A DNA stretch of 64,000 nucleotides. It comes from Cheilinus undulatus. Taxonomy: Eukaryota; Chordata; Actinopteri; Labriformes; Labridae. The notes under the pieces were generated by a model, which saw only the letters and a list, made by a program, of their open reading frames with translations, was not told where the DNA came from and did no database searches. Below, in pieces: positions 1-64,000 of the stretch (within the stretch, counting starts at the first letter, position 1; each line of letters begins with the position of its first letter). Both the position numbers and the translations under genes were made by a program. The stretch spans positions 37,327,855-37,391,854 of the forward strand of contig NC_054867.1 in the NCBI RefSeq assembly GCF_018320785.1, read 5' to 3'.

Positions 1-127
1 GCTTAGAGGCCAGTTCCATCATGATGGGGCACTTTTGGGCATAGACCGTCAGAGTCTTCTTGGGCTGCTGGAGGAAGGCCTGTGGCACCCGAGCCAGGAA
101 CGGACAGCGACGCACTATCATATCCAT
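1..127 (-). CDS. alas1: 5-aminolevulinate synthase, ALAS1-type, N-terminal part (first coding exon, runs off window)
   Basis: ALAS joins glycine and succinyl-CoA in the mitochondrial matrix to make 5-aminolevulinate, the first and rate-limiting step of haem synthesis. Only the first 42 codons are present; the gene continues leftwards out of the window. The start at 127 (minus strand) gives [18 protein letters not shown] and onward, which resembles the ALAS1 N-terminus ([17 protein letters not shown]-x-CP-x-MM). It is a basic, hydroxyl-rich mitochondrial presequence. Two Cys-Pro haem-regulatory motifs are visible at Cys8-Pro9 and Cys33-Pro34; in this family haem binding at such motifs blocks mitochondrial import. 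A second in-frame ATG lies two codons downstream (119-121, plus-strand numbering), but the first fits the family spacing to RRCPF. The 5' edge of the exon is a clear acceptor (tttttctcttcag) with the exon starting at 160. ALAS2 was considered because of the upstream IRE, but the presequence is ALAS1-like. The catalytic domain is outside the window. Confidence 0.88.
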
Positions 128-160
128 AGTCAGCAGTGGTGATGATGATTGTCTTAAGGT
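128..160 (-). other. alas1: alas1 exon 2, 5' untranslated part
   Basis: This is the 33-base non-coding leader between the splice acceptor and the ATG of the ALAS gene. The intron ends in a pyrimidine-rich tract plus CAG at 161-163 (read on the minus strand). No ATG occurs in it, so there is no upstream reading frame here. Confidence 0.75.
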
Positions 161-2424
161 CTGAAGAGAAAAACAATAATTTAACTCACTCTCATGCAAA
201 GGAAGTTTCTAACATTTTTTCACCTTGTGCAACAAAAATCTGTTTTGCAAGGTGTTTGCTAAAAGGCACAGTGCAACCTGAAACACAACAGACAATTTTA
301 TCCTGCTTCAAATGAAATGCAAATCAATCCACCTGACCAAAACTCAGGAATTCAGAGCGATTTAAGTATAAAGTTTCTAATTTCTGCTCAAAGAGGGCTG
401 CTGCTTGGAGAATACTTCAAAAGTGAACCATTTACAACAAGCCGGGGGTTTTCTTTATTACTTCTTTATAATTAAAATGTTGCAAAATAAAAAATATGAA
501 GACAAGTAAAGCAAATTGTTTACCCATACTTTATGGAAAGTTTAATTCACAACTACTTGTGTTCAAAAATCTTTGCAGATGAAGTAAAGATCTCTTCTAG
601 TCTTAAATACCTTTTTCATTTTAAACCAAATAAGGTCAGTTATTTTGCAGCAACCATATTATATCTGTGTAGGGATGGATTGGGGAAGTTTTACTATTTA
701 AATATATGTTGTAAGGATGCCAAAAGATTAACATTTTTAACTGCAATTAATCTCAGTATTTCTGTAGTTAATCAGGATTAATGAGACTTTTTAATATCAT
801 GTTTTAAAATTCCACTTTTTTGCATCTAAACTGTTTTTGTGTCATTCGTCTTTCTTGCTATTAAAGGTAGATTTAAGAACTTAACTACAGATTTTTGGTT
901 AACTTTTTTATTTTGAGCAATACATCTGTTCAAAAAGGAGTTGAAAGTAATAATCTGTATAATTTGGAAAAACAAAATCTAGGTTGTTTGCACGAAATTC
1001 CAATTAAATTTGAACAAACTAAAGTTTCCTCTGCCCCTTTGCCTGAAAGGTAACAAGGGGTGGCTGAGAGCTCCAAATATTTCCAGTAAATAGACTTCAT
1101 GCTGACTTTTATTTCGATCTACTGTACCATTTCTGAGGTCAGTAATGAACATTGATCTTTCAACTGGGGCTGCATCACAACAATGCTGATAATTATGATA
1201 CTTCCGTGTGATACTAGTAAAACCTAATAAATGCCCATACCTGTTCTGAAATCATGGCAAAAAGGAAAGTCCCAGGCACCCAATTTTGGACAATTTATTG
1301 TTTTCCATAACTTTTTCATATCACAAGCAAACTCTTCCACAATATCTAAATTGCACTAACACGTCTGTGACGTTTTGGTGCATCAACATTTTTGATGGAT
1401 TCATTTCATTCTAAACACCCATCATCTCAGGTATATGTAGTTTTTTAATGCTTTGTGCTTTTAGATACCACACCTCAGTTTACAATAGATTGTTTGATCT
1501 TTAAACACATGGTAATGAAAACCACAATACTGCTATCCACATCATCTTTGTTGATTTTCCCAAGTTGCGTCACATATTACACATCCTAAAACGAGACTTT
1601 CTATTACTCACATTTACTAATCAGGATGACCTACTACCAGTGCGTCTGGTGTTTATATTGTAATAACTGTGTGACATATGAATGTAAAAGGTGTATCGAA
1701 ATAAAAAAAAAACCACAGTTATTCTTACTGTACGTTTATCTCTGAGCAGTATGACCTTCTTCCTGTTGTAGCCAAGTTTACACATTCCTCGACAGAATAA
1801 TCACTGCCATACTCCGCCTCCCAGTTCCAGGAAAAGGGGTAAGGGCTTTTAGAAACCTGAATAAGATATAACTACTGTCTGAAGACCACCTTCATATCAA
1901 TTATGGTAGCTCTGATTATATTTCACGCTATATCCTGTCAACCTGTGAGCCTTGCACTTACAACTGTACACGGAGATTTTTCTACCAAGCCAAAATCAGT
2001 CTCCTTTCCTTGTTTGAACCGTGTGGTTCCACTAAGAATAAATCATACAATAGCAAGACGCCTTTTATTTTTTCCAATACAATATTGAATTGTGTATACA
2101 CATAAATTAGTTGGTCAGCGTTTATAAGCCTTTAAAGTTGGTCTTACGCTGTTTTTTCCATAGAAGAAAGAGGATTATAACACAGATAGAGCAAAAGTCA
2201 CGACTTTATCCATTTCTGACCTTTATCGACTTGTAATGACCACAAAATATCCGGCTGCAGCGTTATAACCACCCTGTTACATGTAAGAAAAGCAAAGACT
2301 TAACCAAAGCCTTGTGGCTTTTGATGTTTGCCGGTTGACCGAGCTTAACGTTAGCTAAGCTGCTAGCATTAGCTAGAAAGCTACAGCCGGAACGTGGAAG
2401 ATGATAATGAAATTAGAAACTTAC
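161..2424 (-). other. alas1: alas1 intron 1
   Basis: A 2.26 kb intron in the 5' leader. The donor on the minus strand is TTTTGACAG followed by GTAAGTTT (exon edge at 2425); the acceptor is at 161. The content is AT-rich. Small ORFs at 533-781 (plus) and 1903-2088 (plus) show no family resemblance and are taken as chance. A GCTAGC-rich palindromic stretch lies near 2345-2385; similar GCTA-rich stretches recur near 9460 and 46940. Confidence 0.7.
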
Positions 2425-2595
2425 CTGTCAAAAGAACTTCGAAGTCAATTTGAAATTCTCCTGTGATGTCTCGATGCGACCAGGATTGAGGCAGTCTTGC
2501 TTATCTAGTGTTAATCGCTGGCAAAAATCACTCTTTCTCAAAGGAGTGGGAAGACCGCTGCTTCGTTATCCTGCACTGAGGACGAACGAAAAGGA
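2425..2595 (-). other. alas1: alas1 non-coding exon 1 (5' end estimated)
   Basis: The 3' edge is fixed by a strong donor at 2424/2425. The 5' edge is an estimate: a TATA-like TATAAG at 2612-2617 on the minus strand would place transcription start at about 2587, and a pyrimidine-rich run at 2590-2600 is another possible start region. The exon has no ATG on the minus strand, so translation should begin in exon 2. It contains the IRE at 2562-2590 and an AGATAAG (GATA-type) motif at 2500-2506. Total leader length would be about 200 nt. Confidence 0.6.
2562..2590 (-). promoter_or_regulatory. Canonical iron-responsive element (IRE) in the alas1 5' leader
   Basis: Read on the minus strand, a hairpin with every defining feature of an IRE is present. 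The loop is CAGTGC (2573-2578). The upper stem is five pairs, GTCCT with AGGAT (four Watson-Crick pairs and one G-U). A single unpaired C (2584) sits 5' of the upper stem. The lower stem is six perfect pairs, TTCGTT with AACGAA. In known genes a cap-proximal 5' IRE binds IRP1/IRP2 when iron is scarce and blocks translation. The core resembles the IRE of mammalian ALAS2 as I remember it. The hairpin is seen directly; its inclusion in the transcript and its function are inferred, because the transcription start is not known. Confidence 0.75.
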
Positions 2596-2599
2596 CGAG

Positions 2600-2680
2600 G
2601 ACGTAGCGGTGCTTATAACAGCGTACGCTGGAGTGTGGAACTCTCGCGAGATGTAAGTCATTGACGTCAGAGGGTCACAT
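2600..2680 (-). promoter_or_regulatory. alas1 core promoter
   Basis: Several motifs are stacked just upstream of exon 1. They are a TATA-like TATAAG at 2612-2617 (minus), a palindrome AGCGTACGCT at 2620-2629 that resembles a weak NRF-1 site, the 10-bp palindrome TCTCGCGAGA at 2642-2651 (a motif of ubiquitous vertebrate promoters), a full cAMP response element TGACGTCA at 2662-2669, and a nuclear-receptor half-site AGGGTCA at 2671-2677 (plus strand). CREB and nuclear-receptor/PGC-1alpha control of ALAS1 is established in mammals. The motifs are seen; occupancy is not. Confidence 0.6.
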
Positions 2681-3154
2681 CAGGTAAAGAGCCTTCACTG
2701 AGTCACAAATTTGATCAAATACTAACCTTGAATAGGGTGTTTTCTCTGCATTTGTCTCAGCTGGGAACGATACCTCAGATGTTTAACACTGTTTGGAACA
2801 GTTACTGCATTTCTGTCGATTGCAGTTTTACACCATTACTGACATTTTCTTGGAATTTCAGGTAGATACAAAGACTGGGTCTGCTACTTCCTGACTGAAA
2901 TGTCACCTTAAACGCTCCTTCATATACCTAATCTTGGCATAAGCAAGTGTGTCAGATTACATTTGTGGCATAGCTGATATAAATTATACAGACAGAACAA
3001 GATTTATGGGTTTTGTTGATGCAGTAGGGGATATATTTGGGTGGGGTACATGTATTTCCTGTGTTCATGTGACCCCTGGTGTTGAAAACTGGTCATAAAC
3101 CTAAACCACTTCTTGAACAAATTAGTACAATATATGCTGCCATCATTTATCATT

Positions 3155-3500
3155 TCATTTTTATTTAACCATGAAAACGTTGTGGGGACCAAAATTATTT
3201 TTTTTGCAAGAGTGTCGTGGCCAAGTCAGACAGCAACACATTACAGAGTTACATACAAATAAGCAGCCATGCATACAAACATAATAGCAAACTAGAAAAC
3301 ATGAATTAACATACATCAAAAAATGTCCTACAATCATAAAAACCCCATGATTCAAGCAAAACCTTTACAAACAGATGGATCTGCCTCCATGCCATCCAGC
3401 ATCATCTTAAAAGCATCCAATGAGACATAGTCATTGAGTTTCAGATACTTATGTAATAATTCCAAGCAAAGGGAGCAGCAAATTTAACACTTATTTTCAA
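3155..3500 (+). repeat. Dispersed repeat, copy 1 of 2
   Basis: The stretch from TTTATTTAACCATGAAAA through the CAAGAGTGTC region and ACACATTACAGAGTTACA is similar to 23745-23860, in the same orientation. Both copies share TTTATTTAAC, a CAAGAG segment, a GACAG segment and an A-rich continuation. The class is not recognised; a non-LTR or MITE origin is possible. Confidence 0.4.
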
Positions 3501-4854
3501 AGTTCAGTTCTGGCCCTAGAGATAGACAGGAAGATTGTTCATTTTATGCCTTGGAGGTGTTTTGTAGGTTTTAAAATTAAGATACAACAGAGTGAGATGT
3601 AATTCACAATACAGACAACAACCTCAGTTGCAGACTAAATAGGGAAGCACCAGCCTGCAGTCCAGAAATACACTGGCATCCTTATTTCATGAATAGGCCT
3701 AATACCACATTTTTGTTTGCATTTTCTAAAGATACTTGATTTTATTAGTTTTAATTAATTTTTGCTCCATCCTTACATGAGGTGATAAATGTTGATAAAA
3801 ATAAATAAACTCTGAATGGTTGGAGAATTAGGCCTAGTAATCCCGTTACTGTAAATGTCACAATGACACAACCTGAAGTAAATTCTGTTGCCTTCAGTAA
3901 AAAGCACCAATTGTTGCACCATGCAAGCTTAAGCAGGCTAACCACAATACATGAATTCTTTGTTTGACTGTTTACTCCCTACAAGCTTTTTGATTGTGAA
4001 AGATTAAAATAACCGAGTAAATAGCCCTTCCTGAGCTCAATATCTGGCTTTCTTCGAAACTGGATTAAATTACTTTTGCCCACTGCTAAACAGAAAGTGG
4101 AATATCAAATCCTCCAGAGAGTGCATCTGAAACATCCTTTAAATTTAGAAAAACAATCCTTATGGCACCATGTTTCATTAATAAAATGCATCAGTATCAG
4201 ACAGTGACCTTATGTGAGCTCCTCAGCATTGACAGATCTTATGTTATACTGTCCTCTGCTGGTCTTGTTTGGCTCATACACTCTTTACCCAGTGTTGACT
4301 GTCTTCCTTTTAGTAGATGTGCATGAGACAGTTTCAGAGTGGAGGTTGAAGACATTCATTTTCTTTTTTTCTGACCTGAAGAATTCAGTTTGTCTCCCTG
4401 AAGAATGTTTAGAAAAAAAAAGACTGGTTCTCTACAAGCTTGCCTTTGGAGTGTGTGTGTTTTGGACAATGCTGAAAATCCAAGTGGGGAAATACATTTA
4501 AATTACATTTCTAAACTAGTAAATAGGCTATATGTAGCCTCTTATGATACTATTTTATTCTATTTGTCTGCTTGTTGGCCAATTTCAAATAGACCTTAAT
4601 CTCTGATGATTAAATTGTAGACTCTGACAACCAAAGCTGCAGATTTAAAGTCCACTATCATAATGGGTTTCAATTAAATGTCTGCACTGGTGGAATGCAA
4701 ATATAAAGCAATTTCAAAATAAAGAGTTTTTGATGATACCAAATGACTTTAAAATGTTGGAACTTTTGTAGCCATTATTCTGTGTTCGTTTACAGTTTCT
4801 GGCAAGACAACACTGACACACACTGAACATGCCCTCATGCAAACATCTCATTAA

Positions 4855-4870
4855 ATTGCCCCCTACTGGC
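4855..4870 (-). promoter_or_regulatory. CTCF-like motif
   Basis: On the minus strand GCCAGTAGGGGGCAAT differs from the CTCF core pattern NCCANYAGRKGGCRCY (as remembered) at one position. A weaker match lies at about 5150 on the same strand. Single-motif evidence only. Confidence 0.3.
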
Positions 4871-5376
4871 AACAGGAAGTGATGAAATGTGGTCATTTTT
4901 TTATTACTCTTACTGTGCTAAACCTCTCAAGCTCATATTTTGAAATAAAGGCCTCAGTATTTCTCCACAACGCTCAGATTTTTCGTTTAAGGAAGCCTCA
5001 CTGACCATAATTTTCTTTCTCTTGCCATTTCACAGGAAGTTGGTGTAACTCTCTTATGATGAAACATCAAATTTGCTTCAAATTTCACATGTATGATTAC
5101 AGTCTGCCTCGCTACACGTTTCAGGTTTCATTTCATTCATTTGCTGTTGTGCCACCTACTGTAAGAATCCAGTAACACCTCAAACAAAAAGGGTTTGATT
5201 TGCTTTGGCTTTTACATCATAAATGTCACTCCTTGCCAGAAGACTTCTACATATTCGCATCTTTTCTTTCTTTATTCTTAATTCTTCCTCTTAGTGCCCT
5301 CAGCCAGCACTAGCTCATATACAATGCAATGTGCTCGACATTTTTGTTTCACTGACAGTCCTGGAAGGATCTACAT

Positions 5377-6113
5377 CAGGGGTGTCAAACTCATATTGGG
5401 CCAGATTTGCTCTGATAAGAAGTCCTGAGGGCCGGACTATTTAGACCAAGATTGTAAAAGTCAATCCCGGATTCTGATTTTAGGCCTTACCTAAGAGTCT
5501 AACAAGGTCACATTTAAATATAAACAGTCAACCTCATTTTCACCATTAGTAAAATATGAAAAATTATAAATAACACTGATAGTAAATCATTTTGAGATTT
5601 AAAAAAGTAAAAATGATAAGTTTAAAGGTTCAAAGTCTGAGATAAAAAGTCAAATTTATGAGTTCAAAAGGTCAAAACATTAAATTTAATGGCAAAATGA
5701 TGTTTTTAAAAGGCAAATAAATGTGATATAGTCAACATCACAAGTTTCAAAGGTAAAAATATGACATAGAATTTTGAATTGTGAATCTTGAAGGTCAAAA
5801 CATGAAAAAGTCAAAATCATAGTTAAAGTCAGAAATGTGCAAAATTGAAAATATTAAATTACAACATTAATTTCCTTTCCCTCCTTCCTGGCTTTTTATC
5901 TAACTTATTTACTCTTTACTTTTTCAGATTTTTATAATTTAACAAGGATATTTTAAGTCATCAAGGTAAAGTTTACACGTTTATACTTGAGGAAATCTGC
6001 AGACCTCATACTGGTGGGCCAGTTAGCATAGAAGGATCGTATGATCTTGCGGGCCGGATACAACTGTACCAAGGGCCAGATTTGGCCCTCGGGCCTTGAG
6101 TTTAGCACCTGTT
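5377..6113. mobile_element. Non-autonomous hAT-type transposon with 8-bp target duplication
   Basis: The element starts CAGGGGTGTCAAACTCA and its other end reads, inverted, CAGGTGCTAAACTCA, with further inverted similarity inwards (GGGCCAGATTTG and GGGCCAAATCTGG). It is flanked on both sides by ATCTACAT (5369-5376 and 6114-6121), an 8-bp direct duplication expected of hAT transposition. The interior is an AT-rich stretch of short AAAGTCAAA-like motifs with no transposase, so it needed a partner for mobility. The right end carries two extra T bases before the duplication. Confidence 0.8.
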
Positions 6114-6694
6114 ATCTACATGGTCTCTCTGCAGGGCTGCTGTACAGTGCATGGTTTACCAACATATTGGTGGCTTCACACCTGCAGTTCTCACACTCCT
6201 CGACATGCACCAAAGTGCAAGGGCTTTTCAGTGCTGTGCAGCTCTAGTTTATGGCTTAATACAGCAGTTGCACAGTTAATGATAAAGAAATGCTATCATT
6301 AAAATTTATTTTATACTTGGCTTTATCTGTAGCATATTTTCCATTTTTTTAATAGGTAAATGCATTTACCATTTGTAGCCAATGTTGTAGTGGTTCCTAA
6401 AGAAGTGGTTATACACTTAAAATAGCCTCCACATCAAGCAAAAGATCACCGTACTGTAGAAACAAAGACATGTAAGAGCATCTTGCCTGTTAGTTTACCT
6501 AAAAGAGGCTTTTATTCACACATTGTCACATAACTTCCTTTGCTTCAGGGAGTAAGGATCATAAATAAATTACCAGATGAGAAGACCATATTTTCCAATC
6601 ACCCTTGGTCCATAAGCTGAAGGCTGAAACAGCATGATTCTGCATTTTGAGTGAAGTATTCCATATTCATCAGCAGTGTTCGGAGCATTCTTGC

Positions 6695-7640
6695 CCACAG
6701 AATTGGCCAGGCCCCTGAAAAACACAGTAAATGGGCCCTACACATTGTGATTTGTTGATGATGTCAGTGCATGTGTGTTGGATCAGCAGCATCCTGGCCT
6801 ACAGTTTCTTCATTTTGGAGCTGAAAAATGTATCTATCTAGTTATCATTAGCTTTTGTTGTGATGTTCAATTTACTTATTAATTTCACTTTTAGACCCCT
6901 TTTCATCCCTGTTTCTGCCCATCTTTGCCACATTTTTTCAACTTTATCCCATTTTTGTCTCTTACAACAGAATTTTGCCATTTTAACCTGTTTTTGCTAC
7001 TTTTTAACCAATTTTTACCAGCTTTGTTGCCTCTTGTGACCCATTTTCCTACTTTTCGCATTTCTTTTCAATTTTTGGCACTGTTATTCACTTTATGTCT
7101 CTTTCAACCTAGTTTTGCCACTTTTTAACCACTTTTCACCCTGTCCCCACCCATTTTTAAAAACGTTTTTTTGCCTTTCTTAGCCCATTTTTGCCACTGT
7201 TATACCATTGTTGACCCTCTTTAACCAAATTTTGCCACTTTAACTCACTTTTCCTCCCTTAAACCACGTTTTTCTGCCAGTTTTGCCATTTTTAACCTAT
7301 TTTTGCCAATTTTAATCCTTCTTGCCTCTTAACAATTGTTAATTAAGTCCTTCTACTTTATTCTCTGGCATCTTGACATTCATGCACATCATGACTTGGT
7401 TCTGATGTCTGACATTATTTTCTGATGGTTCAGTTCAATGTGCAATGTACAACATTACCAAAAAAGGCAATTCTGTTCTAAGAAAAAAGCCTTACATTTT
7501 GTTTTGTTGCTTTGATAAGAGTGGCTATTATTCAGGGTAAATATAAAATATGGTTATTTGCCATGGGCCACCCATGTAGTTATGTAGCTGGGCCCCAGAA
7601 AGCTCTCCCCTTTATCCCCCCTTATTGGTTGCCTTGGTTT
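6695..7640 (-). mobile_element. Minisatellite-bearing repeat element, copy A
   Basis: A degenerate array with a period of roughly 20-25 bases (TTTTTGCCACTTTTTAACC-like units) spans about 6890-7340. It is followed by GCTGGGCCCCAGAAAGCTCTC at about 7590. Reverse-complemented, this flank matches the start of the element at about 40240 (AAAGCTTTCTGGGGCCCAGC), as does the adjoining CACTCTTATCAAAGCAAC segment. It is therefore the same family as the element at about 40240-41610, in opposite orientation. Ends are approximate and no target duplication was identified. Confidence 0.6.
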
Positions 7641-8479
7641 GAAGTAATACCTCACTAAGCAAAACACAAGTGCACTCACATTAGTTTTTTGATGCCTTAG
7701 CTGCTCAGGAGAGGGGATTGAGAAGAGAGTGTACTCTATGACGACTGAAAATGAGTGGTTATAGTTCTCATACCTGTGCTGTCTGTAGCCTACTTTACTG
7801 AAGTGAAGGTTTGACCTTTTCCTCTACCAGACAAACCAAATAATCAAAAAGAGAATCTGTATCAAACAAAGTGTAGCTCATTGTATGTGAAACTACATTG
7901 TTCTCTGACATTTTCTGTCATCTCTTTTTTTAACAAGTGAATGTTTTTAATTTAAGCACACATGTGCTCTCTTTCTCTTCTCTGATCTTTCTTTCTTCTT
8001 ACATTAGTATCTGAAACTGAATAAAACCCTTGACATAAGAAAGATCTGGAGTAAAACCATCATTTTATGTCATTTCATGAGTAAAACTAACATGTTGAGC
8101 AGTACTAAAATGAAGGCGGTACTTGATTTTTTTCTCTTAACCACAAATGCACCAGGCTGCCTTACTTTCCTTTCTGTGGCCTGATGCACTTCAGATCTTC
8201 TTATGGTTGGAAATTTTCAACCAACCACTGTCATCATGATGCACAATTCTCAGATACCGGGCCTCTGTGGAGTCTATTTGAGATATGAAAAATTAAGATG
8301 TCTCCCTCTACCTATTTTTTGTCACCACAGTGGCCTAGAATGTGGTTTGTTTACCTGATTATCAGTCAGTTTTTCTATAACAATGTCCAGTAACTAGTGA
8401 AGTAAATCTATTAACATACACTCACTTTCAGAAAGGATGTCTTTGTAGTCATCTATAAAACAAATGGTCGAAATCAAAA

Positions 8480-8830
8480 ATGTATTCACAAAAAGATCTC
8501 AGCAGACTTTAATGTCCCAATTCACTTTAAAAACTCCCAGATAATTCAGTGGACAAATCAAAGGCATCAAACTCATTCCTTTTTCTCTAGTTAGGTTCAT
8601 GTTATAATCGTCCTATGAAAGCAGGTTTGTATTAAAACAGGAAGTAAATCAACCTTTGGTTAAGAAAGTAGAAAAATCCAAAATGACACCATAAGAGTTT
8701 TGGTTGCAAAAAGTGTCATTTTATAATGGGATGAAATGGATGTGATTAATTGCGATAAACTACAGAAATCCTGTGATTAATGATTTAAAAAAAATCTTTT
8801 GATAACCCTAATTACTGCATGTAAAATAGT
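8480..8830 (+). repeat. Dispersed repeat, copy 1 of 2
   Basis: Segments such as AAAAACTCCCAGATAATTCA followed by GTGGACAAATC, GGTTCATGTTATAATCG, GTAGAAAAATCCAA and GTGATTAATTGCGATAA closely match 52330-52640 in the same orientation and order. The GATTAAT-rich right end is typical of short non-autonomous DNA transposons in fish. The class was not settled. Confidence 0.5.
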
Positions 8831-9099
8831 ACTATTCATTAATTGGGTCAAATTGATCTCTATATTCTTCCTTTATTTGCTGAGTACAACAGAGATTCCT
8901 AAAGTAAATTTACAGATCTAACAGACCTAGTTGCATTTCTGTTTAATCAGCTGGGAGAAAATAACAGTGGAACATTTAAAAATGTATCAAATTGAACATT
9001 TTTGCAGTCACAGAACACTGTGTACTGGTAAGAATTTTAAGTCCATGCTAACCATTCATAAAAAAAGAAAACCTAACTAAGTACATTTTACATCGAATC

Positions 9100-9269
9100 A
9101 TTTGTTGCCTTTAAAAACATACACATGCGGCATGAGTGGGCGGTACTTCAGCCGCGTGATCCTCTGTTTGAATAGACGATCTTTGCAGCAGCCCCTTTTG
9201 GTTCCAATACTACCCAGCAGCCGAAGACTGGTACTTCCAGTTTCCTGCCTGGAGGAAGAGAAGGCAGCC
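9100..9269 (+). promoter_or_regulatory. shisa5 promoter and 5' leader
   Basis: A TTTAAAAA TATA-like run at about 9110-9117 and a GC box GGGCGG at 9138-9143 precede the ATG at 9270. Local GC content rises sharply over the flanks. The transcription start is not defined; about 9140 is a guess from the TATA-like spacing. Confidence 0.4.
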
Positions 9270-9336
9270 ATGGCGTCAGGCCTGCCCTGTGTTGTTGTTC
9301 TGGCTCTGTGTATTTTCCTGCTCCCCTCCGTATCTG
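9270..9336 (+). CDS. shisa5: shisa5 coding exon 1 (signal peptide)
   Basis: Encodes MASGLPCVVVLALCIFLLPS and the end of the signal peptide. The donor is TCTG followed by GTAAGTTTT, phase 1. The ATG context (GCAGCCATGG) is a strong vertebrate start context. The in-frame ATG at 9102 has no family support and would lie before the proposed leader. Confidence 0.9.
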
Positions 9337-12300
9337 GTAAGTTTTAGTTTTTTTGAGTCAAATCAGTATTTTCTTGTCTTTTAACTGCTTTTGGCGTTGT
9401 TATATTCAACGCTCCTGTTACTGCGTGTTTTAACGGTCAACAGTTAGCCCATGAGATCCGTTAGCTAGTAACGGGGGCTCGGAGTGACCAAATTCAGGGC
9501 GATGTCAGTGACAGTAGCTTTGTAAACGCTTTATTCACCGTTCATTTGTCTCAGTTAGCTAAACTAACCACGCAACCCAGGGATCATTTACAGTTTTTTT
9601 CTATTGAAGGTAAGCGATTTTAACATGAAGGTTGACAAAGAAATTTTACTGCTCTTTATGGGATGTCTCACTTCGTTGTTATCAATTCCTATGAGCTGTG
9701 CGCTGACTTTCACTTTATATAACGACGGAAAAATGATATTCCTTTCCTTACAAAGTTAGTATTGGTAATAACAATAATAATGGTAATGGTGGTGATGATG
9801 TGATGTTAAATGGCTGGGGTTAATTTTAAACGACCAGTAAGATAACAGTTAAGAAATTAATTAATTTTACAAAGCCTTTATAAGTCCCAAGCCCATCCCT
9901 AAAGCCAATTTTTACATCAGAAATATTCATGCTTGGTTCAGAAATGAAAAATTGGATTCTAACGAAGTAGGCCTATTTGACATTTATAGCTGGCACCACG
10001 AGCTGGGGGGGGTTAGTGTTCATCAGGCAGAAATTCATTCAGTATTATTAATTTTAAAAACGTGGAATATAAGCATACAGCTGTAGCGAACAAGTAGCCG
10101 GTTATGCAATATTACATGACAGAGTTACTTCAATATAGACTGGTAAGAAAGACAAAAGCAGCTAATTTAAACATAATCCAGAATGGGATTAATTTCCGTG
10201 ATACTTAGTCATGTAGTGAAGAAGTGGCCTTATTTCATTTTAATATATCTTGATTTTTAGTCATAAAGGGAGCTGCAGGACCACTTTTAGTTGCATGCAT
10301 GTTTTATGCCAATCATTCATGTCAATCAATTATGATGCTGTCTCAAACATTTTTAAATAACAACTGACATCCAGACCCAGCAAACATCACCATAATCATC
10401 AAGTTTCCCTTGTTATTCTATCCCACTGTAACATTTAAAACAACAGGACCAGATCAGCCACTGCTCTGTGCTACATGATCATGCAGGGAAGGCTGCTGTG
10501 TGGCTCATCTTGAATTTGATGGCAGCAACAACTCTCAAAAAAGTAGGGACATAAGAAACTTTGCTGATGGTTGTCAGGAAAAACTCTGGGTTGTGTTGTG
10601 AAAAATTTGACTGCTCCACAAGCAGCTTACCCTAAAAATTAAAGCAAGCATTCAGGAGTTCCATGCATATGTGAAGAAGGCTTTATGGTTGAAACTGCAC
10701 AGATTTGCTTTCAGCAACACTTATCTAATATTTGCTCTTGTTCTTTTTCTCTTCTCTGTTACAGTGGGGAGCCCAAACTGTGATTCCTACAGAGATGGAG
10801 CCGGCGTGTACCACGTCTCCCAAACTTGCTACATAGGATACTGCTGTGGATCCTGCTACAACAGATACTGCTGTCAAAATAGCTTCTTAAGGTTGACTGA
10901 GGACGAGCAAGATGAGTGGTATGCTAGATATTTCACTCTGTTATAAATGATGAACTGCCTCTTGCTATGGTTGACAGCTGTACATGTCAAGTTGTGAGAC
11001 AGAGATATCAAGAGGGATCTGCTTCTCTTCTTCTTCTCTGTGTAATTACTGCTGTGGCGTGTTGCTGCAGGCTTTTCTTGCAATCATTATGCAAAGAACA
11101 GGAAGTGATGTCTTCCTGTGCTCGACCACCCTCTTTTAGCTGATACCTGAAGCTGACAGCAGATGTCTCTTTCTATATAACAGAATCCTAAAATGTGTTT
11201 AGCTTACATGTCTAATGATTTAACCATCAATGGAAAGAGGTAGAGGAAGTTACAAACTGGGAAATCCTGTATTGGTTAGAGAAGCTGGTAGTGATGTGTA
11301 ATGCTGATTCTTGTCTCTGATATAGGTTCTAAGATATCAGTGTCATTGGGATTTTCCTTCTGCTTACTGTTGCAGTTATGTAAGATAAAGGTATGTATTT
11401 TTGATTGCTTTTTCCTCTGTGTCTTTTTCAGTGATTCCAAATTTTACATGTCTGACTCCCCTCTGCCCATGGTCTTTGGTATCGGTACCTTTGTGGCCAT
11501 TTTGCTCATCTTCATCTGCTGCTGTGTCTGTCCCTGCTGCTGCCTGTATAAGATGTGTCGAAAACCCAGACGTAAGTAATGCTTTGTTAACTCCTTTTAT
11601 TAGTCATTGTTGTATGTGATGTCTGTTGAAAGTAAACAGGATGATAAAGGGTTTAGAAAAGTGTTTGCCTGCTTTGGTATTTGTCAGGTACTTGATACAT
11701 GCTGTTATTTAGATTTATTGATCTAAGGAGTAGATAATGCAGGCTCAAACAGACTCTTTTTTTTATTACTCTCCATAGTCTTTGTATTAGGAAGGTATTT
11801 TAAGCATTAGGAAACCTTTTGCCGTGAAATACTTTGGATAGATGTTAAAGAGATGTTGTTATGCTCATTTCTGACAAGAGTTGTCACTTTGTCACAGATT
11901 TATAAATTACAATATGGCACTAGCAGGGCTTGACATTAAAGTCCCTGTACAGTGATTAAAAAATCTTTAATTTAGGTCTGTTGTATGAAAGGCCACTGTG
12001 TTATGAAGCACCAGGCCAAATTTCAGTCATGAAAAAAAATGTCTTAGTTTATAAAATTAAGCTTCAAAATCATGAAGAATGAGGCAGTAAAATATGTACT
12101 AGGATGGTGATTTTTTAATTTAAAAAATGCTTCTGATCAGAGCTCAGCTGTCTGGCTCTGTGCCAGAGCAGAGAGACAGAAGTTGGGGATTCAATTTACT
12201 GTTTTCTGGCACAAATCTCTCCATTATGATGCTTTTAATGACCCCACCGTGGCTGATAGATTTGGGAAATTTACCTCACAATGAACAAAAACATAGCATG

Positions 12301-15300
12301 TAACTGGCTTTCGACTTTCAACGAAGATCGTAATGTTAGCTAACAACAGACTGTATTGAGATGAACTGCTTGGTGGTTTTATATTGTTGTAGCCTTAGGG
12401 GGGTGGAGTAATCCCCAATCAAGACTGGTGATGTCATGAGCTCCTATATTTGCCCTGCTCAATTAAACCAAGCAAAGAAAGAGCTTAACAATGTTCTAAC
12501 CGTCTAAATCGAAAATTCCATCACACATAGATCTGTGTTTTCACATGTTTACAGCAACTTTACTCAAACATATCTAGTGTGTTAAGAAACAAAGTTTGAA
12601 TTTCACTCTACAGGGACTTAAACACCAACTAACGAGCTGAATGAAGGTGGATTTCAGCTGTGGCAGAGAGTGTAGGGACTCACACTCACTACTTAAGCAG
12701 CCTGAATTTATTGGCGACAGGTCCTGTGCTCTATTCTAACTGGGCTCAGCTGTTGGTGTCAGTGTTTGTAAGCACTGTTGCAGTGGTAGAAATTTTTTGT
12801 AATGTGGCTGTTTTGTAAATAAAGGAGTCAGTCTTCCCCATGTAATTGCAGAGTGCCCACTTTATATCAGACCACAAACTTTGTTGGCCAATTTCTGAAT
12901 GACAAAAAAATAGTTGAAGTTTGAAGTACAGTGTTGCTCTGCATTTCAAAGGAATGCAGTAGTTCAAGTAAATTTTAGCATGCCATAGTCGACCATAATC
13001 ATATGCTATGTTATTTCTAACTAGAAAACTATGGCTAATGAACATTTAGACTGGCTAATAACTTAAAAACTGCTAGTCACTGTGGTTGGTGAGCAAAAAA
13101 GTTTGTGTTAAGGATACCAGTGAAAATGCAATGACATTGATGCTACCACAGTGTTTCCAGTGTTTTATGAAACGTTGACAGTGTGCAGAAGTTTGCCTGC
13201 CTTTCCTGATACATTCATTCCTCTCCTATGCACCTGTCTTTTGAAATAAATGTATTTGTTTTACATGTCTTTATATTTGGATTGGATTGATTATCAAAGT
13301 AACACAAACCAGCAGAGATTGTAAAACATGTGTTATTGAAAAGTATCAAACATTTTGCCAGTCTTATTTCTGACAGTGCAAGAACTGTGGCTCTTGAGCT
13401 TTTATCATGTTATAAAAACGTCGTAAGGGTACTTAAGGGTTTCAATTATTAAGTGAAATCAAAAGATATTTTTTTCTACAGGACATCAGAATTATTTTTC
13501 TATGCTTTTAGTACCGTATGTATTTCCTGGAATATCTCTGTCTGCATTGTTTGTGAGCTTACCTGCCTGATAAGTTTCCATCCTGGAGCACAGATGGGTG
13601 GGGTTTCTGGGTAAACCGAAAGTTAAATAGTTGCAAACGGAAAGTGAAAGAGCAAATATTTGTATCAAATGTGCCTTGACCTCTAATGGGTGCAGTAAGA
13701 GAGGATACTATCCACAGTTTGCACACACTGGTAAACAGATTACAGACATTGCTTCAGTCTTGTGTTTGGAGATATCCTGAGTTAGCAGAGTATTTCAAGA
13801 ATGAGTGGAGTGAGTTGAAAAAGAGCTAAATTGTAGAGAGCACCAGGTGTTTTTAAGAAGGAGGCTCTTTATTTGGAATCAGGCCTTTATTTTTTAATCT
13901 GACTGAGAAGTATAATGGTTTATATTTATATTCTCAAAGAGAAGAATAATTGTTTATATTTTAATTGAAAGAAAATGTCATGATGTAACTTTAATAGTAG
14001 TTGCCTAAAATAAAACATATTTTTAAGTCAGGGGTTATATTATAAATAGATAATATTAAGATAATAAAATATAAATATGATCTTTTATTATCTGTCAGGC
14101 AAAAAAAAAACTAGCTAACGCCTTCTCATATTTTATAATTTAGTAAGAGTAACAATGGTCAAATCATCCTGTGAACATTTAAAATCTGAACTGTAACAGT
14201 GACAGGCAACCTTCCGTGTCAAAAAACAGATGTTATGTTGAACTATACTGTCCAGTCAAGAAAAGCCCTGCCGTTTAAAACAAACTCACATCTGAAAGCA
14301 GTGAAAGCTTCGCTGTTTCAAATGAAAACACACTGGAATTAGCATGATAATCATGTAAAATACCCGGCCTCTAAAGAGGGGCCGACTTTATTTGTTGATG
14401 TGGACCATTACAGTAATATGGGGCCCGGCCACAGTTTGACTCCTGGTCTTTATTGGAGGAAATACTGTATTTTAATACTTTAACAGCACCATATTTAATC
14501 TATATTAATATCTATACAGAATTTTTTTACCATATCAACATATACTGTTAGAGAGCTTCTCACAAAAAACCCTCTGACAAAAAAATGCTTGCTTATCGAT
14601 TATGGGCAAATTCAATCAAATTATTCAATTCAATCCATTTCAGATAAATTTACTAAACCCTCAAGGGTTACAAAAATAATTCGAGTCACAGTTTTTAATT
14701 CTTTTTACAATCAGCAGATCCTTTATAAGGCAGAGAGTGTTCTGGCTTCTTCTGGATTGATATTAACTGATCTAGTCATAGAATCAACTCTGATACAGTG
14801 TGATCACTATAGCTATGTTAGCTACACTTTAAGGTGCAGTGTGTAATATTTAGCCAAGTAGCATTTAGCAAAACAAGCTTGGTTAAAATGAAACATAACA
14901 TTTATAAGTAGATTGATTTAAATTAGTGTTGACATCTGATATATGATATATATGTATATATATGATAGATCTGACATCTGATTCCTTCTATGGTGCCATA
15001 GAAACAGGCAAAATGCAAAAATCCAAGATGGCGGCGCCCTTGAAGGGGACCCTCCCTATGTATGAATAAAAGTCTTATTCTGAGTTATTTTAAAAAATAG
15101 ATTTAAAAAATGTATTATCAGATGTCCACACTAATTTAGATCAATCTACTTATAAATGTTGTTTCATTTTAACCAAGATTGTTTTTTTCTAAATGCTACT
15201 AGGCTAAATATTACACACTGCACCTTTAAAATATTTTAAAACGCATTCCCACTCATGCAGCAGCCTCTTCACTTGTTGATAGTTTTATTTATTTGCCTGC

Positions 15301-18300
15301 ATGTATTTACCATGCTGCTGATTTCAGTACTTAATCTAAGTGATATTATTATGAGGCTTTGGCAGTGCTTTAATTGTTTCTATGATCAGTCTGCTGAGTG
15401 ACATTTCCACCAGACCCCAGACATTATGGCTGCACTGTTGTCATTTTCCCATTGCCCAATTTCCTCATCTTATGATCACTGTCATTTCTGGCATTATTGC
15501 ATTGTGTTGGTTGTGAGATGTGAACACATTGTATCACTCAGTGTCACACTGAGTGTTTCGAGAACAGTTCTTCTTTCTTGACATCTTTCCAGTGTCTTCT
15601 CCTCATCCTTAGAAATGTATAAGCCTCTTAAAAATCCTCTAAATAGTTTTGGGATCCCAGGGGGGTCACTGAGGGGCTAATGTGCATTGGGAGTAAGTTT
15701 TAATGATCTATTTTTAACTTTAAAGGGAAAAGTTAATGATTCTGAGAGTACTGAATTGCTTAAAATTTCATCACAAGGAGGAAACTTTATGAAAATGCTC
15801 TCTGAACTTAAGTATAACAGAGAGTTGGAAAAGTGACTTTTTAATCCACTTCAAAATACTGAGACATTCACTTGAAGCTTTACAGTTGTTTTAGTTTATA
15901 TTCATGCAAGAATATATCACCTAAATTTAGTTGAACACATTTCACAATAAAGCCAGAGTAACTGATGAACCATGTGACAAAAGACAAATGATGATTCATG
16001 TTCAGAAGTTTAAGCCATGAGTCATATGTCAACAGCATGTTTCCATGTGCCACTGCCTGTGCATTATTTAGCACATGTGTATTTCTTGTATACAGTCAAT
16101 GACGTCAGTGTGCATTCTGCTTTGTGACAATTTAACAACCTACTTAAAATTCAGAGTGAAATGAAGAAGTCAGACTCTTGGTTTCCAGTGTGTTGGAGTG
16201 TTTGTCTGTCTGTTTCTACATCAGAACATCAGGGGATTCATTTTAAGGTCCACCCACCACATGATTTTCATTACTGCAGAGGCTCGCGTTTACTACTAAC
16301 GCAGACTTCGAGACACAGTCTGAACAAACTAGTTTAAACATTCCCCATATCACACATGTAAGTGTTAAAGTGACACTGTTACAGATAACAGGCCCTTTAT
16401 TGTGTGAACTCTGTTCAGAGCTGTGAAGTCCCCGACTCCGCTTGTTTTTTCACAATACTGGTTTTACTTAAGCAGAGAGATCATAGCCATACTTTGTTCA
16501 TGCTGCTTTTTCCCAGTGATTTAAATGTATATGTTTTAATTTAACTTACTGTAAGTAAGTTATGCCCTTTTCTAAAAGCGGATGCTATATTTCTTTGTTA
16601 AAGCCCCTTTAAAGTGAAATCTAAACTTTGTGTTTTAACACACTAGAAATATTGGAGTAAGGTAGCTACATGTGAAAACACTGGGATCTATGTGTGACTG
16701 TTTTTTTTTTTGTTTAGACCGTTACAAGGTTTTTCATCTCTTTCCTGTCTTGGTTTAATTTAAGCAGGGTAAATACAGGAGCATGATGGGGAGATTTGTA
16801 CCAGAAAACAGTAAATTACTACTAGCTGCACTCTGATCAGAAGCATTTTTTAAATCTGAGAGGATTGTATTTCTCTTGAGTGAGTCAGCTCTCCCAAGCG
16901 ACACCCCCACACCACCCTAGAGCTACAATGTTACAATGTTATTTAGCAGATGCTTTTATCCAAACTAACATACATCGGACAGGTAGACAGGTGTTCCAGG
17001 AGTTAAAGACCTTGCCCAAGAGCCCAAACTGGATATTGATTATGCACTGACTGGGATTCAAACCTCGATCTCCCAGAACAAAGTCGGCGGGGTAACCCAC
17101 CAAGCCATCCAGCCTACAGCCAGAGTTGATATTGCTGCTAGGCCTGGGCGATATGGCCTTAAAATCATATCACAGTATTTTTCTTGCCTTTGACGATACA
17201 GTATTATATCACGGTATTACAAAATTTAAAAGAGATAATGCTTTTTAATCCAAATTCAAGTGTTATTAACCCCCTTCTCCCCTTAAAACAATCCTTTGAT
17301 ATTATACTCAATTTAAGTAGCTAAGTAGCTTAAAGGAACACAGAAAACATGTTTTATTTTTTTAAGTCTCTCTAGGTTTACTTCTGTCTAACTGCACTCC
17401 AAGTTTCGCATTTCATCTCTAACCTGATGAGGTGTGTTAAGTTGCTAAGGACTTGAGCACATTTCCTAGTAAAGGCGTTCACAATAAAAGTGTTTCAGAA
17501 AAATAACAGCCAAGGACTTTTATTTTGGAGAGCTTGACGGAAGTATTGTGTTTAGCATTGAGTTAGCTTAGCTTTGGCTGCCGTCCCGGGGAATACAGCT
17601 AGTTTACAGCAGCTTTTCTGACCTCATTTAACAGCGCAGCCTGGATCTTTGACTCACTGTGGACTTAGAAAAGAAAGTCATAACTTTTAAACGGTTGTTT
17701 AAGCCATTGTAAGAAGAAGAGCTGCAACACTGGGCTCTGCGACCAGCCAAAGCAGCACTTAGCTTGTGTTAAAGCCCCGGGTAGACTGACAGACACAGCA
17801 CACTGACTTTGTTGCGGTACAGTGGTCAGACTTTAAGAGGAAAAAACACGTGTTTTTGCCTGCTAACTGTGCCTAGTTACTGGGGCAAGAGTCCTTGACA
17901 TTCGGTTAGTTACCTGGCTACACATAATGCTAGAGCTAAATGTGCTATTGACGAGACTCTGCCCGAGCTGTGTGTCACAGCTCACTCTCTCGGCCAGCTT
18001 TGGGACGGTATTAATACTGGTTTACCGCCAACCTCTATGTAGCACAGTTTTTTTTAACCAGCTCCTCCTGCTCCGTGGTCTCTGTGCTTGAAGCCATTGT
18101 CACACTGAGACAGACACGATGATCAACAAGCATTATCGCGATTGGTCGGTAGAGTCCACATCCCTACCGTAGGCCAAATTTATATCATTTATACTGTCTA
18201 CCTCATATACCACGCACCCCTAATTGCTGCCTCATTTATCATGATTTTGAAGGTTATTTCATAAACTTACAAATGTTTTTCATGACTGAAATTTAGCCCT

Positions 18301-21300
18301 GTGGCTCGTAGTGGCCTGTCATACAACTATCCTTAAATACAGATTTTTGTCCCTTTTTCAGGGACTTAAATGCATAGAGATCCCTGAGGAGCCCATGTGA
18401 TTGCAGCTGAGCAGGACAGAAAGAATAATTGAACATTAAAAAAAAAAAATTTATTGCAAAATAACACTTGTCTTAGGGTTATCTCCACTACAGTCAAATT
18501 CTCATGAAACCATCCACCAGGATTTGAAAATACTCTTCCTATCTATCATAGTCTGTCATGTTATTTAGAGCTCTAGTCACTCTTGCACAAGTGTCTTGAA
18601 ACTTCCTGAATTTAGCTGCATAAGCATCTTTGTGGGAATACAAACAGCAGATTTTTTCACCCAGACTCGGGATGCAAAATATTCTCAGTATGATATTGGT
18701 ATAAGCAGATTTTAGCATAAAATTTTAGTTATTGGGATTGGCAGATATGATTATTGCATGTATGAATAAGGTTGTGGAGATTTAGGCAGTACAAACAGAT
18801 CTGTCAGTTGAAGCTCATTATTCCTTTAGCTATAAAGGCTGTTTTAAGGACTTAAGTTTTAGGTCTGAAATACTTATTTAGATATTGGTATCAATGTTGG
18901 TACCAGTCTTAAGGAATATGTAAATACTGGCAAAACTGATACTGACAAAAATCCAATATAATGCATCCCTAACCTAGACTTTACCCTGATTTTTCCCTGC
19001 AAGCCCTAATATTTTGCCCTCCTCCACACCTCCCTTGCCTGACAGACAAACTGCAGGTAAGCTTCCTGCTCTGAGGGACAAGCGTGAACAAAGACATAAG
19101 GAAAATTTCCAGGTGGATTACTCTAAAATACCCCAGAAAATGCCAGGATTGCATGTGTGAAAAGGGCTTAAGTCTTCTATCCGGACGATATCATTAAACG
19201 GTGACCTTTACAAATCAACAAACGTGTCCCATTTAAAATTAAGTCTGCTGGATTATCTTCATCTGATGCCAGGTTTAACTGGAGAGTAATGTGAATTAAT
19301 GTTGCTGATTGAAATAGCGGACAAATAGTAAAAACATAGGAATGGATGATTTGCATCACATGGAAACCGAAACCTTTTTTATTGTTAAAAAAAAAAAGAA
19401 AAGCCAAGTGTCTCTTGTGCAAAGAAAGGCTGAGTCAAACCGAGCTGAGAGTGGAGAAGAAGACAGGTTGTTGTTTTATGTTAGGGCCTTCATTCAGAAT
19501 GAGAATGTGGCACCCTATACGGCCACCTATTGGAGATGAGACGTTACCGGTATTAATGATAATGTTAAATTTCCCCACGGTTATCATACGGTTCATGCTT
19601 TAATCATCATGATAATTGTTAGCGATTGTGCTTTAATATTACAGTAAATAATATCCAGACGGCATCCTGTGTAGGTAAGTAAACTGAGGTGAATGGGACA
19701 AAATGTTCATTGGTCAGCTGATCTGTCCTCTCTCACCTGCCTGCATCACTCACTGTGACTGTCAGAGTTCAGAGACAGGGACAAGAAGAGTAGGCACTTT
19801 AGGCTAATCAATACATAAACTCAAAATACATCAGCATTATGAATCAAATTATACCATAATGCAGTAGCTTACCTTCAACACATGGCTTGACGAGAAAAAA
19901 GAACTCAGACTGTAGGAGTAGCATACACTTGCTGGCTTTAGCTGCTCCTTTTCTGCTGAAACAGTCTGAAACTTTGGAACTCCTCCTTTTAGTTAAAAAT
20001 GAATAGATTTTAATTAGCTTACTTGATGAGCCGACTGATGGTCGTGTTGTGATGTGATCAAGGATGGGGGGATTACACAATTATAGCAGAATGTGCATAA
20101 AATGTCGTGATATGTTCATTTTTTTGCGAAAAAACAGAGTAAGTCCAGATGTGAGGACAGGAAATAGGTTTGCTTTTTCTGCAATATGAAAAAGAAAAGG
20201 ATGGCATCATGATCTTTTTAACTTAATAACTCAAAATCTACTCATCTTGTACCACTTCAGTTAAAACAGATTGTCATTGTCTTTCTGCTACAGCAGAAAA
20301 GTATCAGTAGCAGTATTGATAAGGATTTAAAGCTATAATAAAGTATGACTATTTTTATCTGTTTTCCTTTGGCAACTTTGGCTCTTTAATGTCCTGTCAA
20401 ACATAAAAATAATGAATAGTTTGTTGTTTACACCATTTGTTTTTAAAAAGCTATTTAAAGAAATCAGATTTTGACAATGTTAATAACAAAGTATTGTTAA
20501 TGCACATGTGATACGGTTTCATGTTTACTCTTGATGTTCATACAAACTTAAAGTGTATTGGCTTGTTCAAGTGCTGTTAATTTGATTACTATTGTTTTTA
20601 ATAACAGGCTTGATGAAATTATTTGAAATTATGAATATGTGCATTTTTTTTTATCTTGTACACTTTCTTTTTACTCGTCCCTTATGAAAATGAGGGGAGT
20701 AGGTGGAGGTAGAGCTTCAAACCCAGTCAGGGGTGACTGCTATCCCCAGTAGGGCATCTCACTTCAGGTCTGCCTCCCCAGCCTTCTTGTTAAGCTCCCT
20801 CTCTCCCTGTTTTCTCCTGTGTTCTTTTCGCAGTTTCAAGTTTAATGTCGTAGTGAGGAATCGTTGTAGTTGAGTTGTGCCGGGGTAGGAAGTATCTGCA
20901 TTGCCACTACCTGAGTCTGTTGAAGGTGGTATTGCTGGCCATGTGGTAGGGCAGTAAGGTAGAGGATGTCTCTGTGTTGGCATAGTGGGTGGTGGGAGAT
21001 AGCATGGAGGGGTGGCTCTAGGATGCTTGAGAGCACTGTTCACCTCTCTGGAGGTGGCGTGGGACTAACTGAATGAACAACAGCAAAGGGGGATTTCCAC
21101 TAGACAACCCCGGCAAAGTGTTTCATTTTTTGTTTTTTTATGCTGCCCATTGGCTGGCACAGTTGACTTGTGGAGTAGTAAGCATGAGGATTTAACTGGG
21201 TTCAGGGACTTCTTCGCTGAGTGCTCCTTTCTGTAGACTATTACATAAAAACTATTTATTTTACAGATATTTAAGGCCAATATATGATACCTACCACTGA

Positions 21301-24300
21301 TTTGTGCAGTCAGTGTGTGGGCTACAAACATCAGTGTCAGAGGAGCATTAATTTTACTGCCAATGCCAAGGGCCAGATTGTTACAGATTGTTGGATATTT
21401 TCAATTTAAACCCTGTGATTACTAGTAAATTGATGAAAGAAAGAATATGTTTCTTCCATGATAATTTATTATACCAGCATTTATGTTTTTGAACTCAAGT
21501 ACAAATAGAAATAGTTGGTTTAATGAGAGACAAGAAATTAAATCAGTTACTTAACATTTAACTTGTATATTTATTCTTTAAAAATCAATTTAAAATCTTT
21601 GAAAAAGAAAATAAATAAAAAAAATCAAAGGAAAAAAACTAAACTGATAAAGAGCAATAGAATAAATACATTTTAAATAGAATAATAAACATAAAAACTA
21701 AACATAAAATAATTAAGAAGTTCAAACATTTATTTCTATTCTTTTAAAAAATGAAAACTAAAGATAAATTAGATTGAGCAAAGTTGAAAAGTAAAATTGA
21801 AATAAAATAAATCAGGATACAAATTTGATAAATCAAAGCAAATCGAAAAAAAAAAAAAAATCAAATTGTTTTTAATCAAATCAAAAACCTAAATAAAGAC
21901 CTGTCATATACTAGTAGTGAAAGACTGTAAAATAAATGTTTCTGTTGTCATTGAAGATTTTGTCCTTTTTATTCTTAATGTTAATTATGTATTGTCATTT
22001 TGAAATTGACTGGGGGGGCACACTGAGTCAGGTGGAGGGCCACATGTGGCCCCCGGGCCTCCAGTTGGCCAACCCTGGTCAAGATCCATTATTAATATAG
22101 GATGGCTCTAAGGCCTTCAAGAGGTAAAGCTGCTTTTTTGGTGGAACAAAGGATGATTCAGGATGGCATAAATATTTTACTAAAATAATAATACATTTTA
22201 ACATTTAATTCCCAGTTCAGTACAAATGTTTGAATTATGATTTGAGTTCCAAAAAGTTTTTTTTTCCTCTCTGTGGAGCCTAGAGTTGTATGGCAGGCTC
22301 AGACCAAGTCAACAATACAACCCCATACCATAGACTTTATTGTCCCTTTAGGGAAATCTGACTTGGATTCATTGTCTGCCCCCACAGTTGCATCAAAGTA
22401 TGATACATCTTGTTAATACCACAACTTTTCTTGAGGAATCTACAGCAGATTCTTGGCTGAGGCCCACTGTGCTCTGCTGTTCTAGAGAAAGATTTAGTTT
22501 GCCAGCATGGCCTTCCAAAGGTGCTTGAACACAATAGTTTACATGCACAGTGAAAGACTCTGTGGAGTTCCACGCCCTGTTTTATGAGGTTTGTGCAATC
22601 AAAGACAGACAGTGTGCATCCTCTGTTCTCCAGCACTACAGGGTGGGTCTAACTCCACTCGCTGTCTCTTCAGCCCTCCTCTTTGCCTTCAAGACAGTAT
22701 TTCTGCAGCCACATTTCCTCCCCAGTGTTCAGACTTGGCATGCTTTTGTGTCCACCCTCTTGCCTGCTTTTCAAATTCTGTTCCCCCAAACGTCCTCACG
22801 GTGGAGGAAGACCCCTGATTCGTGACTGCACTTGTGTTGACACCTGAGCGTGACACACTTTTATACACACTTTTACACTTCCTGTCAGCTCGCTCAGGTT
22901 GTTGCAGCTGCTTCTCCCTGGCAGAGAGCGGCAGGAATGTGGATTCCCCAACGCGAGCTGTTGCATGCTGGGATCACATCCAGGAATGCTGGAGCTCCAC
23001 CTCGTGTGAGTCACTGTTTCCACAACGACCACAACGGGGGAAAAACTCAAGACCATTCCACGTCATTTACAGGAAGTGGTCATGATGACTCCCACTCTTC
23101 TCTGGGAAAAAAAAGAAAAGAAACAACACATGGTGGGTTGGTGACTGGTACAGACATGCACACCCACCCATGTGTCTTCCTTCAGTGTATGAGGGTTTTT
23201 TTTTTTTTACAGTACTGTGTCTCAGTTTCACTGAAGTTAAACAGTGGTGGTTTATGCTTAAAGTGGAAACATTTATAGCCCCCAATCCTTGTTCTAAATT
23301 TATAAAAACCCAGGCAGATGGGAGTTTGCTTTAAAGCTGTGTATACTTTTACTGTTATGTACTAACTAAATAATGTTTACTGAGAGAAACCTTTGGGTAT
23401 TTCGTGCATTAATTGAAATGAAAATTGAAAAGTGATCAGTCCTAAAGTAAGACAGGATATTAGGACCATGTTAAAAAAAATAACATTTTGGAATTAGAGT
23501 TGTAATTTTTAGTTCAGAATTTATGAGAATAAAGCCAAAAATATAGAAGAATTATGTGTTTACAGGATTAAATTTATGAGACTGAGGTCTTAATTTAACA
23601 GAATTTAAGTTGTAAATTTGGGAGACTTCAATGTGTTTTTCTCGTTAGATGTGCTTTTTGATGGTAATATTAAGGAAAGAGCCAGCCTCCAGTACTAAAA
23701 TGAGGAACCTGGATATTCACAATAAGTCGCTTTATTATTTTATTTTGATTTATTTTGATTTATTTAACAAGGAAAGCTGCTTTAAGATTAAAAATCTCAT
23801 TTACAAGAGAGTATCAACCAAGACAGGCGACTGCACATCTAACAAAGTTACAGAAAAATAAAAAATAAAAAGCAAAAAATAAAAAAATTAAGAACACCAA
23901 ACAGTCAAATCCTGAGTCACAGAGCTGAAAGTTATCAGTCAGAACATCTGCATCCTAATGCATCTTACTCCAGTGCCTTCAATCAGCTCTGAAACAGACC
24001 AGCTCCCCAGACACAAAGTTTAATCTGCAAGAGCAGCCTTCCTGAAACTCCTTTAACCTACTCTAAGACCCACTTAGGGGACAGAAAGCAAAAATAAGTT
24101 GCTGAGCCACACAGCAAAGTCTGTAGCTCCCAGAATAAAACATGAATAAAATCACACTAAGAGGAGGAGAGTAGGTTTAGTATAGACTAGATAAGGATAA
24201 GCCAATTGTCCTCTATATAAGTGAGTTAGTTGGCCTCTTAGCCGCTCCTAGACTGATTCATTGAGTGTGTTTATATGGACTTTAGTATTCCGGTTATGAC

Positions 24301-27300
24301 CTTTATCCCGGTTTTGATCAAATTTGGGAAACTTTGTTTACATGTGCACAGAGAAAACCTGGTTAATTGTATCCCCGTGTACATGAGATTATTAGTATCC
24401 CAGTTTCTGATCGCTGCCTCTGATCTGCCCAGGCATCTTCATACTTCATTGTACTATAACATTGGTTTATATTTGAGGCCCCCCCCTCAACCATTGTTAG
24501 CAGAGTCTTACTGTTAGACCTGACAATGTTGACCAAATATCTTAGGTCTGAGTTATGCTTTCACAGGCATAGCCTCACAGATACAAACTGAGAGGGAATC
24601 CTGATGCCGAAACATCTGGTGCATTTATAACAAGCGCTGGCTTCCTCTTCCTACCAACTGATATATTCCCAAAAGCTAGGGGGCAGTGTCTTAAAAAAAC
24701 ACATTTGTAGCATGATTTGACATCTGGCGTCCGCACAAAGGGGCGCGTCTGAAGATTTTACGTCACATTTGATGCACGGACACACATGACTCTGTAGATA
24801 TGCCGAGTATAAAACAGGCTTCAGGCAAAAATGGCTGCTGGGGAGAGAAAGACCCCCCCTTCCTAATTTTTGTTTTGTTGTTTATGTGGGGTTTTTTTGT
24901 GATTAATTCTTTGTGTATTTTTATATAATGCATTGTTTTTTATTACTTTTATAATTTTTATTTCTCCCCTTCATTTTTAAATTTTTTTAGTCACATTTGC
25001 TTAGTTGTCTTTACTCTGAGTGGCTAGTTTGTTAAATTATTGTCGTGTTATTTCTATATATCCATCTGTATGATTAACAAGTCCCTTACTGTGGCCATCA
25101 CCACCATGGGAAGTTAGAAGGGTGAGTGCTGGGCTAATGGGATATTCAGTTCTTTCACACAGACACACTTTCATATTCCAAGTTTTTTTTTTACCACTCT
25201 GTTCCTTTCTTTACTGTCTGCAAACACTGACTGATAATATTTGAGGAAAAAGGAAACATTTGATCTCCAGCCTCCTCTTCTTTCTTAAGATTTATTTAGA
25301 GGCTTTTTGCCATTATTGTAGAGATTGGACAGTGGATAGAGTCAGAAACAGGGATGAGACGGTGGGGAATGACATGCAGAGTAAGAACCACAGGCTGGAC
25401 TTGAACCCTGGCCTTGCACATACATGGGGTGCAGCCTAACGACCAGGCCATCTGTGCTCTAAGCTTCCTCTTCTTGTGTCAGTAAAGGGCTAGGATAATT
25501 GTGGCTTGTTGGAAATTCAGTTAGTTTTTCTTTTATGTTTGTACAGTTGGATAAAAACAGAAGTGACAGAGTTAGGTGTTGCAACATATTTAAACTGAAA
25601 AGAAACCGCTTCTCTGTGTACAACCTGAACTTCACTTCTGTTTTAAATGTTGTCATGCTTTCTTAAGACTGTTGTGTACTTTCAGACCGTAGGTTCTCTG
25701 TTAGTGTTGATGTGTTTTGGGTGATTTGTGCTGCTGTGTAATTACTCTGCTGGAATGACTCATTACCACTTTATCTTAAAATAGATCATGCTTTCCCAGA
25801 ACAGTCGGCTCAGTTCAGACTTGCTGTTGTTGGTCAAAGTTGTTCATGTTTTTTCCCTTTTATGTCCAGTCTTTATCTCATGACTCCAGCAGGAGTTCTG
25901 CCTGAACCACCGAACTGTACCAGACATTTTTCTCACATGATCCTGTGTCTTGTTTGCCTACAGCTGTGATTGCCACCACCACCCACACGACAGTGGTCAC
26001 CTCAACTCCCCAGCACTACCCCCAGCAGCCAACAGCTACTCCTGTTCAGTCCTACCAGGGCGGCCAGTACCCACCGTACCAGCCCGTACCAGCTCAGGGT
26101 TACGGCCCTCAGCCAATGCCTCAGGGCTATGGAGCTCAGCCTTACCATGGACAGCCATTCGCAGCAGGACCGCCACCAACATATCAGGAAGCTAGTAAGT
26201 TTTCATGAAGCAATTGCAAGATTACACGTTGATGAGCATTGTTGTGCAAGTTCACATTTTCACAACACTGAAAATGAACTAGCTTAAAGTTCAGTTCACA
26301 CGGTGTATGTATGTACATGCAGTTAAATGGGTTTTAGGAATTCAGCTTTTAAGAAAATATAAATGTGAGTAAGCATCTCTCATAATCTGATGTTTTTAAA
26401 TCATTTACGTAGAATAGAAATGATGTTTAGCACATATGGAGAGAAAAACTGAGGCAACTGCAATGACTGAAGAATTATCCCAGAAACATTTCAGAATAAA
26501 AGCATTGTGTGAAAACATGGATAGTCTCACCGCAGAATCAAACTTGAAGGGGCTTTTGCTTTGAAAAACACCAGAAGAGTACCGTACCTTAAATGTCACC
26601 CTGAAATTATTTAACAGACAGGATACACAAAGTGGTGCAGAGAGATCAGACTGCATTGTCACTCTTGTTTTGTCTCGTTTTGTAAACTAACACTCTTCAG
26701 CTTCAGACTGAACTATGTTCACGCATTCATTCATGTTTTGATAAATGAACAGATTAAAATTAAGTAACCCTGGTTTGTTTCCCCAAATCAGTGGTACTCA
26801 ACCTTTTTCTACCAAAGAGCCTAGAAAAAGTTTTAGCGAGAGCCACAATCCAAACCCGAAATGTAAGGTAGATGATAGATCCGTTAATCTGTAGTTGAAA
26901 TGAAATAAAACAGTGGATTTGTGGATATATCTGCATAGTGTCAGAAGAACCAATATGTCACTGATAATGACCATAGATTTATTTTATCTATCACTGACAT
27001 CAGGCTAAAACCTTGTATCTCAATTTTTCATTGTTTTAATTTGTTTTTATAAATCATATTTACATCATTTTATAAATTATAAACTTTTCATTCCCTTAAA
27101 AGTAGTCATTTTGGAGATACCAATCTTTGGTCCAACACCAGCATTATGAAAGTTCCACCTGGCCTAAAGATTTTTTAAGATATTAGAATGTGCTGAGTTT
27201 GAGCTCTGAGGTGCTTTTCAAAGAAAATGATGAATGGGGGATAAAAGGGGGAGGGGCCTCATGGCAGTCTTTGCCCTGGGCCTCCAAATGACTAAAACCA

Positions 27301-30231
27301 GCCCTGCCTCACACCTGCAGCTCTCCAGACACATTGTTTCACCCTGCTTTATTTTGGAGCTTTGGTTTAATATTTCTGCTCTTTTGACAATATTTATGAT
27401 CATAAGTGCATTAAAGATTAAAAAAAACACCCACATTTGAACAACTTTCACTAGAAATTAGATATGACGTTATCTCTACGTGTGATTCATGTGAGTTATG
27501 CTCGTTGATGACGCGCATCGGCGTAATTATCATAAGATCTGGGTGTGAGAGAGCATCGGCAGGATGTGGCTTGAGTAAAAGTTAAAATGAGGAAATGGGA
27601 AGCTTCAATTTGAACATAAGACAGCAGACCTCAATGCAGAGGTTGCGCTGGACTTTTTTGTTGTCCGTCACTCCTTTAAAATCCCGCTGGATCCATCCTG
27701 ACAGAGAGCTTCATACAGCACACATTCATGCGTCACAGCGCAGAGACAAGCTGGAGGGATGGAGAACAACTTTTTAATTCTGTCTCTGTTATGACCTGTG
27801 AGTAGGCTACAAACGTATGCCTTTATCTGTTAGATTTCCATGCCTGACATCATGGAAACAACGGTGTTAAAGTGAGGTTTCAGAGAGAGAGAGAGAGAGA
27901 GAGGGTGGGGGTGAGCAAGCAGGAGAGAATAAAGCAACAGGTGCTGATCTGAATCATCATTCACCCATCTCTCTGTTATATTTCCATGGTTGAAATCCAC
28001 ATGATAAATGAGCAAACTTCGGTGTTTAGAGTGAGGTTTCAGTGGTGAGCAAATGAGGTGGAAGCAGCGGGAACTGTTTTGAATCATCAGTCACCTTGGA
28101 CACATAACGAAATTTCGCATAAAATTGAACCTGTTACGAAAAAAAAAACAGGAAATCAAACGACAATTTCGGCAGCAGTGTGCAGACATGTTTAGAACAA
28201 CATGAAACAGGCTCACTGTGCAAAGGCCTCAGCATGCCGACCTGTGTACTGAGACACCTGTAGGCTGCAGCAGCCGCTCTGTGCTGTCAGCATGGAGACA
28301 GACGTTCTTTCATTAATCTACGATGTCGAGGTCATGTGTGCAGCCTTCAAAATTCTCCGTCATCCTTTAAAAACATGTGTCTCACTGTAAATGTTCACTG
28401 AGATGTTAGCCTAAGGAAACATTACTGCAATACTGTGATACAGTATTTTAGCAGCTCACCACAGTTAAACACAGGATGTATAATCTGAAATAAAAATATA
28501 TGTACAAACAACCTCTGAATGATCAGATTGTTCTGCGGTTAAAAGAGCATCCTTATTAATTTCCCCCCATGAGCTGAAGCATATAAACTGAATGTTTCTT
28601 TCTTGAACACTCAGGACCACTTTAAAGATCTGATTTGGAGTTGTAAGTTATACGCATCAGGGGTGGAGCTTAGGAGGGAGGTTTAAAGTAGAAAGCTTGT
28701 ACAGGTGGTTGAAATCCTTGAAAATCCTTGTATTTTTATGTTGTGCTTTCAAAGTTTGAAAAGGGTTTGGATTTCAGATAAAGTGCTTAAAATTGTAATT
28801 GTATGCCTAATGATAGAATAAGCAATCTAACTGAAATAAAATTAATCAGAGCTCTTTCACATAAAAAATAACAAATGATAAAATGATGTTAAGAAAACAG
28901 TTTCTCTGCTAGAATTTTATAATAGTTTGGTTTTCCTTTGATTTGTTACATTGAGACTGAAAAATACAATTTTTGTCATTTATAAATATTATATATTGTG
29001 TTTTTCTTTGATAAGGAAGTGAAACCATATTTTTGAGTGTATATTTTTGTTTCCATAAATATATATATTTCCACAGCTGTAAGGTGTTTAGAAAGCTAAA
29101 AAGACATGTTGAAAGTGCTTGAAAAGGGCTTCAATCTGACTGAAGAAGATTTATGAACCCTGAGAGATGCAATTATTGTGAAAACCAACACCAGTTGTTT
29201 ACAACTTAGTATAGCAGATTCTGATTCCTGTGGGGTTTTTTCATGACTTTTCTTTGGTGCAAGACTGAGGGTAAGCCAACATTTTCTCTCATGTTTAACC
29301 ATGGAAACAGATCAGAGTTTTTCCAATGATGACTTCCTTGCCTGAAAAATATCATCTTCTATTAATCAGAAGATAGGTGTACTGAATTCCAGCATTAGAT
29401 TGGTGCAACACAACAGATACACTTCTGCTACTGAGTTCAATTCATGCTACGTTGTTTGCTAAGGGGCCATGTTTGTCAGCTGATACTGATGCGCAAGGGC
29501 TTGGGAATTTTGTCTGATAATAGTAACATCTTGCCAACCTTTACTGTTTGAAAGATCTGTTGCTTTATAATTGAAATATGTAGAAGCAGTAGAAAATCCT
29601 TGAAATGCCTGTCATAAAAAAAAGGATAAAAATAAGTTCCTCCTCTCCATATGTTAGCTCAAACACTACCATATGTCATTTTTCTCACAATAGTTCCTTG
29701 TGTTCTACATACAAATGTTTAAAAGTTTCTTTTCCTATGACAAATTTACAGAGCATCGACTGAAATGAAGGTTCTAGGGGTTTTCAGTGTTACAAACAGT
29801 ATTAGAATCTCCAAAAACTAAAGACAAATCCATTTTACCACAGGGACAATGACAGGATAATGTTGATTCAAAATGCATAATGCTGCAGTGGTGCTTTAGC
29901 ATAGGTGGAGTAACTCCTACATGCTTGAAGTCGGGTTATGCAGGAGGAAGTGAAACATTTATGGTCGCTTTGTTTGCCTTTATTGAAATTTTGGTTACTG
30001 TCAAGAGTATTTTTAACCTTTTTATCCTCTTTCCATGTTTTCTTTCTGTCTCTAGCCGGTCCCGGCTACCCCCCCAACCCAATGCCTTACAGCCAAGCTG
30101 CATACAACCCTGGCGGCCCTGCGTACCCGTCACAGCCTCCCATCCAGCCAAAGCCCATGGCTCCTTCTGCACATACAGACTACCTCGCACAGCCAGCATA
30201 CAACCCAGACTACGTCGCACCTCCACCCTAG
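9270..30231 (+). CDS. shisa5: Protein shisa-5 (scotin), five coding exons
   Basis: Spliced CDS: 9270-9336, 10765-10918, 11432-11571, 25964-26194, 30056-30231 (768 nt, 255 residues plus TAG). Intron phases are 1, 2, 1, 1 and all introns are GT-AG. The product is a small type I membrane protein. It has a signal peptide (about 1-24), a cysteine-rich lumenal domain with Cys28, 44, 49, 50, 53, 58, 59 and 74 in the shisa pattern (CC-x-x-C-x4-CC), and a membrane span at about 86-107 that merges into a Cys-rich palmitoylation-type patch (CCCVCPCCC, 103-111). The cytoplasmic tail is long and rich in Pro, Tyr and Gln. TTTHTTVV after the RKPRP junction matches the VVTTTT stretch of mammalian SHISA5. A single PPTY (191-194) could bind WW-domain ubiquitin ligases. 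In mammals scotin is an ER protein induced by p53 and interferon, linked to apoptosis. The length is close to mammalian SHISA5 (about 240). A paralogue lies 4 kb downstream. Confidence 0.9.
9337..10764 (+). other. shisa5: shisa5 intron 1
   Basis: A 1.43 kb intron. It contains a fragment of the Tc1-family terminal repeat at about 10509-10555 (GAATTTGATGGCAGCAAC, then CTCAAAAAAGTAGGGAC), related to the Tc1 relic at 38571-39838. Nothing else is recognised. Confidence 0.75.
10765..10918 (+). CDS. shisa5: shisa5 coding exon 2 (cysteine-rich domain)
   Basis: Follows the acceptor ctctgttacag and ends in phase 2 at GATGAGTG before GTATGC. It holds seven complete cysteines of the shisa domain; the eighth (residue 74) is split across the junction with exon 3. 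An ORF reading through to 10946 is just donor read-through. Confidence 0.9.
10919..11431 (+). other. shisa5: shisa5 intron 2
   Basis: A 513 bp intron with donor GTATGC and acceptor gtctttttcag. No feature was recognised. Confidence 0.8.
11432..11571 (+). CDS. shisa5: shisa5 coding exon 3 (membrane span)
   Basis: Encodes residues 75-120: DSKFYMSDSPLP, the hydrophobic span FGIGTFVAILLIFI, the cysteine patch, and the basic stop-transfer sequence YKMCRKPR. The donor is GAC followed by GTAAGTAAT, phase 1. Confidence 0.9.
11936..12621 (-). mobile_element. Non-autonomous piggyBac-like element, TTAA-flanked (copy 1)
   Basis: TTAA occurs at both edges (11936-11939 and 12618-12621), just outside inverted ends AGTCCCTGTACAGTGA and (inverted) GTCCCTGTAGAGTGA. 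TTAA target duplication with short inverted ends is the piggyBac signature. There is no transposase ORF. Relatives in opposite orientation lie at 16598-18369 (interrupted) and about 33340-33590 (one end only). Confidence 0.65.
13524..13649 (+). promoter_or_regulatory. Interferon-type motif cluster in shisa5 intron 3
   Basis: Contains a GAS palindrome TTCCTGGAA (13524-13532) and two ISRE-like GAAANNNAAA-type repeats, GAAAGTTAAA (13618-13627) and GAAAGTGAAA (13640-13649). The second is a full GAAANNGAAA core. The two ISRE-like cores are 22 bp apart, about two helical turns. Mammalian SHISA5 is reported as interferon-inducible; function here is inferred. Confidence 0.4.
14829..15229. mobile_element. 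piggyBac-type MITE with about 110-bp inverted repeats
   Basis: It is bounded by TTAA at 14829-14832 and 15226-15229. The two ends are near-perfect inverted copies for about 110 bases, reading GGTGCAGTGTGTAATATTTA inwards and including ATTTATAAGTAGATTGAT. The centre holds an (AT)n patch at 14941-14964 and a GC-rich segment with the YY1 consensus CAAGATGGCGGC (15024-15035). There is no coding potential. It can form a long hairpin. Confidence 0.85.
16923..17110 (-). mobile_element. tRNA-derived SINE nested in copy 2
   Basis: On the minus strand the head carries an A-box-like GGCTTGGTGGGTTA and a B-box-like GGTTTGAATCC. The 3' end has GGATAAAAGCATCTGCTAAA, a tail well known from fish SINEs, followed by an ACATTGTAACATTGTA repeat. 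CTACA beside both ends may be the target duplication. Confidence 0.65.
17130..18165 (+). mobile_element. DNA-transposon-like repeat inserted in copy 2
   Basis: Begins TAGGCCTGGGCGATATGGCC, a sequence common at the ends of dispersed fish repeats, and ends near TAGAGTCCACATCCCTACCG, whose inverse also begins TAGGGATG. No transposase was seen. The type is probably hAT, but no clean duplication was found. Confidence 0.45.
22000..22078 (-). mobile_element. hAT-type transposon end
   Basis: Inverted, this reads CAGGGTTGGCCAACTGGAGG, then GGCCACATGTGGCCC, a typical hAT terminus. The partner end was not found with confidence; the AT-rich tract at 21380-21990 (AAATAAA-like motifs) is probably the element's interior. 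Confidence 0.5.
23745..23860 (+). repeat. Dispersed repeat, copy 2 of 2
   Basis: Matches the repeat at 3155-3500 in the same orientation (TTTATTTAAC, CAAGAGAG, GACAGGC, CTAACAAAGTTACAG). The following A-rich run resembles a retroelement tail. Confidence 0.4.
25288..25460 (-). mobile_element. tRNA-derived SINE, copy 1
   Basis: On the minus strand: an A-box-like GGCCTGGTCGTTAGG, a B-box-like GGTTCAAGTCC, a body with CATGTCATTCCCCACC and TCTATCCACTGTCC, and an AAATAAATCTTAAG tail. Copies of the same family lie at 43400-43575 (plus) and 62352-62545 (minus). Confidence 0.75.
25964..26194 (+). CDS. shisa5: shisa5 coding exon 4 (proline-rich tail, part 1)
   Basis: Acceptor gtttgcctacag; donor GAAGCTA followed by GTAAGTTTT, phase 1. 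The frame gives VIATTTHTTVVTSTPQHYPQ and onward, with PPYQPVP, QGYGPQPMPQGYGAQPY and the WW-ligand motif PPTY. Tyr-Gly-Pro-Gln repeats make this a low-complexity segment. Confidence 0.92.
26195..30055 (+). other. shisa5: shisa5 intron 4
   Basis: A 3.9 kb intron. A hAT-like end CAGTGGTACTCAACCTTTTT begins at about 26790. Another transposon-like end (inverted CAGGGCTGGTTTTAGTCATT) lies near 27305. A diverged tandem duplication spans 27831-28094 with an (AG)n run at 27882-27903. Nothing else is recognised; the acceptor is ctttctgtctctag. Confidence 0.75.
27831..28094 (+). repeat. Two-unit diverged tandem duplication
   Basis: Units 27831-27966 and 27975-28094 share in order GTTA-ATTTCCATG, CGGTGTT, AGTGAGGTTTCAG, GTGAGCAA, and GAATCATCA followed by TCACC. 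The first unit has gained an (AG)n expansion. Confidence 0.55.
30056..30231 (+). CDS. shisa5: shisa5 coding exon 5 (C-terminus)
   Basis: Encodes TGPGYPPNPMPYSQAAYNP through to AYNPDYVAPPP and TAG at 30229-30231. The YNPxY ending matches the C-terminus of mammalian SHISA5 (YNPAY) and of the downstream paralogue. Confidence 0.92.
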
Positions 30232-32390
30232 ATTGGATAACTGACCACAGTGCTCAACTCTCAGCCACTTTAAAAACATGCTGCAACATTTTCAACCTTG
30301 GCAGGACTGGAAATGTGTCACACATATCAGGATGTTTCTTGATTGGTTAGGTTCTGGGATTATTTATGGAAACAGTGTAACACATTTGCAGTTTGAAGAA
30401 TGTCTGTTCTGCTGAAAAGTTGCCAAGTGAAAATGTTGATATCTCTTTGCTTGTATTGCATGGACTTCAAATATACAAGTGGTGAGATTTTTTTTTTTTT
30501 ATTGCTTAGTGACTCCATCATAGTCATCTTTGGTTAAAAAAACCCACAAAACCACTGAATCTGATTGTCAAGTGAAGTGCTTTGACTTTTTCTGGCTCTG
30601 AACGTGCCTCAACATCTCCCTCTTCGTCCGTGTTTGTACTGCTCACCGGCTGAACCTGCCTGACCTCCTTCTTAACTTTAGGAAAGTTTTGTTGGCCACA
30701 GGCTCAGCCATAATCTCATTTCTTTATGCCATTTTCAAGTGCTTTACTTTCTCATTTTCCTTTACTCCTGGTGCCTTTTTTACACATATAATGTTTAGAT
30801 AGGTTACATCAGAACACTTGGGTTTCATTTGTGCAGTGGTGAGCATTGACCCCTGGTTTGGTTTAAAGAGTGCAGCAATCTGCACGACTTTTGGTTGGTT
30901 AGGGGCATGTATTGTCCATTACTTCGTGGTTGATACAGAACACAAGATGGAGCAGTATCTCTTTTGGATCATTGGTGTGAGTATATGATGAAAATAGTTC
31001 ATTTTTCAAAAGTGGAATCACAAACCAATAACGAGGATAGCATCTCTCTGTTTTGTTCCATCACTCATTCAGTTTAACTGACTGAAATGTTCAAGTTTGG
31101 GAAAAGGGAAAGGCCATTAAGTTGTTTAAAAATACTCACAAATAGGCAAAAGGGACATTTTTTATTAGCCAGCAAGTTTTTTATTGTGCTCAGGTTATCA
31201 TTCTTTGTTTTCAATTTGTCCATTCTGCAGCGCGTGCAACCGAGCTCAAATGTAGCATTGAATGAAAAACCAAAGGAGATTTTTTTCATTTGTTCACAAA
31301 ATCAAGTCCTAAAAAATATTATGACATTACAGAATGCAAGAAACAACCGTGCCTAGAGTATCTTCTTTATTAAACTAACGTATGCATGTCATTTACAACG
31401 GTTTCAAATCACACTCTCTAGTAATATGTAAATGCGTGCTGTATTTCTAATCATAAAGACATTTATCAGAATTTATGCCTTCATACTGTGTTGCCTTTCA
31501 GCTTTAATTTATGAAGTTACAACCCAAGCTGTGCACGTACTGAATCTTTAAATGTCACTTTAAATACATAGTATTGGGATTTGTAAATATGGCCTGTATT
31601 AGCCTGTACCAGCTTCGCAGTGCAGTTCCTACAAGTCTTTATTTTTTTAACAGGGCAGCCTTTTCTGCACTTTAACTTTCCGCAGCAAAGCCTCCTCGTC
31701 TGCTTTCCGCTGACTGAAATAAACATTTACTAAAGTGACCTTTTTTATATAATCCAAGCTGAACATGGAGGTGCACGGTCACAGCTCAGGTGACAGGACC
31801 GATATTTACCTTTTGAGCTGCACTGTTTTTACTTTTTTACTTTGTTCTGAAGTCCTGTGGTTGTGGCCATAAATATGGATATGTTTATTGCGTGCAGGTT
31901 TCAGAATGACTCAGCTACATGTAGGTTGTGGCTTATTTTATTTTCCCTGCCAATCTCAGAAACCATGTTTGTTACTTTAAACACAGAGGTTTATTTCCTT
32001 ACACATCTTTTATTTGAGAGGAATATGCATGTTTCCTACAGTGACCAAACCATTTGTCTGTGCACCTGGTCTCTCAGAAGGCATACTTTTTTGTCTGAAA
32101 TCTGTCCTTCTAAATGCATTCTGTCTGTAAATTTCATTTCTTTGGCTAGTGTTGTATATTCAAGGTGACTTTAGTTGGAGTGTCTTTATTTGTGTACGAG
32201 TAGATTGTAGCCATTTGTGTCTTTAAAAAAAAAAAAATACCAGCAGAGATTTATTCTTGTTCCATCTGTGCTTCTCATCCAAGAATAATTGTCAGTGATG
32301 CTACTGCGAGAATATTCTGTACATGCTTTTTATTTTGTTAAAAACACACCAGTTCTCCTGCAGTGTTCAATAAAGATATATTTTCTTGTT
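30232..32390 (+). other. shisa5: shisa5 3' untranslated region
   Basis: A 2.1 kb non-coding stretch ending near a canonical AATAAA at 32369-32374, followed by a T-rich downstream element. An earlier AATAAA at 31718-31723 could give a shorter transcript. ORFs inside it (for example 31857-32168) lack support. Confidence 0.6.
32369..32374 (+). terminator. shisa5 polyadenylation signal
   Basis: AATAAA in the context GTTCAATAAAGATATATTTT, with a T-rich region immediately downstream. Confidence 0.6.
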
Positions 32391-32394
32391 TCCC

Positions 32395-34300
32395 CTAACT
32401 TTTATTGTTGAATTTGTAGGTTTAATGCAGATGGCATCTGCTTGAATTGCTGCATATACTGTAATCATTCAAATCATTGTGCCACTGGACTATGGAAGCC
32501 CTAAAAGGACCTGTATCCATACATTTATTTCACTCCATTTCCATGTAAGCAAGTCAATTTTGGTTTTCTTAGCAAAATTTGCCTTTTATGATCTCACTTC
32601 CAGTGCATTTTTTTAAAAAGATATCAGTTTTGGTTTTTCTAAAAACGATTCATATGTGTGCCCATTTTCATGCATGTAACAAACTATGTTGCATGGGTAC
32701 TGATAAAGGACATTTGGGGCCCTATGGAGCCATTTTGTAAAGGACATGCATGAAAGTACTAGAATAGGTAAATTTTCACCAGGATTAAAGCATCTGTACA
32801 ATTTGGTCAGTTTTGGGACTTGTTAAATCCTCCAAATTAGCAATTTATTTGCCAAAATAACAATAAAAGAAGAATAAATCCTAGTTATATTTAGGGCCAG
32901 AGGTTGGTGATCAGGCCCTAATTATGATACCTTTTACCTTCAAACTTTCTGCAAATAAGCAAAACTCATTCAAATTCCTGGAAACAAAATAAAATGTTTT
33001 TATATGTCACATTAAAAGATTTCGATGCTAATCATCATCAATGACTTTATTTTGAAGAGCTACTTCAGGAAATGGAGTGTTTTAAGCAGTAACTTAACAG
33101 ATAATGGCATCTAATTAATGGGACAGACAGAGGCATAATTTCACATAACTCAGAAAATAAGATATAAAGAATACCTGCAGAGTTAAATACAGAATGAGAA
33201 ACTCAGGCTTTTTAGCTCTAAAATGTCTGCCTGTCATGACATAAATATGATTGTTTATCTGTTGGCTTAAAAAAGAGGATTGTAACAGCAGCAGAGCTGA
33301 TGGATGGTTCCTCCATTCAGGTTATAGCATTTTTTTTTTTTCTTTTTTGAGAGGATCGTAGTTCTTGTGAGTGGGTGTGGCTTCAGCATATTCAAACATT
33401 CAACTGACACACCATCACCATCCTAGAGCAGATTTTACTGCCTCATTTTTATGACTTTGAAGCACAATTTTATAAACTTGGAGATGTTTTTCATCACTAA
33501 AATTTGACCTGGTGGTTCATGACACAGCGCCCTGTCATACAACAAACCGAAAATAGTGGGTTTTTTTGTGACTTTACAGGGACTTTAAATAAATGTTGCT
33601 TGCTGCATTGGCAGCCGTTTTTTTTCCCCCGAGGGGAATTCAGGCCTTAAGTTTTTGGCTTTTAATGTTGTAAACATATTTATGTGGCATAAATGAAATG
33701 TAAGATTTTTTTAACAAGATTTTGCCTCGAAGCTCCTAAAATAAACTGTTATCAAAGAAATGAAAATTATACTTTTCATGCATTTTTCAACATTAGGTAG
33801 TATTTACAGAATTTTAGATCCACGGGAACAAAAGTAAAGTGTCAACAAGAAACAATTCAAGGTACAGTGTGGGTGGAGACAGACAACTAAACCTATTGAC
33901 AGCTGATTAGGGTGGAGTTAACAGAAACGTATCCACATGCTGTATTGCCACATGCATGAGAAACAAGACTAAAACGTGTCAGTGCTAAATATTTTGTGTC
34001 TTAAGTTGGTTTGACTGTCAGGCCTCATCTTTTTGAACCTTCAGGCTGCATTTATGCTGAAAATATATTTAAAAAAATGTAATTCTTGCTAAATGGATGT
34101 ACATTTTTACTGAATTACTGCAGTATGAGAGGTGAGAAAGGGTGTAAAAATACATTTTAGGCCAAATGAGTTTAATTGAGTTGTTGCTAGCAGCCAGTCT
34201 TCTTAGCTTGATATAAAATATGAATTACCCAGTGGCATAAATTCACATGAAGTCAGGAATGCCGTCGGGCCACCTACTACAGGGTGGGTCACACAAACAG
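32395..34300. other. Intergenic region between the two shisa genes
   Basis: About 1.9 kb without exons. It contains one end of the TTAA-flanked repeat family at about 33340-33590. Nothing else is recognised. Confidence 0.55.
33340..33590 (+). mobile_element. Truncated copy of the TTAA-flanked element (copy 3)
   Basis: ACTGCCTCATTTTTATGACT, TTTTTCATCACTAAAATTTG and the terminus ACAGGGACTTTAA match the right end of the copy at 16598-18369 and the inverted left end of the one at 11936. The other end is missing. Confidence 0.55.
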
Positions 34301-34311
34301 GTTCAAACAGT

Positions 34312-34318
34312 TGAGTCA
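34312..34318 (+). promoter_or_regulatory. AP-1 site upstream of the second shisa gene
   Basis: A perfect TGAGTCA about 50 bp before the ATG. No clear TATA box was seen. Promoter role is inferred from position only. Confidence 0.3.
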
Positions 34319-34363
34319 CTGAAGAGTCAAAGTCATTCCTAGTTTCATCAAATCATAGCAGCT

Positions 34364-34421
34364 ATGGTTTTCTCGATTTTGTCAAATCTTGTGTGCGTGA
34401 TCCTGCTCCCAGCTATATTAG
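34364..34421 (+). CDS. shisa5-like exon 1 (signal peptide)
   Basis: Encodes the hydrophobic leader; donor ATATTAG followed by GTGAGTTT, phase 1. It is close in length to shisa5 exon 1 (58 against 67 nt). Confidence 0.85.
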
Positions 34422-37037
34422 GTGAGTTTCACTTAATTTTCTGAAAAAATAGAGGATTTTTAGTGCATCATTGGTGTTAAATAGTCAGAAAGTAAAACAA
34501 AGAGCCAAGCTAATCATCAAGTGCCACCTTCTCATAGCTACACCTTTTAAGTTGGAAATCAAACTCCTATATGCATGTTTGTTTGGCTCACATAAGTGAT
34601 AGATAAAGTTAACCTGCTAATCTAATCAGTGAACATCATCTCATCATGTTTTTATGTTACAGCTGAGAATTGCAACAGCTACACAGACAGTTATGGCAAC
34701 TACTATGACACGCAGCATTGCATGGGTGCCTACTGCTGTGGAACCTGCAACCAAAGGTCCTGCTGCACCAACAGGCAGTATCGTCTAAGTGAAAAGGATC
34801 AGAGGTTATGTGATAATAGGTGCGCCCTCATTAAAAGATCTTGTTTGCTTTGCATGATGCAAAGATTTAAAAAAAAAAAAAACATTTTGAAGGTATGAAT
34901 TTTTCTGTCCTTTCCCACAGCTATGCCAGTGATGGCAGAAGCAAACTAGCTACTCTTCTGGGGAGCATCTTAGGGACTATTTTACCCATCCTCCTTTGTG
35001 TTGGTCTGGTCATCTGCTGTGTCGCTCCCTGCTGCCTGTTCTACAAGAAGTGCCGAAAAGGACGCAGCCGAAGTAGGACAGTTTTGTTTCACTTTAGTTT
35101 GTGCTGGCAAACATTTTTAAGAGTTGAAGAACAGTAAGACAATATGAGACCCAAGCCTTTATTTAGTATTACACTGCCACAGTTCATAAATGAACATTGC
35201 ATTTAATCAGTGCAGTAAGCAGGTAGGCTAGATAGCAAGTTAAACATGCAACTTATATATGGTCTAGTTTAACTGAAGACACAAACAGATAGGTTCCTGC
35301 TTATCCTCAACCTGAACTATAGTGCAGAACTAATGCAGGAGAGGGATGTGAATGTTTCAAGTTAGCGGCAGCCATCCTGATTGCTCACCAGTTTTCCTCA
35401 CTCAGGATCAGAGTCAGATGTGTTTAATATCTGGGGCTAATCCCAAATCTTCCCCATACATTTTTGCTTATCGGGCAGTTGTATGCACACATTTTTTCAC
35501 AATTTTAAACATACATTTTGATTTAAAATACCAACAAATCTATTCATATTTTAGGCAAAAATGATGCAGTTCAACCTAAAAGAAAACTCTTCAGTGCATT
35601 AATTATTTTTTCTTTAATTGCACTAAAATTGTCGTTATCATTCTAAAATCATGATACACCTTATTGAAGTTTAGTAATTTTCACTTCTGTCTCCTAAAAT
35701 GTCTGATGTTTGTTTTTAAAGTAGGTTAGGGGCGTTATTTGGTGTAAAAGTTCCCAACTGGAGCTGCACATTTTCAAACAAAGAACATAAAAAGCAACAT
35801 ATGGGGTCACAGATATTGATTTACTCACAAAAATGCTGAAAATTGTACTTTTAGAACAATATTTATACTACATTTTATACTGCAGTGAATGCATTAGCTG
35901 TCAGGAGTCAAAAGATACATTTTTTAGAGTCTGGCTTTAAGAATCAAATTTCCATGTTATGACCAGCATGATTTGCATTCGTCTATCATAAGATTCATAA
36001 GCAACATTCTTTTAACCAACCTGAAAGATTCAGAGCTTCTAAGAAAACATTTGGGGCTTAAGCCCCATAAGCCACCCTCTCGCTCCGCCCATGCCTTTAC
36101 TGCTCCTAAAACCTAAAAGTGTTTGCAACAACACTGACTTATGTCAGACTAAATGAAAGTCTGTCCCAACAGGAGAGAAATAAGACACATGAGCCAGAGC
36201 AAACGGAACAGGAGCAGGAAGTTTTGTCTGGTGTCAGATTACAGTCATGTCTGATAAGCTGAGCTAATATAAGCTTCCCTCCAGGAAGCCATTTAAGAGG
36301 AGAGGAGTTTTAAACTGGCTAGGAGACAGTCTCCTTTTGTAAAAAAAAAAAAAAAAAAAAAAAAGGCTCTATAAAATGTAACGTGACTGTCAGCATAAAC
36401 ATTCACTATTTCTATTTGTTTCAATGCTAGAAACCTCTGTGGTTAGGTGCAGGGGCTCCAGATAGAGATAAACTACATACTTTTTTCAGTAGAAAAAAAC
36501 CATAGCAATCTATACATTAGTTTGTCAAAAGAAAGCATGATGAGATTCTGTGTTTTAAAATACTTTTATTTGCACATGACTAAATAATGAAAAAGATCTG
36601 CAAAATCAACACAAGCATAAAGGATCTTTAACTTAAGGCTGCTCAGATTTTTTTGGTTGTTCACGACTGCACCATGTCAGACTATCCAACAAAAATCTTG
36701 TAGTGTCAGTCATTTTACAACAGAATTGCTCTATGTGATTGTAACAGTAGAGAAAGATTAAAAAAACACCATCAAGAAACCATTTTGGATTGGATTATGG
36801 GTTATGGTTAATAATTTTGGAGGTATCAAGAGGAGGAAAATACTGACTGACTCTCAGACATAACTTAGGGTATCCATGTGATAATGGAAATAAAACAAAA
36901 CAAAACAAAATAAAATAAGATAAAATTAAATTAGATAAAATTAAATGTACCCATTAGATACCAAGAGAGAGGAAAAGGGGACTCTTGTAGATCAGGATGC
37001 AAAGATAAGGAGCAAAGCCCTCTATTGGTTTATATAC

Positions 37038-37092
<55 letters not shown>

Positions 37093-40000
37093 GGATGAAT
37101 GATACTAATTGTCGAAGAACTGAAGGTGGAACTGTTTCCCATTCTTGCTTGATATAGATCATAATATGCTCAATAGTGCAGGGTTTCCATGATCATATTT
37201 TGCACTTTTTATGCACAATACAATATAATGTGAGACAGAACTGCTTGCATGGAGTTTAGTATCCACACTCTTCCACTGTGAAACCATGCTGTTGTAATGT
37301 GCAGAATATGGCTTAGCATTGTCCTGCTGAAATAAGCAGGAATGTCTCTGAAAAAAAGACTTCCATCTGGATGGAAGCACACTGATGTTGCTCCAAACCC
37401 TTTATGTACCTCTTAGTGTTAATGATGCCCTCACAGATGTGCAAGTGACCCCTGCTATGAGCACTAGTACACCCTCACTACATCATCAATGCTAGCTTTC
37501 GAACTTTGCATTAATAAAAATCTGGATGGTTATTGTCCTCTTTAGCCCAGAGGATTTGAATTGTCATTATTTCCAAAACAATTTGAAACGTTAACTTATT
37601 GAACCACAACACACTGATCTACTTTAGATCAGTCCGTCTCTAATGAGATCTTGCTTTAAGAGGTCAGCAACATCTCTCAGTGTTGTTGATATATGGCTTT
37701 CACTTTGCATGCTAGAGTCTTAACTTCATAGAAGCAGTGATGATCTGTGTTAACTGACAATGGTTTTCTGAAGTGCTCTTGATTCTGTGTTGTAATACCC
37801 ATCACAGAATGATGCCAGTTTTTAATGCTTGTTGAGGGGTTGAAGGTCATGGGTCACAGGATTAAAGGATATTTGAACAACAGGGTTGATACCTGTCACT
37901 AAGTCTCTGTTCCATGTGACAGGTGGCTGTAGTGGTAAAATTCTGACCTGCTTTATATTCTGATATAGCCACTCCAAACTGCACCATGAATCACTTTGTA
38001 AATACCATGCTGTGTTGTATGAAAGTGATAGTAGTGATTATACCATAAATTCATCATGTAAATGTTGATGTAAGTTAATAGAAATGAAGAGATGAGGGGT
38101 TATGTCTTTCTCATCTACTTCTGGACTGTTAGTCATGGTCTCGCCCTCTGCTGGTCATTAAAAAGAATGCAGGGTTAATAGCACTGACTTCACCTATGGA
38201 AACATATCTGCTTTATATACAGTATACTGTAGAGTCAATGGCAAAGTGTTTGAAATAAAGCAACAGAGTTAAGTCTTCACAGTTGTCTGCCAACAAATCC
38301 AGGAGTACCGCCATATTTTCACGACAAAGTCTTCCTTTTCTCTTCAGCACCAACTGGCCCCACTGTGATCCACATGCCCCAGCAGCCTAACCACCCCTCC
38401 ATAAACCCTGGGTACCAGCCTGTACCTGTTCAGCCTGGAATGGGAGGCCTGCCAAACCCTTCTGGACCTCCTCCCTACAGTGAGTAATGTCATGATATTC
38501 AAACATTTAACAACTCCTTTAATGCAAAAAAACTCATTTAAACTCCTTATGCACCGTCACTAAGTATTCTAAAACAGAATGCAATGATTTACATAATAAA
38601 CCCATATTTTTTCACAAGAGAGCATGAACAACATCTCAGATGTTGAAACTGAGATGTCTTATTATTTCATGAAGAATATTATCTCAATTTGAATTTGATG
38701 GCAGCAACACATCTCAAAAAAGTAGGGACAAAAGGCTGGAAAAGTAAGCTGTACTAATGAAAAACAGTTGAAGGAATATTTTGCAACTTATAAGGTATAT
38801 TGACAACAGGTCAGCAGCATGAGTTGGTATAGAAGGTGCATTTTAGAGAAGCAGAGTCTCTTAGGATTAAAAACGGGCAGAAGTTCACCAATCTGTGAAA
38901 AAATTGTGGCTCAAGATTGAAACTATTTCAGAAAAAATGTTAATGTAAAATGGCAAAGACTTTGAATATCCCACACTGTACGGTGTGTAATATCATCAAA
39001 AGCTGTGCCATCCCCAAATTATCATGCAAAGATACAGCTTTCTGCCACAACCTTTTCTGAGGTAAATCTCATTTGAAATGGACTGGGGCAAAACGGAAAA
39101 CTATTCTGTGGTCAGATTGATTAAGATTTGAAATTCTTTTTAGAAACCACGGACTCTATCCAGCCTGTTATCAGTGCACAGTTCGAAAGCCTGCATCTCT
39201 GATGGTATGGGGCTGCATTAGTGCCAATGGGGTCGGCAGCTTGCACATCTGGAAAGGCACTATTGATGCTGAAACGTACATAGAGATTTTAAAACAACAT
39301 GTGCTCCCATCCAGACAGTGTCTGTTTCAGGGAAGGCCTGGTGTAATTTAGCAAGACAATGCTAAAACACATTCATATCAATCACAACAGCCTGGCTTCC
39401 CAATAGAAGAGTCCAGGTGCTAAACTGGCCTGCCTACAATCCAGACCTTTCACCAATACACTGGACTGTGGAGCAGCTTGAATCCTACATTGGACAAGAA
39501 TGGGACAACATTCCTCTCCAAAAACTCTCACAACTGGTCTCCTTACTTCTCAGTCTCCTTACTCCCAGATGTAAACAATGGCTGGTACAGTGGTACCATG
39601 GTTAAAACAATGGTAAACACGGCCCTGTCCCTTCTTTTTTGAGATGTGTTGCAGCCATCAAATTCAAAATAAGCTAATATTTTTCATGAAATGTTCAAAT
39701 GTCTCAGCTTCAACATCTGATATGTTGTTTATGTTCTTTTGTGAATAAATACGAGTTTATGAGAACTAAAAATCATTGCATTCTGCCTTGATTTACATTT
39801 TACGCAGCGCTGCAACTGCCTTCAAATTGGGGTTGTAACATTACAGCACTAAAACTTCACTTGGGTTAAAATGAAAAGCCCTTTAAGGATGACACTCCAC
39901 AAAAATTATGACTGCAGCTGTTTGACATCACCACCCAAAATGCATTACATAACAATGACAGCATAATTGTGACCTTTTTTATGTTTACCCAAATGTTGAA

Positions 40001-41920
40001 ATCTAGTTTGTTTCTTTGTAGGATAGAAAAGAGACTTACGTAGTCTGACAAAAAATTAAAATGCACAGTTGCCTTAAAAGCCCCGGTGCAAAGGTTTTAG
40101 CTGGTTATGAAACAGGCTGATGCCTCTTCATGAGCAGAAAAAGCAAACTAAACCATCAGAAAAAAAGAGTGATAGGGGCATGACTGACTTTAAAAGAAAG
40201 CAAAATTAGACATTTTATTGAGAAACGTTACCAATGCATGCACTAGGCTGCCCATAAGGGGTATAATAGGGAAAGCTTTCTGGGGCCCAGCTACATGGGG
40301 ACCATGGAGGTTGGCAAAACCATGATCCATTATAAAGTTAATCTATGATACCATATTTTATATTTGACCTGCATAATAACCACTGTTATCAAAGAAACAA
40401 AAAATGATTGTATTTATGCTTTAGTACAATATAGCTGTTTTCAAAATGCAAATCTCTTTTTCTTGAAACAGAATTACCTTTTTTGATAATGGTAACAATG
40501 TTGATGCGGACATTGACCAAACCACTTAGAAAGTACTGTCAGACTTCATATACATCATGATGTGCACAAATAGGAATCCTGAAAATGAAATAGAAGGAAC
40601 CAGACAACTTTAAGTTGCAAAAATTGTCAAAAATGGATGAAAAGTGGCATTAATGGTTAAAAATTAGAAAAGAAAATTGGGGAAAAGAAGAAAAAATGGG
40701 ATAAACGTGGCAAAACAATTGTTATGCATTTGCCAAAAAGGGGCTGAAAAGGGTGAAAAAACTGTGAAAAGCTGTTAAAAAGTGGCAAAATTGGAATTAA
40801 TGTTGAAAGAAGCAAAAAATGGCAACAAGGGTTCAAAAAAGGCCAAGAGTGAAAACATGGTTAAAGGAGTTAAAATGTGCCAAAAAACTGGTGAAAGAAT
40901 TTGTAAAAAAAAAACAGTTAAAAAGTGGCAAAAATTGGTTTAAAGTGGCAGAATTGGTGATTAAAGTGGAGAAAAGAGGTTAAGAGAGGTGAAAATGGGA
41001 TTAGAGTGCAGAAAATTGGTTAAAAAAATGTAAAATGGGTAAAAAATGGAAGAAAAAGAAGTCAAAAGTAGCAAAAATGGCTTTAAGCTGGCAAATATTG
41101 GTAAAATGTGGAAACAAAAAGTTTCAAAATAGCCAGGTTAAGCAGTAAAAAGGGTTGAAAAAGTGAAAAAAAATCACAAAAATTGGTTAAAATTGGTAAA
41201 AATACAGGTGCAAAATTTTCTGATAAATAATAAAAAGGAGTTAATTAGTGTTCAAATGGATGTAATGTGGCAAAAAAAAGGTTAAGGGGCAAAAATTGGC
41301 AACACAAAAAAGGGGGGGGGGGGGGGGTGAAAATTGCCAAAAAAAATGTTTAAAAAATGGTTTAAAAGTTGGGAAATTAGTGAAACGTGGAAAAAATTGG
41401 CTGAAATTGTATAAAAGTAACAAAAGAGAGAAAACAGTGATGAAAAGATGTTAAAATGTGGTTAAAAAGTGGCACAAATAATTTTCACATCAGAACCCAA
41501 TAATAGCTTGATATACTTTCCAGTTCCAAAATGAAAGAAGCTAGCATAAATGCTTTAATACAGTGATATCATCAATGAATGGGCGGGCCTGCACAGGGCA
41601 CAATCAGCATAAGATAAGGTTTGCTACTTTGTCCACAACGGTCTCCATCATTACTTAGTTGATATATTTTTGGTTTGAAAGCAACATAGAAGAGAGGAGA
41701 CTTGTTCCTGTATATTTTCACACCAACAAAAATAAAACAGCATTAACTTTTCCTTTGACTGATAAAACTTATATTTTCTAATGTGACGTATTTTATGTTT
41801 CTGTTAGATCCTGGCAGCGCTGCATTCACACCAGGTCAGCCGATGTACCCTCTTGTACCTCCAGCACAACCAGGTGGATTCTCACAGCCACCCTACAACC
41901 CCGCTTACCCAAATGTCTAA
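34364..41920 (+). CDS. Shisa-5-like protein, tandem paralogue, five coding exons
   Basis: Spliced CDS: 34364-34421, 34663-34819, 34921-35072, 38348-38479, 41808-41920 (612 nt, 203 residues plus TAA). Intron phases 1, 2, 1, 1 are the same as in the upstream shisa5, which points to tandem duplication. The signal peptide is about residues 1-20 ([19 protein letters not shown]). The shisa domain has Cys23, 39, 44, 45, 48, 53, 54 and 69. The membrane span is about 82-103, followed by a Cys patch (CCVAPCC, 104-110) and a basic KKCRKGRSR stop-transfer. The tail is Pro-rich with PPPY at 163-166, assembled across the exon 4/5 junction, and ends YNPAYPNV. The Thr-rich TTTHTTVV stretch and the Gly-Tyr-Gln repeats of shisa5 are missing, so the tail is about 50 residues shorter. 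Reading frame and splice sites are intact. It could be named shisa5-like or shisa4-like; only a tree would decide. Confidence 0.87.
34663..34819 (+). CDS. shisa5-like exon 2 (cysteine-rich domain)
   Basis: Acceptor tttatgttacag; encodes [20 protein letters not shown] and [12 protein letters not shown], then to NS across the junction. The donor is AATAG followed by GTGCGC, phase 2. It is a weaker donor than most in this locus. Confidence 0.88.
34921..35072 (+). CDS. shisa5-like exon 3 (membrane span)
   Basis: Acceptor tttcccacag; encodes [19 protein letters not shown], then [20 protein letters not shown] and [11 protein letters not shown]. The donor is CGAA followed by GTAGGA, phase 1, non-optimal. 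Intron 2 before it is only 101 bp. Confidence 0.88.
37041..37092 (+). repeat. (CT)n followed by (AT)n microsatellite
   Basis: Eighteen CT units pass into about eight AT units and end exactly where the Tc1-like relic begins. Confidence 0.9.
37093..37965 (-). pseudogene. Tc1/mariner-family transposase relic (minus strand)
   Basis: Read on the minus strand, the region follows the order of the Tc1-type transposon seen at 38571-39838. An ORF at 37380-37159 includes FQQDNAK, the motif around the second catalytic Asp of the DDE transposase, followed by PYSAH. Numerous stops and frameshifts break the frame elsewhere, so it is long dead. It shares the segments ATGCAAAGTTCGAAAGC, TTGCACATCTG and AGCAACATCAGTG-like with the plus-strand relic. 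Confidence 0.7.
38142..38155 (-). promoter_or_regulatory. CTCF-like motif
   Basis: On the minus strand ACCAGCAGAGGGCG fits all 14 core positions of the CTCF pattern I remember; the two bases beyond do not. It sits about 200 bp before exon 4 of the shisa5-like gene. Confidence 0.35.
38348..38479 (+). CDS. shisa5-like exon 4 (proline-rich tail)
   Basis: Acceptor cttttctcttcag; encodes [20 protein letters not shown], then [10 protein letters not shown] to GPPPY. The donor is TACA followed by GTGAGTAAT, phase 1. It is flanked on either side by relics of one Tc1 family in opposite orientations. Confidence 0.88.
38571..39838 (+). pseudogene. Tc1/mariner-family element with decayed transposase (plus strand)
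   Basis: The inverted terminal repeats extend over about 200 bp: AACAGAATGCAATGATTTAC at the left, and its inverted relative before GGGGTTGTAAC at the right; both contain GAATTTGATGGCAGCAAC or its variant GAATTTGATGGCTGCAAC. Between them are recognisable transposase pieces, including the segment around GGTCAGATTGA (first Asp region), TTTAGCAAGACAATGCTAAA (second Asp, QDNAK) and CTGGCCTGCCTACAATCCAG (the [11 protein letters not shown] motif in the ORF at 39417-39605). Many frameshifts and stops show it is inactive. A third fragment of the same terminus sits at about 10509-10555. Confidence 0.82.
40235..41615 (+). mobile_element. Minisatellite-bearing repeat element, copy B
   Basis: The left flank contains AAAGCTTTCTGGGGCCCAGC and CACTGTTATCAAAGAAAC. 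From about 40590 to 41480 there is a degenerate array of GGCAAAAATTGGTTAAAAGT-like units, interrupted by a G16 homopolymer (41312-41327). The right flank (GGGCGGGCCTGCACAGGGC) is GC-rich. It is homologous to the inverted element at about 6695-7640. Confidence 0.65.
41808..41920 (+). CDS. shisa5-like exon 5 (C-terminus)
   Basis: Encodes [20 protein letters not shown], then [17 protein letters not shown] and TAA at 41918-41920. The tail ends in the same YNPxY pattern as shisa5. Confidence 0.88.
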
Positions 41921-42965
41921 GGCTGGGATATCCCAGGATCACTCACTGCATGTTTAAAACCACAGTGCAACTATACTATATACTACGAATATACAGCACT
42001 AATAGCCGGGGGGGGGGTGAAACATGTGAATCTCATTGGTTGACAAGAGGCAGGAATTAGATATATTTTTGGGAAACTGCTTGTTTAAGGTAATGTTAAC
42101 ATAATCTCATTTATTGGGACTAATTTTACTGCAATTTCTTTAACCTTTACAACCAATGGCTTCTTCTTTATGAGCATTTCTTCAAAATGACCTCCAGCTG
42201 CCACTAGAGGCCGCCCCTGGACAACTTTTATTTTGTACAGCTGAGGGAACGGGGGAAGCTGTAAGCAGCTGTCAAGTCTTTTTATTTGATTAGTTTGTTG
42301 GAATTATCAATCTATGCTGGGTCTTTTTGAATGTATGAATATTTTAGTTGTCCTGTGTTATTTTGACAGAAGACTGAGGATCAGCGCAGTCAAAACAGCA
42401 CACACTAAACTCCATTTGTCCCAGTCTCTGGTATCTGTTGCGTTTAATAACAGGAAAGTCTAGCTATTCAACTACTAATGGAGTACATGCACGGGTATTA
42501 ATTTGTCACAGCACTGAATATAACTCAGCACTAAACAATCTAAGTTATCCCAGGACATAGAAGAGTGCATTTGTCTTGGAAATTAAATATAATGATAATA
42601 AAAAAAATCCACCTTGGCAAATACCCTGAGATCATCATGTGTTTTTTATGCATTGTGGTTAACTATTTTTGTCTTTTGTTTGGAATGTCTTTAATAATCT
42701 GTTTGATTTTGGTTTCTGGGATGAGAAGTGTCAGTGCTTAAACAAATGTACCAGCTTATTCAGCATTCTCTAGCTCTGATGTCTTTAACACTTCATGGGT
42801 GTACTGTAACCACAGTTGGCAGACTTTTTACATTTCATATTTCATGGTTCACACAAATGTTAAACACTGAGTGTATTCTTCACTGTCTTATTTGTATTAA
42901 AGTGATATGTCTTTGCCTTTTGCTGGCTAAGTTTTGCAAGAATAAATAGATTATGTACTGTTTAA
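41921..42965 (+). other. shisa5-like 3' untranslated region
   Basis: Non-coding, with candidate AATAAA signals at 42597-42602 and 42941-42946; the second is followed by a T- and G-rich stretch. A CTCF-like GCCACTAGAGGCCGCC lies at 42200-42215. The ORF at 42728-42949 is taken as chance. Confidence 0.5.
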
Positions 42966-43399
42966 AGAGTGGTTTTGGGGCTGTTATTTAGACAGGAAAT
43001 TGGATAGAATTAGAAACAGGAGAATGATACAGGGGAAAGGAGCCACATCTTCAAATCATTGCACTTGTTTTAAGTTCAAGTTATTGTTTGTTTTTGCTAC
43101 TTATACTCTTCCTTACCTATATTTTGGATGTAAATCAGGCATTCTACTCCCAATTAGGCCATAACCAATCTGTTACTTTTTACTTTTAAATGTATATATT
43201 GGATTTAAAGTGTACAAAGAGCTTACAGAAGTGATATTTAGCAGCAATTTAACAAATGTCGAGTGCAGCTACAATGATTATTTGAGTAACTCTCCATGCA
43301 AAATGTCTTTTTTTTTAAAGCTTCACAAATTGGACAATTTGCCTCACTTCATTGTAAAAACTATTTGAATTATTTTGATCAACTTTTTAAGAATTGTTC

Positions 43400-43575
43400 C
43401 CATGACACGCAGTTGGCCCACTGGTTTGGTCACGTCTCATGTATGGCATCTAGTATTCCAAGCGAGCGGCAAAGGTTTAAATCCATCCTGTGGCTTCTTT
43501 CCCACATGTCATTACCTGCATGCTCTCCATTCAATTTACAACTTAATTGACTGTCCTGTCTACTCTTAAATACAG
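43400..43575 (+). mobile_element. tRNA-derived SINE, copy 2
   Basis: Contains the A-box-like TTGGCCCACTGGTTTGGTCA, CATGTATGG, the B-box-like GGTTTAAATCC, then CCTGTGGCTTCTTTCC and CATGTCATTACC, the body of the same family as 25288-25460. Confidence 0.65.
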
Positions 43576-44194
43576 GCAAAAAACTAAGTCTTTGAAATTA
43601 TCATGATAAATGCTTTCGTGTCCTGTTGAATGACAAAAACAGTGTGAAGGTTTCACTGCTGGTTCTGGGTGATTTTAACATTTTATTTTCCTATTGTCTA
43701 GTCTATTTCTAAAACCAAACCATGAGATTGTAGTTAAAAGCTAAGGGATCAGTCCATGATGTAATGATAATTACTCATTTTGAAGTTTTGTATGAAATAG
43801 TTCTAGTCCCAACCCAGTATGGCAGCTGCAGCTAGATGTCGTATTAATTTTACTTAAATACAGTTACCTGGTTGCATACCGTTATTTGATACATGGATTT
43901 TACATCTTATATGTATTGCTGCTGTGTGTTATTACTTATTTTTGCATGGAAGGGATCTATGGTTGGTAGGTTTGACAATGCAGTTGATATACTTAAAAAT
44001 GTATTGCTGCAATAATGTTGAATTAAGGATGTTTTCTACAGTTTCTAGAGTTTTTCAGGAGAAAATAAGACTTTATGATGGGAAGAAAAGCTTTGTTATC
44101 CCAAATTAAAGAGCTTAATAAGTCCAGATTTGGATAAATCGACTAAATTTTACCCATTGGCAAAACAGGCTAAAGGCTTCTGCACATGACAGTT

Positions 44195-44275
44195 TTTCCA
44201 GGCACATACTCGCGTCCCACTAAAAACAGCTTTGCGACCCACTTTTGGCCACCACCCACCAGTTGAGAATCCCTC
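44195..44275 (-). mobile_element. hAT-type transposon end
   Basis: Inverted, this reads GATTCTCAACTGGTGGGTGG and AAAAGTGGGTCGCAAAGC, a common hAT terminus in fish. It is a fragment only. Confidence 0.45.
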
Positions 44276-45210
44276 CCCCACCTTGCATCTTCATCCAGCA
44301 CACAATGAAATCAGTGTGTTCTAAAATCCATGATGCCATACTAAATGTTACAGTCAAGACCAAACCACTGCAGCCTCTTCCTGTGGGAACGTGCATTAAA
44401 TAGCCACAGTGGGTGGACTTGCATTTAATCCCATAATAACCAGCAGCACTCCCTCTTATAACATCCCACACTGTCCATTAATCAATACAGTAATAGTGCT
44501 GACTGGCTATTCAGTCATGGAGAGCTATAACAGGAAAGATGACCCTGCCTGTACGTATGGCTCCTTGCTAAAATAAGATCTCTCCTTGAAGTGTGTCTCA
44601 GACTGCTAATGAGCGCTCCTTCAGCTATTCCAGTGTCATGGACACTGAGGCGGATCGCCTTTACAGCCGGCCATCACTACTGTGCATCCTCCTCTCCTTT
44701 ATTCTTCTGCCTTCATTTCTTCCATCCTTTACTCTGACTGGGCTTTGTTCTGTCTGAAGGCATTCTTGTTTGGCCGTCTGCCCGAGCTGCCATTAGGATG
44801 TTTTCAGCATTTTCTGGGCATCCCACACACACATTTTCTTTCTTTTCCTCTGCTCAGTGGAATCTTTCTGGTGTTTTTGTCACAGATGGGAGCTGCCTAC
44901 AGAACAGACATGGGCCATATGATACTGGATATCAAAAAATCCTGTTTTAGATAATTGTTCCCAAGACTGCAAAGAGCCAGTAAGCATGTGTATGAGAGTG
45001 GGAGAAACTGCTGAAAGCACAGATTTCCCAATGAATGCTCTGTTGCTCTGTCTGAGATGCTCCACAGAGATACAGTTAAGCTGAGCTTTCTCACATGCTT
45101 GGGAAAACAAAAAAGCTTGATAGCAATGTTTATGTGGAGGATTGTGATAAAAAGTTTCCCCTTTTTCCAATATCTTGTGTAGACTTATTTGTTTTTCTAG
45201 TCTTCTAGAT

Positions 45211-46044
45211 TAGGGGATCTCAACCTTTTCAGCCAGCAACCCCCAAAACAAAGGTGTCAGAGACCGGGGACCTGAATCATGACCACTCTTATCAAAGAAA
45301 CAGTTATCTTTTATCTCATCTTAAAAATGTTAATCTTTTTGTTTAAAATAGAATTCAAATACATTAAAAATAGCTAAAATTGGTTAATAATGGCAAAAAT
45401 GCTGGTAAAGATGGTGAAATTGGTGTTTTCAAGTAGCATAAATGGGTTAGAAGTGCCAAAAATAGGATAAAAGTGGCAAAAAAAATAACCAAAAATGGGT
45501 TAAAGTGCCAAAAACGGGCATATTAAGTTGTAAAAGGGGATTTAAAAAGTGGCTGAAATTGTTAAAGTATCAAAAATAGGTTGAAATTTGGTGAAATAGG
45601 ATGAAACAAATGATATAAACTAGCATAAAAGGATTAACTGGGGCAGAAAAAGGCAGAAACAGGTTAAACTGGCAAAAATGGGCATATTAAATAATGAAAT
45701 GTGCGTAAAATGTGATAAAGAGGGGTTAATAGTGGCAATAATGGGTCAACGGAGCCAACAATAGGCAAAGAGAGCAATATTTATTTTAGGAGTGGCAAAA
45801 CAGGCAGAAAAAGAGTGGTGGCTAGGGTTTAAAACTGACAAAAAAATGGGTTTTAAGTGGCAAAAATGCGTTCAAGTTGGCAAAATTGGTGAGAAAAAAG
45901 TGATGACAAATCTGTCAAAATTGGTATAAAGTGGCAACACTGTAAATTTAAAAATATTCCTGTTCTTTAAGGCATCTGGAGACCCCCTCCCACAGTGTCT
46001 CGCAACCCCTAATGGGGAATCGACCCTAATGCTGAGAACCACTG
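45211..46044. mobile_element. hAT-type element with 8-bp duplication and internal minisatellite
   Basis: Flanked by TTCTAGAT at 45203-45210 and 46045-46052. The ends are TAGGGGATCTCAACC and (inverted) CAGTGGTTCTCAGC. Inside, CACTCTTATCAAAGAAACAG is followed by a degenerate array of GGCAAAAATGGGTTAAAAGT-like units. The array and the preceding segment match the elements at about 6.7-7.6 kb and 40.2-41.6 kb. There is no transposase. Confidence 0.8.
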
Positions 46045-48533
46045 TTCTAGATAACCACACTGAACACTGAGTGCTGTTCTAACAGCATTAGACTAAAAGC
46101 TATCTGGTTGACTATTACAAAGTTTTTCAGTCATTCATGGTTCCTGGATGCAGACTTTGTTAATGACCAGCAGACTGACATTGTTTGTTTTAAGTGAAAC
46201 GTTTGAAAAAACTCAAACTTTATAAAGGTTACCACAGGGCTGTTAACTGTGAGCTTTAGTAGCTGTACCTAATAAATTGGCACTTCCTTTGCTTGTTTTT
46301 AATACCACATGAGGGCAGCAGGGAGCAGAGAGTGATTAACACTAGGAACGGATCATAATGCCAGCAAGTTCACATGAGAGGATTTAGTCTCATCTTTTAC
46401 ATAAGCTGATGTGTGAAGACAGTGATACACCCATGATAGTGCTCAGAGACTCTCATTCCAGGTCAGTTTAAATCCTCCTCTTTGTTCAAGTTTTTATGTT
46501 CCTCCTGCTCAAAGCCATCATCAAGTCCGCAACAGTCAAATAAAGGCCTTCTGTATGGAAAGAAAAAAAACATTAAAACTGAGCTTACTATTTTTTTTAA
46601 TCTTTGGAGTTATAATTGAGATAAATATTCAACTTGTTATGTTACAGGGTTTAATAAGTATAACACAACCATGTATATCTTTAATATGCACCACAATGAA
46701 GTGAGCGAGATCACGACCGTTGAAAGTAGTTGGTGCACGAGCTTACAAGCAGGCAGTCTGAAGAAGCTATCTTTCAGCTTTTAGGTTTTTGACACATTTA
46801 GACTCTTTTAACTCCGGTATTTCCTTACCAGAATCTTACTCAAATCGCAATGTACAAAAAGTATGCGTGAGTCAGTAATTTGCGGACTGGCATGACGTTT
46901 TTGTGATAAGAAAACCCGGAGAAGTGAGCAACAAATGGCTAATGCTAGCAGTGAGGATGCTAGTTGCTAACTTGTTTTAACCTCCTTGATAAATGCGGTC
47001 TGGATTCTTTTTTACAGTCTATGGGTATGAAGTGGACGACAGAGAAAACTGGGTTAAAGAAGGGTGTCTGAACAAGCTATATTTGTAAGGTAAGTTGAGC
47101 TTAAATAAGCTATTTCTGTTATATGCCCTGTGCCTTAAGCAAAGGTTTGCTTTAGCTAATATGTAGCTGCTAGCAATTTGGAGCTGCTAAATGGAGTCTG
47201 ATATGTTAAAAGCATTTATCTCACTTAAAGCCAGATTAAAACTGTACGGATACTTTTATGGCTACTTTGATTTGGCTCTTGGTTGTTTTTTTGTTTGGAG
47301 GTTTTGCATGCATTTGTAGTTTTCATGGTTTTTGTTTTACATTCACTACCATGCATTTGTAGTGTAAACTACAATAAATGTATCTCGGTTTTCTGTGGCA
47401 ATAATATGAACCTCTTAAGGCTATTATAGGTGACTGGTTGTCTTGTCAAAAACATTAGTTGGAAAAACTCCAGCTTTATTTATCTCCTCCAATCACTCCT
47501 GGGCATACACCTTTACTAGACCAGAGGGGTACTTTTATAGAAAAAAGCACTTTGCAACTTTAAGGAAAGTTTTAAATCTTATCAAAAGTAGATCACAATT
47601 GTTCTTGCATCCAAGCAAAATGTTAATGGGCAGAAAAAAGGAAAGAAGTCTGCACATTTTTCAGCTTATGCAGTCCTGGTCAAATTGCATCTAGGTTTGA
47701 AAAAATCCCCCAGGATTTGAAAAATGTGTGGATCCATTTTCCCTAAATATAGCTTAATCACAAACATGGTTTTTCATCTTAATCAACCAAGGTTACATGT
47801 AGTGACAGCAAGGACAAATCTTGCATCAGAATTAACAAGTTCATCTTCTTACATTGTTGGTGTGCAACAGCTATGTGTGGGGTTTATTGTGTGCAACAGT
47901 TGAGGTGTCACAGTGACAGCTGCAGTCAGATTGACTCAGAGAAACAGAAATCAGCACGTCAAAACAGCAGCTGTCAGTGAGACGGGTATGACTTTTAGTT
48001 TCAGCTACCTTTAAGAGGGAAAAAAATGTTGGTTTTGGGAATGAAAAAAGTCACATTTGATGGGCCTTGATGAAGCAATTTTCCTGATTATGTCTCTGTG
48101 AACATTGCTCTGTCACAGCACGTCCATTTCTCTTACTCTCCCTTTCCAGAAGAGCTAAAGGTCTGTAATAAAGTTTCCTGGGTCACTGTGCACATTTCAG
48201 CTCCTTTTGTCTCCCGGATTCATTCCAGATCGCTGCCACCAGACTTCAGATGTCAGGGCTTTTAAGCTAGGAGTACAAAAGAACCCCTTTAGATATGTGT
48301 AGCTTTTTAACTTCCAGATTGTACCTTTTTTTTATATTGCTCTGATCTACAAGCACCTGCAGCAAAGAGTGGCCACAGAAAGACACAGTTTGGAGCGTGT
48401 GAACTCCACAGATAAAACAGTGTGCTGTCTTTTCACCCTCTCTCTCTTTCTCCTTCGCTCTCTATTCAATTGCCTCCAAGTATCTTGACAACCTTGCCTG
48501 GTATTTTGGCAGCAGTCCCTTGAGTGTTGATGT

Positions 48534-48569
48534 CAGCTGAGAGAGAGGAGGGAGGGAGGTGGAGGGACT

Positions 48570-48604
<35 letters not shown>

Positions 48605-48960
48605 GGGATGGGATGGGGGTAGGAGTGAGCGGGCTATTCAAGGCACTTGTCCTCTGTCTCCCTCTGAGCTTAGAGGAGGGGGGAGGCGCACATGCATTGA
48701 GAGAAACACACTCACTCTCACACACACATAGTGGCGACCACATTTTCACAGCCTGCTCTTCAGACTGACAGCAGCAAACGGAGTTGAGCACCAGCACGAT
48801 TAAGCAAGGGAGGAAGAGAGGATTGGGAGTGAGGTAGAAGAGAGGACAGGACAGAAGGAAGCGCAGGATTTTCCCTTTTTACCCTCTTTTAGCTCTTCTG
48901 GGAGCCATAAAAGGAATCTTTCCCCCTGAACTTGTTCTGCTTCAGGACCTGCACCCTGCT
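48534..48960 (+). promoter_or_regulatory. itga7-like promoter and 5' leader
   Basis: An E-box CAGCTG (48534-48539), a GA-rich tract (48541-48606) and a perfect CArG box CCATAAAAGG (48905-48914) precede the ATG at 48961. The CArG box could bind SRF; its TAAAA core could also act as a TATA-like element, which would put the start near 48937. Motifs are seen; use is inferred. Confidence 0.4.
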
Positions 48961-49178
48961 ATGGCAGCCCTAACGGGATATGGGAACACTGTCTCCCTCT
49001 CATCTCGCTCCTCTCATCCTTGGACTACCCTCCTCTGGGCTCTGTCGACCCTCCTTATCCATGTGCAGGGCTTTAACCTGGATACGATTCACACGCTGCA
49101 TAAGTTGGGAGACAAGGGCACGTTTTTTGGTTTCTCACTCGCACTTCACCAGCAGCTAACCCCCAAACCTCAGAGCTG
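48961..49178 (+). CDS. itga7: Integrin alpha-7-like, first coding exon (gene continues beyond window)
   Basis: Encodes 72 residues plus two bases of a Trp codon, ending AGCTG before GTGAGTGG (phase 2). A signal peptide (about 1-37, with hydrophobic TTLLWALSTLLIHV) is followed by the mature start FNLDT, characteristic of the laminin-binding alpha-3/6/7 integrins. KLGDKGTFFGFSLALHQQL is the first strand of the beta-propeller. The end TPKPQSW fits alpha-7 best among the three as I remember them (alpha-7 has RPQSWLLVGAP). Alpha-7 pairs with beta-1 as a laminin receptor at muscle and nerve cell surfaces. No second exon (expected to begin with an LLVGAP-type segment) was found up to 64000, so intron 1 exceeds 14.8 kb, or the exon was missed. 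Alpha-6 and alpha-3 remain possible. Confidence 0.75.
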
Positions 49179-51891
49179 GTGAGTGGCTGAATGGCGCACT
49201 GAGCTTGCCCTCAGTGTCCTGTGTGTGTCTGACTTTTTGTTGCAGCTTACATTCTTGAAGTGTGGCACTTGCTCCTGTATTAAAAAATCTATAGGTTCAG
49301 GAATTTTAATCCTAAGGGTTGTCTAAAGCTTAGACTTGAGTCAGCATTTCTGTGCTTTACCAGTCCTTGCATTTGCTTAATCATTGCTTCTCCCATAACT
49401 CTGATCGGAGCAGGGTGCAGGAGGGTTTAGCATGTTTATGTGCAGCAAGAGCGGGCTGAACTCTGAGTTGCTAGAGGATGATTTACAGTAAGTGGAGAGT
49501 GGATGAGAGCAGCTTTGCTGAATCAGCTGGCAGTGATTTCTGAGGGGAAGAGAAAAAGGACTTTTAAGTGATTTTTCTCCCGTGACTGGCACTTCATATA
49601 GGTGGAGTGGAGATGCTTTAGTGTGTATAGCAGAATGATGTTGTCAATGTTAGTTTTTCTCAAAGAAATGTCTGGAGTACCACAGGGAACTTAAAGAGTC
49701 TCACAATAGTTTGTTTTTGCACATTTCAATAAGCAAGAAAATATTTTTCACTTGTTTTTCTGGACATCTTGAAACATTTTATTCTTATAACTAATATCTT
49801 AGAGTAAAAATCCTATGAGATAGATACCAAGAGGATAGATTTTATCCTGAGTCTGTGGGTTAATTTATTTCAGTCAAGGTCAAAAAATTGGCCACTATCC
49901 TCTCTATTTTGATCACTTTAGTTCTTTTTCTGCTGTTTACGACCAGCTGTTATTATGCGTCTTTTACTGTGACTAGAACACTCTAAAGCCAGGCTTTCAC
50001 TGTCCAGAAGCCATGAATAAATGATAACAACAGGTCAGATTGTAAATCATTGCCAATAACTTTAATTTTATGGCAGCTAATGAAAGGCTACTTCTTCTGA
50101 ACCCTTTATTCAATTAGATTTCCAAACAGTTTTAATATAGCTATGAGTTTTTTTTTTACCTATGCCCAGAGGTCTGTCACTTATTTTCCAATACAAATCA
50201 ATGAATAATTTTCTTAAATGATGGGGAAAATTTCCACAGGGAGTAACAGAATGCACAGAAATATAAACTGTACAATGACCAAAGGAAACACTTAGCTTTT
50301 GTATTTGCCTGAAGCATTAGTAGTACTACTTTGAAATAATTTTAGTGTACGTCGAATTTCCTAATTCATTCACAGGTACAGAAATAATGTTAACAAAACT
50401 ATTCACAGTTTTGAAATCACATCTATTTGTCATGCAAAAATGGGCCATGAATGCATAGTATGCTACATTTAATAACCATCTTTTTTTGCATGTTGTATAG
50501 GTCATGGAGCTACTTTAAGTGCACCATACTTAAAGAAAATTTTTGTTCATCTCTGACCTCAAGCCATATTTGAGTGTCAGTCCTTCAATCTGAAATCTAG
50601 CTGAAAAAAAAGAGGAGAGTTAAAACAGCGTTCCTCCCCTTTACAAGCCAGTGGGTTGAAATATAAAGCTGTATAAAACATAAATAAAGGAATTAGTTTA
50701 CTACAGGTTCCTGTTTTGGAGCTCCATATTTAACTTTTGGCTCCTCAGTTTACTCGCTCTGGAGTCGTCCTGTCGCTGGGTTAGACCGGTGACATCAGTG
50801 TCACAGACATATAGACGGTCAGACAGGGACTTGTGTCACCCCTCTGAAACCTGCTCTCTGTCCAGCAACGTTCCTGGAACTGATTTTAGTAACTGACTAA
50901 GGGCTATAGGTATGTGAGGAACGTATGCATTTTACTGTAGCCAGTTTCTAACTGCAAACAGAGCAAAGACTCCTGAGAAAATGCCCATAATGCACCATTG
51001 GAGTTAGTGCCAGGAGAAGGGAGTCAATAAACTCAGCTGATGTGCTGATGTGATGCATCTACTGGAAGAGAGCAAGATGAATAATGTGGTTGCCGGTACA
51101 CTATGACATCACACCTACTGTATGCTAAGATGACTTTATGATTATTTCATCCCTGTTGAACAGCCAGTATTTTTGTAATGACTTTTGATTATTATAGTCA
51201 GGATTTTAGAAATGTAGTCATGAGTCTGTCAAGCATAAATATTTTGTTATTTCAGTCAACTTTTTCACTTCATTTAGCCTATCTAATTCAGTCTTCACAC
51301 ATGCAGGCTGTATCCCATGAAAGCTATTTATTTCAAGCATGTCACCTTTTCTGAAGCTAGTACAAAATTATCATGTTTTATGAATCTTTTAGATTTTGAT
51401 ACACTTTGAGAAAGTTAAGCATAAGAGATGGGCCAGAATAGCAAATTCAGAAGCCTTACAGCTAAGCTTTAATGAAAAGGTCTTTTAGAAGCTGTATATA
51501 TTTGACAAAAGCTTTCGATGCATATGACAAAGCCATATTGAGATCATCTGCAAAATCCAATATCACCATCCCAAGTTACTACTTTTTTTTACGTCATTTC
51601 TCAAACTGCTTTTTTACCACCAAAAAATGTTAAAAAGTACCTCTTGTTTACCATCAGAAATGGCAAACAGTAGCAGAAAATCCCTTTCAAAATGAAAAAA
51701 GGAATCTGCAATCACTGAAGGGCCCTTGCACCCTGGTGCATGTCGTGGTGACGCTGCAACCGTGAGTGTGTAGCAACTGCTGGGTGTTGGCAGCTTATTC
51801 AGTGTGCTGCAGCACATGAAGATCCTCCCAGAACTGTCGTCTAATGTAAACTAATAAGCACATTGCGCTTGTATATGAGGTGCTGCTCATC

Positions 51892-52016
51892 AACAGTAGG
51901 TGGCGTTATGACAAAGGAAGATGCTAAAATATGGAACTGAAATTTCTTTGAAAATTCAAAGAAGATGGGACTTTTTATGTGCAGCGTGTTACTGGCTTCT
52001 TACAGTAGGTGGCGCC
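51892..52016 (+). promoter_or_regulatory. Pair of CTCF-like motifs
   Basis: AACAGTAGGTGGCGTT (51892-51907) and TACAGTAGGTGGCGCC (52001-52016) share ACAGTAGGTGGCG in the same orientation. The second differs from the CTCF core pattern at one position. They may instead be part of an unrecognised repeat. Confidence 0.3.
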
Positions 52017-52164
52017 AAAGCAACCCCTGTAAATAAACATTTAAATGTGTTGAGGCACAGACCATGATTGTGTCGTAAATTTAAAACAAATCAGACGATT
52101 AAAATGAGAATCAATATATGAGTTAATAATTAATAAGAGAAAAGTAACAACAGGTTAAGATTAG

Positions 52165-52650
52165 GGATGTCAAGATTAATGGAGTTAATTACGATAAATT
52201 AAGGTTCACAATTAGTGCACTAATTTTTAAAAATCATGATTAATCGCATGTTTCGTTGTATCCTTCTGCATAATTTGGTTGAAGGTGCAGCAGTATCTCC
52301 CTGATGCTCCAGAGTTGTAAAATAAGTCCACCATTGCTACTTAATGGCTCATTTAACTTTAAAAAACTCCCAGGCAGCTCAGTGGACAAGTCAAAAGCCG
52401 CCATCTCATATTTCATTTTCGATCCGTTCCTTTTTTGGGGTTAAGTTCATGTTAAACTCTTGATTCTACCCCAAAAAGCAGGTCTGCATCCAAACAGGAA
52501 GTCAGTTACCCCTAATTTAAGACTGTAGAAAAATCCAACATGAAAAAAATTTTAAATGCAATTTAGGTGAATTTTAAGATAGGATAAAAAGGGTGTGATT
52601 AAGCGCAAGTCACTACAGAAATGTAGCAATTGATTTCGATTAACAATTAG
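52165..52650 (+). repeat. Dispersed repeat, copy 2 of 2
   Basis: Begins GGGATGTCAAGATTAATGGA and contains AAAAACTCCCAGGCAGCTCA followed by GTGGACAAGTC, GTAGAAAAATCCAA and TGATTTCGATTAAC, colinear with 8480-8830. The more complete left end here suggests a non-autonomous DNA transposon. Confidence 0.5.
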
Positions 52651-54815
52651 GCCCCCACCCTACAGTGAAAACGCACGTTTTTGAGAACTTCCGATCTCCA
52701 TCTTGTCTAGCATGGCCATAAAAATTCCAGTTAAACAGATAAAATCCCTCAGACTAGTTTGTTAAAATCTGTAACCTGTCCATTGGAAAAAATGCCAAAA
52801 TTTGATGAAAAATGTTTTTAGTGGCCTTACTGTGTGTGAGGATGGTAACAAGAGACTGTTTTTTCATCTAGTCATGATACATATGTACTCTGATTTTCCC
52901 AACTGTAGCTCATACCCCGTCCCTATCTCATTTAAATTTTCAAATTTCCACTGAGGGAAAATTTTCTGGAAGTTTGGTGTTTTAGAATATGTAAAAGCCC
53001 CCAAATTAGTGATTCATCTGAAAGAATAACACCTAAAGATACAATTGGGTCCTTGCTCTGAGGTTGGTGCTAATGTTAATGTGCTAATGTTTAATCTGCC
53101 ATAGAAATAGTTAAGGATATAATCTTTTGATTAACTGATAACTGCAGCCATATAGAATTTATTCTTTCTGCTTTTTTTTAGCTCAACATTTTTTGGAAAA
53201 AAAAGGCAGAGGACGTGAACTGAAGTTGAGAAGCCAGCGTAGGCCAGTAGTACAGCTGGGGGAACTTCATCAGTAAATTTCATCTTTACTTTGGACTCTG
53301 GGAGTTTGAAACATATTGCAGATATTAGAGAGAGAGAGAGAAATGCATTATTCAGATAGCAATACAGCAATTATCCCTCCTGTCTGAATAATACATTTCC
53401 ATTAGCTTCATGCTGGTTCCCTCTGTGTGTTATTGCTCATCAGATTTGGAAGTTCAGTCTTCAAGGTGATCCCATTTTCGTGTCTGTTCTCTGTGTACCT
53501 GCTTGAAACATTACCCCTCCATCTTACTGTAATTAGATTCTGTTGACTCATTTTCTCTTTATATGATGGAGGTTTGGGTTACTGTTCCCTCTGGTCATAC
53601 TGTGTTGTGTTCATTATGCGTTATGGCACCAGTTTGAATGGGGAAAATGATATTACCGCTTTGATGCTTTGTTCTGTGCTTACTCATGTCTGTATCATAC
53701 AACCAGTAACGTTAAAGTGCTAATATAAATCAGCTTAGTCATACTGTCACACTTGTCAGATTTCTTCTTCTTTGGTTTTGTCATTGGAGGCAGAGATGTT
53801 TTGAATCTGTCTTCAAAGGCTGGGCTGTAATTTTTGGGGCAAAGACAGTCAGCATCAGATAATTGTCTTTTTGTTCAGCTTTACAGTGTCTCTTCAGTGC
53901 AGGCTTATGGCTCTCCCAAAGCGCTCCTTTTTAGCGTTACATCAAAAGCCAAGGCAAGGTCATCCCATGTGACTCCATGATGTCATACTGACCAATGCAT
54001 TGAAGCAAGATCTTTTTCAGTGGCATGTTTGGAGGAAGTAGAAGTATTCTGGACCTGATTTGAACTAGGGGCTTGATTCCTCCTTTCAATCTTTTTATTT
54101 TTTTATCTTTATTATTATTTTTTAATGTCTTGGTTTTTGGGGATTGTTGACCTGAAACCCAGGCACACAGCTGAACTTAGGGGGCTTCTCCTGCTGCTGC
54201 TAATGCTAGACACAGGATGAGATGAGAGGGTATTTTAGTTTGAGTTATGTGTGTGTCTGCTATTTATACACCTATGAGAAGTGCTTCCGCTAATAGTTCA
54301 CTGCCTGGTGAAGACAGGAAGCTCCCAGAGCCTAATCCCACCACGACCAACCTGCCTGAACTCTGCTACTCAATGGTTAATATCTTACCAGATGATTTCT
54401 GCCAATTGTAGGCTATTTCTTGTAAATGAGAATCACTTTTAAGATACAGGAATATTACATCAAGTTTTACTGTCCCATAAACCATAAGTAATAGTGAGGA
54501 ACTAATTTAATTTTTAGACTTTAATTTCTACTGCAAGGCTAAAACAGCATCAGGATCTGTTGATAAACTATGTCAAATTGTTTATCTCAATGTGGCTAAC
54601 TTAGCACTGCTAGCCTTCTGTCTTCCTTGTAGAGTACTGTCCACATGCCTATGCTGGTTTTGAATTAATTCACTCAGGGGGCTATAGTTGACCAGTTTAC
54701 CCATCACAGCATCTGCCCAACGTTAAACTCCTTTTTTAGATCATAACACTGCCAAACTGTCCCACTGTATTACATGCAATTTATCCACTGACTTGTTTAC
54801 GTGGGGTTAGGGTGT

Positions 54816-56190
54816 TTTCACACCTGATGTCTGGACCAAGGTCTGGACCAAGGTTTGTGTTTTTGTAACATGTCTATATTTGGTTTTGGTTTCACTCCGT
54901 AAGTTTTGCAAATGGACTAAGGCCTGCCACACACTACAGGATTTTAAGCCCGAGGCAAGAGAGGAGCCTCGTTGCAAATGACTGTTTGTCTGAGTTGTCT
55001 GCATGTGTGGTGTCAACACGATTGTTTTACTGCTCCAAATTGAGTTGTAGCCACCAAAATCCCGAATTGTAAATATCAAACATATTTGATATTTATGGTT
55101 CTAGGTCATAGTGCCGCTGACGGAGTACCCACAACAACCAATGAGAGCGAGCAAGACCGGGTAGCATCACAGCCAGGTCATACGTACTTTCACCACTCAC
55201 CATTATGAACACAACTTGAACTTAATTTCAGCCATGATTTCATCCCGAGTCTTTCCCTTGTATTATTATTCTTGCTTCACCTGTAATGCATGCTAGGGCA
55301 GCCTGTTGTGGAGAGGCAGCAAGACGGTATCGACAGACATCGGTGTTTATTTATTTATTTATGAAGTCACGTGATCACGTAAGGTCGTAGGCAGGTCGGC
55401 AGGTGTGTGATCTCCAGTGATCTGACAGTCTGGCTGAGTCGTCTAGTGTGTGCGTTAAGAAGATTAAAGATGAAAAATCTTCGGAAATTGTCCTGAAGTC
55501 TGTGGTCTCCCACAGTTTAAAAATCGTTCCAGATTTAAAAAATTGTCTAGTGTGTGGCCGGCCTAACAGAATGTACTTGACAAATCTACTTCATGTTGTC
55601 ATTTGCTACATGGTTAGGTGTCTGTATAGTTTCCATGGATTGGTTAGTTGGCCAGCAGGCGTCTGACATCAGCACGTTGAATAATATGCATAGCATGTAT
55701 GTAGAAAAAAATGAAGGAAATAGTCATTTCCACCATCATATACCTGTTGATTTATTACTACCAAATACGCGAACTTGAAGAACAGTACATCAGGCTAAGC
55801 AGAGTTCGCTTTATGTGCTTCCTCATCAAATGACAGCTTTATCATCATAGACAGAAAAGAAGAAGACAGTATGCGAGCCATGGCAATGCGGACTAGTTTT
55901 TTTTCCCAATTTGACCCTGACAACGTCGTCTAAGCCCCTCCCCCAAAATGTGCTTCTGCAGCTCATTTTGTTTTGATATGGGACTTTGTGTTTTTTGGAT
56001 CTCCTGCTGTAATTTCCTGTCATTGATCCAATGGTGCACACCTTTCAAAATAATGCTCTCACACTGGGCATGAACTGGACCATGGTTCAGTTTGGTCCAG
56101 ACTGAGATCGCCCCTTTTGGTTGTTTTAAAGTCCGGCTTTTTGGTCCTGATCATGATCCAGGGGAGGTTTCACACCTATTATTTAAGTCT
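54816..56190. mobile_element. Outer repeat with GTTTTCACACC-type ends, host of a nested MITE
   Basis: The left edge GTGTTTTCACACCTGATG then TCTGGACCAAGG, and a right part with TTGGTCCAGACTG and GGTTTCACACCTATTA, are typical ends of a dispersed fish DNA transposon. The interior is split by the MITE at 54921-55563. Edges are approximate. Confidence 0.4.
54921..55563. mobile_element. PIF/Harbinger-like MITE (TAA-flanked)
   Basis: Inverted ends are GGCCTGCCACACACTA and (inverted) GGCCGGCCACACACTA, each flanked by TAA (54918-54920 and 55564-55566), as expected for a 3-bp TWA duplication. It is 643 bp with no transposase. Confidence 0.7.
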
Positions 56191-58089
56191 GGACCAAACG
56201 ACACAACATTAGACAGCACTGAATACTAATATTTATGATTAGTAAAACCAAATGGTAATTACGCTGATGACAAGAGTGACCATGTTTAATTGTCTGATTT
56301 GGTCAGCTTAAGCCTTGCACACACTGAAATGTTGATAAAATCATAACCAATTTTGAAATTGTGAGTTCAAAACACAAATGCAACTTTGGTGTAAATAAGC
56401 TGAAGATGGCTAACTGTTAGCTACCTGGCAGTAGTGTTTTCGGTCCAGATCCTCTCCATGTAGTTTGATTGTGGTATGTGTTACAGGACATGAAACACTT
56501 GTTGCCAAAAAGCACCAAGGTAGTCCTCTTTCCTGTACCCAACTTTATACTTAGTGTTTCTTAGAAAAATGGCTGTTTGTTATGATTTCTTCTTTGTTCA
56601 GCTTGCGTCCTTATTGTTTATTGATCAGTTCCACAACAACCAATAGAGTGCATGCTCAGCTGTCTGTAGTGTTGCTCCCACAACAGGATTTCTGGTCTTA
56701 AATAATGAACTTCAGGCCCCAAAATAACAGTTATCTTTATTGCATCTCCTGCACATCCTATTGGAATACATTAAGGCTAAAAAGCTGCATTGAAAAAACA
56801 CAACACTAAAAAATTAGCTCATCTGAAAGGCTAGGTTTCTGCACTTTTTGGCTTCAGGTTAAATGCTATCACCTTCAGGCAATCATGCTTAGAATTGTAG
56901 AGCTTACATGCTGAAGTATAGTAGGGAAGAGGAGTTATGAATTATCATTTCAGTCTGTGTGCTTTGACCTCTGGGATCATGGGAGTCTGAACTACATTTC
57001 ATGGCAATCTATTCAAAAGATCAACTTTTTTATATTTCCTCTCAGCTTAAGTGGTGGACAAACTGCCAGATCCTCCATTCCAATGCATCGCTGCTTGTAC
57101 ATCTAATACAGCAGAGTGTGCTGCTCTGGTGATAATCTATACTCAAGATTTGCTGATTCTTCATATAGTGTGGTTTTAATACCAGCCATAGATCAACCTC
57201 ACAGCAGCTGATATAGCATGAAGTGTTTCTGCATCAGTATTTAGCTCAAAGATAAAGGGCTGTAAGTCAAACTGCACTTAAAACATACACTCGGAAGCCC
57301 TCCATCATTCGGTTTTATGTTATTCTTTCATATTGATGTCTGCATTATGGTTTAATGTTAAGTTTTCTTTGTGTTTTTGAGCGCTCTGACAAGAGTGGAG
57401 GATGCCATCTGTGCGTTACTGCTCTGATGTTTTTCATAAATCATTTGTTCCTGTTTCTGAAGGACCTCTAAACGGCCCTGAAAAATATCTATTGTGCGTA
57501 TTCTACATTCTGACCTACTTGTTAACCTTCCTATGTTATGAATCATGGCGGTAGTTTTTCTTTTTTTGGGTGCATTCTATCAGCAAATACATCATATTCA
57601 ACAATGCCTTTAATTTCCCAAGCCTATTCAGTTTGTTTTGGTGTGCAGCCGATCTACTAGTACTTACTGACAACATCACTGACCGTGATTCATTTGGCCG
57701 TTGGGCTGTTGATGTCAGTAGGGTTGGATGCATTGCATGGGGAAAGTGAAAAGTCTCAGGTTGCACCAAGGTTTATATTTACAGTGGACTTTGCTTTGGT
57801 GCCTTTCTGAAGAGAGATTCTCCCTCTCATTGCCAGTGGGGCCACAGGTAGCCGGTTTAATCCCAGACATCTAGCCTGGAGTTTGGTTTCACTGGCTGAG
57901 TAAGAATCTAAAACAAAGCTTTCTGAAGCTGAACAAATCCTCTCAGGGAACGGGAGCTTTGAATAACTCAGCTTAGAAAAAACAACAGTGGAGCATGGAA
58001 AGGGTTTTTGGATGATCTCCAAAGGGTTATGTAGATCTCAAAAAAGGTCAAATGCAATAGATAAGAACTCAAGCAGAATATGCTTTATG

Positions 58090-58910
58090 TAGTGGTGTAA
58101 AGATAATCCGATATGGATCGGTCCTTGGAGTCCTGGATCAGTAAAAATGCATCACGAATCGGTCTTTAGACTGGTTTTAACGCCAGAGATTGGTTCATGA
58201 GGCTCTCCTGCTTGTTCTCATTGCCTGTTCTGCCATGCTCTAGCTCAGTGTCTGTAATCTCGCACGACCCGCGATGACCTTTTACCTTTAAATGAGAGTT
58301 CCGTTCACTGTAGGTGCTCACTAGGTAGCTGGATGTGTTTCACCGGTCGTCACCTAAACGTCTTTCAGTCACAGTTCTGCACCTCAGGAAAAAGTCATGT
58401 GGACTTTATATGAAGGAAGGATAACTTTCGAAATGTCAGCCCGTCTGTACGCTTTGGAGAAAAGCGATTAAGAACTACAGCTGCTCATAAATCTCACCTG
58501 TTGAGACAGGGATTAATAATGCTAGGGAAGTTACAAGTACAGAAGGACGAACATGTACCAGTAAAAACTCAATTTAATATTTATCTCCCAATTTAATGTC
58601 AAACTAAGACATCTGGGTGTGATGAAAACTTTCTTAAACATAATTTCAGAATGTTAGCACAGGAGGCCTAGCATTTAGTCTGTTTAATAAATAAGATCAA
58701 ATAAACTTAGATTACTATGAAATTATCTTGTTTTCCCCTTTTTTTGCTATTTTTATTTTTGTTTATTTTTATTTTTGTTAAAGCTAAAAGTTATTTTGGA
58801 TCGTACTGAATCGTTCTGTATTTTAATGAATCGTCAGTGAATCAAATGGTAGTCTGTAAATCGAGATTTGAATCGAATCGTCTTGAGAAGGAGAGATTCA
58901 CACCCCGAGC
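58090..58910. mobile_element. hAT-like non-autonomous repeat
   Basis: The left end AGTGGTGTAAAGATAATCCG and the right end (inverted GGGGTGTGAATCTCTCC) resemble each other, and ATCG-rich segments (GATCGGTCC, GAATCGTTC, GAATCGAATCG) recur inside. GCTTTA beside both ends may be part of a target duplication. Confidence 0.4.
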
Positions 58911-60422
58911 TTTAAGTCTTTAGCAGATTACCTGTATCTGAAGTAAAACAACGTCTGATGTTCAGGAAAAAAAATTGGACACTTTTCTTTTTAGCTTAAT
59001 GAAGAGATATAACTTCAATGCCTGCAAGCAAAGTATGAAACCAAAGTCAGTAGGTAGAATGTCAGCCTAGCATAATGACTGAAAACAGTGGGAAAAAGCT
59101 AGCCTTTCTCTATCCAGTGAGACACCATGGAACATTTCTAAAGCTCAGCAGTTGGTTATACATTAAATTTGTATAAAAATTTACCTAAAAGAGATATGTT
59201 TTTCCTATATCCTGTGTCAAACATGGTTTTATTCTTATTGAGGTCAACCATTGGTTTTAAAGAGACATTGGAACTACAATTTAAAATGCTGTCTCTTAAT
59301 AACTTTAGATTAATCTAGAAATAGGCAAAGAGGGGAAATTGAGCTGAATCTTTTAAGTGTCCTTGCAAAAAGCTACAGTGTACCTGGCAGCAGTCAGATC
59401 AATCAGGCCCAAATTATGCCAATCTATACACAACTTTTAGCCTAAATTAAATGAAAATTGAGTTTCTAAGATAAAATTATGCTCTGTAATACTTAAACAA
59501 ATACAGAAATTAGCTGCTTTGACTTAAGACTTGGAACATGTTTAATTCTTTTGTGAAAATGGGTATTTTAAAACAGGCTCTAATTGGGTTTCCTTTTGTT
59601 TTCGGAGCCTGCCTCCCACCGACACCAAAGGAACTGCAGAAGATTCCCCTCGCTATTCAAGCAAATAATGTGAAGGACTTTTTTCCACTTTCTGTAACTT
59701 TGTTTTTACACAGATTACATAAATGTGATACAGCATTTTATAAAGTGCTGGTGTGCTGTTTTCCTTTGCACATATCGGGGCAGGCTTTTTACCCTATTTC
59801 CAGTCTTTTAAACTGAAGCTAACCTAAAAAATGACCCTGCTATAACTTCATATTTTGCACAAATACATGCAGGATTGGTGTCAGTCCTCTCATGTAGCCC
59901 TCCTAAGGCAAATAAGCTTATTTCTTAAATATGTAGCTTGTTTTAATTTTACTGTTATCTTATTTTCCCTTTTCAATAATGAGAACTAAAAGTAGAAATA
60001 ATTTGTTGATGTTTGGCTTCATGGGTCACAATGTCCCCTTTAACTTTCAGTAGGATTTATCTTTTTTAATATATATAAAAATGTGTGTAAATTGGCCCCA
60101 GCGTCAGTGCTTTATGTGTTTATAACACAATGGGAAATGTCTGAGGGCTAGTTTGCATTAAAATAGCCATATCAAAGCAATTTCAGCCTCAGCTTAACAG
60201 ATCAGAATGAACGGTCCCCTTTTCCCTCCCGAATTCAATTCATGATTTTCTCCTGCGCCCCCTTCTCCCTCTCTCTTTTTCTCGTTGCTAAATCTCCTAT
60301 AGCCATTCATGTGAAAGCCTCGTAAATGTAAGAACTCACCTTGTTGCGGGACTTATTTATGTGGAGGATCAGAGAGAGCAAAGGGTATATAGCATGGTGT
60401 ATAGCACTGGCTGTACCATCTT

Positions 60423-60473
60423 ACACACACACACACACACACACACACCCACACACACACACACACACACACA
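60423..60473 (+). repeat. (CA)n microsatellite
   Basis: About 25 CA units with one interruption (ACACCCACAC). Confidence 0.95.
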
Positions 60474-61679
60474 ACATTAATGCTCTTTACTAGCACCCAC
60501 TTACTCTCTGTCTATTTAGCATTCCCCCATTTCTCCACACCAGGGTGGACAAAAGCTCGGTGGGAAGCAGTGCAGCTCGGCAGAGAGCTTTCAGGAATAT
60601 TACTCTGCGGACCACGTGCTCTTAGAGGGACACTCTGCAGAGTCAGGGTGAAAAATACAACTCCAATCTGATGAAGGCGCAGAAAACATGCACAGTTTGG
60701 CAGTTTAAGAGGAGCAGGAGCTGATCCTGCATGTGTATCTCTCTATACAGAGACAGAGAGACTGTTGGCAGAAAAAGGTTCTGAGATAGTGAAGTTTACT
60801 GGCATTTGTTGCTTTATCAGTGCACACAGCTGTTTTCTCTAGTGTCAGAGCCTGTGCTGTTTTATTTCATCCTTACATGCTTTAAAGAGTAGTAGTTAAA
60901 GCATTACCTTAAGTTGACAATGACTATCATATGATGTGTTTCTGGGGGAGGGGTGGAGGGACTGATGTGGACAGGGGTTGAAGGGATGAATAAATCATGG
61001 GAGACCCCCACTTTGATTTTATATGCTTGTGCTGTGTGCATGTATGTAGAGACAGTTTTTGTTGGTACTGGTAGAGATGCAGTTTAATCAATCAACTGAC
61101 CACAGCTCTGATATGAGAGTGAGATTGGAAAGATGTAAAAAGCCATCAGGAAATTACAAGGCATCTGCTTGCTTATTGCTTGTATTTATAAAAAGGGAAT
61201 TACTGATTGTTGCGTCAAAAATCGCATCATTTACTGTCATTGCCTCCAATCTCTATGGGTTGAAAGGGTGAACGGAAATTTGCCTGCTGTGATTGTTGCT
61301 TACTCTGTATGATTCATATCAAGAGAATGTTAAAGATCTTTTATTAAATTTTTCAGCTGTTTTTACATCAGATGCCAAGGTTAACCGTTGCATCAATATA
61401 CTATTATGGAAAGATGATTGTATAATAGTGCATACTAACTGGAAGTATTTTTCCTTAAAGGATTAATTTCAATATTAAATTCAAATATGACCTCATCAAA
61501 ATATTGTTCAATAAAGATGTAAATTGGAAAGATTTCAAACACTTAAGCAAACTAACAGAACAACCTCTCAATACCAAAACTGGAGCCTTCATGATAAATT
61601 GCCTAATACTGCTCAGTCTAAATAAGTTGTGGCATAGTATTAGTTACCAAGTAATGTGTGGAAAAAGTACAAGAAATGA

Positions 61680-62050
61680 AAAGAAGTAAAAAATGTACTC
61701 ACTGAGTACTGAGTAGCTATTTTTTATACCCTAGGGGGGGTTGTAGAGTAAAATGGGAGCTTTCTTAAACCTGCAATAAGAACAAGAGTATATGTATCTC
61801 TAATCAGGATTTTTTAGGTAAAGATATGCCTTTATAATAAAGTGAAATGCCACAGCTGTTGTCATATATAATATGGAAGCATTTCACAGTGTGCTACTGA
61901 CCTTTGTTCACTTCTTCTACTCAGAAATTGATATTTTTAAAAAATATAGTGGAGTACAATACTTTTACAGTAACAAAAAAGTATAGTTACTCAACAAAGC
62001 TACTCAATGACAGTAATTTGAGTAATTGTAGTTGGTTACTTTCCATTCCA
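61680..62050 (+). repeat. Dispersed repeat fragment
   Basis: Phrases such as GTGGAGTACAATACTTTTAC and GAGTAATTGTAGTTGGTTAC are typical of a common fish repeat. Class and edges are unclear. Confidence 0.35.
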
Positions 62051-62351
62051 GCAAGAAATTGTTTATTCACAACTAGTGATGTGTGCAGTTAGCCGGCTAA
62101 ATGGCTAAATTTGGATATCAAACTAGCCGTCACGAGATTTATGAGTTGGCTAAACTAAAAACATGGGCCTGGAATCCAAGACAAATGCAAATGGAAATGA
62201 AGTGTTGAGTAACCTCATTAAACATGATATTAATCTGCAAAGAAGAATGAAGGCTATTGGAGCTAGCTGCTAACTTTAGCCACACTGGACTTAGCATATC
62301 GGGCTCACATCATATACTGACACAATGACTGTGTGTTGAATTAGACTTTGT

Positions 62352-62545
62352 CTTTTTTTTAAAGATTTATTTTTGGGGGGCATTTTGTGCCTTTATTGGA
62401 TAGAGGAGGACAGTGGATAGAGTTGGAAATGGGGAAGAGAGCGGGGAAAGACAGGCGGCAAAGGGCCACAGGCCAGATTCCAACCTGGCCGCCCATGTAC
62501 ATGGGTTGCACCTTAAACCACTAACCACCATCTGCACGCCCCAAA
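62352..62545 (-). mobile_element. tRNA-derived SINE, copy 3
   Basis: On the minus strand: a tRNA-like head with GATGGTGGTTAGTGGTTTAA and a decayed B box GGTTGGAATCTGG, then TCTATCCACTGTCC, AATAAAGGCAC and AAAAATAAATCTTT at the tail. Same family as 25288-25460. Confidence 0.75.
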
Positions 62546-63705
62546 TTAGACTTTTTCTAATTATTTTTTTCTAGTCGGTTAAACACTGTTTAAAGGTTGT
62601 TTAGCCAAATAAGGAAATAGATGCTTGGAAGCATCCTTATGTACAGCTATACCAAGTGAAAGACACCTGCTTGAAAATGTCTCCATGTATACAAATAAGT
62701 AAATACCAAGGAAAACCTACACTATACACTGATCCCAGAGACATGAGATCTCACAGAAACCTGCATGATCAAACATGACATTGGGAGAAAAACAAATATG
62801 AAACACAGCCAACGTGGTCTGCTGGCTGTCCTGGCATGTGTTCACCTTTCAGCAAACAACTGAAACAAGGAAAAAAATATGTGTGAAACCCTGGCAGATG
62901 ATGGGACAGTTGTGTTTATGTTTGTGATATGTTAAACTATGCAACAACTGGTGTGTGGTTCTACCTGGCCTGCTCACTCTCATTGGCTGTTCTACCAGAG
63001 ACAGTCTGACCCAACCTGGAGAAGTAAACTAAATATCAAACATGTTTAATATAAAGGGGGAACTTTGGCTTAAGATGGGTCTAGTGTTTAGCTAGTAGGT
63101 TGACAGGTTACAATTTTTGGCCAAACTTAACACTGTTTTATAGCTCTAATTCAAACTAATCCAGGAGCAGCTTTTAGGTTAATTCAGAGACAAATCACTG
63201 CATTGATGCTATAGTAAACCAGTGTCTGATATCTGTAAATATTGCTGCCAGTCTCGTGCATAAAAAAATAAAGAGAAACTTTAATCTGTGGTTATCTTGA
63301 AAATGCATTGCTTTTCGTAGTATAATGTATATTGTGTTTCTCTTGTTGTAACTCAGGTGCCCTAACACATCCAAATACACTCAGACATGTAAAGAATATA
63401 GAAAGTTAACTTTAGGACAAAACATGTGGATCAGCTGCCCTGAAAACCAAGATAATCCTATGTGGGACTTACATGTGTTTGTCTAAACATGCAGCTGAAC
63501 CTGCCCTGCCTTCATACTCTGCATGCTGGTTATCCTCGCCTCCCTAAAACATAGGAGTAAACTTACAGCTTATGCTCCAAGTCCAATTTTTCAATTGTCT
63601 TAATTTAGACATGGAAATTAAAAACAGAAAAGGAAGAACAGTTAAAATAGAAACAGAATTTGAGAAACAGAGTGCCCATATACAGATCAATAGATGGATA
63701 AGTTG

Positions 63706-63733
63706 TGGGGGGTGGTGGCGGTGGGTGGGGGGT
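63706..63733 (+). other. G-quadruplex-type G tract
   Basis: Runs of G6, GGG and G6 separated by short GG-rich spacers allow at least four GGG tracts within 28 bases. Confidence 0.5.
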
Positions 63734-64000
63734 TACTACAAAGGACCAGGGCAAGGATGTTGTCAGGGTTATGTCCTCTTTACACTTTGGACCTGAGGGC
63801 CAATCATTACCCCATCTATGTCTGGAAATGGCTGTTCACTTATTGATTGGTAGTGTGCCAGGTGGTGAGCTAGTGAGGGGTTGTTAAAGATGCATGTGAA
63901 GTGAGGATGGGGTTACAACTGTCCTTTGAAGGAATACTCTTTGTTCCTCTTTCCTTCCTTAAACATATTTTAATGTAATGGATAGATGTTGGAATGTTCT

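Follow-up and report, generated by a model that had tools for sequence, protein, structure and literature searches.

A gene at the start of the 64,000-nucleotide stretch of Cheilinus undulatus DNA analysed here (hereafter the window) is predicted to encode an ALAS1-type protein, and its predicted leader contains a complete canonical iron-responsive element (IRE). It is quite probable that this is a 5'-leader IRE of fish alas1, homologous to the ALAS2 IRE and inherited from a single ALAS gene predating the ALAS1/ALAS2 duplication; most likely it would gate translation through IRPs, with haem control acting separately. Feature coordinates are collected in Table 1.

Table 1. Positions of the alas1 leader features and of related elements on C11 (plain numbers are window positions)
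Feature	Position	Strand	Basis
Canonical iron-responsive element (IRE)	2562..2590	minus	sequence, fold, shuffles, 18-base core in common with alas2
Probable non-coding exon 1 of alas1	2425..2594	minus	5' end guessed; 3' end is the CAG/GTAAGT donor
5'UTR intron 1 of alas1, 2,264 nt	161..2424	minus	GT-AG boundaries from sequence
Exon 2 of alas1: 33 nt of 5'UTR, then ATG at 127	1..160	minus	sequence
TATA-like TTATAAG	2612..2618	minus	sequence
TCTCGCGAGA palindrome	2642..2651	minus	sequence
TGACGTCA motif	2662..2669	minus	sequence
alas2 leader hairpin core	C11:19810255-19810272	minus	18-base identity
alas1b, ALAS1-type gene with three Cys-Pro motifs	C11:29823493-29826349	minus	groups with the window gene in a tree of five sequences

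A complete iron-responsive element on the minus strand

The original prediction of a perfect canonical IRE on the minus strand is borne out by the sequence, by ViennaRNA folding and by shuffled controls. Read 5' to 3' from 2590, the hairpin consists of TTCGTT, an unpaired C on the 5' side (position 2584), GTCCT, the hexaloop CAGTGC (2578-2573; CAGUGC in RNA, of the CAGUGN type), AGGAT and AACGAA. Six pairs form the lower stem (TTCGTT/AACGAA) and five the upper stem (GTCCT/AGGAT), one of the latter being G-U. The 29-mer folds at -9.5 kcal/mol (z -2.98), a stability found in 2 of 200 shuffles, and a 41-mer folds at -10.8 kcal/mol (z -2.06; 6 of 200 shuffles). When both strands of the window were scanned with a strict definition of the full IRE (CAGTG, bulged C, five upper and six lower pairs), this was the one site found, and none occurred in 400 shuffles made by a dinucleotide walk (custom script; a shuffle may lose as many as 2,000 of its 64,000 bases). 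The analytic expectation for a full IRE is 4.6e-4 per window and 7e-7 per 200 nt of one strand. Relaxing the lower stem to at least four of six pairs yielded two sites in the window, versus 0.035 per shuffle; the other site, at 39588 on the plus strand, is a CAGTG hairpin whose stem forms five upper and four of the six lower pairs beside a bulged C.

A scan of the window with Rfam at the gathering threshold found nothing, and the alas1 hairpin was also absent from permissive scans (E up to 10) of 1,201 nt and 61 nt, which returned four and two matches, respectively, all to unrelated families. This miss says little, because the hairpin of the alas2 gene described below was likewise unreported by Rfam, while a genome search with the IRE_I model (RF00037) finds two matches over its cut-off elsewhere, on C1 and C21; a third match, on C7, falls below the cut-off. 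The alas1 hairpin does not match the RF00037 covariance model and is not filed here as a member of that family. It has in common with this ferritin-like model the CAGUGC loop, the bulged stem and the position in a 5' leader, but differs in stem sequence: of the matches, the C1 and C7 stretches were read, and the C1 match has a ferritin-type stem and is presumably ferritin, to judge from that stem. Thus, IRP binding by itself does not force the stem sequence seen in alas1 and alas2.

The exon boundaries of alas1 were predicted from the genomic sequence alone. In this prediction, the hairpin stands upstream of a spliced leader that is free of ATG, both across the 166 nt that begin with the hairpin and run to the donor and in the 33 nt of 5'UTR in exon 2. 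The palindrome TCTCGCGAGA is taken to be a promoter-type element, TGACGTCA is presumably a CRE-type promoter motif, and TTATAAG is likewise assumed to be a promoter motif. The usual TATA-to-cap spacing is -33 to -28. If canonical, the TATA-like box (2617-2612) would set the cap at about 2589-2584, leaving transcripts short of 1-6 nt of the lower stem. The argument is weakest at this point, the possible cap inside the lower stem.

ALAS genes of the genome and their leaders

The rest of the alas1 gene was rebuilt from the genome beyond the window (C3:37.324-37.327 Mb). The ALAS family model gave 24 exon-level matches in the genome, six each on C3 and at two loci of C11 (19.80 and 29.82 Mb); six weaker matches (at most 64.7 bits) on C6, C14, C18 and C21 were taken for related enzymes. 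Catalytic cores were compared with human ALAS1 and ALAS2 reference sequences; for ALAS2, a segment of 258 residues was compared by eye with PDB 5qqq and agrees. The alignment is approximate for a few residues where exons join. Against these references, the window gene is ALAS1-like at 65 and ALAS2-like at 17 of 115 diagnostic sites, and its protein is 82.6% identical to human ALAS1 versus 72.2% to human ALAS2. The gene at C11:29.82 Mb, here called alas1b, has the same counts over 114 sites and appears to be ALAS1-type, while that at C11:19.80 Mb (41 ALAS2-like versus 29 ALAS1-like of 113 sites) appears to be ALAS2-type. An unrooted five-sequence tree groups the C11:19.80 gene with human ALAS2 at 100/100 and joins the two fish ALAS1-type genes at 94.5/98. 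A 258-residue tree with two bacterial outgroups has weak support at the ALAS2 group and at the root (18.3/58 and 46.8/67), and for this reason the placement relies on unrooted splits from the longer alignment.

The presequence of the window gene contains three Cys-Pro motifs, as expected of ALAS1, and its joined N-terminal segments match Pfam Preseq_ALAS at 1.6e-41. Two such motifs had been predicted, and both are present in exon 2 (RRCPFL and QKCPIM), but the total is three, SKCPFL being encoded further along the gene, by an exon beyond the window. In the comparison, the protein does not cluster with ALAS2, in agreement with the ALAS1-like identity originally proposed. These observations place the window gene in the ALAS1 type, as judged from its predicted protein.

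The separate alas2 gene at C11:19.80 Mb has an IRE-like hairpin in its first exon, where GTTCGTCCTCAGTGCAGGTCAACAG immediately precedes the exon-1 donor. The hairpins of alas1 and alas2 contain an identical 18-base core, GTTCGTCCTCAGTGCAGG, whose exact matches in the 1.17 Gb genome number only two, one in each of these leaders; allowing one mismatch adds a single site, with the mismatch in the loop, and a reversed-pattern control gives none. A 50-mer of alas1 scores higher against the alas2 leader than against any of 500 shuffles; for a longer stretch of alas1 exon 1, 2 of 500 shuffles score as well. The alignment of alas1 exon 1 to the 110 nt around the alas2 hairpin stops at the hairpin. Both genes also have a common layout, in which the hairpin lies in non-coding exon 1 and is followed by a 5'UTR intron (about 2.26 kb in alas1 and 2.31 kb in alas2) that ends 33 nt (alas1) and about 21 nt (alas2) short of the ATG. 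Because the core is exact only at alas1 and alas2 and the exon-intron layout is the same, common ancestry of the two hairpins, as the original prediction had it, is well supported as the simplest reading of the sequence comparison.

The window hairpin resembles the vertebrate ALAS2 5'UTR IRE in its loop, its bulged C and its place in a non-coding first exon ahead of a 5'UTR intron, with a core that recurs in the fish's own alas2. It differs in belonging to an ALAS1-type gene and in forming all five upper and six lower pairs. The alas2 hairpin forms four of five upper pairs (with a U-U mismatch) and three of six lower pairs, and was not picked up by the strict IRE scan. Its computed fold energy is -3.6 kcal/mol, versus -10.7 kcal/mol for the alas1 hairpin, and 145 of 200 shuffles of the alas2 stretch fold at least as well. 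By these computed folds, the stronger hairpin in this fish sits on the housekeeping alas1 and not on alas2.

For alas1b, the strict scan finds no IRE in 20 kb, of which about 15.3 kb lie upstream of the ATG; this negative is not conclusive, because the same scan missed the alas2 hairpin. The 23-base cores of the alas1 and alas2 hairpins find a best match of 16 of 23 bases in the 20 kb at alas1b. An upstream gene, presumably spo11 to judge from translated fragments, leaves about 7.4 kb for the leader of alas1b. A candidate first exon, with a higher CpG content and a GTGAGT donor, lies about 0.9 kb before the coding exon; no IRE was seen in it, and its similarity to the alas1 leader is not significant (74 of 500 and 144 of 500 shuffles scored as well). 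An imperfect IRE-like hairpin occurs about 5.4 kb upstream of the ATG, at gene-strand position 9914 of the joined sequence; it has a CAGUGU loop, six lower pairs, a bulged C and a mismatch closing the loop. Of 4,000 shuffles of this interval, 5 score as high, which makes the hairpin rarer than chance, but on its own the stretch folds to a different, non-IRE shape. The sequence makes loss of the IRE in alas1b plausible, and the imperfect hairpin speaks somewhat against it.

Other features of the window include a Shisa_N exon at 10611-10946 on the plus strand (Pfam 4.8e-13). A further exon with 48% identity to this one follows after about 24 kb (34665-34802, plus strand), and the two are a possible local duplicate pair beside alas1. 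A genome search with this neighbouring shisa-like gene gave three matches, all on C3, and synteny thus lends no support to any origin of alas1b. An open frame at 48838-49182 on the plus strand resembles exon 1 of a gene for an integrin alpha chain; a 54-residue piece of it has no Pfam match.

Published record and competing explanations

IREs in teleost ALAS1 are already in print. Tzou et al. (2014, PMC3904948) report IREs in three of four teleost ALAS1 5'UTRs, and in none of five mammals and none of five birds, reptiles and amphibians. Outside vertebrates, the same survey lists ALAS IREs in a tunicate (one of two chordates), a sea urchin (one of one), a sea anemone (one of one) and the honey bee (one of two arthropods), the tunicate and sea urchin ALAS being single genes. 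Its authors claim the first demonstration of an IRE in vertebrate ALAS1 and propose retention from a common ancestor (PMC3904948). Ten verified IRE-containing genes listed in another source include ALAS2 and not ALAS1 (PMC8466369). Since both the teleost ALAS1 IRE and its ancestral retention were published in 2014, the surprise attached to the original prediction is lower, while its idea of retention matches the published one (PMC3904948). The window hairpin is a clean further example of this published class, with the IRE in a teleost ALAS1 5'UTR and the haem motifs kept, and not a new kind of control. A second alas1 copy that apparently lacks the hairpin is not mentioned in the available text of PMC3904948. 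Additional to published work are this second alas1-type gene, whose upstream 15 kb or so yielded no such hairpin, and the stronger computed fold of the alas1 hairpin compared with that of the fish's own alas2. Among titles and abstract openings of the open literature, a scope that leaves subscription journals mostly uncovered and absence unproven, no test of a fish ALAS1 IRE was recognised beyond PMC3904948; within the same scope, and with absence equally unproven, no account of control split between alas1 copies was recognised.

Several other explanations of the hairpin can be weighed against this background. A cap at the position predicted from the TATA-like box would suit a genomic relic, with most transcripts beginning inside or below the hairpin and IRP control lost. 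However, the bulge, the loop and each of the 11 pairs are intact, which is not expected of a relic, and the IREs of the published survey lie in sequences treated as teleost ALAS1 5'UTRs (PMC3904948); the relic explanation is considered unlikely. That the hairpin arose by chance is favoured by its going unreported in Rfam, but the absence of any full IRE from 400 shuffles, the expectation of 7e-7 in a 200-nt leader and the exact 18-base core in common with alas2 leave this a negligible prospect.

Identity of the hairpin core with that of alas2 across 18 bases would also fit a window gene that is really ALAS2, or an ALAS2-derived copy, in which an IRE is to be expected. The protein is nevertheless of the ALAS1 type, and C11 carries another gene, of the ALAS2 type, that has a leader hairpin of its own; ALAS2 identity, rejected on the protein comparison (65 versus 17 of 115 sites; unrooted split at 100/100), is judged highly improbable. 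Independent origin of the hairpin in fish alas1, or its conversion from alas2, in place of inheritance from a common ancestor, would agree with the 0 of 10 land-vertebrate ALAS1 leaders with an IRE in the published table (PMC3904948), and with the finding of no canonical IRE upstream of alas1b. Yet independent origin requires agreement of 11 free bases (2.4e-7 by a simple count), gene conversion would be expected to bring flanks along, where the alas1-alas2 alignment ends at the hairpin, and IREs are reported for single ALAS genes in a tunicate (one of two) and a sea urchin (one of one) (PMC3904948). An origin of either sort is given a low probability, similar to that of a relic, and descent from a common ancestral IRE is the preferred reading.

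Proposed control and its meaning

Under common descent, a single ALAS gene that existed before the ALAS1/ALAS2 duplication would have passed its IRE to both descendants. In iron-poor cells, IRP1 and IRP2 would bind the alas1 hairpin and block the recruitment of ribosomes; with iron available, ALAS1 would be translated. Haem would act separately, via the Cys-Pro motifs of the presequence. These steps are inferred: transcription would begin above the hairpin, IRPs would bind to it, and translation would follow iron. Partners of the cytosolic aconitase/IRP family look present: the aconitase_1 model has 34 genomic matches, almost all of which fall in one locus on C22 and one on C9, apart from weak matches on C20 and C21, and these two main loci are presumed to be IRP1 and IRP2. 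The two IRE_I matches over the cut-off count likewise towards a working partner system.

A more tentative proposal, held with less than even confidence, is that a duplication in the fish lineage may have split the controls, the window copy having kept the ancestral IRE and responding to iron and haem, and alas1b having lost it and responding to haem alone, with an IRE on the housekeeping gene stronger than that of alas2. The two alas1 copies, of which so far only one has a canonical IRE, offer a natural paired comparison.

In mammals, translational control by iron level is known for the red-cell enzyme ALAS2. If the alas1 hairpin is transcribed and bound, fish tissues would match their routine haem production to iron through translation. 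Iron control of ALAS would then be the ancestral vertebrate state and its loss in land-vertebrate ALAS1 would be derived.
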